Assembly (NCBI RefSeq): GCF_921293095.1
Contig: NC_060253.1
Location: 81,567,992-81,631,991 of the forward strand
Direction of reading: 5' to 3'
Length of the DNA stretch: 64,000 bases
From: Ischnura elegans
Lineage: Eukaryota > Arthropoda > Insecta > Odonata > Coenagrionidae
How positions within the stretch are numbered: position 1 is the first letter of the stretch; the number at the start of each line of letters is the position of its first letter. Of the stretch, positions 1-64,000 are shown in pieces. The translations under genes were made by a program, and so were the position numbers. The notes beneath the pieces are model-generated. The model did not search any database, was not told the origin of the DNA, and saw only the letters and a program-made list of their open reading frames with translations.

Positions 1-115
1 ACCTACACTACCTGCACCCAGGATCCTAGTCTGTCTGCAAAAGAGTCATCTGTATAGCCTTTTTCTACACTACTTCCTCATAGGGTGTAACTCATTTTGA
101 AACGAAATAATTTGC

Positions 116-417
116 ATGTGCGAGGACTTCCGGAAAGTCTCCAGTGTCGTTGCTCTACTAGGATTCGTTGTTGACAATAACATTCAAAACACATTCAGTG
201 AAACAAGTAAACTACTGAAAATTCTGGTGACAATTCCGATGACAACCAGTGAAGCAGAGACATGTTTTTCAACCCTTAAGCGTGTAAAAACATTGTTACG
301 TAGCGCCATTTCTGCACATATTATTTCTATTCATGCAATTATAAGGGTAGAATGTACCAGTGATATGTTTTGCTTGCTATGTATTCTATTACGACGAAAT
401 ATGATGCTCATGGATTA
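116..417 (+). pseudogene. hAT transposase C-terminal remnant
   Basis: An open frame of about 100 codons contains LLKILVTIPMTTSEAETCFS followed by TLKRVKTLLRS, which matches the hAT C-terminal dimerisation block (usual form LLxLLLTIPVTTAEAERSFS then LKRIKTxLRS). Only this block is left; no DDE part or BED finger lies upstream in the 115 available bases, and the frame drifts into unrelated residues after about residue 75. It is a dead fragment of a ZMYM/hAT-like transposase next to the RNPC3 gene. The family call rests on the motif alone. Confidence 0.75.
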
Positions 418-1101
418 GGATTACATATCATAATATAATTAAATCATCCCATATCTGCCCTAATGCACACCCTAGATAAATTACCACCAGCCGCCACTGG
501 ATGTATCTCTTCCCTGATATCTGGTCCCATATTAAATAGCCACTCCCACAATTTTTACAGCTTCTCTGGTGCCCAATTTGTGATTGAAGCTATTGAAGAT
601 CATTCCTGGCACCTAAATAAACCAGATTTATTTAATTTGATTAAGATATCTATTATATTTAGGTGCTTGAATTTGTGATCATTTTTAAGTAACTTGATAA
701 TTAATTGGAATTAAAGGCAACAGCATTTTAGACTAAACGAAAGTTCTATGAACTTCTCCTACCAATTTTACATACAGTATAGTTTTTTGTAAATTACTCT
801 GAAAAGGGGATAGTCACAAGGACAAATACTGTACCTAAAACCTTTTGTTCCTTTGCTTATATTTTTGCTGTCTCAGAATGAGTACAACAACACAACTAGC
901 TTCCAAGAGATCTATCATAAACTGAGCTGAGAAGCAACTATTTAATTGCCAATGTGCGGTAGCGAGCAACTCTTGGGTGATTAAATTGTTTAGTTGGCGG
1001 TGATTAAATTTGCCAGTGCGAGGGGGTCCTGAAGGTCAATCATTCGGGGCAGTAGTTATTGTTGTAAATAATTGAGCTCACTAAGTTTTTGTTTGTTCCA
1101 G
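418..1101. other. No gene seen; AT-rich flank or intron
   Basis: AT-rich sequence between the hAT scrap and the first recognisable RNPC3 exon. It ends in a good acceptor (gtttgttccag, AG at 1100-1101), so it is probably intron of RNPC3. No open frame with a recognisable domain was seen. Confidence 0.5.
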
Positions 1102-1179
1102 GCGAAGCAGAGCAGAGTCCTGTCATCAAAGGCAGCATTACCCTGAAAGAGCTAAGGTCTAATAGGATTCCTGCGAAAG
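1102..1179 (+). CDS. RNPC3: RNPC3 exon (linker before C-terminal RRM)
   Basis: Acceptor AG at 1100-1101 and donor GTAAGT from 1180. The exon is entered with two bases of a split codon and left after one base. It reads EAEQSPVIKGSITLKELRSN then RIPAK, the linker that precedes the C-terminal RRM in this family. Confidence 0.85.
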
Positions 1180-4100
1180 GTAAGTTTTATTATGGTAGCA
1201 TTGCCCTAAGTGCGGGCTCGTTGCCTGGATTTTCATCAGCATGGTCTATCATGTCAGTATTTTAATAAATTATTCTGTACTTAAATGAAAATTTATGCTG
1301 TTACTCTATCTTTTGCTGTTGATTTGTTGGCCATGGGTAAGTAATAACAGCAAGTAGCTGAGAATTTGGCCATCTTCACTAGCTCTCTGCTAATTTTGCA
1401 CCAGAAGGGAAGCTAGTGGAATGGGTGAGTTATCATTGGAATAGAGAGCAATGTCAAATGGACTCAATGCCAGTTAAGTGTTGTCACATTAGTAGTACCT
1501 GTTATTTATATATAGTCTTAGTCAATTAAAACACCACACTCACCAGGCGAGCTTCTGTACAACTTGTGTACAAAATTTTAAAACTATCTTCCTTGGGTGT
1601 TTGACAAACATGAGCTAGGGAAAGAATTATACCGTGGCTAGAATGGAAGGAATGATGATGTCTTTATGTTCAAAGTAAGAACAGGGAATATCCCCATCCT
1701 TACTGTTGATTTTTTCAGGGTTGGTTTTTTTTGGAAGGTGTAGGTTTACAATTCAGGGTTTAGAAGAGATGCTATGATTTGTATCCCCTATTAAATCACA
1801 AAGAGGCTTTATATTTTGATTTCAACCCTCATGGAGACAAAAGACATTCCTGTGTGTCAGTGGTGTAGGTCCAGGGGGTCCGGACCCCCCCCCCCCCCCC
1901 CCCAACTCCCCAAAAAATTTAAGCATAATTACAACTTTGCTTTAGAAAATATGACAAAACATTAAAAAATCATGGATTTACAAAAGATTTCTTTAACAAA
2001 TGAAGTTTTTTCATTGTGAAAACTGTTAAAATTAGTTTAAAACCCTCTATTTAGTACATGCCCTGTTTTTAAAAATTCCCCCCCCCTGATTTTGGACTTC
2101 CCCAAATGAAGACGGCATACGGTTCAAATAGTTATGCTAAAGATACCGTCTTGAAATTCCTGACTACCCCACTGCTGTGCGTACTGAGGTTTAAGCACAG
2201 AATGTGCTACATGCATAATTCATTTCTATGTTCAAGTTCTTTCGCACTCTTAAGGTGCAGAATTCACTTCTTTCATAATCGATCATCTTGAACCTTCTGA
2301 ATCTGGGGTTAGTGATTTTAGTTTAGGGTTGGTGGTCCCTACAATCCATTATTAATTTCAAGTATATCATATTAATTTCAAGCTTTTTTTTATCAATATT
2401 TCAATTTTTTTAAGAATCTGTGGTGGCTGAGTAAAGTTCTTGCCTGATGTCCCATTCCTCCTATATCCCCTCAGGTAAAGCCCTAAAATGTGTTTGCGGC
2501 GTATTGAAGAGAAACAAATAATACATATATTGAACAAAAACAAGTATATTGGCTAACATTGTGATCAAGAATGTTTGAATTAGGAAAAACAAATTTCTTT
2601 CATCAAAATTGGTCAAAAATGCGGGAAATACATAAATTTTGCAAGAAAATCTTGGGTGGGCAGTAGCCATTGATAATAATTTGACCCTACCGATTTAAAT
2701 TTACCACGGTCTCTAATGTAGTAAAGGGAAGGCAGAAAGGGAAATAAATTGCAGCTCTTACATAGTCAACTACATTCTAATACTTATCCAATGCAATATG
2801 AAGAGGAAGCTGCAATACACCACCTGCTCCCTGTCCACCCAGGTGGACTGCCTTTCCACTTTGGTATCAATAATTGGAAATACTTTCCCAACCTCCAACC
2901 AAATTGTATTAGGATTTCTCAATGTTCAGAAAATTGTCTAATGAATTGAAAGCTGACTAGTAGTGTTTGACTACTTTTCTTGCACCTTTTGCAGACCAGA
3001 AATTGCTGCCAGTGTTCAAAAACTACCAAATGGGTGGGCCATCCTGCAGACTCTATGTGAAGAACATCTCCAGGCAGGTGGAGCCAAAGGATCTGCATTA
3101 CATTTTCTCCTGCTTCTTGGATGAAAAGGATGAGGAGCAAATGAAAATGTAAGTTTGTTCATCATCTCTATTGTTGGGCATTTTTAAAGACTGTCCCTGT
3201 TCACATGTTCACTGCTTCAAGAGGGAGAATATTGTGAACACATCAATCCCATTTACAGGTTGTAGCCTTCTCTGGTTCTCTTGATGCAGCGCTATAATGT
3301 ATCTTTGGTGGGATTCCTAAGTGAGAATTATTGCCACCCAGATATATTAAGGCATAAGTGGACATTCTTATTGCATCATGATATATGCCAGTGGCATAAC
3401 TATGGGGGGATGTCGGGATAGATCCCCCCACAAAGCCTCAAAGAATTTAAAAAATTATTTAAAACTATTGTCCTAGTTTTGGCTTATAATAACTGCATCT
3501 GCTTAAAATTAAATTTAAAGTGCCAAAATGATGTAAAATGTTGGATGAAAAGTTCTCGGGCTTTCCACCGGGCATTAAAATCCTTCTCCGCCGACGTTTC
3601 GATGTCCATCAGGGGCATCATCCTCAGGGCAACTGAGTGTCGAGACAAAAATTTGAACTTCATTTATAGGGTTAAGTTCGAATTTTTGTCTCGACACTCA
3701 GTTGCCCTGAGGATGATGCCCCTGATGGACATCGAAACGTCGGCGGAGAAGGATTTTATTACCCGGTGGAAAGCCCGAGAACTTTTCATCCAACACCTAC
3801 GCCGGGAAAACACCCGATTATATTTTATGTAAAATGTATTTCCAGGCATGTTATTTTTCAAAACTTTTCCAAGCGTGGGGTGTGACCCCTGTGGGCAGGA
3901 GGGGGTGGTTACACTCCCAGGCTCCTCCATCCCCCCCAAACTTCCTAGATACACCACTGATATATGCTGGCTCACCCAGATTCTCCAGTTTTTTTGTCAA
4001 GGGCAAAACAAAAACCAATACTTCAATGGACCCTTCCCTCACACACAAAATCACCAAGTGCTCTCTTTCTATTCCTAGGTTTGACGTCCGCCTGATGCAG

Positions 4101-4241
4101 GAGGGTCGTATGAAGGGCCAGGCGTTTGTCACCCTGCCTACCTCTGCTCAAGCCACAACAGCCCTCACAGAGACCAATGGCTACATCCTCAAGGGCAAGC
4201 CATTAGTTGTGCAATTTGCACGATCCTCGAAACCAAAATGA
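1102..4241 (+). CDS. RNPC3: RNPC3 (U11/U12-65K), 3' part: three last coding exons
   Basis: RNPC3 is a nuclear RNA-binding protein of the U11/U12 di-snRNP (minor spliceosome); its C-terminal RRM binds the U12 snRNA stem-loop. The three exons (1102-1179, 2995-3148, 4079-4241) join in phase. They give the linker block ITLKELRSNRIPAK, then the RRM with RNP2-like CRLYVKNISRQV, then FDVRLMQEGRMKGQAFVTLP (RNP1 region), and the ending GKPLVVQFARSSKPK before TGA at 4239-4241. The same order and motifs occur at the C-terminus of animal RNPC3. The N-terminal RRM and proline-rich middle must lie left of the window. The last intron carries a hAT miniature element with a Penelope-like insertion inside it. 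Confidence 0.9.
1858..2174. mobile_element. hAT miniature element, C-rich family, copy 1
   Basis: The left end CAGTGGTGTAGGTCCAGGGG and the right end CTACCCCACTG are inverted, and an 8-bp flank, ctgtgtgt (1850-1857) against ctgtgcgt (2175-2182), looks like an aged hAT-type target duplication. The inside holds long C runs and no open frame. Three related copies are at 3389, 56719 and 61599. Confidence 0.6.
2175..2994 (+). other. RNPC3 intron, nothing recognised
   Basis: AT-rich intron sequence that ends in the acceptor at 2993-2994. Short frames here have no recognisable domain. Confidence 0.5.
2995..3148 (+). CDS. RNPC3: RNPC3 exon (first half of C-terminal RRM)
   Basis: Acceptor cttttgcag (AG 2993-2994) and donor GTAAGT from 3149. 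It reads DQKLLPVFKNYQMGGPSCRL then YVKNISRQV and YIFSCFLDEKDEEQMK. Leaving phase 2, it joins the next exon to give MFDVRLM. Confidence 0.92.
3588..3632 (-). ncRNA. Hammerhead ribozyme motif, left arm
   Basis: This is the inverted copy of the motif at 3702-3746, with the same core, GAAA and stem I pairs when read on the minus strand. Because both strands carry one, transcripts from either direction through this intron would contain a hammerhead. Confidence 0.6.
3702..3746 (+). ncRNA. Hammerhead ribozyme motif, right arm
   Basis: The core CUGAGGA (3707-3713) fits CUGANGA. Stem II is GAUGCCC (3715-3721) against GGACAUC (3727-3733) with one C-A mismatch and a five-base loop. GAAA is at 3734-3737 and a tiny palindromic stem III ACGU at 3737-3740; the expected cut is after C3741. 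Stem I pairs UUGCC (3702-3706) with GGCGG (3742-3746). One extra U separates the core from stem II. The two-base stem III loop suggests that it works as a dimer, as known for Penelope-type hammerheads. Activity is inference. Confidence 0.65.
4079..4241 (+). CDS. RNPC3: RNPC3 last coding exon
   Basis: Acceptor attcctag (AG 4077-4078). It reads FDVRLMQEGRMKGQAFVTLP through NGYILKGKPLVVQFARSSKP to a TGA at 4239-4241. The short tail after VVQFARS fits the family's C-terminus. Confidence 0.93.
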
Positions 4242-5118
4242 AGAACCTATTGCTCCCATGTGGATCTCCAAATTCATGAATGCAGGGTGCTCTGCCCTAA
4301 GTGGAAGGCTTTTATCAGCAGGGGCCCATCTATCCTTCTCCCTGTTCAATCACCAATCTCAACCAAAGAGTAGTTTTACGCAAGCCTCAACTTCCAATTG
4401 CACACTTGAGTGTACGAGTGCTATTTCAATGTTGTCCACCATTTGATTCGAGGAGATTACCAAATGGCCATTCAAAGGAGGGTAGCCTACTGAGTATATC
4501 CTCCTTCTTAATGTGATGGCTTGGTGAATTTGCTTTCAATAAGTCCGATTAAGTGAGTCAGTATTGTATCATTACTCAGTTGTTGCATTGCTTTCTTTGT
4601 ACATACTGATTATTGGTGGATTGGTGGCCCTATGGCTATTACAGTCCGTGGGAAATTTAATCAAATATTAATGAAAAGCAAGGAGGAGAGAAGGAGAAAT
4701 AATTGCTCTTAAAATGAAGATGAAATAATGACATTGAATTCTTATTCTTTCTTAAACTTTTGGTATGTTGCTAGTCATATTAAAATTCTGAAAATGGCAT
4801 CAAAGTAAGAAAATGGCTAAAACATACAAGTGAAGCCCTATAAATTGTAATTATTATTATAAACTATAAAAATTATAAAAAACATAATTAAATACTTACA
4901 TAAAAAATGGAACAGTAATTTCCAGTACAATAGAGTAGGAGTACAATGTAGGCTACTGAGTGAGCATTTTAAATGTAAGGAGGTTCCACCAAGAAAAATT
5001 TGTTCTAATTGAATTTCTGTTATTAGGGGAAAAATAGGCCTTTCTCACTGCCTGCTTTTGTGCTTACTATTTGGTGGTGTCCTTAAAGGAACTTGTACCT
5101 TACCACTTAAATGGCCCA
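4242..5118 (+). other. RNPC3 3' UTR and downstream AT-rich DNA
   Basis: Follows the RNPC3 stop. No AATAAA was seen close to the stop, so the cleavage site is not placed. Nothing else was recognised before the TA element at 5119. Confidence 0.5.
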
Positions 5119-5474
5119 CAGTCCGACCGGCGAGAGTTGTCTGATGACAGCCCAATAGGGGGGGTGGAGAACCCTGTGCCAGCACTGTTTGCAGCCAATC
5201 GCTGTCCCTAAAAGGCACCTCACATCCTCGCCTAGTCACACAGCGTTGCCACATGCATATGAAGCACCGAAACAAGCCCTTTCTTCGAATCACCAACATG
5301 AGGGATTCTACCTTTGGGTCCTTAAAGCTCGTTGTCCCTTCCAGCTACTTCCTTTATGGAAGTCTTTTGTTTACATGTGACGTGGGCATTTCCCTTTCTT
5401 ACCTGGCAACCTTGCCCCCTACCCCAGTCTAGAATCTTCTGCCTGTCATTGGACAACTCTCGGTGGCCGGACTG
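5119..5474. mobile_element. TA-target miniature element, family A, copy 1
   Basis: The ends CAGTCCGACCGGCGAGAG and, inverted, CAGTCCGGCCACCGAGAG form terminal repeats continuing into GTTGTC. The right flank is TA; the left flank is CA, a probable mutated TA. The block around 5370-5440 is the reverse complement of 60040-60100, so the copy at 60003-60298 is the same family in the other orientation. There is no coding capacity; a Tc1/mariner or Tigger partner would supply transposase. Confidence 0.7.
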
Positions 5475-5767
5475 TACAATTATGCCTTTCAAATTGCCAG
5501 TTTTGATCCAATGCAAAGTCTAATTTTTCCATCCCTTCTGAGCTACAGCTCCATTGATGGCAGAAAAATGGCCGTTTCAAGTGATATGTAATTTTCCATG
5601 CTGGCTCCAGGACTGGGAATCCTTGCCAGTTACATAACCCTAATTAATTTTTGCTCAGACAGTCCCTCATTTTCAAGAATGATTTCCTTCCAGTTTTCAG
5701 GTTGAGGATTCCTTGGGAATTAGCATACCTTCTGAATCAGACATCACTCATTACCCAATAATAAGTA

Positions 5768-5890
5768 CTGTATTTATCTGAATATAGTCCCCCCTTTTTT
5801 CCAAAACTGCCCATGGTAAAAGTAAACTGGGGACTATATTCAAACACATTTTTTTAAATTTTTTCCCAAAACTGAAGCCTCAAAATTAGG
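5768..5890. mobile_element. Truncated TA-target miniature element, family B
   Basis: This stretch begins after TA with CTGTATTTATCTGAATATAG and C-runs, and matches the reverse complement of the first 125 or so bases of the complete copy at 55123-55294, including the shared words aaactgaagcctcaaaatta. The other end is missing. Confidence 0.6.
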
Positions 5891-7441
5891 GGTGGACAAA
5901 ATTCGGAGTAATACAGCAATAAAACACATCAAAAAATCCCATAACCACGGTTTATGAGAGAAAAAAAACTGAAGTATAAAATTTGTGGGAAAGTTTATGT
6001 ACCTTAATGTTGAAAAAGAAGTTAAGAGTGAAAAGTAGGTAAATTCAGAGTTATGTCCAAAAAAATTAAAAAGTGGCAATGTTGTATGAATTGCCTTTAT
6101 GCAGTATTTTTTGCACGGCTGCCTTGAAAATTGATGTAAACAAATAAGAATCTGATTCAGCACCCCAAAAAGAACGAAGAAAATAAGATACCAAAACCAG
6201 CTAAGACTTTCCTAGCAATGCCCTATATACTACATCTTGACTAGACAATAGAAAGGAAATCAAAAATGAGTATGCATTATCAATTAAACGCATAAAAATG
6301 AAGTTTCATACTAGTTTCTTTTAATGAAGACAATCATTTGTTTGTCATTCATGGTCAAATTCTTCATATTCACCATTTTTGCATTCCATCACTTTCTACC
6401 TTTGTTAAATCCATGTTGCATGATTTTTCAACATTTCTTCATAAGATACACTTATGAGGCATTTTTTACCACAGATAATGTTCTTAATACATCTAAAACC
6501 ATCATTTCACATTTTGTAGAAACTTTTCAGCTAAACATTGTTTTTTTACAAATTGTAAGAGTTCCATTACGAATTAGTAATGAAGACCTTAGATGCAGTA
6601 CTGACAAAATATCAAACGTATTACAATGTGCATTTATCAATAGGCCATTCTTATTTCTCATAATTTTGCCCATTTTCAGAGAGAGAAAGAGATGGTAGGA
6701 ATCTTTCTCTCTCTTGAAACCACAAGCCATCTCCATGAGAAAAAACATCATGGTAAAATCTTGCTTGCCCTACTTTTATTCAATTGTTAAGAGATGCAGT
6801 AGAAGCACAAAAAGGTGAAGTAACTCACGCCACTCCCAGACATCAGGCAAATGCTTATGTGCCTAGCTCTAAAAGGCTCATGTCTGCTGTTGCCTGAGGA
6901 GCACCTTCTCCAAGGCTGCATAGGAAATCAATGTTTCAAAACACCCTAAATCCACAGTAATTTATCATCACAGCTACATTCACAGTTGATCTACAAAGAT
7001 AAAACTTTATAGTCGTCAGGAGGAGTTAAGAAGTGAGTAACCTTCAATTGACACACGACATTAAATACGTGAGGTTAAACAAAACCTGCAGAGGAAATAG
7101 GTTCCCAAATATAATTGCAAGCAATAAATTAATCAAAAATTCCATGACAATGATAATTTTATCCAAGCCAATCATAAGAGAGAGGAACTGTTGTGATACA
7201 AATGCAGACAAACATCAAGAATCTGTAGTTCAGCACACAGCGAGTAATTAGAGCCCAATGTGGACTTGGAGTCAGTCTATCACTAAGTGAGAACAATGCC
7301 AGGTTTACTTATGATCTGCACATTCCACTCCACACGTGGATCTCTTCAGCAATATCTACAAACTCAGACACATGGGATATTTCTCACAGTCAAAATGCAA
7401 TTAACAAGCATCCAATAGTTTCTCCCAATTACACATTTCTG
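5891..7441. other. Intergenic DNA between RNPC3 and ZC3H18, nothing recognised
   Basis: AT-rich DNA between the two convergent genes. Short frames at 5840-6163 and 6324-6698 are hydrophobic and low in complexity with no domain. The right part is probably 3' UTR or downstream DNA of ZC3H18. Confidence 0.45.
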
Positions 7442-7447
7442 TTTATT
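7442..7447 (-). terminator. Candidate polyadenylation signal of ZC3H18
   Basis: AATAAA on the minus strand (tttatt on plus) about 120 bases past the ZC3H18 stop. It is the closest canonical signal, but others lie farther on and none can be confirmed from sequence alone. Confidence 0.45.
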
Positions 7448-7566
7448 GATACTTCATCTCTCACGAGCCCATGAACTACCTTGCCACTCTCAAGCAAACA
7501 CAAATTTCATATGGTAAGAGTTCAACAAGGCAAAGACTCCACAGCTCACCATGCATGCACAACGCA

Positions 7567-7704
7567 TTACGAAGTCCCAGGGAATGTGATTTTTGACCTC
7601 TTGCGAGCAATTGCATCCTCCACAGCCTTCAGCTGTTTGAGCAGCTCCTCCCGCCGTGAAGCTGCCTTCTTCGCTTTTGGCACAGCTGCACCTGCTGCTA
7701 CCAG
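7567..7704 (-). CDS. ZC3H18: ZC3H18 exon 14 (C-terminal helix and stop)
   Basis: Acceptor gtcatcacag. It reads LVAAGAAVPKAKKAA then SRREELLKQLKAVEDAIARK and RSKITFPGTS before TAA at 7567-7569. The SRREELLKQLKAVEDAIARKR block is the most conserved part of ZC3H18 and fixes the gene identity. Confidence 0.95.
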   Translation of the reverse strand: MVAAGAAVPKAKKAASRREELLKQLKAVEDAIARKRSKITFPGTS

Positions 7705-10700
7705 CTGTGATGACAAGAGAACAGCCATTAACAGAGGTGACTTTAAGAGTCTTAACTGCCCCTTCATCTCACCCCCAGCAGCAGTGTTTAGTCCATAGAA
7801 AATAACATGCAGAAAATAGGTAATATACCTTCTGTTCAACCTTAGAATATGTGTGTAATGCACAAAACTACTAGCTATTATATATTCTGAGAGTACATAG
7901 ATGAATGAATTAGCATTTAATATTTCTTATTAAGGTCTTCTGAATTACACAAATACCTGCCCAAATGGCAAACTCCCTCAGCAGCCAATTTCTCCTCAAA
8001 CCAAACACATTTCCCATGCATGTATTGTAAACTCCATTACAGCAGCCACATTCTATTCTCTGCCAACAGCTAGTCGATTAAATCCTTCGGTGATAAAATT
8101 CTTATGATTATCACTGGTTATTGCTCCCTTTTATTCTAGAAACTCTTCTGATGTTCACAGAGCATCAAGAGATGGGTAGATCCTCCACTCCTGATTACCC
8201 CAATACTTTGATTGCTCAAATTAAATTAAAAAAAGAATCAGCCAACCCCTCTGTGGCCTGCTACTGGCCTCCAAGGCCAATATTAACACATTCATACTCC
8301 TGAAAATGGCATTTATGTACATATTAAATTTAAAACTCTAGCTTTTAGGTAAAGTGCCTGCTTATGCCTCATGTCACCCTCTATTTTGGAAATTTAGTAT
8401 TTTACCTCTCCCCTGTGTGTACATGTATGCTGCAATTGTTTCCGCCATTGTATGACTGTATGACACACACAAGGTTCAAAAGAGAATGAGACCTAACACG
8501 ACGAATATCTGACAGCATTTAAGTTTTTTAAGCGTAGCATGAGTGCATTCAAACAAGATGAGACGGACTGGACACTTCAGGCAACGCAAACTTCGTATAT
8601 CAAATCTCTGCACCTTCGCTTTGAGGGCAACTACACCACATGCAAGATTGGACGTGATCTTCCCTTGCTCCTTCGCTCGTAGGTTGAAAGATGGAGGGAG
8701 CGCACTCCTTCCCCTCCAACAAACAAATCGCCATACAAATAAAAATATTATTATCTAGCCGACGTAAACATAGCCTAAATCACACCAGTTTTAGGACAAA
8801 AATTAACAACCCATTCATTTACACCCATGTCTCGTATAGCGCAAGGGATGCGTTCCTTGGGGTCTTTGCGCTATACGAATTTGCGTTATACGAGAGCGTT
8901 TTCACATAGGGAAGATAGGGATGCATTCCTGGTAGCATAGGTCTTTGGTATTGAATTTCCTCTAAAACATCTATATTCCCATAAAAAGCCTTAGAAAACA
9001 TTATTTCTATAAATATTTATAGTTTAAAACATCTTTAAAGATAGTATTCACGCATTCAAACAATTATATTCACGTTAAAAAAAATTCTTACGTGCTTTCG
9101 AAATTCCATCCTGTCGTGCGGGTGGGCTAACATCTGCTATCTCAGGGGATCGTAATGCGTTGCCGGCAGTTGACGATTTTTCAAACTAGTCTAAAAACAA
9201 CTGTTGTGTCACCCAGGCCCTTTTGTAGCTCATCGAAATGACAGGAAAATGCTACTTTAAATGCCATTTCATAGCTAGCGGAGTTTATGAATGATAAATC
9301 ATTTTAATTTGAAGTCCTCCGAGTCATTAGCAGCTACGTGAAACAGTCTTTAAATGCCTTGAAACCTGACCCAGGTTTTCCTTCCCTGAAAATGAATGAA
9401 CGAGAATGCATTCTTTTCCAAAAGAATATCGTCTCGTCAACACTAGATCTAGTTGAGGGGGAAAGGAGCCACTTTCAATAACAGCTTGGAGTTCATCAGA
9501 AAATGTTGTGGTGGCTGCGCTATCAACACTTGCAGATTCACCTGATATCGCCGCACTGAAAATACCTGCTTGCCGTTTAAATTCTGGAACCAACCACTTT
9601 CACTAAATGTCTCGGAGCGATTACCACTCTCGTCTTTTTGTACTGATTCACCATGAACTTTCCGTATGTGTAGACCGCTTGGTTGAAGTTGGTGCGGCTG
9701 AGGTCACTGATATTTTAGCTTCGTCTTTATTCAGAATAAGGCATCGTGAGTTTAAACTTCCAGGCAATATCGCTTTGACGCTCTCCATTTTCAAAGCAAT
9801 TGACCTCTCTCAAATCCTCTTCTAGGTTTATGGTTTTTCTTGATAAATTCTTGATTTTTCTACACGCATTCCTATTTTTTGCCATATTCTCTTGGTTTTT
9901 ACTCTGTATGGCTCTATCTAAATCACCTTCTTCAGCTGAACTGCATTCCTGAGACGCAGAAGGCCTATGACTGCGGGGAGGGAATGAAGCCATTGTGTTT
10001 GAGACTCTATAGCGGACCCTTTTATGCGTTGATGCTATTCATGCGCAACTCGGCCACCGCTCCATTTCTCCCCCGTGAATACCATGAAGGCTTTAGCGTA
10101 GACCCTCTACCTGGAAGACAATCGCCCGGTAACCTACGACGGCAAAAATACGTCTCAAACCGTATTGCTGAAAAAAAAACTCATTTCCACTAGCCCCACG
10201 CTTAATTAACGATCTAAATTATTTATTATCATTCTGTTAAGGAGACCAGATAAATCTTCGGTAGGCCGGCTATCTGGACCCAATGACGAGTAATACTTTT
10301 GGCAATTGCACAGCAATGAATTTCGATTAATATATAAACAAAAAAGAAGATTTGAGGCAAGAAATAATATTAATATGGGTAAATTGATAGAAATTACGTG
10401 TGTACTTAGCGCAAGTTCACGTTTTATCACGAGAGCGTTTAAAATTTTTTATTAGGCTACACTGCGTTGCAATGTTTCCCCGAGGAACGAATTTGCGCTA
10501 TATCGAAATTGCGCTAATCGAAATTGCGCTATACGAGACATGGGTGTACTACTAATTCCTGAAAACTTCACACCTGTTTCCTCCATTCAGTAGCCATTCT
10601 TTCTAAGCTTTCCAAGCCTTACCTTAGATGGGGGGGGCTGTGTTGAGGTGTCTGTTGGGGATGAAGAGGGTGAGTCGGGGGCAGCAGGCCTCTTCTTGGC

Positions 10701-13700
10701 AGCTGGCATCATAGGGAAGTTCATTGGCCGGTCTATAAGGTAAGAGGTATATAATAGATCAGTAGCGAAAATACAATTGGCAAAATGGCAGCTCATTTAT
10801 GTCAATTTAAAAGGCAAGTTTTCACAAGGAGGAGAGAAATTAAGTAGTAGATTCTTGATAAAATACTGCAACGTTACAAAAGTTGGGTGAAAAACAGCAC
10901 ATTAAGAAAAACATTCACTGACTTATACAATCGTTTTAGGCTACATCCAAGATAATTCAAAACTAAACAACTGACCTTGAAAATGACACGATGTGTTGAA
11001 ACTAGAGATGTGCGAATAGTATCCGCGAATACTCGAATACCTCGAATATTAGAAAGTATTCGATATTCGAGGTTTCGAATAGTTATGCGAAAAGTACCGC
11101 CTCGAATACCTCGAATACTTTGAATTTCGCGTCATACACTGTCGCACGCACGTCGTTGGTAGTTGACTCGGAAAAATGTAGAGAACTGTAGTCATTTAGT
11201 GCTCGCAGCGCCGTTTTACGCAAGTTGACGAATTACATCAAATTCGTGGATTTTAGCGGTGAAAAGAGTTCGACGAGGGGAACCGAAAATGGTCGGGTGA
11301 AAAAATCCGAAAATCCCCGATTCCCCCCCACCAGGAGAACCTCAGTGCCGTGGGATAGCAACCTTAGGGCATTTCCCACGATCCGCTATCCCCCTCCATT
11401 CAGCCCTCGCCTCACCCACTCTGACGCTTTCCTCTTCTCAGAAATCAAACAAAAGGTCCCAGCTCGCGCAGGGATCGCATTACGAAGACCCCTGCTTCGA
11501 AAAAAATATCGAGTTACGAGAACAATAAAAACGTGTTTCACGCCCTCCCCCCTTTTCTCACCCACTGACCTTTTTCTGGCTACCTGCTTCAAAGTTCCCC
11601 ATTTCTGGAAGTCGACTGCTGTGTGAGTACCGTGGGATACTTACATTAGCGCATTTCCCAAGATCCGGTATCCCTCTCCATTCAGCACTAGCCCCCCCCT
11701 CTGAAGCTTTCCTCTTCTTCGAAATAAAAAAAGGTCACAGCTCGCGCAGGGATCATATTACGAAGACCTTAGCTTCGAAAAAATACCAAGTTACACGAGA
11801 ACAAAAGAAACGTGTTTCGGGCCTTCCCTGTTCTCCCCCACTGACCTTTTTTTTCCTACCAGCTTCGAAGTTCCCCATTTCTGTGGAGGTCAACCGCTGC
11901 ATGAGTCATCTATTAGCACTAAAGGTGTCTAAGAATGACTTTCGTCAATTGATGTTACACCTTTATTGAATTGAAATATTAGTAATGTGCGCGTAATTTC
12001 AAAAAGAATAAGACCAAACACGACGTATTTCTGAGTTTATTTAAGCATTTTACGCAAAGAAATAAATGTCAAAATACGACGGAGACTTAGCATTCTGCCG
12101 AAACTCGATATGAGCAGCAGAGCTTCTCGGAAGTTGATGCGGTATTTTTTTCCGAAAGCATATATCAAGTTACAATTTATGAGTGGTGCTATAAATCTTT
12201 ATTGTTACAGTCCCAGACAAAGGGATATTTTCTCAGAATATTTGGTTTCTCCCTGATAGCAATTCCAATTCATCTTCTTATCTCGTGAGAACTCCCAAAG
12301 ATGGACTGAAAATAATTGAAGAAAATCCGGTGGAGAAGAGCTTGTATTTTGCAAAATGCCTCAGATTGTCAGCTAGCACTTGGCAGCAGAAGTGGGGGTA
12401 AAGCGATGTTAGTTGAATTAATGATATGCCCAATTGTTTCCATAAAATTAAAATATTCATTAATCAGCTAAATTCCTGTTCGAATCATTTAAAGGAAATC
12501 AAAATTACTCCCCAAAATCTTGTGTTGCCTGCTGCATAGGCAACCGAGTCAAACATTCCAGCATTCATCATTTAGTATTCGAGGTATTCGAAATTCGAGG
12601 TATTCGAATATTCGAGCAATGATTTAATATTCGAATTCGATATTCGAATTCGAGAAATCTGCTATTCGACCCATCTCTAGTTGAAACCATGGTCCATTGC
12701 TGAGTTTTGAATTAAAAGTGTGGAAATTACCATTTGTGTTCTTTTATCATGGATATTCACTGACTTACTTAAATATTCTGTGGCTCTGCCACATTTCTCA
12801 GAGTAGGAAATTATACTGGAAATAGGTTACTAAGAAAAGTGAAAGAGAGGGGAATGGTTGGGTCCAATTCTGTGAAAGTATTCAGTGATGTAAATCAATA
12901 CGGATGGATTAAAAGCATTGAACAGCCCAATTACAGGCATTTACGTTGGAGAAGGTGGGAGCTGTCTTCAGCACACATTAAACACAAGAGATATTAAAAC
13001 ACACTTGAAAGTTACTCACCCCTATTCCTCATTGCCAACGGATCTGCCATGTCCAGCACTGGCCGCTTCCCAGCAGCAAGATTCGACCCTGGAGCCTTAA
13101 GCGTTAGTTTGATTTGCTGCTTTTGACCAGAGAGCTGAAACAATCAATCATATGAATCCTTTTTATCGAGAGCTAGATAATTAACTATGGTGGATCAATG
13201 AGTAATGCACAAAAATTTATTTCTCATAATAATCAACAGGGATTTCATTTTTTCTTCGAACAAAAAATACGCACATATACAATGCATTAGGACGAATTTC
13301 ACTCAAGGTTTTTTCCCCTCACTCCTCCAATGACAAGAGTGTTCACCTTACAATCAGATGCAAATTTCTGGACTAAAATGTGGGTTGTACAATCTCAATT
13401 ATAGATACCCGAGTTTGCTCATAGCCATACAACAAAAAACCAACATTAAAAATAACTATCATAATTTATTTTAATTAATTGTACGATAATGTACAAGAAC
13501 AAAACATATTTCCCAGCTTTTACCAGCATGCAATGATTTGGCTGGCACCAATTCGCCGCAAGGTGCACATGATTTGTCTCTAAAATATAGAAATATATTC
13601 AAAACATCATCAGTCATGAAATGATAAAGAAGCTTGACAGGACTGCAGCATAAATGTGCCGTACTAGCCATTGAAACATCTACATAAGAGGCTTCTATTC

Positions 13701-16700
13701 TCTATTATGTGCCAACAAGACAACTATCTTCCAGATAATTTTCCTGCATCCTAATTTTCATGAAAATAGTAATCCCTTAGACACATAATATCCCTATGAT
13801 CTCAAAACATATGAACACAAAACTTATCAATCTCAAAAAAAAAATCACTCCTTTTACCGACTATTTCCAGTGCATGCACCTCCTGTAGGTATCTAGAACA
13901 GTGTTTGTTGCTGGTAGATTTACAACCATAATTGAATTCACTGGCCCAATTGTAAAGACTTAAATAATGGTCCAGATTAGTTCTGAACATCATCCAATTT
14001 TACTTCAGTTTCCTTCCACATTGAAAATTTCAAATTGAAACATTTATTCTACTTCGGAAGCCCCTTTCTTTGACCGTTATAACTAAATAAAGTTAAGGTG
14101 CTTCCATTACTTGCTAAAATGAACGGACATGCAGTTGAAAATTTGAAAGCACCCTTCTAAAAGATAAAGTAAACTGGTTTTAACTTCACAGGAGCTGTTC
14201 CTTCGATTTTGCAAGGACTTATTGATTCACCATAATACTAAAACATTTGACCTCCGTCATAACAGTCAACATGTATGACCCATGAATAACACTTACCTTG
14301 AGTGCATCCATAGCTTTCACTTTCATGCTATTTGCAAGAGCTGCTCTGTCGTCAATCATAAAGCGTTTAGGCCTCACTGAAAGCACAAGCATTAGTCAAT
14401 CATCAACAAAAGAATTGAAATAATTTTTACAAAAGCATACACTGATTTAAAATAACTTCAGAAACTAGAGAACAATTTACAGTTAAGACAAAAAAATTGA
14501 AATAGCCAGCAAATTGGCACGGAGGTTCACAAATTTCTAAAATTAGCATTCACATCGATTAATAAGAACATGGACTAAGCATTGGTTCATTCATGTATAT
14601 AATTCATCAGTCATGGAGACTTGGATAGATCGATTATTATGTTTAAGATTTTCATATTGATATTTGAGCTACTTTTAAAGAAAACCTTAATGACCATTTC
14701 TACTTCTTTTTCCATTTACACATGCCCGGTAATAAGCTGAATGGATGATATAGCTTTACATTTAGTATCTACATTAAGTCAATTAAGCACAACCTCAATT
14801 TGTATTTCCCATAATGACTGCTATTTCTTTTATGTACAACATAATCTAATAGAAGAATTTTAACTTTCATCTTTATCAGTACACACAGAGGCGCAAGTAA
14901 GACTGTAGTCAATACAACCAAGAGACAGAAGGGTGGTTGCCTGCAAATGCATGCAGAATTAAAAAAAAACAAATTTTAATAACTGCGGTGTATCAACGTA
15001 CAATTCTGTTATGAAGACATAGAATCTAAAAATATGGAAAATGACATAATTTTGTCATTTCTGATCAACACCTCCCTGTACTGACCTCTAAATGGCCCTA
15101 TGTAAATCTGCCACTTCTGGGTAATTTTAGTGGGCTTTTTATGAAACTTTACCACCATGCAAAATTTGCATTGAAGGCATTGAATGACATCGTTCTAGAG
15201 TAGTATTCATCAACATCAGAACAAAATATACTTATGATTCTCATGGCCTATGGTCATCCCAAAGATATTGCAATATAAGTGCATTCAGAACCCCATATAC
15301 CTTGGGGCGATGTTGCTTTCTTGACAGCTTCCCCACTTGCTTCATCAGAAGAGCTCGATGAGCTGGATGATGTAGAGGATGAAGATGATCCACTAGAGTC
15401 AGATGAGTCAGTTGACGAGCCAGTACCAGAGTTGTCATCATCCGAGAGGTCGTCATCCGAGTGGGACGATGAAGACCGTGAGCGACGAGAGGTTGATGAC
15501 CTGTGCCTCCTCGCCGCACGTGCATCGTGGCGCCGACGGTGGTGCCTCGACTCGGTGGCTGACTTTGCTGCTGCAGCTGCTACTGCAACAGCTGCCTGTG
15601 GTGCCCTCGTGGTCCTGCCAGCAATTTGGAACAAGGGATAATGTTAAATACATACAAAGGAAAAAGAAAAACCCTTATTAATTAATTTTCTTTCACTTTC
15701 CATTACGTATTTCTTTAACCCTCATTCTCTGGAATATCAAGGCTGGATACGATTAGATATTCTGAAACATGATTAAAAGCAGTGGTGAGATGTCCCTTCA
15801 TCTATGGATTCGCAGATGACAAAACCAAAATGAAAAAATTAATAAATTGTCAGAAAATGATTTAAATTAATGGTACAACGATAGTTGTTCATTTTTCTGC
15901 CAAAGAAACAACGTAACTGGATTGAAAACCAGCCAGGGGTTCACTTGTTCAGGAGAATCTTCATTGGCAGCAATTCTGCTCCCTATTCTCCCCTTCACTG
16001 AAGATGGCTATGGCATTTCGGTGGGCTAGTCATCTCTGAGGCCATTGAGTTCCTTCCTCATTTGTCTGCTATCGCTCTCAGTTGAAAGGGGAGCAAAGCT
16101 TGACCCAGGTCCTCAGCATAATGGAAATTACTCGGCTATTGACTATGAGATGTTGACTATTCACCGGGTATGTCCTTCAAAATACGCGTTTCTCTACACT
16201 TGATATGCGATTACGATTTGCAGTATAAATGCCGTGGGATACCCACTGGTGGCAGTAAATTTAGCGCGCCCTCCGGACCGAAAAACCCCCCGCGATCTTT
16301 TCCATGTTCACCTCTGAGGTACCGACGTGACGGCGCGATGCTTACAAGAAAAGCAAACAGGACCATTTTAAAAATACGTCACTAAGGGAGAAACTCCCCG
16401 GTCTGCCGCTTGTTTTTGACCTAGGTTTTCAGATGACTGACTCATGCTGAAAATAAAGGCCACTCAGTTCCCTTTAGACTTGCGACCAGAGAAGGGGAGG
16501 GGGGGAAGATAATCAACTGCAATTTCTGGGAAAAAAGGTGCACCTCTTACACACGCTTATACAGTATTTCAAATGTATGTAATTTTATGTCAAACTCAAT
16601 GATGCAAATATTTTTTAAATTGAATGAATAATAATCCCATACTCACGTATCAAAAGTCGGGACTACTTTTTATAAATGTCACACAGCGATTCGTCATTCG

Positions 16701-19700
16701 CTGGGTTAAATTCAAGGGCCGGTAAATTATGCTAGTAACATACATATTAAATTCTTCATTTCATATCAATTACAACCTCATCAAAGTTGAAAATAAAAGA
16801 GTGTATTTCAAATGCACATTGAATAAATGCTTGCAAAATAACTTAAACCAAGTATGGTCATAAATATGAAAAAGCCACAGAGGACGACAGACAAGAGGTT
16901 GCCTTACATTGAAATTCCATCATATTTCATGAGTGACACAAGGAAAACATTTACATTAAATATTGCCTGAAGCAGGAGTAAATTATATTAATATTTATTT
17001 GAGTCCGTACGATCAAACCTGATGAATTACTTCTCCTCAAAACTGGTTCAAGTTCATTGCATAGGTATAGTGCAATGCCACGGCTCACTCAGAAGAGATG
17101 CCGGAAATCTTCCTCCCTAACCTCGAACGATTTATTAGTATCCCGCAACAATTTCTCACCAGTCTTAACAGCCACACTTCTTCCAAATGCTCCTCATATA
17201 CGAGCAATCATCTTCTATGGTTCACAAAATAACACGTCGTGTTGAGAGAATACAATAAAACACTCCCGCCCATCAGGAATGCCAGAAGTTACTTGAGAGG
17301 GCTTACAGACTTGGGTCGGGAGACTAGTATTCTCCCAAGCAACAAATTGTCTCTTTTCTCCGGCAGAAAGTGCCAGATACTTCAGGCAGGCAACAACTCT
17401 CGCACAGGTGCTTCATGAAGCTCTTTTCTTCCATATTCGGCAGAAAACAGAGTTATAGACTTGCCCTTCAGGTCTCACAATATACTACTTGACTGTGAAT
17501 AACAATGTGGATGCACTCAGCACCAGGAGAAACAAGGACTTCAGATTGGAAATACATCATCTTTCATAGTATCGTAAAGGACTATCGAATGTGATACCAA
17601 GTTTTTATCAATTATACCAAAAGTGAGTTTCTACTATCATCATTAAAGCAATACATTGAAAATGAGAAAAGCTTTCCAGGAGAGGGACACTTACGCCATG
17701 ATTCTGGGCTGCGGTGCTGGGATGGCATGGAGGGCTTTCCTCACCAGCTGCGGAGACGGCTCCTGCACCAACCCCTGCCCCCTCATGCTGGCATGCATCA
17801 TGGCAGCAGCCGCAGCGGCTGCTGCTGCTGAGGGTGCCGCTACATTGTACCCACCCATCATCTTGCGCGGTGGCTCTTGTGCTGCTAGGCTGCTCCCAGG
17901 TGACACTGAAAACATCCTTTCATCAGCACAAAATTTGAAGTGAAGGGAAAATGGCAGCTGTGCGTGTAATTAGGCTACCTTCTTTCCCAAAGTTCAGCCA
18001 TTACAGAGGTAGAAATAGTTCCCACTAATGCATTGGCAAACCATGCCCAGTTCACCGACTATCATAACATGCCACAGCATTTCATAATATCTTCATATCT
18101 CTAAAGGACAATTATGCAAATTTTTTTTAGCCAAGAATTTACTTTATGGTAATCAGAAGACTGACACCAACCTAATGCTATAATTCTTCATCACAGCTTC
18201 AATTTCTCATGACTACTGACAATCAGCCAAAATACTATAAATTTTCACCTGATATACATTCGAAACCAACCTGTAAACAACATTTGCTTCACAACAGTCC
18301 ATTTCTCAAAAAGGAATTGCTGACCCTTGTGATGTCAATAATGACAGAGATGTTAGCTTTCACTATGATTAGTTGCACTTACTAAGATCACTTCAAAGCT
18401 AGTACTTCAGAATAATCCCCCTAAAAGTCACTGGAGAGGTAACTTAATCTATAATTCATTACAGTTCATTCCATAGAGAAGGATGATATTCTAAGGAGCA
18501 ATGCACACATTTCTTACGTGATTTTTCCATCCATCTTGGAGATGTACTCACCTGTCATCCCACTTCGGCCAACCTTCCTGCCGGGGGGGCCCACAGGGGA
18601 TGCTGGAGGCATCACCCTACTCCCCACCATGCCACCACTTGGTGGCTGCTGTGGTGGCTGTACTGGGGCACGTGGCCGGTGAGGCGCTCGGCTGAGTGGT
18701 GAGCGGGATCGGGACTTGGCCTGTCCACCCGATGACAGCTGTGGAGGCTGCTGTCCTGTCACTGGGGATGATGCCGTGGGGCGATGATGGCGGCCGGGAG
18801 GTGCCTGATGGTTGGCCGCAGGGTCAGCTAGTGGTGCCGGGTGCCGGTGGGGGTGGCGCTGCTGTCGAGCACCTGGTGCCTGGGCAATGGGTGGGCGTGG
18901 GGAACGGGAACGGCTGCTAAATGAGCTGTAACTGGAGCGGCTTGAACTGCGACTGCTCGAGCTGCAAAAAGGAAGACATTCACACAATGTCAGAATTTGA
19001 AAGCTTCAGACCTCTGACTGCCTGCTAAACCCTAGGAAGGGTTAGCAACTGCAGTCAGAAGCCACTATCTCTTAACAGAACAGTTAAGCTATTAGGGTGA
19101 ACAACCTTAAGCATGCAAAGGTGGTACCAGAATTATACAGCTAAACAAAATAATACAGAAATAATAATTTTATGTATTTCACAGAATTGCTTACTCTCAA
19201 GTAGATAATCTTTTCTCATCTTAATTCAATATTATCGAAATCCAGCAACTTCTTCAAATTACTCACCAAATGCATACTACTCCACCTCTTCATTTTCAGA
19301 AAATCTCTACCCATCTCTACACAATATATTCCAGTTGAGAAAGAAAAATCTGAAGATTGACGAGGAATGGTAGAAGCGATTAAGCAATTTTTGCAGAAAC
19401 TCACACATATTGCAATCACCATTCTTTTCATTTTGAAATGATAATTTGATAAGATAAAAATGCATTCTTTGTTGCTCATCTATATGCTTAAATAAATTTT
19501 CACATCACTTTCTACTTTTTTTCTTTTACTAAGATGATCGATGAAAACAGCTGCATATCAAAACCAGGAAACAACATTAGTTTCACCTTGAAAATATAAT
19601 CAACTGTCATCACCAGTTTAGATTTTTGGATTCAGCCCTTAATAATTTCTATATTAAACAGTTCCATTTCCCCAGGCATAAATCAAATCACTCATTCCAC

Positions 19701-22700
19701 TTTGAATACATGCTGTAACTTAATAATTAAAATAAAGGAAAAACTCTAGTACAGGCGGTCCCCGACTTTCGTACACAATGCGTTCCTGAAAACGTGTACG
19801 AAAGTCGAATGTACGAAAGTCGAACCATTGAGTTCCATACTAATTAGGGGTTACGTTCCAAAAGAGAGAAATATACATGCTAAAACCTCATTTTATACAC
19901 AGATTTCATTTTCATACATTAATTTTAATAATGAATTAATACCGTTCCTCACAGTATGCAATTTCTTTTTAAAAATACGCAGAAAAGTGTAAATAGAAGT
20001 TTAAAAAAACAGGAATTCCGTTGATTGCCGAAACTTCCTCTCGGTGATTAAGTTGACATTCCACAAATAATTTTCTCTATGACTAAAACAAAACATTCCA
20101 AGAAGAAAACAAAATGCAATTTTGAACTCTGACTTTCATTGATACCTTTAAATTTTTACGTCAAAATTCTTCTGCTGGTAACACCTCGTCGCAGCACATC
20201 TCGTGATCACGACAATAAAGACAAAAGACATACGGAATTCGGATGATATTTCGTCCAACATCATTGCTGCAAGTGTTAATCTCGTACATGAATTAAACAG
20301 CACATAGCGAAAAATCACCATCGGAAATAATCACTTTTATATATTAATTGTATTTAAATCTGTTTATAACTATGTTAATGTCTTTATAATAAATGTCTAG
20401 TCAACATTTTTAAAAAATCTATGCAATGAAGGCTGAACTACAGCCTTCTTTTTCTCTTGATATAAAAGCTTATAGCAAGCAGTGTCTCTCTCGACGGCTC
20501 TTCGGACCTGTGAACTTCTCTCCGTGTTTGGATCACATTCCTCCATTATTTCAAAAAATTTCTCAAGATGAGTGAATGCTTCACTCATTTTCTTCGCCGT
20601 CAAAGTTTGGGCTGGTTGACTCTGACCATCTTCTGGTTGTTCATCATCATCATCCTCTTTTTCTTTTCCCTCCTCCGCTCGGATGGTGGTAAGGTCTTCG
20701 TTTGACATTGTCTGTCCATGAGAATCTATCAACTCATCTACGTCCTCCGTGTTTACGTCTAGGCCCAGTTGATTCATTAGCTCAACAACTTCCTCCGTGG
20801 CCACTTCAGGTGTCTCGTCGAAGCCTTTAAAATTTGGTGTAAACTCAGGACATAACTTATTCCAGCAGCCTATCATAGTAGATTCCTTGATTTCTGCCCA
20901 AGATTCGTCAATATTATTAATTGCGTTCCAGATGCTATAACCTTTCCAGAATTCTTTTAAGGTAGGTCCATCTTCCTTTTCAGTCGTTCGGATAGCCTGG
21001 CTGATGGTTCTCCTCATGTAGTACCGCTTGAAAGTGGCGATAACTGTTTGATCCATGGGCTGGATTTCGCTCGTGGTGTTCGGAGGCAGGAACATTATTT
21101 TAATTTCGGGGTAAAGATCTTGCAATGATTTCGGATGTCCCGGAGCATTATCCAAAATTAGCAGTATTTTGAAAGGTAAACCATTTTTTTGGCAATACTG
21201 CCTGACTGTTGGTACAAAATAACTGGTAAACCAATCTTGAAAAATCGTTCCGGTCACCCATGCATTTGAATTCGACTTCCAAATTACTGGCAGCAATCCC
21301 TTGTTCTTCCCCTTCAGTGCTCTCGGGTTTTCCGAGTGATAGACAACCATCGGCTTTAACTTCATGTCTCCGGATGCATTGCCTCCAAGAAGCAATGTGA
21401 GCCTGTCCTTGGATGCCTTATGCCCGGGAGCAACTTTTTCTTCTTTCGCTAAATAAGTTCTATCAGGCATTTTCTTCCAAAATAATCCCGTTTCGTCAAC
21501 ATTAAAAATTTGATGAGCCGAATAGCCTTCTTCTTCGACAATTTCGGAAAAAACTTTAACAAATTCTATTGCTGCTTCTTTATTAGCACTTGCAGATTCA
21601 CCAGTGAATTTTACATTGTGCAAGCACGCCCTTTTCTTGAAGCGGTCGAACCACCCTTTGCTCGCCTGAAATTCGGGTGTAGCAGCATCTTCTTCTCTCA
21701 ATTGCAGCGTCCAATCCTCATAGAGACTACGAGCCTTTGCTTGAATTACTGCAAGGCTAAGAGGTACATTTTTTTGATGTTGATCTTCGATCCAAACTTT
21801 CAGCGATTTTTCCGTCTCTTCCATCACTACACCTCGCCGCCTGCTGACAATGGTCGACGAAATGTTCCCCGCATTTCTAACATGTTCTCTAATTTTTTCT
21901 TTCTCCTTCACAATCGAGCAGACTGTGGAACGGCTTATTTTCAAAGAACGTCCGATTGCAGCAAAAGATTCCCCACTTTCGGCACGTGTAATAATGTTTA
22001 ACTTTTGCTCGATGGTGTTCAGTTTATGCGCCCTTCGCTTACTTCCACTGGTGTCTACCTCCTCAGTCTTACGTTTTTCACTCATTTTTCATCACTTCAA
22101 ATACAGAAATTGAGGAGATACAAAAAAATCGCCTTAAGTAAATCCAACACTTCCCACGTTCGTATTATCCGCATATACTGCTTTACGAAACATTTGAATG
22201 TTGATATGCGCAATAAACATCGCGGGAATTTGAAAAATTGCTTGTAGACAAACGTCCGAAAGTCCGAATTTACGGTACGAAAGTCGAGTAAAAGGTGTCA
22301 ATTTGGAATGTACGAAAGTGCGAATTGTACGAAAGTCGAGTGTACGAAAGTCGAGGACCGCCTGTATTTCGATAAAATGCAGTCGATACAAATAAACCTC
22401 CACCATCCACATATGGGGACAAAAACTCCCACTCTGCCATTGTTTAATATCAGGAAAAATCCAATCATACTTAAAGTATTCATGCTTTGATCAACCATAA
22501 AAAGACTAAGAAATTATTAAATGTTGTTTTAATAAACAGGTTATTCTAAGGAAATATTGGGAGGAACTGAAATTTCAATTTATTTCAATCAAAGAAATTA
22601 TTTGATTAAAAAAAAAAACAAATGAGATTTTATACTTGAACAACATTACTTAGTACTACAAGCATAATCTTGTAGCAGACAGACACACACCTTGACGAAG

Positions 22701-25700
22701 AGTATGAAGAGCCTGAGCTGAACGACCGGTGGTGGCGCCGTGACGAACGCCGAAGCGAAGGCGCTGCTGCGGTCACCCCAGCCCCACCACCTGATGCACT
22801 CCCACTCCCTGTCACAGCTGCCCGGCGTGCTGTTGGAGATTTTGACCTCATCCATGGATCAGCCCACTCGTCACCACGTGCCTTCTGGGATTGCGGTACC
22901 CCCGATGGTGAGATTCCAGCAAGCCTGAAGTGAAAATGTTCTCTTTCTCAGTCGAGACTTTCATTCATATTCACTATTTATCACAAAACTACTCAATCAG
23001 TGTGAAATTTCCACAGAGGTAAAATCATTTACCTTGACAGGAGCAGGATTTTTTTAAATATGAAGTGAATGCCACATAATGATACAATAAAGATTGTTGC
23101 TAATCTGAGCTTTTTTCAAATGAGATTTAATTTGAAATTTCATTTGCAGGTGAAAATGAACTACAAATCTCTAGCTAATAATTACATTTAAAGATTTAAT
23201 GGTGGGCCATAAATTATAACAAAATTATTTTGCTATCTTTGATGAAGGAAACTACCTACTCTGGACTTAACACTATGAAGGCCAACAAAAGCATCAATTC
23301 CCCAACAAAGCCTAATCTCTCTTTCACTACAATAGCGACAGCAGTGTGGGAAGACATAATTTCTGTGTGTGTACTCACTTATCATCCCTGGGGCCAGGCC
23401 AGGCTGCCGACTTGTCAATGGGCGGCATCTGTTGCAGGGGGACAGCATTGGCACCAGTGCGCGTCGAGCTGTGGTGCTTCTTGGTGCCATGGCGCCCACT
23501 GGAGCTACTGCCTCGCCCTTCAACCCCCCGTGCCACAGTTCCCCCCTCACCATGACGTGGGTGGTGGTGCTCACCCCGTGGGGGTGCCAGGGGTTCACCA
23601 GGTGCTAATGAGTGGTGTTGGTGCCTCTGTGGCGGCTGTAGCAAAGAGGGTACTTGTGTCAATTATGAGCAAAAGTCAATCACTTATTGTTGTTGCTCAA
23701 GCACCCTAAGAATTAACACATTCAATGCGGGCCCGATTTTCATAAAAGTCGTCAGAAGAAAGGCCCATAAGAAAGAAAAATAGAGAGAGGTTTTCGCGGC
23801 ATAACTTCCCTTCAAATACTGCTATTTACAAACGGCGCACACAGGTCGAAAGAGGGAAGCTTGTTGAAGGCCATGCACACAATCGGAAGACTCGGAAGTG
23901 GATATTTGTCACGTACGGAGGCGGAGAAAGGCCCCCCCCCCCCCCATCCGACCGGCAGCGCATGTCAATTGACGTGCTCCGCACTGAATGTGTTAAGTAG
24001 TAAAGATGTCTAGTCCCAAGAATCTCTTTTTTTACTTAGAGACAGTGGGAAGCCAAGTGCATGTTACAAATTGGATATAACACAAGAAACAAAATCTTTA
24101 AAAAATACATATTTTTAGCGAAAAAGATTTTTTTCTATTAAGATGGTACAAAACATAAAATTAAAAACTAATATAAGCCGATATGCTGGTTCCACCTACT
24201 ACCAATTATCCCCTCTTTACTACACATAGATTTCAGGCCCTCTGCCCCAACAAGAGATTGGAAAGATGAAGTCTACTGTAGTTGAAAGACAACTTTTTTG
24301 CTCGAATTTTTGCTTGAAAAGTTTTGATGTTGACTCATCATTTTTTAAGTCAACCAAAAGTACTTCTGTTTGATTGTGATTTATATCATTTATATACAGC
24401 AGACTCCCGATTTTCCTTCTGCAGTTTATCTGTGTTGCGGCTTATCCATGCATGAGTTACAGTGGAACCTCGTTAAAGCGAGTACGGGCTATAGCGACAC
24501 CCCCGCTATTACGAGAGATAGCCGATGCACCGTCAATTGACCCTATAATAAGCGTGTTAAAAAATTCGTTTTTGCGAGACCCTTTTGGTGTTGGCTCTCG
24601 CCATAGCGAGGGTTTCACCGCCGGAAGACTTTCATCAAGACTCCTTAACCTCTGTAATTGCTAGCGATCTGTTAGAAATGAAGTTAATGGAGTGCTCAGT
24701 CTCAAATTTATGTGACAAACTGTCGTTCGATAAATATAATGATTGACGAAACAATGCTTTGCATGATTTTTATTCAGTGCGGCGCTTATAAATTGTTTGA
24801 ATAGTAAGTCGTTATTTGAGTAAGGAAATTTAGTGATGCAAAAAAACATCGCCTTTCACCTGGATTTATGCTTACGTTTATCGGATAGATGTTTATCTGT
24901 CGCCGCACCACTCCTGTTCCTGTATATCTATTCGCAACAGGTATATTGGCTATTATTTGCTCCACCCCCGGAAAAGTGACAATTCCCTATAGCGAGTGTT
25001 TATTAGTGCACCGTGGGGTGTCGTTATATCGAGGTTGCACTGTATACACTTCTTTGACGTCTTCCACTATCTGCTTTAAAAAAATTAGGTAATCAGATGC
25101 AAAAGAACCAGGATTTTTGCATTTAAATGCTCTGGGCTTATTATTTCCATTAGAATCCTCTTTGTAAAAGGAAATCTTTTTGACAAGGAATGTTTCAAGT
25201 TCACTTGAACGTCTGCTGTATCATGCAGACGATGATCAGCGGCAGGGAAAACTCTTGCTAGAATTTAGAAGATTCTTCAAGACCTGGTTTCCTATAACTG
25301 CTAGCGTGGGATGAGGTGATCGTGTGCCCATTACCTTCATGGAAGCCCCGTGTTCATGTTATCAAAACATCACGGTGTGCAATCGCATTCAGTGATCACG
25401 GAACTGCATCCCATAGCAGTTACATACCGGGCAACTTGAGCGAGATGCGACTGCGCAACGTGGTGCCTGACGTTGTAGTTTCAGATGTCGCACAGCAGTT
25501 TTGAAGCATTCGCGCAAACCAATTTTCAGTGATATTGCGATATTGCGCATAAGTTTAAGCTCACAATATCGACAGTACCCACTATTATTCTGAATAAAGA
25601 CGAGGTTTAAATGTCCGTGACATCAGCAGTACCAACTTCAGCAAAGCTGTTAACAGGTACGCGAAGTAATTTCAAGTTGTGTACTTGGTGAGCCTAGTCT

Positions 25701-28700
25701 GGCTCAGAAAATAGGGGAATATTGCTTACTGAGAGGGGAGACATGCACAAACAGCACACCCTTAACGACAGCAAGACCACATGGAAGTATCGCAATCAGA
25801 ATTGAGTTCAAGATGTTGAAATATAGAACACATATGTATTCATAAGGGCATAAGGAAATTCCCACATTTAACTTTTAAAGCACATACGATTTTCCAGACT
25901 TAAAATTATCCAAGTCATTATTCCACACAGAGTAGGAATCAGTTAAGAGTATGCCTTGTTCCATGACTCACCAGATCCCTTCCTTCTCGAGGCCGCTCCT
26001 TCCTGTCCCGCCCCACATATTCGGCCTCCACACGCAGGCTGCGTGTATCCATGCCCTCGTAGTGCACACGCCTCCAGTAGTCTCCCCCTTGTGCGGGTAG
26101 CCCTGCTGGATGGTGCCGCACATGCTCCATGCCATGGCCTCCTCCCACCATTCCATGGTACATATCCACCGCCCCACCATCTTCATATCTGCAAGCAAAA
26201 TCAAACCTCATTCCTCACTCCCATTTCCACTCTACAACGATGGGTGAAGGACCTGACTTATTATCCAGCAGTCTATAGAGACCAGCCTTGTCCTACCAAC
26301 CCTTTCCATGGCATATACACAATGCCTTTATCGTTTCCATTATCAGCTTCAAATTAACCCTTTCGCTGCTGTTCAATCTCCTTCTCCTCACATGCAGCGA
26401 AAAGGTGTTTCATGGGCCCATGGAGCAGGTACTTCAATATTGGGCGTGGTACACCCTCCAAAGGGTCGCTAATCCGGGACCCTATCCTCGACGAGCTCAT
26501 CCACGCAGGACCGTCTCATCGACCCTACCTGCGGGGGGCCTCCCTCCCAAAAAGTGACAGCTCTGACTGCAATTTGAAAATCAACCAATCAATCCGATCA
26601 TCAAAAAATGATTTTTTGCATCGCACTCCTGCCATGATCAAGCAATCAAGTACAGTAGACTCCCGATTATCCGGCTGCGGTTTATCCGGGTTGCGGATTA
26701 TCCGTGCATGATTTTCACTCTCGCTCAATTTTTCCGTGATCTTTGTTTTTAAAAATCCTACGCAAAATCACCAGAATTACTGCATCAATGCTAGGACATA
26801 CGGGGCTTATCATTTCCGTTAGAATCCCCTTCGTAAAACGGAAGCGATCGCGCTCTAGTTACATTCACGGGAGCACCGTGTTCCTGTTTTCCAAGCCTCG
26901 CAGTGCGCGACCGCGCTCCTTGATCACGGATACAAGTCCCGCAGCAGTTTCAACCCGGGCAACTTGTGCGAGACGCGAGTACGTGGCGTAGTGCCTGACA
27001 GTGTAGTTTGCGACGTGAAGCAGTGGTTTTGAAGCATTCGTGCAAACCTTTTTCCTGTATCCGTTATCACACAGCCACGGATGCGTGGTTTTCGAAACCA
27101 GGCCATACACAAAGCATTAATAATACGAGTACATCCACGCTATCGTCGCTAAAAAAAGATCGCGAACTGGCGAAGAAAGCTCTCAAGGAGTCCTGAAAGC
27201 ACTCTAAAGCAACACAATAACTGCATAAATAATAATATATTGTTTGTTTTACGTAAATTATGAACATTTAAAGACATTTAACTGAAAGTTTGGATTATCC
27301 GTGTTTTCCGATTATTCGTGCCATCTCTCCCCATCATTACCCCTGATAATCGGGAGTGTACTGTACATCTTTGAGCCGTGTTTCTGCAATGAAAAATAAC
27401 GATTTTGTTAACTTTACTAAAAACGTGGCTGCGGACCACCAGAAAAATGGCCATTTTAGCAAAGTTAACAAAATCGTTATTTTTCATCGCAGAAACACGG
27501 TTCGAAGACGTACTTGATTGCTTGATTGGCAAAAGTGCGATGAAAAAATCATTTTTTGATGATCGGATTGATTTTCAAATTGCAGTCAGAGTGGTCACTT
27601 TTCGGGAGGGTCGATGAGACGGTCCTGCATGGGTGAGCTCGTCAAGGAAACGGTCCTGGATTAAGGACCATTCAAAGTGCTTTTGCAAAAGTCCATGGGA
27701 GGGAGGAAGAAAAAGTACGTTCACAGCAGTCTGCCGTGCGAACGTACTAGGTAAGTTCACAGCAGTAAAAAGGTTGAGGCCAAGGTGGTCACACATGAGA
27801 ATGAATAGTTGAATTATGGCGACAAATATAGAAAAATAAATTTCTTCAAAATGCCATAAAATAACCTCAAATGGTTATCTATGAACCCTTCCTTGAAATT
27901 ACTTTTTAGCCAGGGAATGTTGACAAAGTTGAATATTCTTTCGCATGGTAAATCACAAAGAGTTGCACCTGAATTTTTGAGAAAATTAAAATAGCTTTCC
28001 TGCTTTCTTGAGTTCAAATCAAATGTTTTTTACATTTGAAACAAATTAGTTCCATTCCTTGGTGTGGAATTATTTTCAAAACAAAAATTCTCAGAACAAC
28101 CAGTAAAATTGCAGTACATTTAATACACTTTCATTTTTAATTTTCTTACTAATTACTACTTTGTCTAGGCTTATGAGCAACGTTCCAAGAGGTAAATCTA
28201 CTTCTGATCATTTGAAAGACCATTTTATACCAAATATAAAAAGTAAAATTCTCCTCTGCATTTGTACACTCTATAAACCCTTTCTGTGCTAGACCACAGG
28301 TTGTGTGCAAAGAATGCCACTGGAAGATCTATCAGCCTGGTGTTTTTCAATAATTATCAAAATTTTATATTTTTCCCAAATTGTACAGAAGTGAGGACAA
28401 CAAAAATATTTTTTAATATCATAAGAATAAAAATAGCCTTAACACATTCATATAGAAATTTTTATTAAATTATGATTAAAATAACATAAAATTAGTCCAA
28501 AAATCCCAGGCATTCTTTCCATGCACAAGTCTAAAGTGGGCAGCACTACAAGGATTAAAGGCTAAGTAAATAAGGCTAATTTCTTATATACGGCTGGAGT
28601 CATCCTGCTCAAATTAAATCAAGGCTTGGTTGAAAGAACACTTTTTGATTTTGGTTGTGCTGTTAATGAGAAGCCACAAACATAAACAACTAAAACATTA

Positions 28701-31700
28701 GCCAAATTGGGTTTGTATGATTTAAATTCAAACACGTCTTGAATTGCTTTTCACCCTTTTGGTCTTTCCCCCAACTAACTCATTTAACTCAACCTAAGGG
28801 TGGATAGGTATGTATCACTCACCAGAATTCAGTTCATTTTCTCTAGCATAGTGCAGCCCAATTCATTTGAATAGTGAACCTTTCAGTCAGTAGCCTCAAG
28901 GCCACCATGCTTCTCCCCTCTTATTTGTTAGGATCAAAGTTAGAATCTAATTTTATTGGCTATTATAGATAAGGAAAAGTCCAAGAATAAGTTCTCATTT
29001 GTAGCCCATTTCAATTTCTTTTTGATCAAGGATTCCCTTTGATTTCTTCCCTTCCCCAGAAAACACTATATACATGAGACATCCCTGTGAGACTTAAAAC
29101 ACATTCAGGCAAATGAAAATTAATGGTTTCTATACCCTTTCTAGAAATATTGTAACCAGTTATACATCTAATATTACCCCTGAAATTAATCAAACTAGAA
29201 AAATTGGCTAAATTTGCAGTAACACGTACGGGGCTGCCCACGGAGCATCCTCCTTGGCGTGGCAGGCAACAGGGCTTGCGGGACGTGTGTAGTAGTCATT
29301 CTCCTTGTCCAGCTCCTCCTGACCTAAGCTCAGGTTCATTTTCTTCTCCTCAAAGTCAATGTCCATTTCCTTGCGCTTGGTCGCCTTCCTCATCATCTGG
29401 GAAAAAGGCAACAGCTTGCTCAACCATACATCAAACATTGAGCACCCACAATGTCCTGGATGACCAATGCCTTAAACATGGCCTCCTTCCTTCTATCCAA
29501 AATGCTTTTGCAGGCAGAATTTTATTTTTGATAATGCAAACAATCTAAGTTTGTTAGTGACCACGGCCAAATATAATAAATATAAAACGAGCGTGCTGCG
29601 CCCGCTCCCAGAGGGCTTCCCCCACTCTTTCAATGCAGGTCCACAGAGGGATAGGCACGTTTCTAATTTTAAATTGTAGAAAAAAAGGCGGAGTCTTATG
29701 TACAAATTTAATTGGAATGTTCATGTACAAATTGAGGTCAGAGGACCTCTTTAAACACAACATTGGGAGTATTTACACTATCCTATGTTAAACGCACATG
29801 TTGACTCATACTTACGTATCAACAGGAGACTTGAATGTGGAATCAGCCGCATTTTGATAAAAGTTATATAAAGAATGCGAGATATTGTTGCAAATGAACA
29901 AATGTATCAGTTTGTGTGCCGTTAATGTCAGGAATATTGACCAGTTTTTTTTTTTATTATTTAAAAACCAATTTTAGGAAACAATAGCAATATTTAGGAA
30001 GTAAGATATGCCGTCGCATGTTCTCTGATAAATTCTGTGCATTTTGGTACCTCATTTGTAGAGTTTGGTTGCGTATAAGTTGAGAAAAAGGTATCTATAC
30101 AGTAAAAATAATATACAAGATTTTTCTTCCAAAATACTTTATCACCATTCGAGAATCACTAAGTATGGTTTTTGCTAATGGGTGAAAGACATATGAAAAC
30201 AATATACTTCGAAAATATTTAAGATTCATACATTGTTTACTTCAAAAATGATCCTGACCCTTTCGTCAGCATTAAGGAAAAAACTTAGCTAATATTAGAA
30301 TAAGAGGTAATGAAACTAACTAATACGCTTTCCGCACAATGAGGCCTTAATGTGTTGAGTTTTTAATTCCCATTGACACTTTTTCCTCAGACTTTGGAAA
30401 GAATGAGCAAGTAATAACATATTTCCCACCCTTTGGAAGCCATCTTGCTCCTAAATTACTCAATTACGATGAAAATGAAACAATGCATTGAAATTTGAAG
30501 TAAATATATCTCATGGTAAAATAGTTCTTGGAGTATAGGTCAATATTATGACCACCCATTAGCAAAAACCATACTAAAGTGATTCTCGAAAGGTGATATA
30601 CATAAAGGTGAAAGTATTTTGGAAGAAAAATTTTATTTTTATAATATTTGGCTGTGGTCACTAACAAACTTACATTGTTTGCATTATCAAAAATAAAATT
30701 CTATCTGCAAATATATAATTGACCTATACTCAGAGAACTATTTTACCATGAATTAAACGAGGTAAAGAACTTGATGGTTTGAGGCATAACTTTGTGAAAG
30801 TGATTCATTATGAAAAATAAAAAAGAAGAAACTATGTGCTTTCAAATGAAATATTTATTCACACATTGACACAACCATGGTTTCATCGTAAGATGTCATC
30901 ATCAGGTGAACTCTAAAGAGGTCCATTACATCCATTTATACCAGGCTTGGAGGGAGGGAGGAAGGTAACTAGGTTGAACCGACTGGTCAACAGAGATGAG
31001 GGACGGGGAAAGAACTCGGTCATACCTTGGTCTTGACTTGGAATGGAATGCAATGGAAGCCTGTGATGAACCTGTAGAGTTTACCTGATGATGACGTCTT
31101 ACGTTGAAACCATGGTCATGTAAATGTGAGAATAAATATTTCACGTGAAAGCACCAAGTTTCTTCTTTTTTATTTTTCATAATGAATCACTTTCACAAAG
31201 TTATGCCTCAAACCATCAATTTCTTTGAATTTGAAAAAAAAAATCCATGATGAAAGCTTTTAAAAATGTTTTATCAGTTTAAATTAATTACAATATATTA
31301 TTACTGTCTTCAAATTAGGAATGAAAAATATTTTTCTGTTGCGTTATTAACTGTGGTTATATTTACTATTTTAATTTTTTTTCTTCTTATCTTGACCTCG
31401 CTTATTCATGGTAAAATAGTTCTCCGAGTATAGGTCAATTATATATTTGCAGACAGAATTTTATTTTATTTTTCACAAATTCAAAGAATTTTAATTATTT
31501 ACTGATGGCACTACTCACCTCCTTCGCATGGCGCAGTCCCCGCTCCCATGCACTTTCAAACACAGGAGCCACCTCTTCTTTTCGTGGAAATGAGGCCACT
31601 GGCTGGAAATCAAGGAGAGTGAGGAAGGAATTCAAAGCATGAAATACATACATGGCAGGTTCAGAAGCTACACAGTCTATGCCGACATACTGATTGACAA

Positions 31701-34700
31701 TGAAAGTCATTGTATCAAAGCTTAAGACAACAAAAATTAATTTAACGCATTGCAATCAAAATTTCATTTCATCAGTAAATCATTTTTTTTATATCAACCC
31801 TCTTAGTGCAACCTACTTGGAGTGGCGCTAACAAGATATGCCAATGATATTTAATTAAAATGTAACGTCTTCCAAAATATTACGTATGTGTTGTTATTAT
31901 TTGATGCAGTAGACTATCACTATTATACATATCATGGGACCAAACATTTAGAGGTCCATAAAAAGGAACTTCTTCTAAGAAGCAACGTCAAAAATCACAT
32001 TTTCTATGAAATAGTCATCAAAGATTAGTATGATTCTTACAGTACCATGAAATTTAATTTTAAATTTAGAATAATTTAAGGCTTGTTGATAGGATTGGCT
32101 ATCAAATACCTAGTGCAACAATATGCCATGATATGCATTCCAATGGGCATTGTGAAAATCATGCGCTACATTATTCTTAGTCCAAATTTTCACAATTGGT
32201 GGTTATGATTCCAATGGATATTTGCTCCATTGCACAGGCAGCAATTAAACCCACTTAGTTCAGCGGTACAACATCAAAAATATTCTGCTGGTTGAGAGGA
32301 AGTCCAAACCTTAAAGAAGATGATAAGTACCCTCAGACGAGAGAAGAGGCAGGAACACATGATACCTCATCTTCTGGCTTTCATAAATAAGAGGAATGAT
32401 TCAGAAAACAAATGTACAAACAATTCAGGCAATCTACTATGTTTATACATATAGTAATTTAAATTTAACATATTGGCCAGGGCTCTCTCCCCTAAAGCTT
32501 TCCATATCTTTAAATTACAAAAATGGGCAGTCTGACTACGACAGAAGAAGCAGAGATTACTCAATGAGACGACATAACCTTTCTGTCATCAATAGTGACC
32601 CCTTAACTAAGAGTGTCTTTATAATGAACTACCCAAAATCTTTAAAAGACCAGGAATAAGGCTTCGTCAAAAGCACTACCACCAAAGTAACTTCTTCTAT
32701 TCTATGGATGAATTTTTCTCCCATAAAATAGAAGCGGTGATATTAATTTTTCTTATAATACAGTGGATCCCTGATCTATCATTCCTGCATCGATCACTTT
32801 CCTGCATTAATTGTTTGCCGTTCCTGGTCCCAAATAAAGTTCTATACAGACAATGTAATTTTTTCATGCATTTATCGTCCCCCGAAGTATCGTTTTCCTG
32901 CATTGATTATTTGAAGATCGCGCTCCCGACGTATAATTTTCTCGCATCCATTGTTTGACGAAAATATGGTCATGCTTCACCCTCTGCAGTTGGCTCTGCT
33001 TACGTTGCATACAATAGCATCAGTTCCGAACTTCACCTCATACGAGTAGTTACCTATTTTCCAGGGTGGGTTGACTTCAAACCAGCAAGTGTTTTCCATG
33101 TGGGTTTAATAAAGTCAGGTCTAATTTTTGTTAGTTTTATTTTTATTTGTCTTCAAGCCATGGCCCTTCGGAAGAAACAAATGAGAACTTAAAAAGATTG
33201 ACTGAAAATAATTGAAGTCGAAGAAAAGAACCCGGGCTAGAAGCACGTGAATATTTCAAAATGCCTCCAGTTGTCCGCTAGCAAATGATGGAAGGGGTGG
33301 GGGTAGAGCAAGCTTTTTGGTGAAAACATGAATTGGGATGAAGCCGAAGATCAGTAGGGCATACTGCTGTCAATTAACACAACACTGTTCACTATTGCCT
33401 CAATTATATTAAAAATTTACTTTTTAGAACTGAACATTTCAGATAATATACTATTTTTGGCCTTTGTGATCCATCTCACAACCAATCACTGCGCCGGCGA
33501 AAGTGGTTGTTTTCGGCATAACATGCACATTTCTTTCATAAATACGTGTACTTGAAATGGCGTTAAGAATGTTTACATCATAATACCAGTGCAAATGCTG
33601 AGACAGAGTGCAAACATCTTTTAGCAAGGTGGCGTATTTCGTTAGGATATTAGAAAGAGATATTAGTCGAATAAACGATATGCCTGAAGTGTTCCCATGA
33701 AGAAATAATATTCCTATAAATAGCTAAAATCTTGTTTAAATCGTTTGATGAATATAATAATTCCTCACAAAAATCATACATATCCTGGGACATAGGCAAC
33801 CTATTCAAATATTGCTGCATTGATAATTTTCCCGCATTCATAGTTTTTTTTGTCAATCCCCTTGAAAAACATCAGGTGGGCGTGCCACTGCCAATTAACG
33901 CAAAGCTGTTTGCCCATTTTTTATTTGAGTAATTTTTCAACTACAGCCGTGACGCCAATTTACAGTGAAAAGCTAAAGTTAGCTTTACACGATTGCATCA
34001 ACTTTATTAAAGATTTACCTATTAGGAATAAAAATTTCAGATAGTAGACTATTTTTGGCCCATATGATCCATCTCACAATCAATCACTGCACAGGCAAAA
34101 ATGTTTTTTTAAGGGCATAACATGCAAATTGCTCTACATGTATATAAAATTCGTATATACATATGCTTACTTGAAATGGCATTTGATAACTAAGGATTTT
34201 AAAAAATGAATGCAACATGTCTATATCATAGCTTAAACGATTTTCTATCGTAGAATTGTAGATGCCTAGATGGCATGCAAACATTTTTTAGCGAGGTGAC
34301 CTGTTTCCATGGGATATTTGAAAGAGATATTAGTCAAATCACCAATATACCCAGTGTTTCCATAAAGTTCAAATATTCGAGTAACAGCTAAATGCCCGAA
34401 TGAAATCTTTAAAAAATATCACAATTAGGCACCAAAGTTCCTCTTTTCCTGCTGCATAGGCAACCTAGGCAAACATTCCTATATACATCTATTTTTTTTC
34501 CATTCCCAAGGAAGGCCATAGATTAAGCTTCCAATGAATTGAGAATTAATTATATATTTTACAAGAGTTATACAAATAAAGAGCTTACTGTGAAGGGTTT
34601 TTCATATGGTACTCTATAATCTGGAGAGTATGCAGGAGGCCCATTGACCGGCAGAAGTGCTCGTGGTAGTTCAAACATTGTATAATTGCCTTTGTCAGTC

Positions 34701-37700
34701 ACTCCAGGATGGACAAATCTGTAAAAATAAAAACACTCTATTAACAAAATTATGACCTAAAGCAATTTATTGATTATCTGAGCATTATAAAATAAGGAGA
34801 GGACGCATGAAGCACAACTTGTTACATAAAAACTTCTGAAAAGAGTCCGCCTAAGGAAGACATGTACACACTTATGCAGAGAACTATGAAAGAAGGGTGA
34901 TAAGCTAATGTGGAATAAGAAGAAATGAATACTTACGGAATTTTGAGGAAATAATACAAAAAGTATGAAATAAGGAAGTGTTTAAGGGAATTAAAGGGAT
35001 AACTACATATGTCATCTGACTAGGAAGGTGGAAAGATTATGGATGATAAAGTTTTAGAGAGAAACGTAAAAGAATGTAAAAATGGGAGGAGTATTTTGGG
35101 AGAGATTTTTAGGAAGTAAGTTAGATGAACAAAATAACCTAAACGTGAAGAGTAGTGAGAAATGAGGTTGGTCCTCTCGAGAGGGAGTAGAGAAGTACCA
35201 CTAGGAAAATAATCACTCACCAGGACTAAACAGCAGAATGGTGGAACCACTGAAAGACTAAAACTGTAAACCATAACCTGTGAGGTAACTGTGCCTTTAT
35301 ATAATGAAATTCTGTATCTAGTAGGGATGGTCGGATCGGATACCTTGGATCCAAATATCCGCGGATATTGCCCTTCATCGGATACATCAGATCCAAAGTC
35401 GCGGAAGACATCGGACCTGGATCCGAAATTTTAAATAATAGCTTCAGTGAATGCAACACCCATAAGGGTGGAAAGAGCTTCAATTCTCTCTTTGAATGCA
35501 CTGTCGCATGCGATTCTTGTCCCATTCATGAACCGTTTTGTTTGAAAGCTCTCGCAGAGGTTATGTAGAAGAATTTCAGCCGTGGAAAATAAAAAAGGCA
35601 AAATACGACTGGCACATAGTGTGACTCTTCCCAAGAGATTGAACAATCATTGGGGGAATCTCCGTGTCGTAGGATAATAACCATGTCAAAAGTAAGTTTA
35701 CCCTCCGTTTCTAGGCCACAAATGGTAGGTGAGTGACTTTTGGGCCCGAAGATGTCTCGATAGCTTCGACAATTAGATCACATGCACGAGATTTAAAAAA
35801 GAATTCGACCAAACGGGACACATTCCTGACAATATTTCTGTTTGTTTTTCAGCTCTAATCGATTGCCACTATGTTTTCTATTAACAATTAGATTATACTG
35901 ATATGCGACATTTTCCAAACCGCACAATTTTCAAAGAAACAAGCGAAGCATTAACCCCTAAAACAAGTAAAGACAGATTGGAAACGCCAACTGCATATAT
36001 CATGTTGCACGCCCTGCTTCGCTTAGAAGGCAACGACATCACTGAAGCAAGATCTGTCTTGTTCGTCCTTGACTCCCTCATTTGTAGCCTCATTGCTTGA
36101 AATACGGAGGGAGCGCGCACGAGGCCTGACCTTTCTATACCAAAATTTTCACTAAAAGGTTATTTGACTATGTGTTTCTTTTAAATTTCACCATTAAATT
36201 CCTCATTATCCTAAAAGTTTCTCTTTAATGTGATCTAATCCCTGATTTCATTCCTTATATTATGAAAGATAATTACCTCAAGCTGTGCAGCTTATAATGG
36301 ATACCAAATCTGGATGGGGCTGAAAATGTGTGATCAGGCATTTCTTTGTTTTTTATCCCACAAAATCCATTATTTAGGTACTAAGAACATAATCCGAAGA
36401 TGCCAGCAAAGTCAATGAGGAATTTATGTTGCCCTAAAACAATTAATGTGTCAAGGAATGCTCCATGACAGATGGCATAAGCACTTTCAGCATTGGAGAA
36501 TACTGACCGGATGTTTACAGGAAAAAACAGAAAGAACAAATCTTGAATATTTTCAATGGGAATGACAGAGAGAATCAGGGTACATACTACAGATGTGCAA
36601 ACAGTATCCATGAATACTCGAATGATAGAAAGTATTTAATATTCATGATCTCAATTAATTATGCTTATAGTACAATTTCGAATACCTCAAATACTAGAAT
36701 TTCATGCCATACACTGTCACACGCACATCGTTCGTAGTTGACTAGGAAACCACATAAAGGACTCTAGTCGTTTATTGCATGCAGCACCGTTTCAGGCAAG
36801 TTGGCGAACTACATCAAATTCGTGGATAAGAATGGTGAATAGATATGTTTCGACGTGGGGAAACGAAAACCATTGGGGGAAAACTCTGAAAACCCCTCGA
36901 ATCCCCTCAAAATACATAAAAAAAAGGCAGGGAAAAAAATCGACTTTTGGGGTACCTTTCGTCATGCATTCAGCTACTGCTCCCAAACTGTTCCACTCAT
37001 CAGAAAGATCATCATGGATTCGAAGACTACAAGGATGCAGGCTTCCCCTGACATCAGTTTTTTTTCTATGCCAAATGACATCTCTGCAATGACACGTCAA
37101 AGTTAAAAAAATCGAAATTTTCATTAAAATAATAGTAACAAAAATGGTGGGTCGACCTCATACGCAGGCCCCTGGCTGAACGCATACCATCAATACACCG
37201 ACATTCAAAAAAATTATTTTCATCACTTCTCAATCTAAGCTCATCCAGGACGAACCCATAAGGCGGAACTCGCTTTTGAAAATGATGAAGCGTCTTCTGG
37301 AGCAGAAGCAAGAAATAACATTAGCTGCCTCTAACCTGAGTTTTATTGTAGACATAACTCCACCACAGTAGGATGCTATCAAGCAATTGGTTGAGGTTCT
37401 GGATGTTTTTGAAGGAGCAACATTTGTTGCAAGTGGAAGTGCAGTCAAGTTATCAACCTTGTGAATAGCATTATTAATTTACTAAAAAATAAGAAGTTTT
37501 CGCATAGCCATCTACAAGATTTCATCAATGACACTGGATGGCATGAAAATCAGCCCTGACACCATTCCTGCTGATTGTTGCGGAAAATGACCTCCTAAAT
37601 CCGAATATGAACTCCGTTTTTCCCCATCACCCACCATTTTCGTGGGACCTCCCCCCTCCAATTTTTACGACTTTTCGGTAATTTGGAGTAATTAAAACGA

Positions 37701-40700
37701 TTATTTAATCATTTAAATTTTTTCTTAGGGTTTTTGAAGGGTGCAAGATTCTAAACAATTGATATTTATGGTAAAGAGGTAGTTTTGGGGGGATTTATTG
37801 TCTGTAAAATGTGTAAAAAAGCATAAAAAATTATCAATTTTGTCATTTTTTTCACGAAAAATATAATCGGACGCAAAATCACCAGAACTACTGTTATGAA
37901 CTACATTAATGCTAGGATACACCAGGCTTAATATTTGCATTAGAATCCCCTTCGTAAAACGGAAGTGATCGCACGCTAGCTGCATTCACGGAATCTCCAC
38001 GTTCCTGTTTACCAAGCCTCGCAGTGCGTGATCACACTCCGTGATCACAGAAACACGTCCCGCAGCAGTTGCAACCTGGGAAAATTGTGCGAGACGCGAC
38101 TATGGGGCATGGTGCCTAAAAGTGGTTTCAGACGTCACGCAGTGGTTTTGAATCATCTGTGCCAACCACTTTTCTGTATCTGTGATCATGCAGCTGCGGA
38201 TGCGTGGTTTTCGAAACCAGTTCTTATATGGAGCCGTAATAATGCTAGTAAAACCTTGTCATAGCCGCTAAAAAGGATCGTGGACTGGCAAAGACAGCCC
38301 TCAATGAGTCGGGGAAGCACTCTAAAATAACAGAGTAACTGCATAAATAATAATAAATTGTTTGTTTTACATAAATTATGAATATTACGAGACTTTTCAA
38401 GTGAAAATTTCTGTTATCCGTGTTTTCAGATTATTCGTTCCGTCTCTCCCCATCATTAGCCTGGATAATCGGGAGTGTGTTGTAGCTGGTAGTGCCATGC
38501 ACAGTTGCCACTTTGGTCAAACCATTACACTTTTATGTCTGAATCGAGATAATACATCACACTGAAAATCTAGAATTTTGATATGAGACAAGAATTTTGA
38601 TACGAGGCAAGAATTTTCTATCGATCTCCAGAAAGGAGTCACTATGTCGAATACATGTACTCACTAATGAATAAATAGAAAAAGATCATAAAATTGATAT
38701 TTCTCAAGTTAAATTAGTAGCTAAAATTCACATAGAATCATAAGACTCTTCAATGTTCATGTGCATTATTGCCACCACCTAATACTTCCTCACAGTTCAT
38801 CACTTTTACTACACTAAAATAATTGAAACCTATTTTTCGATTGAAGAGAAGTCCCATCAAAAATATATTTATTAACTTTCCATTAAAAATTGATAGTTGA
38901 GATGTTGTGTTCTTCTATATTCTTAATTGCACGCAAATGCAAAACAGCATATGCTGTATCAAAAGAAATATTCTCTTAATGAAAACCATAACCCTTGATA
39001 CCTACGTCATTATATTACATACAGGTAAATAAGTAATAGGGGGGACTTACATTTGCATGCACATGACTTGACAGATAAAATAGGCAACGTAAACATCATC
39101 GTCCATATAAAAATTACATTGTCAAATGCAGTTATTAGGTAATCTATCATTTTCGAATGGTTCCAAAAAATTGGTAAGACAGAAAAACTATAATGATGAA
39201 ATTTGTAGAAAATTTTATACACAGTAGAAGAACAATAATCCGGAAATCAAAATAACAGAATGGTCTAAACAACAGAAAGTTTTCCAAAAGAGTTTTTCAA
39301 AATTTCTATTTTTAAAGTTGCATCGCCAAAACAATGGCTATCTACGTGTTTTAAATGCCGTTTAAGAACCTGGCTGTCTTCACACTAATCCCACAAGAGC
39401 AAGTCAACTAATTTGACATTTATCAGGCAGTAGGCAGAATATCTGCAGCTTTACAAAAAGATTATATTATTTAAATGTGTGGAACATAAATGATAATTGT
39501 TTATTTTCCTACTTGAAATATGATTGCCTACTTTTCCATTAATTGAGGTCCGACTGCAAGGGGGAATAGGGTAGTTTCTTTCATCAAAGAAAACGAAAGG
39601 CATTGATTGCAATTCGTTACCCACAATTAGTGAGTTTATAATATACAAATAGGGTGGTTTCCTATTATTTTTTTATTGCCTAAATCGAAAGATTATTACT
39701 CCTGGAGTACGTATTTCGCGCTTTTAGATTTTTAAATGACGATATCTATTTTTCGCGATTAAATGAAAAGTGAAAAATTTCAAGCGCGCAAAAACGCGAC
39801 GCGTAAGTAGGAAAGTCCGTGCGCCGCATTTCTGGTTCCCCCTCTCTCCTTGTGAAGTGACCTTGATCGAGGCTCTGAGCGCTGATAGGACGCAGGATGC
39901 TAGCGGATAGCTGAGTACCTTCCTGTCTGGTAGCGCATGGCTTAAAAAAGGTTTATTAATACCTTATCAAGCGAAGAAAACTTTCCGACCTTAGCCAGTT
40001 TTAATAGGTGATTATTAAGACATGTTTCCCTGAGCTCTGTGCCTCATGCATGCATTGGTAACCTCAGACGATGTATAACTCCTATCCTCTCGTGTAGAAA
40101 CTAGGTCCCTGTGACGTCACGCGGAGCGGAATCGCATGGGCGCCAATCTGGCCTTTTTCAAATGAGGATAAAATTTGACCCTTGCCATTCGTCTAAACCG
40201 GTATTTCAAAAACCAAATAATTTGTGTATTATGAATACACTAATGGTGGGCAACGAATCGCAATCAATGCCTATCGTTTTCTTTGATGAAGGAAACTACC
40301 CTATTATTTGGTTTTATAAATCCCAGTTTAGACGAATGGCAATGGTCAATTTTAACCTCATTTGAAAAAGGCCAGATTGGTGCTCATGCGATGCCACTCC
40401 ACGTGATGTCACAGGGACCTCGTTTCTATACGAATACATAGGAGTTTTACATCGTCTGAGATTACCAATGCATGCATGAGGCACAGAGCTCAGGGACACA
40501 TCTCTTAATAATCACCTATTAAAACTGCCCACGGTCGGAAAGTTTCCTTCGTTTGATAAGGTATTAAAAATCCATATTTAAGCCAAGCGCTACCAGCTAG
40601 CAGGGTACTCTGCTACCTGCTAGCATCATGCGTCGTATCAGTGCTTAAAGCCTCACCCTAAGGTCACCTCACTTGAGGCAGCAGGAACCAGAACGATGTC

Positions 40701-43700
40701 ACACGGAGTTTTCCCAGCATTCATACTTAGCCGTCGAGTTTTTGCGCTCTTGAAATTTTTCACTTTTCATTTAATCGCAAAAAATAGATATAGTCAGTTA
40801 AAAATTTAAAAGCGTAATCTACGTACTCCAGGAGTAATAATCTTTCGATTTATGCAATAAAAAAATAATAGGAAACCACCCTATTCAACTGACGTCTTTC
40901 ATCTAAATGCACTCATTTTGCAGTATTGAGATTCAACATTTTGTTTACACACATTTCTGCAGATATGCCCTTTTCCTATGCGAAAGCACTCTTACCCCTC
41001 AGAAGTTTGTCTTTTTTCTTAAATTTACGAGAGAAATAGCCAGTTATTACAAGCACGGTAGCCTTGCAGTGGTTTTTATGCAGGATATGTCAACCCTTTT
41101 TCACAAGTAGACGTTCTCAAAACATATTTAACCCTACCTGAAATCTGGGATTGAGTCAAGTATGTACTTCCATGATAGGAGTGAAAGGCCACCCTGTATT
41201 ATGTTTGTGAGTTGGTCATTAGGCAGGCGACCCTGCTGCAAAGACCACAGCCTGAAGGGCCTCTCTCCAAATGAGTCACATGGACTAGTCGAAGATTTTT
41301 AATGAAATTAATGCCAAATAGCTTTCCCAAAATACTCGAGTTTACTGCACCTATAAGATTAGCTGAGACTACTAATTTTAAATTGGTAATTACTTAAGGC
41401 AACGTGATCTAAGTGTGATTTCCTCTGATCAGAAAATTTGATAATTACCAAGAAGTTAACGGTAGAAGTCGTGAAAATGACAAAGAATTTGCGAGAGATG
41501 CACATTGAAAAATATGGAGGAGCAAAATGTTGGTTTTCTAGTCGGATTGTAAAAATACTGTAGCATTTTCCCTCCATTTACAGTTGGTCTCATCATGATT
41601 ACTTTCTTGACTTAACTTCCGTAGTGACTTACAGGCCAATAGCTTTTTTAAATGTTTTGAAACACTTTTAATCATTAATTTTATGAATGTGATTGTTTTT
41701 TTATGTTGCTTGACCCTTTACACAACAATGCATCATTCCCACTGATGTCAACGCGTTCCGAAAAAAGTTTGTTTTCATTTTTCAGTGTTGCCTATATCCC
41801 AGTACTACAGGTTGCCTACATCCTACTTCAATTGAAATATCTTTAATCCGGAGTGTTTCTGGTCCCAAGCATTCTGGATAATCAATCTTCTATGGTAATT
41901 TAGTTATTATCTAAAAAATTGATTCTTAAAAATTGAAGGATTCAAAGTTATAAAACATCCAAAAATTAACAATATTTTGCTATCTTCAGCACTTTCACAC
42001 CTCAAAACCTTGTTAACAAACTACTCCAACTCTAACAGGCCCCTTTTCGGTGAAATTTTGACAGCAATACCTCAATATGATAGATCAATATTAACAGGGG
42101 GGCCAAGAGTTAAGTAAGGTCACGCTAACTCATTTAAAATTAGGATAACCCACGATATGTTATATTTTAATGTAAATGCTGATGTACATTTTGCATAAAA
42201 TTTTAATGGGAAACTGAAATTATAATGTAAAGCCAGCATTGATGGCAGCGGGGCTAATTGATCGCCTGCCAAGCCAAAGATCGCAGGCTTGAGTACCACC
42301 TGGGTAGGTTGCCTCACTCAAGGGCATAGATATTCGTGTACGTTCAATTGTAACATGTTATGAAATAAATAAATGAATGATAATACTAGTGAACGAGTTT
42401 CAGTGTGTGCCATAAGGGTCCATACAAAACTTTCTACTTTCATTTTTCCTGACTTTTCAGACTGATTTTTTACATTTCTACGAGTTGAATTAAATCGCAA
42501 AACAGTCACAGGGATTTTATGGAAAAATGCAGAGAGGTATGCCTGAAATAAAGCAGCACATAATGAAGTTGGCACTACTTTTTGCGGTCGTACTAGGACC
42601 TGAACAGAACGCCATGGAATCCCCGCAACACTCAGTGCATTTAGCCATGGTTTTCATCTTTTAGGCACCTGGGCTATTTTACCAACATTTCCATTCTTCC
42701 AATCCTGATTTATATTTCCCTCGCATTTATTTGATTACCCTGACCAGTAAAAACTTTGGTCAGGGTATTGCAAATGCACATGATTCATTCAAGTGATTCA
42801 GAATAGGGTAAAAAATATTTTCTATACTTTTTCAAGTCCCCTCAGGGGGTCCCCTAAAGTAAGGAATGCTGATGCTTTGGTTGTAAAGAGGAGGTAAGTA
42901 AATATTGATAGTGACAACCACATAAATGCATTAACACTTACAAGTGTTACTTACAGTGTTAGCACGTCAATTGACGGAAAGGTGAGACATCTCCAAAACT
43001 GCTTTTCACATCTATTGATGGAGTGCTATTTGCAACAATATTTAAATGAGTTATTCCATCACTAGACGTAATCTATGTCTCTACGTTCATCCCTTGGTAT
43101 TGTTAGTTCATTTTGAAACCGATTGATAGCATAAGCATGAAGAAATATAATATTTTCAATCATCGTGAGTGGTTTTTAATAGATTTCGGAAATGCAGCAA
43201 AAAAAGGCCAGTATACAGTGAATGACCAGCGGTTTTTGAGCCGCATGCTAAGTGTTTAGTGAAGTTAAGCTCCTTACACAATGCAATGCTGTGTTCTCCC
43301 CAAATTATGGGGAGCGCTTTGAATGAGCCATCTACTGCAGTGGCCCACCTCATGCAATAATTACCTGCAGCTGGATCCCCAGGTGCACTGTCCACGGTTA
43401 TAGAAGCGGCACACGGGCCGGGGCTCAGCCTCTCCAGGCCTTGCCTCGTCCTCATCGGTCAACTCTCCCTCCTCCAGGTCCTCACCCTCCTCCACCTCCC
43501 CCTCCTCACTCTTTTCCTTCTCCTCCTCTCCCGACCTGCCCACACCCGCCTCGCAGCACTCCCCTTCCTCCTTATCCTCCAGAGACGCCCTCACCTCCTG
43601 TAAAGGCTGCTCCTCCTCTGCCTCAAAGTCCAGCTGCTCAGTGTCCACCACCCCTGTCCCTGCCTCCAACTCACCCTCCTCCTCCTCCACCTCTTTGGTA

Positions 43701-44290
43701 GCCTCAACACCGCCTTCGCTTTCGCCTCCCTTTGCTGCATCCGACTCACCCTGCCCCTGCTCCTCTTCACTCACCCTGGAACAGGGCTTCACCTTGCGAT
43801 CCTGAGCGAACACCGCCTCCAGGCTGTCGCGGCTGTCCATGTCAGAGACGTCGGACAGGTCGGCGGGCGGCGGCGCGCCAGGAGATTCCTCCTCCTCCTC
43901 CTCGCCTCGAGACGCTGCCGCCGCCTCGTCACTGGGGCGAACGTCTTTGTCGCCGACGGCGGCCGCCGTCGTCCCCTGGGCCGACGAGCTGGACGAGTAT
44001 GATGAGGATTCGCTGTCATCATCATCGTCGTCGTCGTCATCGTCGTCATCATCATCATCCTCCTCCTCCTCACCTTCCGGCGCTCCGGCCTCACCAGCAG
44101 GCGATTTGGCCTCTTCGCCGGGTTCTTGCTGCGGAGGCTCTTGCCTTACCTCCTCCTCCTCCTCCGAAGAGCTCTCGCTCTGCGAATTGCCCCCTTGAAT
44201 GCTAGGGGTATTGGACCGAGTCCCGTCGTTGCTTGCCGCTACTTCTCCTCTAGTCTCAAACTTTTCATCCAAAGAACTGTCGGAGTCCAT
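7567..44290 (-). CDS. ZC3H18: ZC3H18 orthologue, complete 14-exon coding sequence
   Basis: ZC3H18 is a nuclear CCCH zinc-finger protein that links the cap-binding complex to RNA decay and export factors. I placed 14 exons (43365-44290, 34589-34718, 31519-31602, 29230-29396, 25972-26188, 23379-23635, 22691-22924, 18552-18961, 17695-17905, 15301-15614, 14297-14376, 13020-13134, 10623-10732, 7567-7704). Every junction keeps phase and the sum is 3393 nt, or 1130 residues; human is somewhat shorter, about 950. Landmarks: acidic region with poly-Asp; finger CRFYNRGQCTWGSSCR joined to FVHPGVTDKGNY; SAWERGLRHAKE; DFEEKKMNLSLG; DEWADPWMRSKSP; SR-rich blocks; IKLTLKAPGS; and the C-terminal helix SRREELLKQLKAVEDAIARK. 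All introns but 6, 8, 9, 10 and 11 carry recognisable mobile DNA. Confidence 0.92.
7705..8821 (-). other. ZC3H18 intron 13, left part
   Basis: Intron sequence between exon 14 and the dead Tigger. No repeat ends or domain-bearing frames were seen. Confidence 0.5.
8822..10546 (-). mobile_element. Decayed Tigger/pogo element in ZC3H18 intron 13
   Basis: The ends CACCCATGTCTCGTATAGCG and its inverted partner are flanked by TA (8820-8821, 10547-10548). Both ends carry extra copies of GCGCTATACGA and close variants. The 1725-bp body holds transposase pieces on the minus strand, in the order expected for Tigger. Confidence 0.85.
9327..9993 (-). pseudogene. Tigger transposase remnant
   Basis: Two separate frames remain. 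The upstream one (9727-9993) has the N-terminal helix-turn-helix text INLEEDLREVNCFENGERQS. The downstream one (9327-9593) has VPEFKRQAGIFSAAISGESA, matching the CENP-B-like region before the DDE domain; after it come decayed residues where NVDETGLFWK is expected. The DDE core is lost, so it cannot code a transposase. Confidence 0.8.
10623..10732 (-). CDS. ZC3H18: ZC3H18 exon 13
   Basis: Acceptor ttaccttatag, donor GTAAGG. It reads RPMNFPMMPAAKKRPAAPDS then PSSSPTDTSTQPPPSK, the Lys/Pro/Ser segment before the C-terminal helix. Confidence 0.88.
11003..12679. mobile_element. hAT non-autonomous element in ZC3H18 intron 12
   Basis: The ends TAGAGATGTGCGAATAG and, inverted, TAGAGATGGGTCGAATAG have perfect 8-bp flanks gttgaaac (10995-11002 and 12680-12687). 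Both ends are dense in TCGAATA/TATTCGA words. There is no recognisable transposase. The first 280 or so bases match the hAT remnant at 36588; the stretch 12270-12560 matches parts of the element at 32761-34520, so the body is composite. Confidence 0.88.
11337..11900. repeat. Imperfect tandem duplication inside the hAT element
   Basis: Two units of about 280 bases (11337-11625 and 11626-11900) share their order of words: gtgccgtgggata, ccattcag, gcgcagggat, acgaagacc, gaacaa, cactgacctttttt, gttccccatttctg. The duplication is internal to the element at 11003-12679. Confidence 0.75.
13020..13134 (-). CDS. ZC3H18: ZC3H18 exon 12
   Basis: Acceptor tttcag, donor GTGAGT. It reads LSGQKQQIKLTLKAPGSNLA then AGKRPVLDMADPLAMRNR; IKLTLL/IKLTLK is the conserved short motif after the RS region. 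Confidence 0.88.
13135..15300 (-). other. ZC3H18 introns 10 and 11
   Basis: AT-rich introns on both sides of the small exon at 14297-14376. No mobile element ends or other coding signals were seen. Confidence 0.5.
14297..14376 (-). CDS. ZC3H18: ZC3H18 exon 11
   Basis: 80 nt, acceptor gtgctttcag, donor GTAAGT. It reads RPKRFMIDDRAALANSMKVK then AMDALK. It is too short to stand out alone; phase and signals support it. Confidence 0.85.
15301..15614 (-). CDS. ZC3H18: ZC3H18 exon 10 (Arg/Ser/Asp-rich)
   Basis: Acceptor attgctggcag, donor GTATAT, 314 nt. It reads RHHRRRHDARAARRHRSSTS then SDDDLSDDDNSG and a Ser run, ending EAVKKATSPQ. This matches the SSS/SxxS-rich segment that follows the RS region in the family. 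Confidence 0.85.
15615..18551 (-). other. ZC3H18 introns 8 and 9
   Basis: Introns around exon 9 (17695-17905). A more GC-rich patch at about 16230-16400 stands out from its AT-rich surroundings, but no repeat ends or domain could be assigned to it. Confidence 0.45.
17695..17905 (-). CDS. ZC3H18: ZC3H18 exon 9 (poly-Ala)
   Basis: Acceptor gttttcag, donor GTAAGT. It reads VSPGSSLAAQEPPRKMMGG, a run of nine Ala coded by GCN repeats (near 17803-17831), then MMHASMRGQGLVQEPS. Phase fits both neighbours. Confidence 0.82.
18552..18961 (-). CDS. ZC3H18: ZC3H18 exon 8 (RS-rich)
   Basis: Acceptor cctttttgcag, donor GTGAGT, 410 nt. It reads SSSRSSSRSSYSSFSSRSRS then a Pro/Gln/His-rich segment with QAKSRSRSPLSRAP. 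The intron before it holds the intact Tigger. Confidence 0.85.
19752..22364 (-). mobile_element. Tigger/pogo DNA transposon, apparently intact, in ZC3H18 intron 7
   Basis: 2613 bp with matching ends CAGGCGGTCCCCGACTTTCG and, inverted, CAGGCGGTCCTCGACTTTCG, flanked by TA (19750-19751, 22365-22366). Near both ends the word gtacgaaagtcga and close variants recur, two or three times on the left and at least four on the right; these are likely transposase contact sites. A single uninterrupted 562-codon transposase gene lies inside. It has the same orientation as the host gene. Near-identical ends and an open frame point to a young copy. Confidence 0.93.
20397..22085 (-). CDS. Tigger/pogo family transposase (DD32D)
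   Basis: 562 residues, the full size for Tigger. Order: N-terminal Psq-type helix-turn-helix (residues about 20-70, KLNIITRAESGESFAAIGRS), CENP-B-type DNA-binding region (about 85-155, with GWFDRFKKR), then the DDE domain with D197 in FNVDETGLFWKKMPDRTYL, D312 in LLILDNAPGHP and D345 in TTSEIQPMDQ. The 32-residue spacing between the second and third Asp fits pogo/Tigger. The C-terminus is an acidic EEGKEKEDDDDEQPED stretch and a helical tail. All catalytic residues are present, so cut-and-paste activity is possible but unproven. Confidence 0.93.
   Translation of the reverse strand: MSEKRKTEEVDTSGSKRRAHKLNTIEQKLNIITRAESGESFAAIGRSLKISRSTVCSIVKEKEKIREHVRNAGNISSTIVSRRRGVVMEETEKSLKVWIEDQHQKNVPLSLAVIQAKARSLYEDWTLQLREEDAATPEFQASKGWFDRFKKRACLHNVKFTGESASANKEAAIEFVKVFSEIVEEEGYSAHQIFNVDETGLFWKKMPDRTYLAKEEKVAPGHKASKDRLTLLLGGNASGDMKLKPMVVYHSENPRALKGKNKGLLPVIWKSNSNAWVTGTIFQDWFTSYFVPTVRQYCQKNGLPFKILLILDNAPGHPKSLQDLYPEIKIMFLPPNTTSEIQPMDQTVIATFKRYYMRRTISQAIRTTEKEDGPTLKEFWKGYSIWNAINNIDESWAEIKESTMIGCWNKLCPEFTPNFKGFDETPEVATEEVVELMNQLGLDVNTEDVDELIDSHGQTMSNEDLTTIRAEEGKEKEDDDDEQPEDGQSQPAQTLTAKKMSEAFTHLEKFFEIMEECDPNTERSSQVRRAVERDTACYKLLYQEKKKAVVQPSLHRFFKNVD
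22691..22924 (-). CDS. ZC3H18: ZC3H18 exon 7
   Basis: Acceptor attttcacttcag, donor GTGTGT. It contains RGDEWADPWMRSKSPTARR, like RADEWKDPWRRSKSPKKK in human, then begins the Ser/Arg-rich region (SFSSGSSYSSSR). Confidence 0.88.
23379..23635 (-). CDS. ZC3H18: ZC3H18 exon 6
   Basis: Acceptor cttgctacag-type, donor GTGAGT, 257 nt. It codes a His/Pro/Gly-rich low-complexity segment (PPQRHQHHSLAPGEPLAPPR) ending SAAWPGPRDDK. It was identified by phase fit and position; similarity is weak. Confidence 0.78.
23717..23992. mobile_element. TTAA-target (piggyBac-like) miniature element, copy 1
   Basis: TTAA at 23713-23716 and 23993-23996 encloses ends CACATTCAATGCGG and, inverted, CACATTCAGTGCGG. 276 bp, with no frame. 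It lies in ZC3H18 intron 5, close to exon 6. Confidence 0.78.
24397..25560. mobile_element. Decayed Tigger-like element, family C, copy 1, with nested miniature element
   Basis: The left end is CAGCAGACTCCCGATTTTCC after TA, then words shared in order with 26653-27363 (ttagaatcc, gtgatcacgg, gggcaacttg, gagatgcgact, gcagtttttgaagcattcg-type). The right end was not found. An unrelated TA element at 24460-25042 interrupts it. Confidence 0.65.
24460..25042. mobile_element. Tigger-type miniature element nested in family C copy 1
   Basis: The ends CAGTGGAACCTCGTTAAAGC and, inverted, CAGTGCAACCTCGATATAAC are flanked by TA (24458-24459, 25043-25044). CAGTGGAACCTCG is a common Tigger-type end. 583 bp, no transposase. 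Confidence 0.78.
25972..26188 (-). CDS. ZC3H18: ZC3H18 exon 5
   Basis: Acceptor ttttgcttgcag, donor GTGAGT. It joins exon 4 as PWAAP-YEDGG and continues HHPAGLPAQGGDYWRRVHYE and RVEAEYVGRDRKERPREGRD. This corresponds to the PYADPYYDYE...FWRGGQYENFRVQY region followed by a charged stretch. Confidence 0.85.
26358..27773. mobile_element. TTAA-type foldback element interrupted by a Tigger-like copy
   Basis: The outer ends CCCTTTCGCTGCTG and, inverted, CCTTTTTACTGCTG follow TTAA on the left and TTGA on the right. Arms of about 200 bp (26446-26650 and about 27495-27700) are inverted copies. A smaller hairpin sits between them (about 27376-27500). The 711-bp insert at 26653-27363 splits it. ZC3H18 intron 4. 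Confidence 0.75.
26653..27363. mobile_element. Tigger-like non-autonomous element, family C, copy 2 (complete)
   Basis: The ends CAGTAGACTCCCGATTATCC and, inverted, CAGTACACTCCCGATTATCA have TA flanks (26651-26652, 27364-27365). No DDE motif was seen; a short tail KKDRELAKKALKES may derive from a longer protein. Two more copies are at 24397 and 37861. Confidence 0.88.
27774..29229 (-). other. ZC3H18 intron 4, right part
   Basis: AT-rich intron between the foldback element and exon 4. Nothing recognised. Confidence 0.5.
29230..29396 (-). CDS. ZC3H18: ZC3H18 exon 4
   Basis: Acceptor tttttcccag; the donor GTACGT was chosen over an alternative GTGTTA three bases on because only it keeps phase. 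It reads MMRKATKRKEMDIDFEEKKM then NLSLGQEELDKENDYY, like KKATIRKE..DFEEKRFTV in vertebrates. Confidence 0.9.
30875..30911 (-). ncRNA. Hammerhead-like motif, second family, left arm
   Basis: Inverted partner of 31079-31124, with CUGAUGA (30899-30905) and GAAA (30881-30884) on the minus strand. Stem II keeps only three good pairs (AUC/GAU) and the cut site is GGUU rather than GGUC. It is weaker than the right arm and possibly inactive. Confidence 0.35.
31079..31124 (+). ncRNA. Hammerhead ribozyme motif, second family, right arm
   Basis: Core CUGAUGA (31085-31091), one extra U, stem II GACGU (31093-31097) with ACGUU (31101-31105) around CUU, GAAA at 31106-31109, palindromic stem III ACCAUGGU, and a possible cut after C31117. 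Stem I can form from GUUUAC and GUAAAU, but only with two unpaired bases AU after the cut site, so the motif is imperfect. Confidence 0.5.
31519..31602 (-). CDS. ZC3H18: ZC3H18 exon 3
   Basis: 84 nt, phase 0 at both ends, donor GTGAGT. It reads PVASFPRKEEVAPVFESAWE then RGLRHAKE; SAWERGLRHAKE is a near-invariant block of this family. Confidence 0.92.
32761..34520. mobile_element. Tigger-like left end and composite non-autonomous element in ZC3H18 intron 2
   Basis: It begins after TA with CAGTGGATCCCTGATCTATC and several copies of the word CCTGCATNNATNNTTT. No matching right end was seen, so the right border is approximate. The body shares ordered blocks with the right third of the hAT element at 11003-12679 (gactgaaaataattgaag; caaaatgcctc; ctgctgcataggcaacc). 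Confidence 0.5.
33355..34490. repeat. Imperfect tandem duplication of about 550 bp
   Basis: Unit 1 (33355-33860) and unit 2 (33870-34490) share blocks in the same order: gccaattaac/gtcaattaac, tttcagata, ctatttttggcc, gatccatctcacaa, caatcactgc, cataacatgca, acttgaaatggc, gatattagtc and cataggcaacct. Confidence 0.75.
34589..34718 (-). CDS. ZC3H18: ZC3H18 exon 2 (end of CCCH finger)
   Basis: Acceptor tatttttacag, donor GTAAGC. It completes the split Arg codon and reads FVHPGVTDKGNYTMFELPRA, which supplies the finger His and the conserved HPGVxDKGNY. An 8.6-kb intron separates it from exon 1. Confidence 0.93.
34719..36587 (-). other. ZC3H18 intron 1, proximal part; possible hAT end at 35322
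   Basis: Mostly unassigned intron. At 35322 the text TAGGGATGGTCGGATCGGAT followed by GGATCC/ATCCGCGGAT words resembles a hAT end with subterminal repeats, but no inverted partner or target duplication was found. A following frame on the minus strand (35431-35646) has no domain I recognise. Confidence 0.35.
36588..37560. pseudogene. hAT (ZBED-like) element remnant sharing its end with 11003-12679
   Basis: From 36588 the first 280 or so bases parallel 11003-11290 (cgaatac, actcgaat, catacactgtc, cgcacatcgttcgtagttgact, aactacatcaaattcgtgga). Farther on, around 37370-37460, the plus strand reads AIKQLVEVLDVFEGATFVAS, like the ZBED/hAT middle domain (WELLEQVVxVLEPFExAT). Several frames are broken. 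It is probably a relative of the autonomous source of the 11003 element. Confidence 0.6.
37861..38482. mobile_element. Tigger-like element, family C, copy 3 (left end missing)
   Basis: It matches 26740-27363 in order (gcaaaatcaccagaa, gctagga, ttagaatccccttcgtaaaacgg, gtgcgagacgcga, gcggatgcgtggttttcgaa) and ends with GGATAATCGGGAGTGTGTTG before TA. The first 100 or so bases, including the left end, are lacking. Confidence 0.75.
39564..39650. repeat. Inverted copy of the palindrome's central spacer
   Basis: This 87-base block (gggtagtttc, tttcatcaaagaaaacga, ggcattgattgc, attcgtt, ccca.aattagtg) is the reverse complement of about 40220-40308, the spacer in the middle of the palindrome that begins at 39651. 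Confidence 0.75.
39651..40882. repeat. 1.2-kb palindrome with arms of about 570 bp
   Basis: The left arm from 39651 and the right arm ending 40882 are inverted copies, about 90 percent alike by eye in the outer 150 bases and still clearly aligned near the centre (aaaggccagattgg/ccaatctggcc; tgcatgcat; gtaaggt). The ends are AGGGTGGTTTCCTATTATTT and its inverse. The centre (about 40216-40308) is a spacer that also occurs just outside the left arm. It lies in ZC3H18 intron 1. No transposase or certain target duplication; a foldback transposon is the simplest reading. Confidence 0.8.
40883..42224 (-). other. ZC3H18 intron 1, unassigned
   Basis: Intron DNA with one curious exon-like block at 41142-41239 on the minus strand, treated among the findings. 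Nothing else was recognised. Confidence 0.45.
42225..42380 (+). mobile_element. tRNA-derived SINE
   Basis: The head has the spacing of a tRNA promoter: gcagcggggctaattgatcg (A-box side), then gatcgcaggcttgagtacc (B-box-like, degraded GGTTCGAGTCC), then ctgggtaggttgcc. It ends in an AAATAAATAAATGAATGA tail. It looks aged. The tRNA source is not identified. Confidence 0.55.
42381..43364 (-). other. ZC3H18 intron 1, distal part
   Basis: Intron DNA next to exon 1. Nothing recognised. Confidence 0.5.
43365..44290 (-). CDS. ZC3H18: ZC3H18 exon 1 (start, acidic region, half of CCCH finger)
   Basis: Starts with MDSDSSLDEKFETRGE. An in-frame acceptor-like AG sits 12 bases upstream, so a 5' UTR intron is possible. 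Residues about 40-230 are Glu/Asp/Ser-rich, including a poly-Asp run coded by GAC/GAT repeats near 44020-44070. The tail DLEEGELTDEDEARPGE leads into CRFYNRGQCTWGSSCR (C-X8-C-X5-C). The donor is GTAATT. The His of the finger is in exon 2. Confidence 0.92.
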
Positions 44291-45189
44291 TGTTACAACC
44301 TGGATGCAAAATATAATAAAAAATGAGACATTCAGAAAGTACATGACTTGCAACGAATCAAGATATCAATACAGTTACTCGGAAAAGTGACAACGATACA
44401 ATAACAACACATTAAATCATACGATCAGAAAAAATATTACAGAAACTGGATATACGGTTCCTAATCGTAGTGTGACATTATATTTATAAGCCATTGAAAA
44501 TTACGAAGAACTGCCAAGAAAAAGTATCTGAATACCTGTTCACTTTGATGACATCTTAGTGATACATCTTTAGGCAATGGCTTACCTTTATCTCGGTGCA
44601 ATACTGCACTGGCACGTTGTGGATACCAGTAATCCATATTGAAAGTTCTTATATTTGATGATTTATACGTCTTCTTACGGTAAATTTAGAACCACACAAC
44701 ATGGCAGAAACTACTTATCCATCGCAATTTACAACATATAAACTTTCACTATACACGTACTCCACGGTATTTTTCGTCACATTTCGATTACATACAAATA
44801 TGACCTCGTTAGCACACGGAATGCCTACCCGGCAACTCTCCAAAGCCAAAACTTCATTTCAGAGATGTCTTCTAACGACGAACTTTCAATCGTCCTTACC
44901 TTAATTAACACGACGCCAGACTCAGAACTTGCTCAAGCTTCACAAAATAATAATACTCCATGTGAGCAGGGTTTCTGTGGTAAAATAATAGAAACCCACA
45001 TCATTATTTTCGGTTTAATTCCTGTTCTTCATATTTCCAGAACCGGAGAGCGGCGATTAGGCGTCGGGGGTAAATGGCCGTCGCCTCCCATACAGCATCT
45101 CGTTGACAACAAAACACTACCGATTGATGATCCTACATAGAGGCGATATCGCCATATCCTCACAAAAGGCTGCCAGTACATGCGGGAGA
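44291..45189 (-). other. Probable 5' UTR and proximal upstream DNA of ZC3H18
   Basis: Upstream of the ZC3H18 start. An acceptor-like attttgcatccag directly before the start (AG near 44302) suggests a 5' UTR intron. An upstream frame of 55 codons starts at 45196 on the minus strand in a good context (AAGATGG) and stops at 45029. Confidence 0.4.
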
Positions 45190-45201
45190 GCGCCATCTTG
45201 A
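45190..45201 (-). promoter_or_regulatory. YY1-like initiator motif
   Basis: The minus strand reads TCAAGATGGCGC, which fits the YY1 motif AAGATGGCGGC that in animals sits just downstream of many housekeeping start sites, in this orientation. It would place the ZC3H18 transcription start near 45.2 kb. Confidence 0.45.
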
Positions 45202-46457
45202 GCGAAACGTGACCACAACATTACCAGGAAGTTAGGAGGGGATTCTCCTGATTTGACACCCGCTGCATATTTAATGGGGATTACAAAAGTCACCACTCAA
45301 GGCACTGGCGAGCAAACCTATCCGAATTTAACGACGAAAAGCACATATAAGGCTATTGGCCAAAATTTACTTATCCTATCAATGGTTATCAATGAAAACC
45401 ATTACTTTACAATGCTATTCCTCGTAATTTCAAATACTGCGCTTCAAATTATTGAAAAAGAAGGTCTTCCCTGATAAGGTCGCTCAGCACTCATTGACGC
45501 GCTGCGGAAGTTTTTGAAAGTCTATTAAAAGAGACCAAGTTGGCGACACATAAAAATCGAAATTTGTGTGAAAAAGAGTTTCCTCCATATAGTCACCTTG
45601 GTTATAACCATGACGATTACATGGTTATCATGTATTCCTCACCATGACCTGAGCAAGGAGTATTGTTGGTATTGTCCTACTATGAAAGTTGATCCAAAAT
45701 TAAATAATTATATTAATTATATTATATTAATTCAGATATTCTCACGCAGTATCGGCGGATCTCATTTCCCTTCAAGGCTCTTCACTTACCGGCGTCCTGC
45801 CGAGAACGGTAGCCGGCGAAAAGTCGCTTCGTCTGAAAGTGGCCTTACTGTGGCATGTTTATATTTTTGTGATTTGTTCACGGTTGTAATATCCTCGCAA
45901 TCAATAAGACCCTGTTAAAGAGGTCCATAAGTGTGCATTCTTTACCTTCGCCGAAATTGACCGCTAAGCAGCGTTAACTTCCTCCGTTATTGGAGATTGT
46001 GATGGGGCTGCGAAGAGGGAGTAATGTTCCCATAGGCTGATATAGGGGGGGTATGTGCCTCCCCCCCCCCCCCCCCAGACCCTTAAAAAATATGCAAGAT
46101 TTTTAATACGGTCCCATTATCATTGCGTTGGTTTTGTATTACGAGGTATCCTTGTGCCCCCCCCCCCCAGAACAAAATCCTGGATACGGCTTGCTAGCCC
46201 CCCCCCCCCCCAACCCAGAAAGAAATCCTAGATCCGCACCTTGATTTTCCTGAACATTGAAAAAAAACAGACTTCCCCTCTACAGAAATGATGGTGGTGG
46301 TCGGAAATGATCACCAAAAGTTGGTACTGCAGCAGGTATGCTATTAGTTTTTAAATGGATATTGCGGCAAATTAACGTGATTGTGTATTCAGTGTGTGCA
46401 TCTTCCACAGTTACTTCTTCCCTACTCGATAAGTTTTATTATTTTTCTTTGTGTAAA
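45202..46457. other. Intergenic DNA upstream of ZC3H18, with C-run repeat
   Basis: No gene seen. The piece at about 46040-46240 has three long C runs and ends cctagatccgcacc; it resembles the C-rich hAT miniature elements, but its ends and target duplication could not be set. Confidence 0.4.
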
Positions 46458-46637
46458 GGGGGCATCCATTAATTATGTGAGGCATCTATGGGGGAGCAGC
46501 GGAAGGGGTTCATGCCGATTCTCAAGTGGGAGAGAGGGGGGTCCTGGCAAGTATCACGTAATTTTCTACCGTAAAAAACAGTGTAAAATTGTGAGAAAAC
46601 TGGGTTGAATTGATTAATCTTAAATAAAGATAATTAA

Positions 46638-49469
46638 CCCGGGAGTAGTCGCACCTAAAATGTAGCCTTACGTGGTCGCTGCGGGTCACTCTGACCCGCA
46701 CTAAAAGAAATTGTTTTAAAGCTTAATTTACATTTTTGTTTTTCTTGTAACTTTATACATTTCAGTTCCTAGGTATATAAACTCAAACCATGTGTTTGAA
46801 ACAAACATTTTATCACTTTTATATTTTTCTCGGAATTAAAGAAAAAGTATCACAAAAAATGAGATTTTTGTCATAGTACAAGATTTTTAGTAATTTTACA
46901 GCTAACTAGATTACTTACAATAATTTTTCACTCTTTAATATTGAACATAGGTTATAAAAAATAATATATGGCTTATTGTTATAAGGAAAAATTTTCAAGT
47001 TATTGAAGCATGAAAATGTTGTACACATTTTCTTAAAAAAAACGAAATATCAATGTGCCATGGTTTATCACAAAGATTAAAAGTAAAATTCAACTATTAC
47101 TTCATAATATTTTTTTCCAATAAGAACTAATATATATTTTCACAACTTTATGTCCCTACAAATTTCCAGTTATTGGTTTAGTTGCATCCCAAAGTCAGTA
47201 TAGTTGAGGTATTTTGGCCACGAGTGAACCTACAAAACCCACACTTTTATTGATTAGATACACTAATTTATTTTTTATAAAAGCACATCAAAACTTTCAG
47301 GTGTAAAAAGATTGTGTAGTCCCTATGTGTATAATATAAAAAAAACACCATTTATTCCATGTTGATACAGTTGAGACAAGTGGGCTTGGAGTGTTTGCCA
47401 CAGACAGGGATGTTGCATGACGCACAGTTGTGAGCCGACTTGTTGCCTTGATGTTCGCAAAGTCCACACCGCTTTCTCTTGTTCGGGACTTCTACTGGAG
47501 GGCGGACAACGTCTTCTTTTAGTATGTCCATAATATTGATATGGGTTGACTTTGACAGAGATCCTTGAAGACGAGTTCTATTGTGAGGTGTAACTAGTTC
47601 CGTAGCCAACTCTTTGAGCCATTTCCTTCGTACAAGTTTCTTTTCTTTGTTATTGGAGCAAATGATGAGAGAGTTTAGTCCTATGATGTCTAAAATAAGG
47701 TAAAATGCTGTGAGGGGCCAACGATTTGTCTTTCTTGCGACAGAGTAATTGCCACACATTTCATCAACCACATCAACTCCTCCTTTTGTGGCGTTGTAAA
47801 ATGTTATTATGTCTGGTTTCTTTTGTTCTCCTGTGGCATTGTCAATACTTTTACTGTGATGCATGGTGGAGGTCAATAGAACAACCTTGTTCTTATTCGG
47901 GACATAAGATATGAGTGTTGTCAAGTTTTTGGCAAAACCAAAAATTGACGAGTGTACTTCTCGATTCTTAGTTCTCAAAAACTCTGGAGGTATCTCTTTC
48001 TTGTTTTTCCTGATTGTCCCAACTGTGGTGAGTTTTTGATTTTGCAAGAGATCATTAGAAAGGGCAATACTAGAAAACCAGTTATCATAAGTGACGTTTC
48101 TGTTGCTTCCACTTATCGGTTCGACAAGTCTGACTACTACTGGAGATGGTGTTTGCCTTATGTGTTCATAAGGTCCCGGGCGTTGTTTTCCAAGATATAC
48201 TTCCATGTTGAGTACATAAAATGTTCTTGAGTCAACCCATGAAAACACCTTCAAACCATATTTCGCAGGCTTATTCCACATATACTGCCTGAAACCACAC
48301 CTTCCACGGAAGGCCCACAACATCTCGTCAATTGTTGTGTACTCACCAACAGAAGAGTTTGATTTACATTTCTTTACAACAAATTCAAAAACATCCCTGA
48401 AAGGTGCTAACTTGTCCACTTCCATCCTCTGCACTCGGGTTCTTTTATCATCGAATCTTAGCATTCGAAGCAAAAATCTAAATCGATTCAAAGACATTAC
48501 ACACTTGAATAGATGCACTTCTTCCCACAACTCTTCTGCGTTCAGATGTGAAGCCTTCAACACACCTGCGTAATACAATAAACCCAACAGGGCTTTAGTT
48601 TCTTCAACTGTAGTGTTTTTACAGTCACGATCTCGGCCATATTTATTTTTATTCAAATCTATGAATAAATTAGTGTTGTTTACAATATTTTGTATTACTT
48701 CGTCAGGCAAAAAGCACTGCCATGCTTCCAATGGTTTTTTTAGCAATTTTTGCCTCACCTTTTGTTCCAGGAAAATGGACGATAAGATTCTGCTGTCTGG
48801 TTCGTACGGATTGGGTAGGTTCTGCAATTTTCCAGGATGATTCGCCGTCTTTCCCTAAATATCGACCCCTACTCAAAAGTGGGATGTCGTCGTCTGATGT
48901 TTCATCGTCACTAGAAATTTCACTTCCACTTTGTTCAGTGTCCGTATTCCTGTCATTGTCATCTGCACATTCCTCAACTGGATCAACATCACTCCCGTAG
49001 TTGGAATCGTCATCCGATGTGTCAAAAGAAAAGTCCTCTTCTAAAGTAAACAGTATTCCTTCTTCGTCCAATGGAACGCGGCTATCAGAAAGAGTAACTT
49101 GTCTACTGGAACCAGGTTTAGGTTCGCTTGCCATGTTTATGATTCAGTAACAAAAAAAACGCTTAAATTAAGCCCTGACCAAGAAAACACACAACATTAC
49201 ACTAATATACACTAACTTACGCTCACAGGTATATAAAAGACTTGCACACTTTTTGACAACGCTAATGGTCGCTGCGGGTCAGGGTGACACGCACATGTAT
49301 GCCTAGGTCAACGAACGAGCGGAAACTGAAGAAACTCCACAGGATATGGTAGGAGGGTTTTAGAGAAGCAGCTACACAGAAAGTGAAGACCGTTCGTCAC
49401 TTTGTACATTCAGGACAGATATGAATAGTTGCGTGCGGGTCGGAACGACCCGCGGTGACCATTCCCGGG
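46638..49469 (-). mobile_element. piggyBac transposon, nearly intact
   Basis: 2832 bp between TTAA copies (46634-46637, 49470-49473). The ends begin CCCGGGAGTAGTCGC and, inverted, CCCGGGAATGGTCACC. Internal repeats GTCGCTGCGGGTCA occur near both ends (about 46675 and 49268), with the palindromic GCGGGTC...GACCCGC at each side, which is typical subterminal structure. The transposase is on the minus strand. Confidence 0.95.
47352..49134 (-). pseudogene. piggyBac transposase, one frame change
   Basis: Two overlapping frames cover the whole protein. The first (from 49134) has the acidic N-terminus ending QQNLIVHFPGTKGEAKIAKK; the second resumes KPLEAWQCFLPDE and runs to the stop at 47352. The joint is a run of seven A at about 48734-48740, consistent with one inserted base. 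The second frame (491 codons) keeps the catalytic Asp residues: D167 in TTIDEMLWAFRGRC, D248 in VTYDNWFSS and D352 in KGGVDVVDEM. The C-terminus is a Cys-rich finger (CGLCEHQGN...CASCNIPVCGKH...CLNC). If the base is a sequencing error the gene is intact. Confidence 0.92.
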
Positions 49470-49977
49470 TTAAACAAATTATTTTTTATAAATACAATGC
49501 AATGAAGCATAGATTAACATATTTACACTGAAACTACTAATTATAAACAATCTCACAAGAGTTTAGTGAGTGGGGGTCAAGCCAGATTTCACGATATCTC
49601 ACTAAGGGAGGAGGGTCAAAAAATCGCCCAAACCACCTCACATAATTAATCACAAAATTAACACCCCTGCGACTGCAATCCAAGATTGCAGCAAGTTAAA
49701 CTCGCCAATGCGAGTTTGTTTTGCTGTGTGGGAACCCACCTTATTCTGGGATTTCTGGAAAAATACAATTCAAATCAAGTTTTTATCTTATCACCGACTT
49801 AACAAACTATGTTTTAAAATAATTGGAGAATATCTGATATAAAAGCCTTACCTTCAAGTTGATGCAGAAAGTAGTGACCTTCTTCCCCCCCTTTTTAAGA
49901 CAATGGCCTTAATTCTCTCCGGAAGAGACACAGATTAACGCAGGAAGAGGAAAGGGAAATGAACAGTAGGCTGTTAA

Positions 49978-50198
49978 ACCCTTCAGCGCCCAAAGTTTTT
50001 TTTTAATCACAAACATTTCACTTTTATAAAATATGATACACATGTGCTCAGCACAATGGACACAATTCAAACTGAGTGAATAATAGAGGAAACCTTCTCC
50101 TAAGTATGAGCACAGAAATGTACGCTAAAATTCACATGTTAAATGCATTGCAGGAGTATTGGCTCTGCACCTGTATGGCACCCGTGGGCGTTGACGGG
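49978..50198. mobile_element. TTAA-target miniature element, copy 2
   Basis: TTAA at 49974-49977 and 50199-50202. The inner ends ACCCTTCAGCGCCC and, inverted, CCCGTCAACGCCC are similar but not identical. No frame. Confidence 0.6.
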
Positions 50199-50202
50199 TT
50201 AA

Positions 50203-51531
50203 ACAGGCTTCGTGGGAGAGACATATATAGACATAAGTATCATGAGAAAGAGGTTGGTGTCCTATGCACCAAGGTAAATTTTTTATTGGTTGACAAAAAA
50301 GGATAACAAGCATGCCAAAAATTAGAGACAAGGATGTTTTGGTAGGGGAGAGAAAAATATATATAGAATCTTAAAAGGAAAATGTCTGAAATGCAGCAAG
50401 GTGATTCATGGGATGGAAACATGGGTACACATTGAGGAAGACATATGAGAAAAAGCTGAAGGTGTTCAAGATGGGAGAGAAGATGATGAGGAAGAGCAAC
50501 ATATGGTGGATGAAGAAATGAAACTTCCTGAGTCAATTAGGAGACAGAGTTTGGATGCAGTGAGTCAAATGTGGGTTAGGATGCTAGACATCGTCAGAAG
50601 AAAATAGGATTCATTCATAAAATGAAGGGTATTAGGTCCTATATAATCGAGTTAAAGAATTTAATACAGGTAGGAGGATGGTCCAGAATGATTATGATTT
50701 CGTTCCGTGACAATGTTAACTAAAAAAGTGTTACCTTTATATGTTCTTACTGATACCATAATTAAGAGGTAGCATTTTTCACCCAGTTTAGGAGAGACAA
50801 GAACATAAATTTAAAGAGTGATGAAAGGGTATTTTTTTTATCATAAATACATTCCTATTTCAGATAAAAATTCAAGTATCTTACCTTTTAAATATTTGTG
50901 AAAATCATTTTAATCTTGTACTGAGTGATTAGCAAATACTGCAATGAATAGAGCAGCACCAATTCCACTGCCTTTCAAAAATGTCTTTTGCATAGTCTCG
51001 AAGTGAATTTGAAGAATATTCACACTCCTGTAATGCTTTAAGTACATATCCTTTAAATGCAACTATTAAAGGAATTTATAAACAGTAGACGTTTATATCA
51101 ATCGAACAGTCCAGTACCTCCAGTACCTATCTGACTCATCACATCCCAGTCTCACCTCAGAGCCTCAGTACACCTGGCTGCATACTCAACATGGGGAAAC
51201 TCGGTGGAAGAAACCCAGCCAAGATATCCCTCGTCAATGAAGACGTCTATCCATGCTTGGGCCCAGTAAAATTTATTAGTTTTCAATTCCTCCAAAACAC
51301 AGGCAATTTTTGGTAACTCCTAAATACTTGGAAGAATTAACTTTTCCCTTTTCCCCCACATTCAAGTCAGGGTCGCAGATATTGGATTTAGTCACACTGT
51401 TTGAAACCCTATAACATACTACTCTTACCAGTAATCTCTCATGAAATCATACCACATACATGAAATCTCTAACAAGGTAAAAAATACCTTATATAAGCTG
51501 AAGTTGCACAAAACCTCTAGCTAAGAGTAAA
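50203..51531. other. Intergenic DNA, nothing recognised
   Basis: AT-rich and purine-rich DNA between ZC3H18 and OSGEP. The short frames have no domain. Confidence 0.5.
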
Positions 51532-51810
51532 ATGCTTATTTCAACACTTGTTCTCCACTTATTTGATTACAGTGCCTTGGTCTATAGTGACTTTCAATTG
51601 GAATTGGAGAATAAACTTCGGCAGATCTTAAATTCCTGCTCTAGATTTTTTCTTGACCTTCGTAAATATGATCACTTCTCCACAATTTATCATCAATCAC
51701 AACCACTTCTCTTTGAAAATATTCACATTAGTCATTTCCTTTCATTTTCTTTAAGACTGGGTACCCAGCACATCTTTTTTCCATGTTTAAAACAAAATCA
51801 GCCCCCTTAA
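51532..51810 (+). pseudogene. LINE reverse transcriptase C-terminal scrap
   Basis: The frame STLVLHLFDYSALVYSDFQL then LRQILNSCSRFFLDLRKYDH matches the region after the RT catalytic core of Jockey/CR1-like LINEs (LVLPxFDYADxVYSDL... LQRAQNACIRFIFxLRRYDHV). It is only this 90-residue part, with no catalytic YxDD, so it is a 5'-truncated dead copy. Confidence 0.7.
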
Positions 51811-54043
51811 ATTTCTGGTACCCCACCAGAAATTCCTCCGAACTTATCCGCAGAATTTCTCCTGCTAAGGACTTTTTGTGCTAAGGTTTTTCGTGCAAAG
51901 GATTTTTGCCAAAGGCTCGGAGACTAACATAAGTCTCAGAACTCTTGTCTCCGAACTCTGTCCTCTGAAGCTGCCATTCGAAGCAGCCATCCGAAACAGC
52001 CATACCTGGAGATCAAGACTTATATAGCTAGTACAGCGGAGGAATACCTACTCCTGGCAATCTAGGGGAAGTGGGTGCTGAGGCATTAGAATGCAGTTTG
52101 GAGTGAGAAGTACTCCACTTTGTCCTATCACAACTCTCTCTCCCTCCAACACCTCATCCTACTATGTCTTTCCCCTCCTTGAATTCCAATGGCTTGCCTC
52201 AACCAGATATCACATCACTTGGCTATGTCTCCAACCCAAGAGATATAGGAGAGGAAACCCGGCGGTACGCTGCTCTCCCCCAACCCTGGCTTGGATGACG
52301 AGACGTTTTCCAGAGGTTCCAGTCAACACGGGCGCCAACCGAGAGTTTTACACCAATGCAGCTAACTTTGATATCGCTGTATACCCCCACTCCTTTGCAA
52401 AATCCTCCCCTCCACTCTTACAATGCTCAGGGGTCAGCCAGCTCTCTTCCTTCTCAGCACTCACAGCGAACACATCGGTTGACTGAGAGAGTGATTTCTC
52501 AAAAATCATTTTTGGTGCTGGCAGGCAAACACAGCTTTGTACTTGGTTTTTGGTAATGTTTCTTATGAGATTATTAGTTATCATCGTTGCTTTTTTTAAT
52601 CATTTTGATTTTTTAATATATTAAAATGACTCGTAAATTTGTGACAATTGTTTCTTTGACTGCAGATTATTCTTGTGGAGTCTTTCCCTCATCCAGCTAG
52701 TGACAGACGATCGGAGTTCCCTGTGTCTGCGGCTAGCGTTACAAACCTGCAAGATTTAAAGACGTAACGCCACACTATTATCGTGTAAATTTTGGGATAA
52801 AGACTTGAATCTGTAAGACACTTTGTTAAAGCACATCAATTGCAATACACATAAACATGCGAATGAAATGGGACCCGCAAAATGACAGCTATCATTTGAA
52901 AAGACAGTTACTCAGTCAAAGAAAGTGCAGGAGGCGAAAGAGGAGTTTGTTATCCCTACTACTGAAGCATTTTTAAATGCTGGAATAAGTGTAGAGAAAC
53001 TTGATAGTCCAAAAGTTTGGTAAAGGCTCTCGAAGTACATACATTAAGGGTAGCGGGGATTTGCCGTCTGCCGATCGTATATGCCAAGAATACATTCTGA
53101 TTATAGAGAAAAACAAGCTGGAAGAGCTTAACTATTGTGTTATTGGTCTACATTAATGCAATGAAACTGAAAACAAATTTCAGAACCATTTGGTCAATTT
53201 TTGCTCTAGTCTTCCTCACAAAGACAATTAATCAATTGAAGTATTCACGGTGCATCTTTTCTTGCTCACTATAACATTAATGCTTGAACCATTGATATAT
53301 GTACCTTGAACCATTTCCTTCATTTGGTTTTATCAGAAATTTTATACTCTTGAAATTGTATTTAATGTTATGTTAAATGCTTGAAAAGTATAAGCATTCG
53401 TGAAATGAGCACCAAAAAATAATAAAACACCTAGAAATGTGCAAAAATTTTAACATTACAATAACACCGCCTAGATTTTCTATGAAACAAAAATCACGTA
53501 GTTTTAAAACAAATTTTAAGCAAAAAATATAACCACTTTCATGGATCTCTACTTATGACAGTAAATTATATTTATTTTTATGGTATGCAATCACAATTTA
53601 TCTGAAGTTTTTTTTCTGATTTCCCTCTTCCTCTCCTTCGATTCTGTTTGTTCACATTGTTTACCCAAGATTATTTTTGCTTTCGATGTATTTTTTTTGC
53701 TTTTTGTTGCTAATAGTGATATGCATGCTATAGGTATTTATTTTTATGGTGTCAATTATATTTGTATGCTATTAATTATTTTTTATTTTTGTCGCTTAAG
53801 CAAAAATGGTTGTATTTTGTATTTTCACTAATGAGGAAACCCAGAGCATAAATAAATGTTCATTCATTCAAAGCAGTTGAATAATAATAATAGTCTAACC
53901 ACCACAAACAGCCTTTTCCAATTAATAGTTGAACAAACATGAGTACCGTTGCAGATGTTTTGAGTCCATCGGGAGTGAATAGGCACTGCATATACCATAT
54001 GAAACTCTTCTCCAAGACCAGCACGTTCTCCATCCCAATCACT
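51811..54043. other. Intergenic DNA, nothing certain
   Basis: May begin with more decayed LINE sequence. The frame at 52091-52486 has no recognisable domain. The right end is downstream DNA of OSGEP. Confidence 0.4.
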
Positions 54044-54049
54044 TTTATT
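54044..54049 (-). terminator. Candidate polyadenylation signal of OSGEP
   Basis: AATAAA on the minus strand about 380 bases past the OSGEP stop. Other sites cannot be excluded. Confidence 0.35.
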
Positions 54050-54430
54050 CACGACAAGTGGTTTCAGTACGGCATCCACACATATCCAACCCTCCCCTTC
54101 AGCCTCATCGTTGCTTGTCCTTATAGAGAATGCCTGAGCATGACATATAGTACCACCCCTTTCCTCCACATCTCATAGCAGGTGCATACAACTCAAGAGT
54201 CACCCATTCCATACACACCAACCTTGGGGCAAGCTTTTGCCTTCAGTCTCCATGAAAAAAAATTATGTGAACGGTGAAACACTCAGAACTTACTACTCAT
54301 TTTATCAGAGTCATTTGGGAAAATGATAAGGCTGACTAAGAAAGAAGGAAAATTTTTACTTATGATGGTACAATGAATGATGATAATTATTCAGTAGGGA
54401 TGCCATTCACATAAAGATTTTTGGTGTCAA

Positions 54431-54470
54431 TCATGAACGCCACTTGACCGTAACATCATCAGTGCGGTAC
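54431..54470 (-). CDS. OSGEP: OSGEP last exon, 40 nt
   Basis: Acceptor catacttacag. It completes Arg and reads [12 protein letters not shown] then TGA, matching YRTDEVEVTWRD in vertebrates. It is separated from the previous exon by 1.9 kb and would be missed by gene finders that need longer exons. Confidence 0.92.
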
Positions 54471-57400
54471 CTGTAAGTATGAAAGAGCATACAATCCTAT
54501 CATATTGTCTGAGCAAGGCTGTTTTAAAGCAAGTAAATCAAGGACAAACTTCATTTTCACTGAAAATTTTCAGCCCTCAACCAAGAAGTACACATAATGA
54601 AATTATCATTGACTTGTGAAAATATTGTGTTCAAGAAGATAATTAACAAATGCATTTCACAGCCTGTATAACAAGCACCACACTCATCAAGCTATGTATC
54701 TGATTAAAATTTGTCTTTGTTACATAGATGGACAACTTCTATGTCCTAGTTCAATTCTGGTGCCACAAAATCCACAATTGTCCCACAATCTCCTCATCCA
54801 CTCTCTGTGGCTCAAGGACAGGATATAAAATAGAGAAGTCATCTACAACACAATATGATTCATTTTTGTCCAAATATCTGCACATAACGATAGTAGAAAT
54901 TAATTTTCCAATTGGCAATTTCCATGGTGAGCACTCTTGACTACCTCTCCACAAAGATTTGTACATAGCAGTGAATTTAACATCATGAAATACCCAAAAT
55001 GGAGCTAGAATTTGAGTCTACAATGAAAACAGTTCTGCTATCTAGTATGAGAATCCAAATATAAGCTGTGAGTATTCATAAATGAGAATATAATTAATTA
55101 AGTAACTATGCTAACAGATTTACCATACTTCTACGAATATAGTCCCCCTCTGAATATAGTATCCCCCCCCCCCTAATTTTGAGGCTTCAGTTTCGGGAAC
55201 AGTTAAAAAAAATGCGTTTGAATATAGTCCCCCCCTTTACTTTCACCACAGGCATTTTTGGAAAAAAGGGGGGACTATATTCAGGCATATACGGTACATG
55301 ATAGGGGATATTAGAGTAAAAATTCAATAAAAATTACTTCATTTCTTTCTCTGCTGCAGGGGAATTTTACACTTAAGTTAAGTCTTTGCTGGACAATGTA
55401 AGAGACAAAACAACTGAAATTCCCACAGTATTCCAGGTTTTCCAGATTAGTGGACTCCCAGACTCTACCACTGATAGAAAGCTAAAACTGTGAACACCCT
55501 CAAGAATACTAAGTCTAAAATACAGGAGACGGTAACAGAGAGGTGGTTGACAGGCAGAGTTCTGGTCAGATCACAGAATGGCAATCATAATTAGCCTGAT
55601 TGCAAAGATGTTGAGGACATGGATTCAGTGCCTCAATCATATCATGGGCCAAATGGGGGGGGGGGACTACATTTGGATACGAATGAACCACCAACTACCT
55701 GACTATACCACAGGGTTCCCACTCTAACTACATCATAAAATTCACGGTTTTTCCCAGGTTTTCACGGTATAAATGTCATCAAATTCACGGTTTGTAGATA
55801 GGGCATTTTAGGCAGAAATATTGATCACGCAACAATCATCGGCCGCAAGTTAACTAAAAATGTAACAAACGCAACAGATGCCTTGAATGCAAACGCAGCA
55901 ATGAAAGTGCTCTCTCTCATGACGTCACCCATAGTTAGCAAAATTCATGTCCGGCTAAAAGGGTGTGAGTGGGAAAATGAACAGAGCAGGGTGGCAGGGA
56001 TGTGAAGAATTGCCTGATTTTTGCCAGGATTAACGTATTCCTATCGCAGGCTTAAGGTCAATGTGCTGTCATGGCGCACACGGACCAATTAATAGTTGCG
56101 CTTTCGAATACACGTGTGCAGGTAAATGCGTAGACAGTGCCTGCACGTGAATGACCTTGAAACATGATTGAAATATCGTTTTTTTTTTTCTTTCAACCAT
56201 TCCATCGTTGTTCTACAATCAAGTTTGAGAGATTTTTAAGGTTTTATGAAGAAATTCACGGCTATTTCCAGGTTTTTTCACGGTAGACGAAATTCACGGT
56301 TTTAAGGTTATCACGGTTGAGTGGGAACCCTGATACCATCAAGTAAAATGCCGCTACAAGAAGCAACTGATACTCACCTTTGTGTACATGTTGTCTCCTC
56401 CCACGGTGTGATCATTCCGCAGTGGAACATCTCAATGCCGGCCTGAGCGATCATGGCACCATTGTCAATACAGAAGCGCTCATCTGTGGCGTGGAGGGTG
56501 GCACCCCTCTCTGCACACATGGCGCCCATCATGTGCTGCAGCCGCTCATTGCAACCAACACCCCCCACCAGCAGAACCTCCTCAGACTCGCACTGTGCCA
56601 TTGCCCGCTCTGCACAAATCAGACAGCTCTCTTCAGACAAATCAAAAATTACATTACATCCCCCATAACTATAACGGATTGTTTATTGAGGGTATGATTC
56701 CTAATAGGGTGTTGGGAGCCGGGGCACAGCCAGGAATTAAGGCTGGGGTGGTTTAGGTGCAACTAATACCGGGGTGTGTGGGGGGGATTGGAATACCCAC
56801 CAGGATAAGCGGTAGGTGCGGTACGGATTAATAAATTGTGGAACTTTAAATGGTGGGTTTAACAGCTTTCTGAAGGATATTTTATTTATCCTTACACTAT
56901 TCTATGAGTAATATCAATCCAATTAAGTAAAATGGATTAAACTTAAATATTTCTCTGAGCTCTGGGGGGTTTTAACCCCCAAAACCCCCCATCGCTGCGC
57001 CACTGGTTGGGAGTGGTGCCCACATTCAGAGTTGCATGTTCAAAAGATAAAGTGGGCAGAGTAGTGGCCAACAAGAAATTTTTTTTTGCCTATTTTAGAT
57101 TATCTATACTATTAATGACTGTGCCCATTACTTCTCTCCAATTTCAAACAACTAACTTTTCCTTTTTTATCCTCCCTTCTCAGCTTGTCATAATATTTCG
57201 GCGTCATTATTAAAAAGAACACCTTAATATGTCAATAAAGATAAATTGATGGATCAAAAGGTTCATATTTATAAAATAGAATAATTAATATAATATGGGG
57301 GTCCACTGTAATGCAAAAATATTAGAGGATGAAGAGTAGAAAAAACCGTGAATGAATTTCCATTTGCACTCAGGAGTGACTGGATGGATATATGTACTTA

Positions 57401-58960
57401 CAACGTAGTTGGAAGTGTCTTTCTGAACAAAAAAATTCCTAGGGTAGGAAGGTGAGTCTCACCAACGAGAGCAAGAACCCTGTCATTTACAAGGTGCACC
57501 CACCTGTGATCTCAACCAGCATTGCAAACACTGTCTCCTGGAGAGAGTAGCAGAGGTCGGCTGCAGTATATGCCTTAAGAAGTTCCTCCGCGTGCTCTTC
57601 CATGTGAGACAGCAGGCCAGAGAAGGAAACGTCCATCCCTTTGACAACATATGGCAGAGGAACATAGTTCACGCCACTGTGAAGTAAGATAAAAAGACTT
57701 ACTCATTTCTTCGAGAGGGTCACCCAATTGTCATTGAGATAGTTAACAGATTATTTTAATGATAACATTTTGCATAAGACATTTAACATCAATAAGATTT
57801 AGTTCTATTCCTAGTTACTATTAAATTTTAATGTTTAAGAAATTGTCCATTAACTTTTCTTTAATTCTCCTCATAATCAGCTGGAAACTCAAGTAATAAT
57901 CTAAACGCATTCACCAAACTATTCTCGAAATAACATTTAATGGCAAGCCTTTCATGCACTTTTTTGTATTTTAAAATTCACATAATTTTCAGGAAGAATG
58001 TCTTTCGAGGGGAAGTCTTGAAAATTTCCAGATTAAAACTGCTGATTCACAGCAATTGATTGCTTTACAATACTCGGCCTCACCTTTTTGCCAGTTGTTC
58101 TATGTTGTATCCAGGACTTGGATCATTTGATAACTTCAACACTCTTGCAAACCTGTCAAGGCAATTTCCAACAGCAATGTCAATGGTTTCACCAAATATG
58201 CGATACTTTTGATTGGAATAAGCAATGACTTGGGTGTTTCCGCCACTCACATAGAGCACTGTTGGATTACAGCTCTTTGTGACCAGCCGACCCATTTCAA
58301 TATCTTGGTTGTAGTCAAGAAGAATGGTAACATATTGAGTAGTTGTCTAAATTACAAAATATTTTTTAAATTCAAAAGAGATTTTCCCTAAGGTGATTTG
58401 CATGTCCTTATTACGTGAAGAAGAGGTGTGAGAAACTGAGTCCCAAGTATATATTTAAGATAAGGAAATTTAATTAGCAACTACATAATACTCTATGAGT
58501 TAACAGTTAACCATTACTAGGCCAAAAGAAGCTTTTCCATACCAGAGCAAAAATTATCATTTAAGAAAAACACATGACAAGTAAAACCCATAAAAGCAGA
58601 GCGAACTTGCAACATCATGTCTCAACCCTGAGGAAGGTTTTCAAGAGCTTAAACTGAAGGATACGTCCAATACAGTGATTCACTCCAATGATGGGCTTAT
58701 TCCACAACAAGGCAACAGTGCGTGCCACAACTGCCACAGAGACAAGGGGGGAGCCCATGCCCGGGCCCTTAGTGTAGCACACCACATCTATGTCCTCTGG
58801 CTGCACCTGCATCATTAAAACCAAAGCTAGCATTGGCAATTGGAAACAATGCTCACCACACTCAACTTTCCTTTACTCACCTTAGCTTGCATCAGGGACT
58901 CATGCAACAGACCAAGGATGTTGGCACGGTGATGCTCAGCCGTAGCCTTGGGCAGAAATC
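54431..58960 (-). CDS. OSGEP: OSGEP (Kae1), KEOPS tRNA threonylcarbamoyltransferase, exons 2 to last
   Basis: OSGEP transfers threonylcarbamoyl from threonylcarbamoyl-AMP to A37 of ANN-decoding tRNAs as part of KEOPS. Six exons (58881-58960, 58665-58806, 58084-58303, 57504-57676, 56378-56609, 54431-54470) join in phase and give about 295 residues ending [12 protein letters not shown]. Family marks: [35 protein letters not shown], metal site [59 protein letters not shown] and [18 protein letters not shown]. The human protein has 335 residues, so about 40 N-terminal residues (the first exon) are not accounted for. The motifs fit the cytosolic/nuclear form rather than the mitochondrial OSGEPL1. 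Confidence 0.94.
54471..55122 (-). other. OSGEP last intron, unassigned part
   Basis: AT-rich intron DNA between the 40-nt last exon and the element at 55123. Nothing recognised. Confidence 0.5.
55123..55294. mobile_element. TA-target miniature element, family B, complete copy
   Basis: The ends CCATACTTCTACGAATATAG and, inverted, CCGTATATGCCTGAATATAG are flanked by TA (55121-55122, 55295-55296). Inside, GAATATAGTCCCC recurs several times in both directions. It lies in the last OSGEP intron; a truncated copy is at 5768. Confidence 0.8.
55711..56332. mobile_element. hAT-like miniature element in the last OSGEP intron
   Basis: The ends CAGGGTTCCCACTC are perfect inverted repeats. The flanks share ataccac/ataccat, an aged or offset 8-bp duplication. 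AAATTCACGGTTT recurs near both ends as subterminal repeats. No transposase. Confidence 0.75.
56378..56609 (-). CDS. OSGEP: OSGEP exon ([17 protein letters not shown])
   Basis: Acceptor atttgtgcag, donor GTGAGT. It reads [20 protein letters not shown], then [20 protein letters not shown] and ends ETTCTQR with the Arg codon split. Confidence 0.93.
56719..57005. mobile_element. hAT miniature element, C-rich family, copy 3
   Basis: Perfect 8-bp flanks gttgggag (56711-56718, 57006-57013). The right end inverted reads CAGTGGCGCAGCGATGGGGG; the left end is a mutated CCGGGGCACAGCCAGGAATT. OSGEP intron, only about 110 bases from the exon ending at 56609. Confidence 0.8.
57006..57503 (-). other. OSGEP intron, unassigned
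   Basis: AT-rich intron DNA. A frame at 57007-57213 has no domain. Confidence 0.5.
57504..57676 (-). CDS. OSGEP: OSGEP exon (KGMDVSFSG)
   Basis: Acceptor cttacttcacag, donor GTGGGT. It reads [20 protein letters not shown] then [19 protein letters not shown]. Confidence 0.92.
57677..58083 (-). other. OSGEP intron, nothing recognised
   Basis: AT-rich intron without repeat ends or coding signals. Confidence 0.5.
58084..58303 (-). CDS. OSGEP: OSGEP exon (second metal His, SGGNTQ)
   Basis: The acceptor is the weak caaccaag. It completes His, then reads [20 protein letters not shown] and [20 protein letters not shown], leaving after AAA AG with donor GTGAGG. Confidence 0.92.
58304..58664 (-). 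other. OSGEP intron, nothing recognised
   Basis: AT-rich intron that separates the two halves of the metal-binding HxxxH site. Confidence 0.5.
58665..58806 (-). CDS. OSGEP: OSGEP exon (YTKGPGMG, first metal His)
   Basis: Acceptor taatgatgcag. It reads [20 protein letters not shown] to GVNHCIG. The donor GTATCC after a single C was chosen because it splits the second metal-binding His codon (C then AT) and restores HCIGHIEMGR. Confidence 0.9.
58881..58960 (-). CDS. OSGEP: OSGEP exon (HHRA block)
   Basis: Acceptor ttgtttctag, donor GTGAGT. Enters with two bases of a split Gly codon, then [20 protein letters not shown]. The exon before it should code MP..GxEGSANKxGxG...TPPGTG and was not found in the window. 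Confidence 0.92.
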
Positions 58961-59425
58961 CTAGAAACAAATGAGTAAGAATCACCACAATGCAAATGGC
59001 AACAGGTTAGATGCAACTTGAGCGTCCTCCTGCACTACTAGGTGACAAGAAAAGGTGATGAGTTTCGAGTCCGCAAGCATATATTTACATGAATTTAGGT
59101 GCACCAGCATAGGGATATAAATCCTGTTACACAACTTAGGTATGTTTTCTCACCGTATATGTTACCTATTCATACACTTTAAATTAACTAGCTTGACAAG
59201 GCAAGAGAGAGCTATAGCTGTTGATTAGCAGGTATCATTTTTATACGTGGATCACTTCAACAGTAGAAATCATGGATAGAAGTCACAGAACCTCACCAAA
59301 TAATAGATGACCTCGTACACTAGAACAAAATAATAGATGACCGTCGCATTTTACACAGCAACCAACAGACTAATTAGGAATCCCATGCAAGAAGTAGACA
59401 ATGACCAAGAACTCCGTATTATTAT
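58961..59425 (-). other. OSGEP upstream intron
   Basis: Upstream of the first recognised OSGEP exon. No sequence that could code the missing N-terminal GxEGSANKxG motif was seen here. Confidence 0.45.
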
Positions 59426-59721
59426 CAGGGATGGCAATTGAAACTAAGCAAAAGTCAAAACCAGGAAAATTTCAATACTTTCATTCCTAGGAGCGAAATG
59501 CAGAAACAAAACGGGATGGATTTAAATGCGGGGAACTAAACTCAGGGTCAAAACGAAATCGGAGTCAGAACTACTTCGGGTTGAAACTAAAACTCTGAGA
59601 CAAAACGAAACGCAGATGATGTTTCGCACTGGAGGGACCACCTTTGAACAGTTTAGTTTCGACCCACACACCGAGCACGAAGTATGGTTGAATACAGTAG
59701 AGGTTCGGCCTACCGCCATTA

Positions 59722-61029
59722 CAGCAGACTCTCGTTATTATGAAGTTCACGGGATTGAGAAACCGGAGGTTCGTAATAACGAAGTTCATAGGAACATTTC
59801 TTTTAGGAATCGTCAAAATAAAAGTATATTATAAACGCGATTAAATTACGTGGAAAAATATATAATCATGAAAATTCGTTTCAGTTTCTCAATAGAAGAA
59901 TGCGACATGACGCAATGGGGGGTTGATATCTTCCCGAATACAGTAAGTCCGATATACGAACTACATGCGTTCCAAGACCTTGTTCCTAAGCTGATAAACC
60001 TACACTACGACCGCCGAGAGCTGTCCGATGACAGGCAGAATGGTCTAGGTTGGGGTAGGGGGCAAGGTTGCCAGGTAAGAAAGGGAAACGCCTACAAAGG
60101 GCTCCGTGAAGAAAGGAGCCGGAAGGGACGATGGATCAAGCTTATTTCAGGGCTCCTTATGCATTTAACATCGTTGTATGACTAGACGAGGGTGTGAGAT
60201 GCGTTTGGGGTAGAGCGATTAGCTGTAAATCGCGCTCGACCAGGGTTATCCGCCCCTCCTAAGGTGCCGTGATCGGACAACTCTCACCGGCCGGACTGTA
60301 TGCTAGGAATCGAAGAGTACGATTATCCTGCAGAATGCAACACTGCATTACACTTATGCGCAAACTCACGACTGTGACAAATTGATCTAGCTGGTGGTAC
60401 GACGCATTCGGAGCCGAAAAAATAGCTCCCCGCGGTGACGGAGAACGGGCGAAACGCTGAAGAAGTTCCTAAATTCACACCAGATTCAATGATACTTTGT
60501 TCAGATTGTGCCCACAGTGAGAGTTCCCCAGCGCCATACCGCATAGCAACGGCCAAATCAAAAGGTGCCAAAATTGAAATTTGAAAATTTTGAATGCTCG
60601 TATCTCTGAAAATTCGTAAATAAAATGTTTTTAGGAAGAGAACTAACTTTACGTCCAATTTACGAGCAGTTATAAGTGGGTCACCATGACTCGTGAGGAA
60701 TGAAGCTTATCAAATGATGTGCGTAAACTGAATAAAGAACCATAATTGATACTTTTGGGCACAGTGCACGTGTAGAACTTAAACGTGGCGCGATTATTAA
60801 AATTCAACGTAGTGAATATCCACCTAAATGCCGTAGTTTATGCGTGGAACTTCGTAATAAAGTTCATTTTGTAAGAGCCGGGTTCGTAATTCGTGTAACT
60901 GAGGTTCGTAATTTCGTAATAACGTTCTTTTTTTATAGCTTGGATAGGTCTTTCCGTCGGGACCAACGATTTGTTTCGTAATTAAGAGAACTTCGTAATA
61001 ACATTGTTTGTATAAACGAGAGTCTACTG
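59722..61029. mobile_element. Tigger-like element, middle layer of the nest
   Basis: The ends CAGCAGACTCTCGTTATTAT and, inverted, CAGTAGACTCTCGTTTATAC have TA flanks (59720-59721, 61030-61031). The word TTCGTAATAACG/CGTTATTACGAA recurs at both ends. No transposase seen. The element at 60003-60298 sits inside. Confidence 0.88.
60003..60298. mobile_element. TA-target miniature element, family A, copy 2, inner layer of the nest
   Basis: TA at 60001-60002 and 60299-60300. The ends CACTACGACCGCCGAGAGCT and, inverted, CAGTCCGGCCGGTGAGAGTT match the copy at 5119-5474 in inverted orientation. Confidence 0.82.
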
Positions 61030-61598
61030 TAGATGCATGGGGCATTCATATTTTCCCCATAAACAGGAGGATGGTGAACGCAAACTGGACATTCAATTTT
61101 AAGCTCAATGTTTTAACCTTTTTACATGTATGTCAAACGTAATGGGTCGAAACTATTCCCTCTTATCCCCCTCCACTCAACTTTTGGGATCAAAACTTAA
61201 CTACGAGAAGTGAAATTTTGATTAATTTAGTTTCGTTACTTAGAGTTTCGTTTTGTCCCGGGTCGAAACTTAACATTATTATTGATTTTAATTCCATGCA
61301 GGAACGAAACTAAACCTAGGCTTCATATTTTCATTTCCCTATGGGTCGAAATGAAACATATTCATTTCATTTCACTTGTCATCCCTGATTATTATGTGTA
61401 TCAACTCCAGGAATGGATACTACATCTGGTGGACAACATCCTTAAGGGATCCCTCGGAAAAAAAGCTCGGACATTTCCTCTGCGCAACAAAGGGACAAAC
61501 CAAAAAAAGTGGTGCACAGGGTCCTTCTTAGGTAATATACATATCGTATTCAGTGGCCAAAACAATACCAGTAGATAGGTACTTCATAGCATACTCAG

Positions 61599-61767
61599 CA
61601 GTAGCAGATCCAGGATAGGGACAAGGGGGGCTAAGTATGGGGTAAATTCCCAGAAGTATTGTGGGTCTAAACAAAAAATTTCCATTCTATCTAGTGTAAA
61701 TTGGATGTCCAAAGGGGGGGGGGGCTCTAACCCCCTTGTCCCCCCCCCCCCCATAGATCCACCACTG
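61599..61767. mobile_element. hAT miniature element, C-rich family, copy 4
   Basis: Perfect 8-bp flanks atactcag (61591-61598, 61768-61775). The ends CAGTAGCAGATCCAGGATAG and, inverted, CAGTGGTGGATCTATGGGGG; G and C runs inside; no frame. Confidence 0.85.
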
Positions 61768-62833
61768 ATACTCAGCACCCTTTACACTTAGAAAACAACT
61801 GATCCAAAGAAAAAATTCACAAAATGCTTTAAAGTGGAATATTTCAGTTAAAGCCATAAAAAAATGACCAGCACAATGCAACAAGCACTGCTTACACACC
61901 ATTATCAAGAGCCGTTAATGATGTGTAAGCATTGAAACTGGTCGAGAAAATTAAAAAAGTGTGGAAAATTACTACAGCTGTTTGAATTATAACGAAGGCC
62001 CTTTCAGTTGTTAAGCACATGCTATTTTGAACTCCCTGCTCCTCTCTCTTTCTTTTGAACCCCTCAGGTAACATAGTACATGGGATAGAACCAAAAATTG
62101 AAACATTTTAAAACCCTTTAATTTAATAGGAAGGTGGGTAATATAATTAATCTGGTACCCTTTCTAGGTACTGTCCAAGCATAAAATTGTCAAACAAATA
62201 TATGTATGTATTATTGCAAATTTCCTAAGAATGAACAATGAGTCATTTGTGTTTTATGACAAATGGTTTGTCTAAAGTGTGAGTGTGGTCTATAAATGAA
62301 AATTTGTTATGTCAGCTAGTCTGCTAGGAAAGAAGTAGATAGTACTGGCAAAACCAGATAAGAGGTCAAGTAACAAGTACACGTAATGTGATACACCAAG
62401 TGGAACACACAGATCTAAATGCAATTTTTCTGTTGCACATTCATAGGGAGCCAAAAATTATACACACTCGAATAAATGAGAATGAAGTTCATGTGGACTA
62501 CCACAAGTCTGTACTGATTTGCTTACCAAATTATTTATTGCTCTATCCATTTTCAATAGCAACTGTAGATTTATCTCACGTCAATGACATTGCAGCCATG
62601 CATTCAAATCAAAATTGCGATAAATCCCTAAGCATGTGAAAATATGCACATTAGGTAATTCAGATTTAAAAAAATTTTTTGCTGACAGAACACCAAATTA
62701 CAAAATGTCCTCCAATTGAATCATGATGCAGGGATAACATGAATTTACTCAGTTACATAGTAAAGCAAAAGTCCAATTAATGGCACTACAAGCATCGTGA
62801 AATGCACCACAAGATATTCCTTCCTTGTTAAAT
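61768..62833. other. Unassigned AT-rich DNA
   Basis: No exon of OSGEP and no element ends seen. The frame at 62388-62639 has no recognised domain. Confidence 0.45.
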
Positions 62834-64000
62834 TGCAAGGGTTTGCATTTTGAAGTTCGTCTTTAGTTTCTCTCCCACCTCCCAGAGGAAATGTAATTTG
62901 CGAATGGAGATGTAATAAAGATGGCGTCGCCGTAAATGAATCTCGGTTGTCTCTTGAGTTTTTAAGTGAAGTAAAGGTGACTTCATGAGAAACCTCCGAG
63001 AGTAAAGAGGTAACAAGGAAAAAAGAAATTTGACTTATAACTAAGAGGTCATTTATTTGTAATTACTACTACCAATCATAAACCATTAATCCACAATTTT
63101 AATCCTTATTCCTCATTGTCAACCTTGAATGACAAAAGATGGCAAAGATGGGCTGAATTCTTGAGTGGACTTAATTATAACATTAAATACAGAAAATTGG
63201 ACAAGAATGCAAATGCTGATGCATTATCTAGATTATATATTTCTGATGGCAAGGAGGTGATCTTGAATGTGAATTTTTATTGGTTGATACTGCCCTTGTG
63301 ACAGCCACTGAAATAGCTGAAGAGAACCAGAAAGACAAGGACCTAGCTCTAGTTCATGAAAACATGAAAAACAATGAGTGGCTCATCAGTAATAGTGAAC
63401 ATTTGAAACAGTTCTCAAAGCACAAGACAGAATTCTCCATTGCGAATAATTGCATAATCTTATCTGGCAAAGTTGTGATTCAAAGATCATTAAGATGCCA
63501 GTTACTGAGTGAATTCTGGTCACTTGGGTATTACAAAAATGAAGTCTCTTGCCATGAGTTTTACTCGGAGGCCAGGGTTAGATAAAGAAATAGAGTCTCC
63601 AACCATGTGAAAGATGTTCTCTTGTAAGAGATGTGCCAGTCCAAGCACCATATCATTCATGAAAATGGCCAACAGAGCCTTGGGTGTCCACCCCCCTTGA
63701 TTTTGCTGGCCCATTTTTAGACTGTATGTTTCTGGTACTTGTGGATTCCTATAGCAAATGTCCAGAAGTAATCAGAATGACCTCCACTGCGAGTAGTGCC
63801 TTGATTAATGCCCTCATGTCCATTTTTGCACAGTTTGGCCTTCCCAAAGTAATTGTAAGTGATAATTACATATATTAGTTATATTGCAAGGGTTTGCATT
63901 TTGAAGTTCGTCTTTAGTTTCTCTCCCACCTCCCAGAGGAAATGTAATTTGTAAACGGAGAAGTAACAAAGATGGTTGCGCCGTAAATAAACCTTGGTTG
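62834..64000 (+). mobile_element. LTR retrotransposon fossil (Ty3/gypsy-type), running off the window
   Basis: Two direct repeats that start TGCAAGGGTTTGCATTTTG, at 62834 and 63885, bracket pol remains on the plus strand. They look like the two LTRs; the right one is cut by the window edge. Between them are an RNase H tail (KDKNANADALSRL-type text near 63190-63230) and part of the integrase core (PLDFAGPFLDCMF then FAQFGLPKVIVSDN near 63690-63860). The element is clearly broken, with several breaks and much of pol absent. The two repeats differ at a moderate number of sites, so the insertion is not recent. Confidence 0.7.

Follow-up and report, generated by a model that had tools for sequence, protein, structure and literature searches.

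An insertion of 285 bp in the Ischnura elegans DNA analysed here (a stretch of 64,000 nucleotides, hereafter the window) is most probably the non-coding footprint of a GIY-YIG Penelope element, left by paired cDNA priming from two start sites and joining of the cDNA 3' ends. Elements of this kind, and ribozyme motifs like its own, are already known, and the insert in the RNPC3 gene is, by itself, an ordinary by-product of Penelope insertion. Its interest lies in the insertion record kept by its sister copies. How Penelope-like elements insert is unsettled, and a young family, whose tail matches 149 places in one genome, offers natural footprints that bear on the start sites of the reverse transcriptase, the joining step, the 5' end of the template and the role of the element's hammerhead. 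What is drawn from these footprints below are predictions and not proof.

The insertion occupies positions 3542-3826 and consists of two inverted arms. It is bordered by 11-bp direct repeats (ATGTAAAATGT) at 3531-3541 and 3827-3837, and lies inside a repeat at 3389-3959 that we take to be a hAT-type MITE from its CAGTGG ends and the 8-bp repeat ATATATGC at 3381-3388 and 3960-3967. When the two MITE halves were joined without the insert and used as a query (best 40 of 3751 first-look candidates scored), other genomic copies matched across the junction uninterrupted, as in C6:69033489-69033760, where 272 bases matched query 1-272 with 82% identity. The two halves present in the window overlapped by 11 bases (query 143-153) in their matches to the same insert-free query. 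Because the uninterrupted MITE copies are empty sites, both the insertion and its 11-bp duplication are established. The original prediction had placed the insertion at 3541-3826 with a 10-bp duplication; its end and the inverted layout stand, while the 11-bp repeat moves the start to 3542. The host gene had been named as RNPC3, and the exons flanking the intron, once joined, indeed matched RNA-binding protein 40 (3egn, E 4.2e-33), pointing to an intronic insertion in this splicing-factor gene.

The inverted repeat (3539-3660 and 3674-3795) has arms of 122 nt that are 98% complementary and spaced by 13 nt. Both arms were mapped on the 3' end of a related genomic copy, L048, with position 0 as the last tail base. 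The right arm (3674-3826, + strand) runs from -150 to 0 and is the only one to carry the 33-nt tail (3793-3825). The left arm (3542-3670, - strand) is tail-less and runs from the -33 site to -160; its alignment reaches -30 through a chance match with the target duplication, the true end being the -33 site. It keeps a TATAAA box, found in reverse complement within 3661-3670, and the GTT at the arm junction (3671-3673) is unmatched by L048. Two inverted arms had been predicted and were found, but they are not equal, as the left one is without the 33 nt at 3793-3825. The right arm also holds 38 codons from an ATG (MMPLMDIETSAEKDF..., 3713-3826, + strand) that overlap the hammerhead and that, by analogy with Anolis Poseidon, would be the start of the Penelope ORF. 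The ORF start in the arms, the tail on one arm, the 11-bp duplication and the MITE host were absent from the original prediction.

Each arm carries a candidate hammerhead. The right-arm motif lies at 3702-3746 (core 3707-3743, + strand), with a predicted cut after C3741, and the left-arm core, located by pattern match and a custom covariance model, lies at 3591-3627 on the - strand. CTGAGGA, stem II and GAAACGTC are present in both. Besides six standard pairs, stem II contains a C.A mismatch; inspection by eye gives stem I five pairs (three G-C and two G.U), and a single pyrimidine, U3714, separates CUGAGGA from stem II. The conserved CUGAGGA and GAAA, the mismatched stem II and the five-pair stem I had all been described correctly. 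A stem III had also been read in the palindromic ACGU after GAAA; the palindrome is there, but in the absence of a loop its pairing would require two RNA molecules. The motif has the type I hammerhead features of a CUGANGA / GAAA core, stems I and II and an NUH cut triplet.

An Rfam hammerhead match on the arms had been named as a supporting outcome and failed to appear, either at the gathering score over the whole window or at E<=10 over 360 bp. The loose Rfam matches in the 360 bp were to microRNA, snoRNA and sRNA models; none reached the gathering score, and they were discarded as such models fit any long hairpin. In the 1.72-Gb genome, the pattern CTGANGA-N(10-26)-GAAACGTYGG gave 16,111 matches, compared to 10 for the reversed control. 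From the matches listed for this pattern, 46 distinct 37-nt motifs were picked by reading; they are not a sample of all matches and none is from the window's own family. Together with the window motif they formed the 47 rows of a stem II covariation test with 500 shuffles. Standard pairs made up 83.0% of the stem II cells, against 62.8% in the shuffles (reached by 0/500) and 18.5-45.0% in slid controls, and 43 cells were changed on both sides, against 13.9 in the shuffles (again reached by 0/500). A weaker measure, the number of pairs with any two-sided change, was matched by 30/500 shuffles, and the middle pair of stem II (column 13-23) was unpaired in 21 of the 47 rows. A custom covariance model built from the 46 other motifs matched both window arms at 41.1 bits (E 8.2e-9), its only other match in the window at E<=1 having an E of 0.18; the base-pair-free version of the same alignment gave E 3.5e-5. 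A covariance-model match on both arms was obtained with this model and not with those of Rfam. These results show that stem II covaries among the genome relatives of the motif.

The whole insert was predicted to fold into a single long hairpin (-240.7 kcal/mol) with both motifs inside, in agreement with the hairpin originally proposed. In the lowest-energy fold of one arm, stem II was kept and the complete hammerhead was not. Fold stability gave z -0.45 for the 53-nt arm and z 0.00 for the 131-nt arm, and folding energy was rejected on these values as stand-alone support for a ribozyme. As the insert forms one long hairpin and the arm folds without a whole hammerhead, we take the locus to be probably inactive.

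A genome search with the insertion returned at least 104 matching pieces (best 40 of 378 candidates scored). The tail junction had 149 genome matches at up to 2 mismatches and the hammerhead stretch 139 at up to 3, with 0 for the reversed control in both cases. In L048, a 492-aa frame that stops 23 nt before the same arm matched the reverse transcriptase RVT_1 (E 2e-12), and there were weak reverse transcriptase matches to telomerase reverse transcriptase (E 0.009). L048 also has a GIY-YIG match (PF01541, E 0.0016) whose 19.1 bits fall short of the Pfam threshold (22.6), with position and motif correct. The hammerhead was found just downstream of the reverse transcriptase in 10/10 loci fetched by a match to that enzyme, two of these being one duplicated element and seven belonging to one sister family (~70% protein identity). 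Most reverse transcriptase-bearing copies seen in that sister family stop without a tail; L056 continues into the tail. The best candidates included no complete copy of the window's family whose ORF is intact, and a genome search with the 38 arm codons (best 150 of 9468 candidates scored) gave only short open frames of at most 161 aa. The original prediction had proposed a search for copies with a reverse transcriptase and named a DNA transposase in related copies as the contrary outcome; no transposase was seen in the relatives of the insertion. The inverted pLTRs, the tail at one end and the short target duplication give the Penelope layout that had been proposed, as in the published inverted arms with 9-10 bp duplications (PMC3846280). 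Judged from the reverse transcriptase, the probable GIY-YIG motif and this layout, the insertion appears to be a fragment of a Penelope-type retrotransposon, and the earlier reading largely holds in substance.

To build a census of footprints, 82 loci were mapped: the window copy, 39 other places from the search, 10 further loci and 32 tail-bearing loci. L070, whose stretch had no tail, was dropped, as were seven duplicates (L030, of L029; L072, L085, L093, L094, L095 and L096, of L071). The remaining 74 loci comprised 62 two-armed copies and 12 called single-armed, among which L089 has a short left remnant by eye and the stretch of L102 is too short to show one. Tails at both ends were seen in 0/62 distinct two-armed copies. 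The second arm ended at -27 to -42 in 59/62, and at -32 to -34 in 40/62; the exceptions, L026 (-54), L038 (-134) and L075 (-45), have no second tail. The insertion search favours window-like copies and the 32 loci were chosen for having a tail. The fairer evidence is the lack of any two-tailed copy among the 62 together with L061-L068, eight hammerhead pairs that were fetched as having no listed tail and that in 8/8 cases have exactly one.

Target duplications were present in 35/39 two-armed copies, compared to 9/600 mismatched pairs; the four with no clear duplication were L015, L017, L026 and L038. Two single-armed copies, L039 and L042, have clear duplications, and in the sequence retrieved for the long single-armed L024, L028 and L029/L030 both a second arm and a duplication are lacking. 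These long copies, like the four two-armed ones above, count against the paired-priming model favored below. Arm lengths vary widely (those of L032 reach -592 and -180). Such a count of tails per copy was not found among the open-licence papers returned by literature searches, and the footprint statistics (0/62, 59/62 and the 41/136 arm starts described below) are possibly new. As a separate observation, the same mini-insertion (-81/-50) with the same flanks occurs in seven places (L071, L072, L085, L093, L094, L095 and L096), and from these shared flanks it seems to have multiplied within a larger repeat.

At the other end of the arms, 41/136 start at -131 to -128, that is 27-30 nt below the TATAAA at -158, and five single-armed copies (L039, L041-L044) share this start. 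From the TATA spacing, we read the cluster as a transcription start. On this reading, many mini-insertions would represent the whole of the 5'-most 97 or 130 nt of the RNA, with priming at the set of start sites that comes first along it. The arms of the window copy reach -160 and -150 and would therefore need a longer template RNA. In L073, L081 and L083, one arm each starts with the base that immediately follows the predicted ribozyme cut (binomial p 0.009; the test used 36 ends listed by hand and was made once these ends had been noticed), and another search gave two more arms with this start. The 36 ends come from L071-L102 with duplicates counted once, leaving out ends at -123 or further upstream, the displaced piece of L080 and the remnant of L089. 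As a signal, arm starts at the cut are weak, since they make up only 3/136 arms. In Anolis, ribozyme mutants are reported to leave in vitro insertion unaffected (PMC11167929). The ends of L040, L046 and L047 near the ribozyme cut were dropped, because these arms resume to the -130 region after an internal deletion. The deletions, in the left arms, remove parts of the hammerhead region (~-77 to -123) with the arm end still near -130, and are perhaps due to the reverse transcriptase jumping across the fold.

The model that we favor with good confidence accounts for the window copy as follows. The element protein would open the MITE site with an 11-bp stagger, and cDNA would be primed on both sides of the break from the same kind of RNA. 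The first cDNA would start at the tail end (position 0) and the second at an internal site ~33 nt upstream. Both would stop early, and their 3' ends would be joined head to head, giving inverted arms of which one is tailed and one tail-less, each retaining a hammerhead that overlaps the ORF start. The two fixed 3' ends and the preferred 5' end are observed; that a dimeric protein started the two cDNAs separately, and that these were then joined, is what we infer. A stricter form, in which the asymmetry is obligatory, is put forward tentatively, and we lean against it: the subunits of the dimer would prime at the tail end and at the internal site on opposite strands, the cDNA 3' ends would be joined with stem II as the joining hairpin, and ribozyme-cut RNA would serve as an occasional template. 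If this were true, the mechanism itself would dictate a single tail for each insertion and leave no option. Neighbouring motifs elsewhere in the genome are mostly arranged in the same way: within 1.5 kb, among the matches listed, 16 pairs were -/+ compared to 1 +/-, and a second motif class gave 11 compared to 0 (counts from 100 listed matches of the 16,111-match pattern and 68 chromosome-1 matches of the second pattern). The head-to-head order of motifs hence looks general.

A single self-primed cDNA could also produce inverted arms, and we regard this as unlikely. Here the cDNA would start at the tail, its 3' end would snap back (for example through CATC/GATG of stem II), and it would copy itself to about -33, making a second initiation unnecessary. 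For the Penelope elements of Adineta, the palindromes at inverted junctions have led to a proposal of self-priming, with an antisense template (PMC3846280). In the present family, a junction at -110/-95 is centred on stem II, where the CATC and GATG ends can pair; it was found in 5 fetched copies whose flanks differ and in 7/12 loci of an exact whole-genome pattern, those five included. Such palindromic junctions suit one-cDNA self-priming and count against paired priming. Copying back, however, should repeat the 3' end of the first cDNA and give two tails or none, when two-tailed copies were 0/62, and many arm pairs are very unequal, as in L032. Self-priming thus covers the palindromic centres and not the single tail, and both processes may occur. 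Divergence between arms (0.0253 within copies compared to 0.0264 between copies; permutation p 0.001, a tiny effect) does not decide between one RNA and two.

The palindromic shape, the fixed outer ends and the direct repeats would also be expected of a fold-back or MITE-type DNA transposon that has terminal inverted repeats and has captured hammerheads. This reading is already contradicted and retains next to no credence: the ends differ by 33 nt instead of forming equal terminal repeats, single-armed copies exist, two of them with clear duplications, arm lengths are widely variable, and the relatives carry a reverse transcriptase where a transposase would be expected. The likeness to a hammerhead could, on the other hand, reflect conserved coding sequence at the ORF start with no ribozyme history. 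The motif does overlap the ATG and first codons, Rfam gave no match, the fold of a single 53-nt arm has no unusual stability, and both the unpaired column 13-23 and the two-sided-pair count reached by 30/500 shuffles fit this explanation. It is nevertheless very improbable in view of the stem II pairing and its two-sided changes, which exceed those of the shuffles and slid controls, and of the 16,111 pattern matches compared to 10 for the reversed pattern. Paired priming of a hammerhead-bearing Penelope RNA is the reading that we retain.

In layout, the design appears to be the same as that of Poseidon of Anolis carolinensis (PAc), a member of the Penelope/Poseidon clade reported to combine a reverse transcriptase with GIY-YIG (PMC11167929); the window's family has the reverse transcriptase and a probable GIY-YIG motif. 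According to that report, the protein cuts and extends both strands in vitro and starts at two RNA sites bounding the tail; these two internal starts were obtained in vitro, and the later steps of insertion are said to await validation (PMC11167929). Counted from the second ATG in the window, C3741 is the 26th base, and counted from the first, the 29th; the PAc design is alike. The tail ends at the 113th base and measures 33 nt, whereas PAc reverse transcription has its ending sites 111-118 bp within the ORF and the PAc tail measures 30-40 bp (PMC11167929). PAc copies are described in tandem repeats, whereas those found here are mostly inverted pairs with no complete ORF (PMC11167929). Penelope elements of Adineta vaga (Pen2a and others) are similar in their inverted pLTRs, 9-10 bp duplications and junction palindromes, and a 31-bp tail is optionally found on one of the inverted pLTRs (PMC3846280). 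They differ in having whole ORFs between the pLTRs, the window insert being arms only, and the word hammerhead is absent from the main text of that paper (PMC3846280). The minimal hammerheads described in Penelope-like elements are alike in being minimal motifs with no usual helix III within a pLTR; unlike them, the window motif has no Rfam match and is a candidate ribozyme (PMC6155905). Retrozymes, as described, are also small non-autonomous retroelements with hammerheads (PMC4918200, PMC7229834). In the window, however, the motifs are inverted, with one sense motif per transcript, so that a unit circle between two cuts would be impossible, and the retrozyme reading, with its hammerheads in direct repeats, was rejected.

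Two further observations concern hammerhead-like motifs at large. A second inverted pair in the window (30764-31226), with arms of 155 nt and 92% complementarity, has on each strand a core resembling that of a hammerhead (CTGATGA...GAAACCATGG), and its stem III palindrome, ACCATGGT, is longer; the corresponding CTGATGA-type pattern had 1,189 genome matches compared to 0 for the reversed control. The 16,111 matches of the strict pattern include a great variety of stem II sequences and point to a very large stock of Penelope-type hammerhead motifs in one animal genome.
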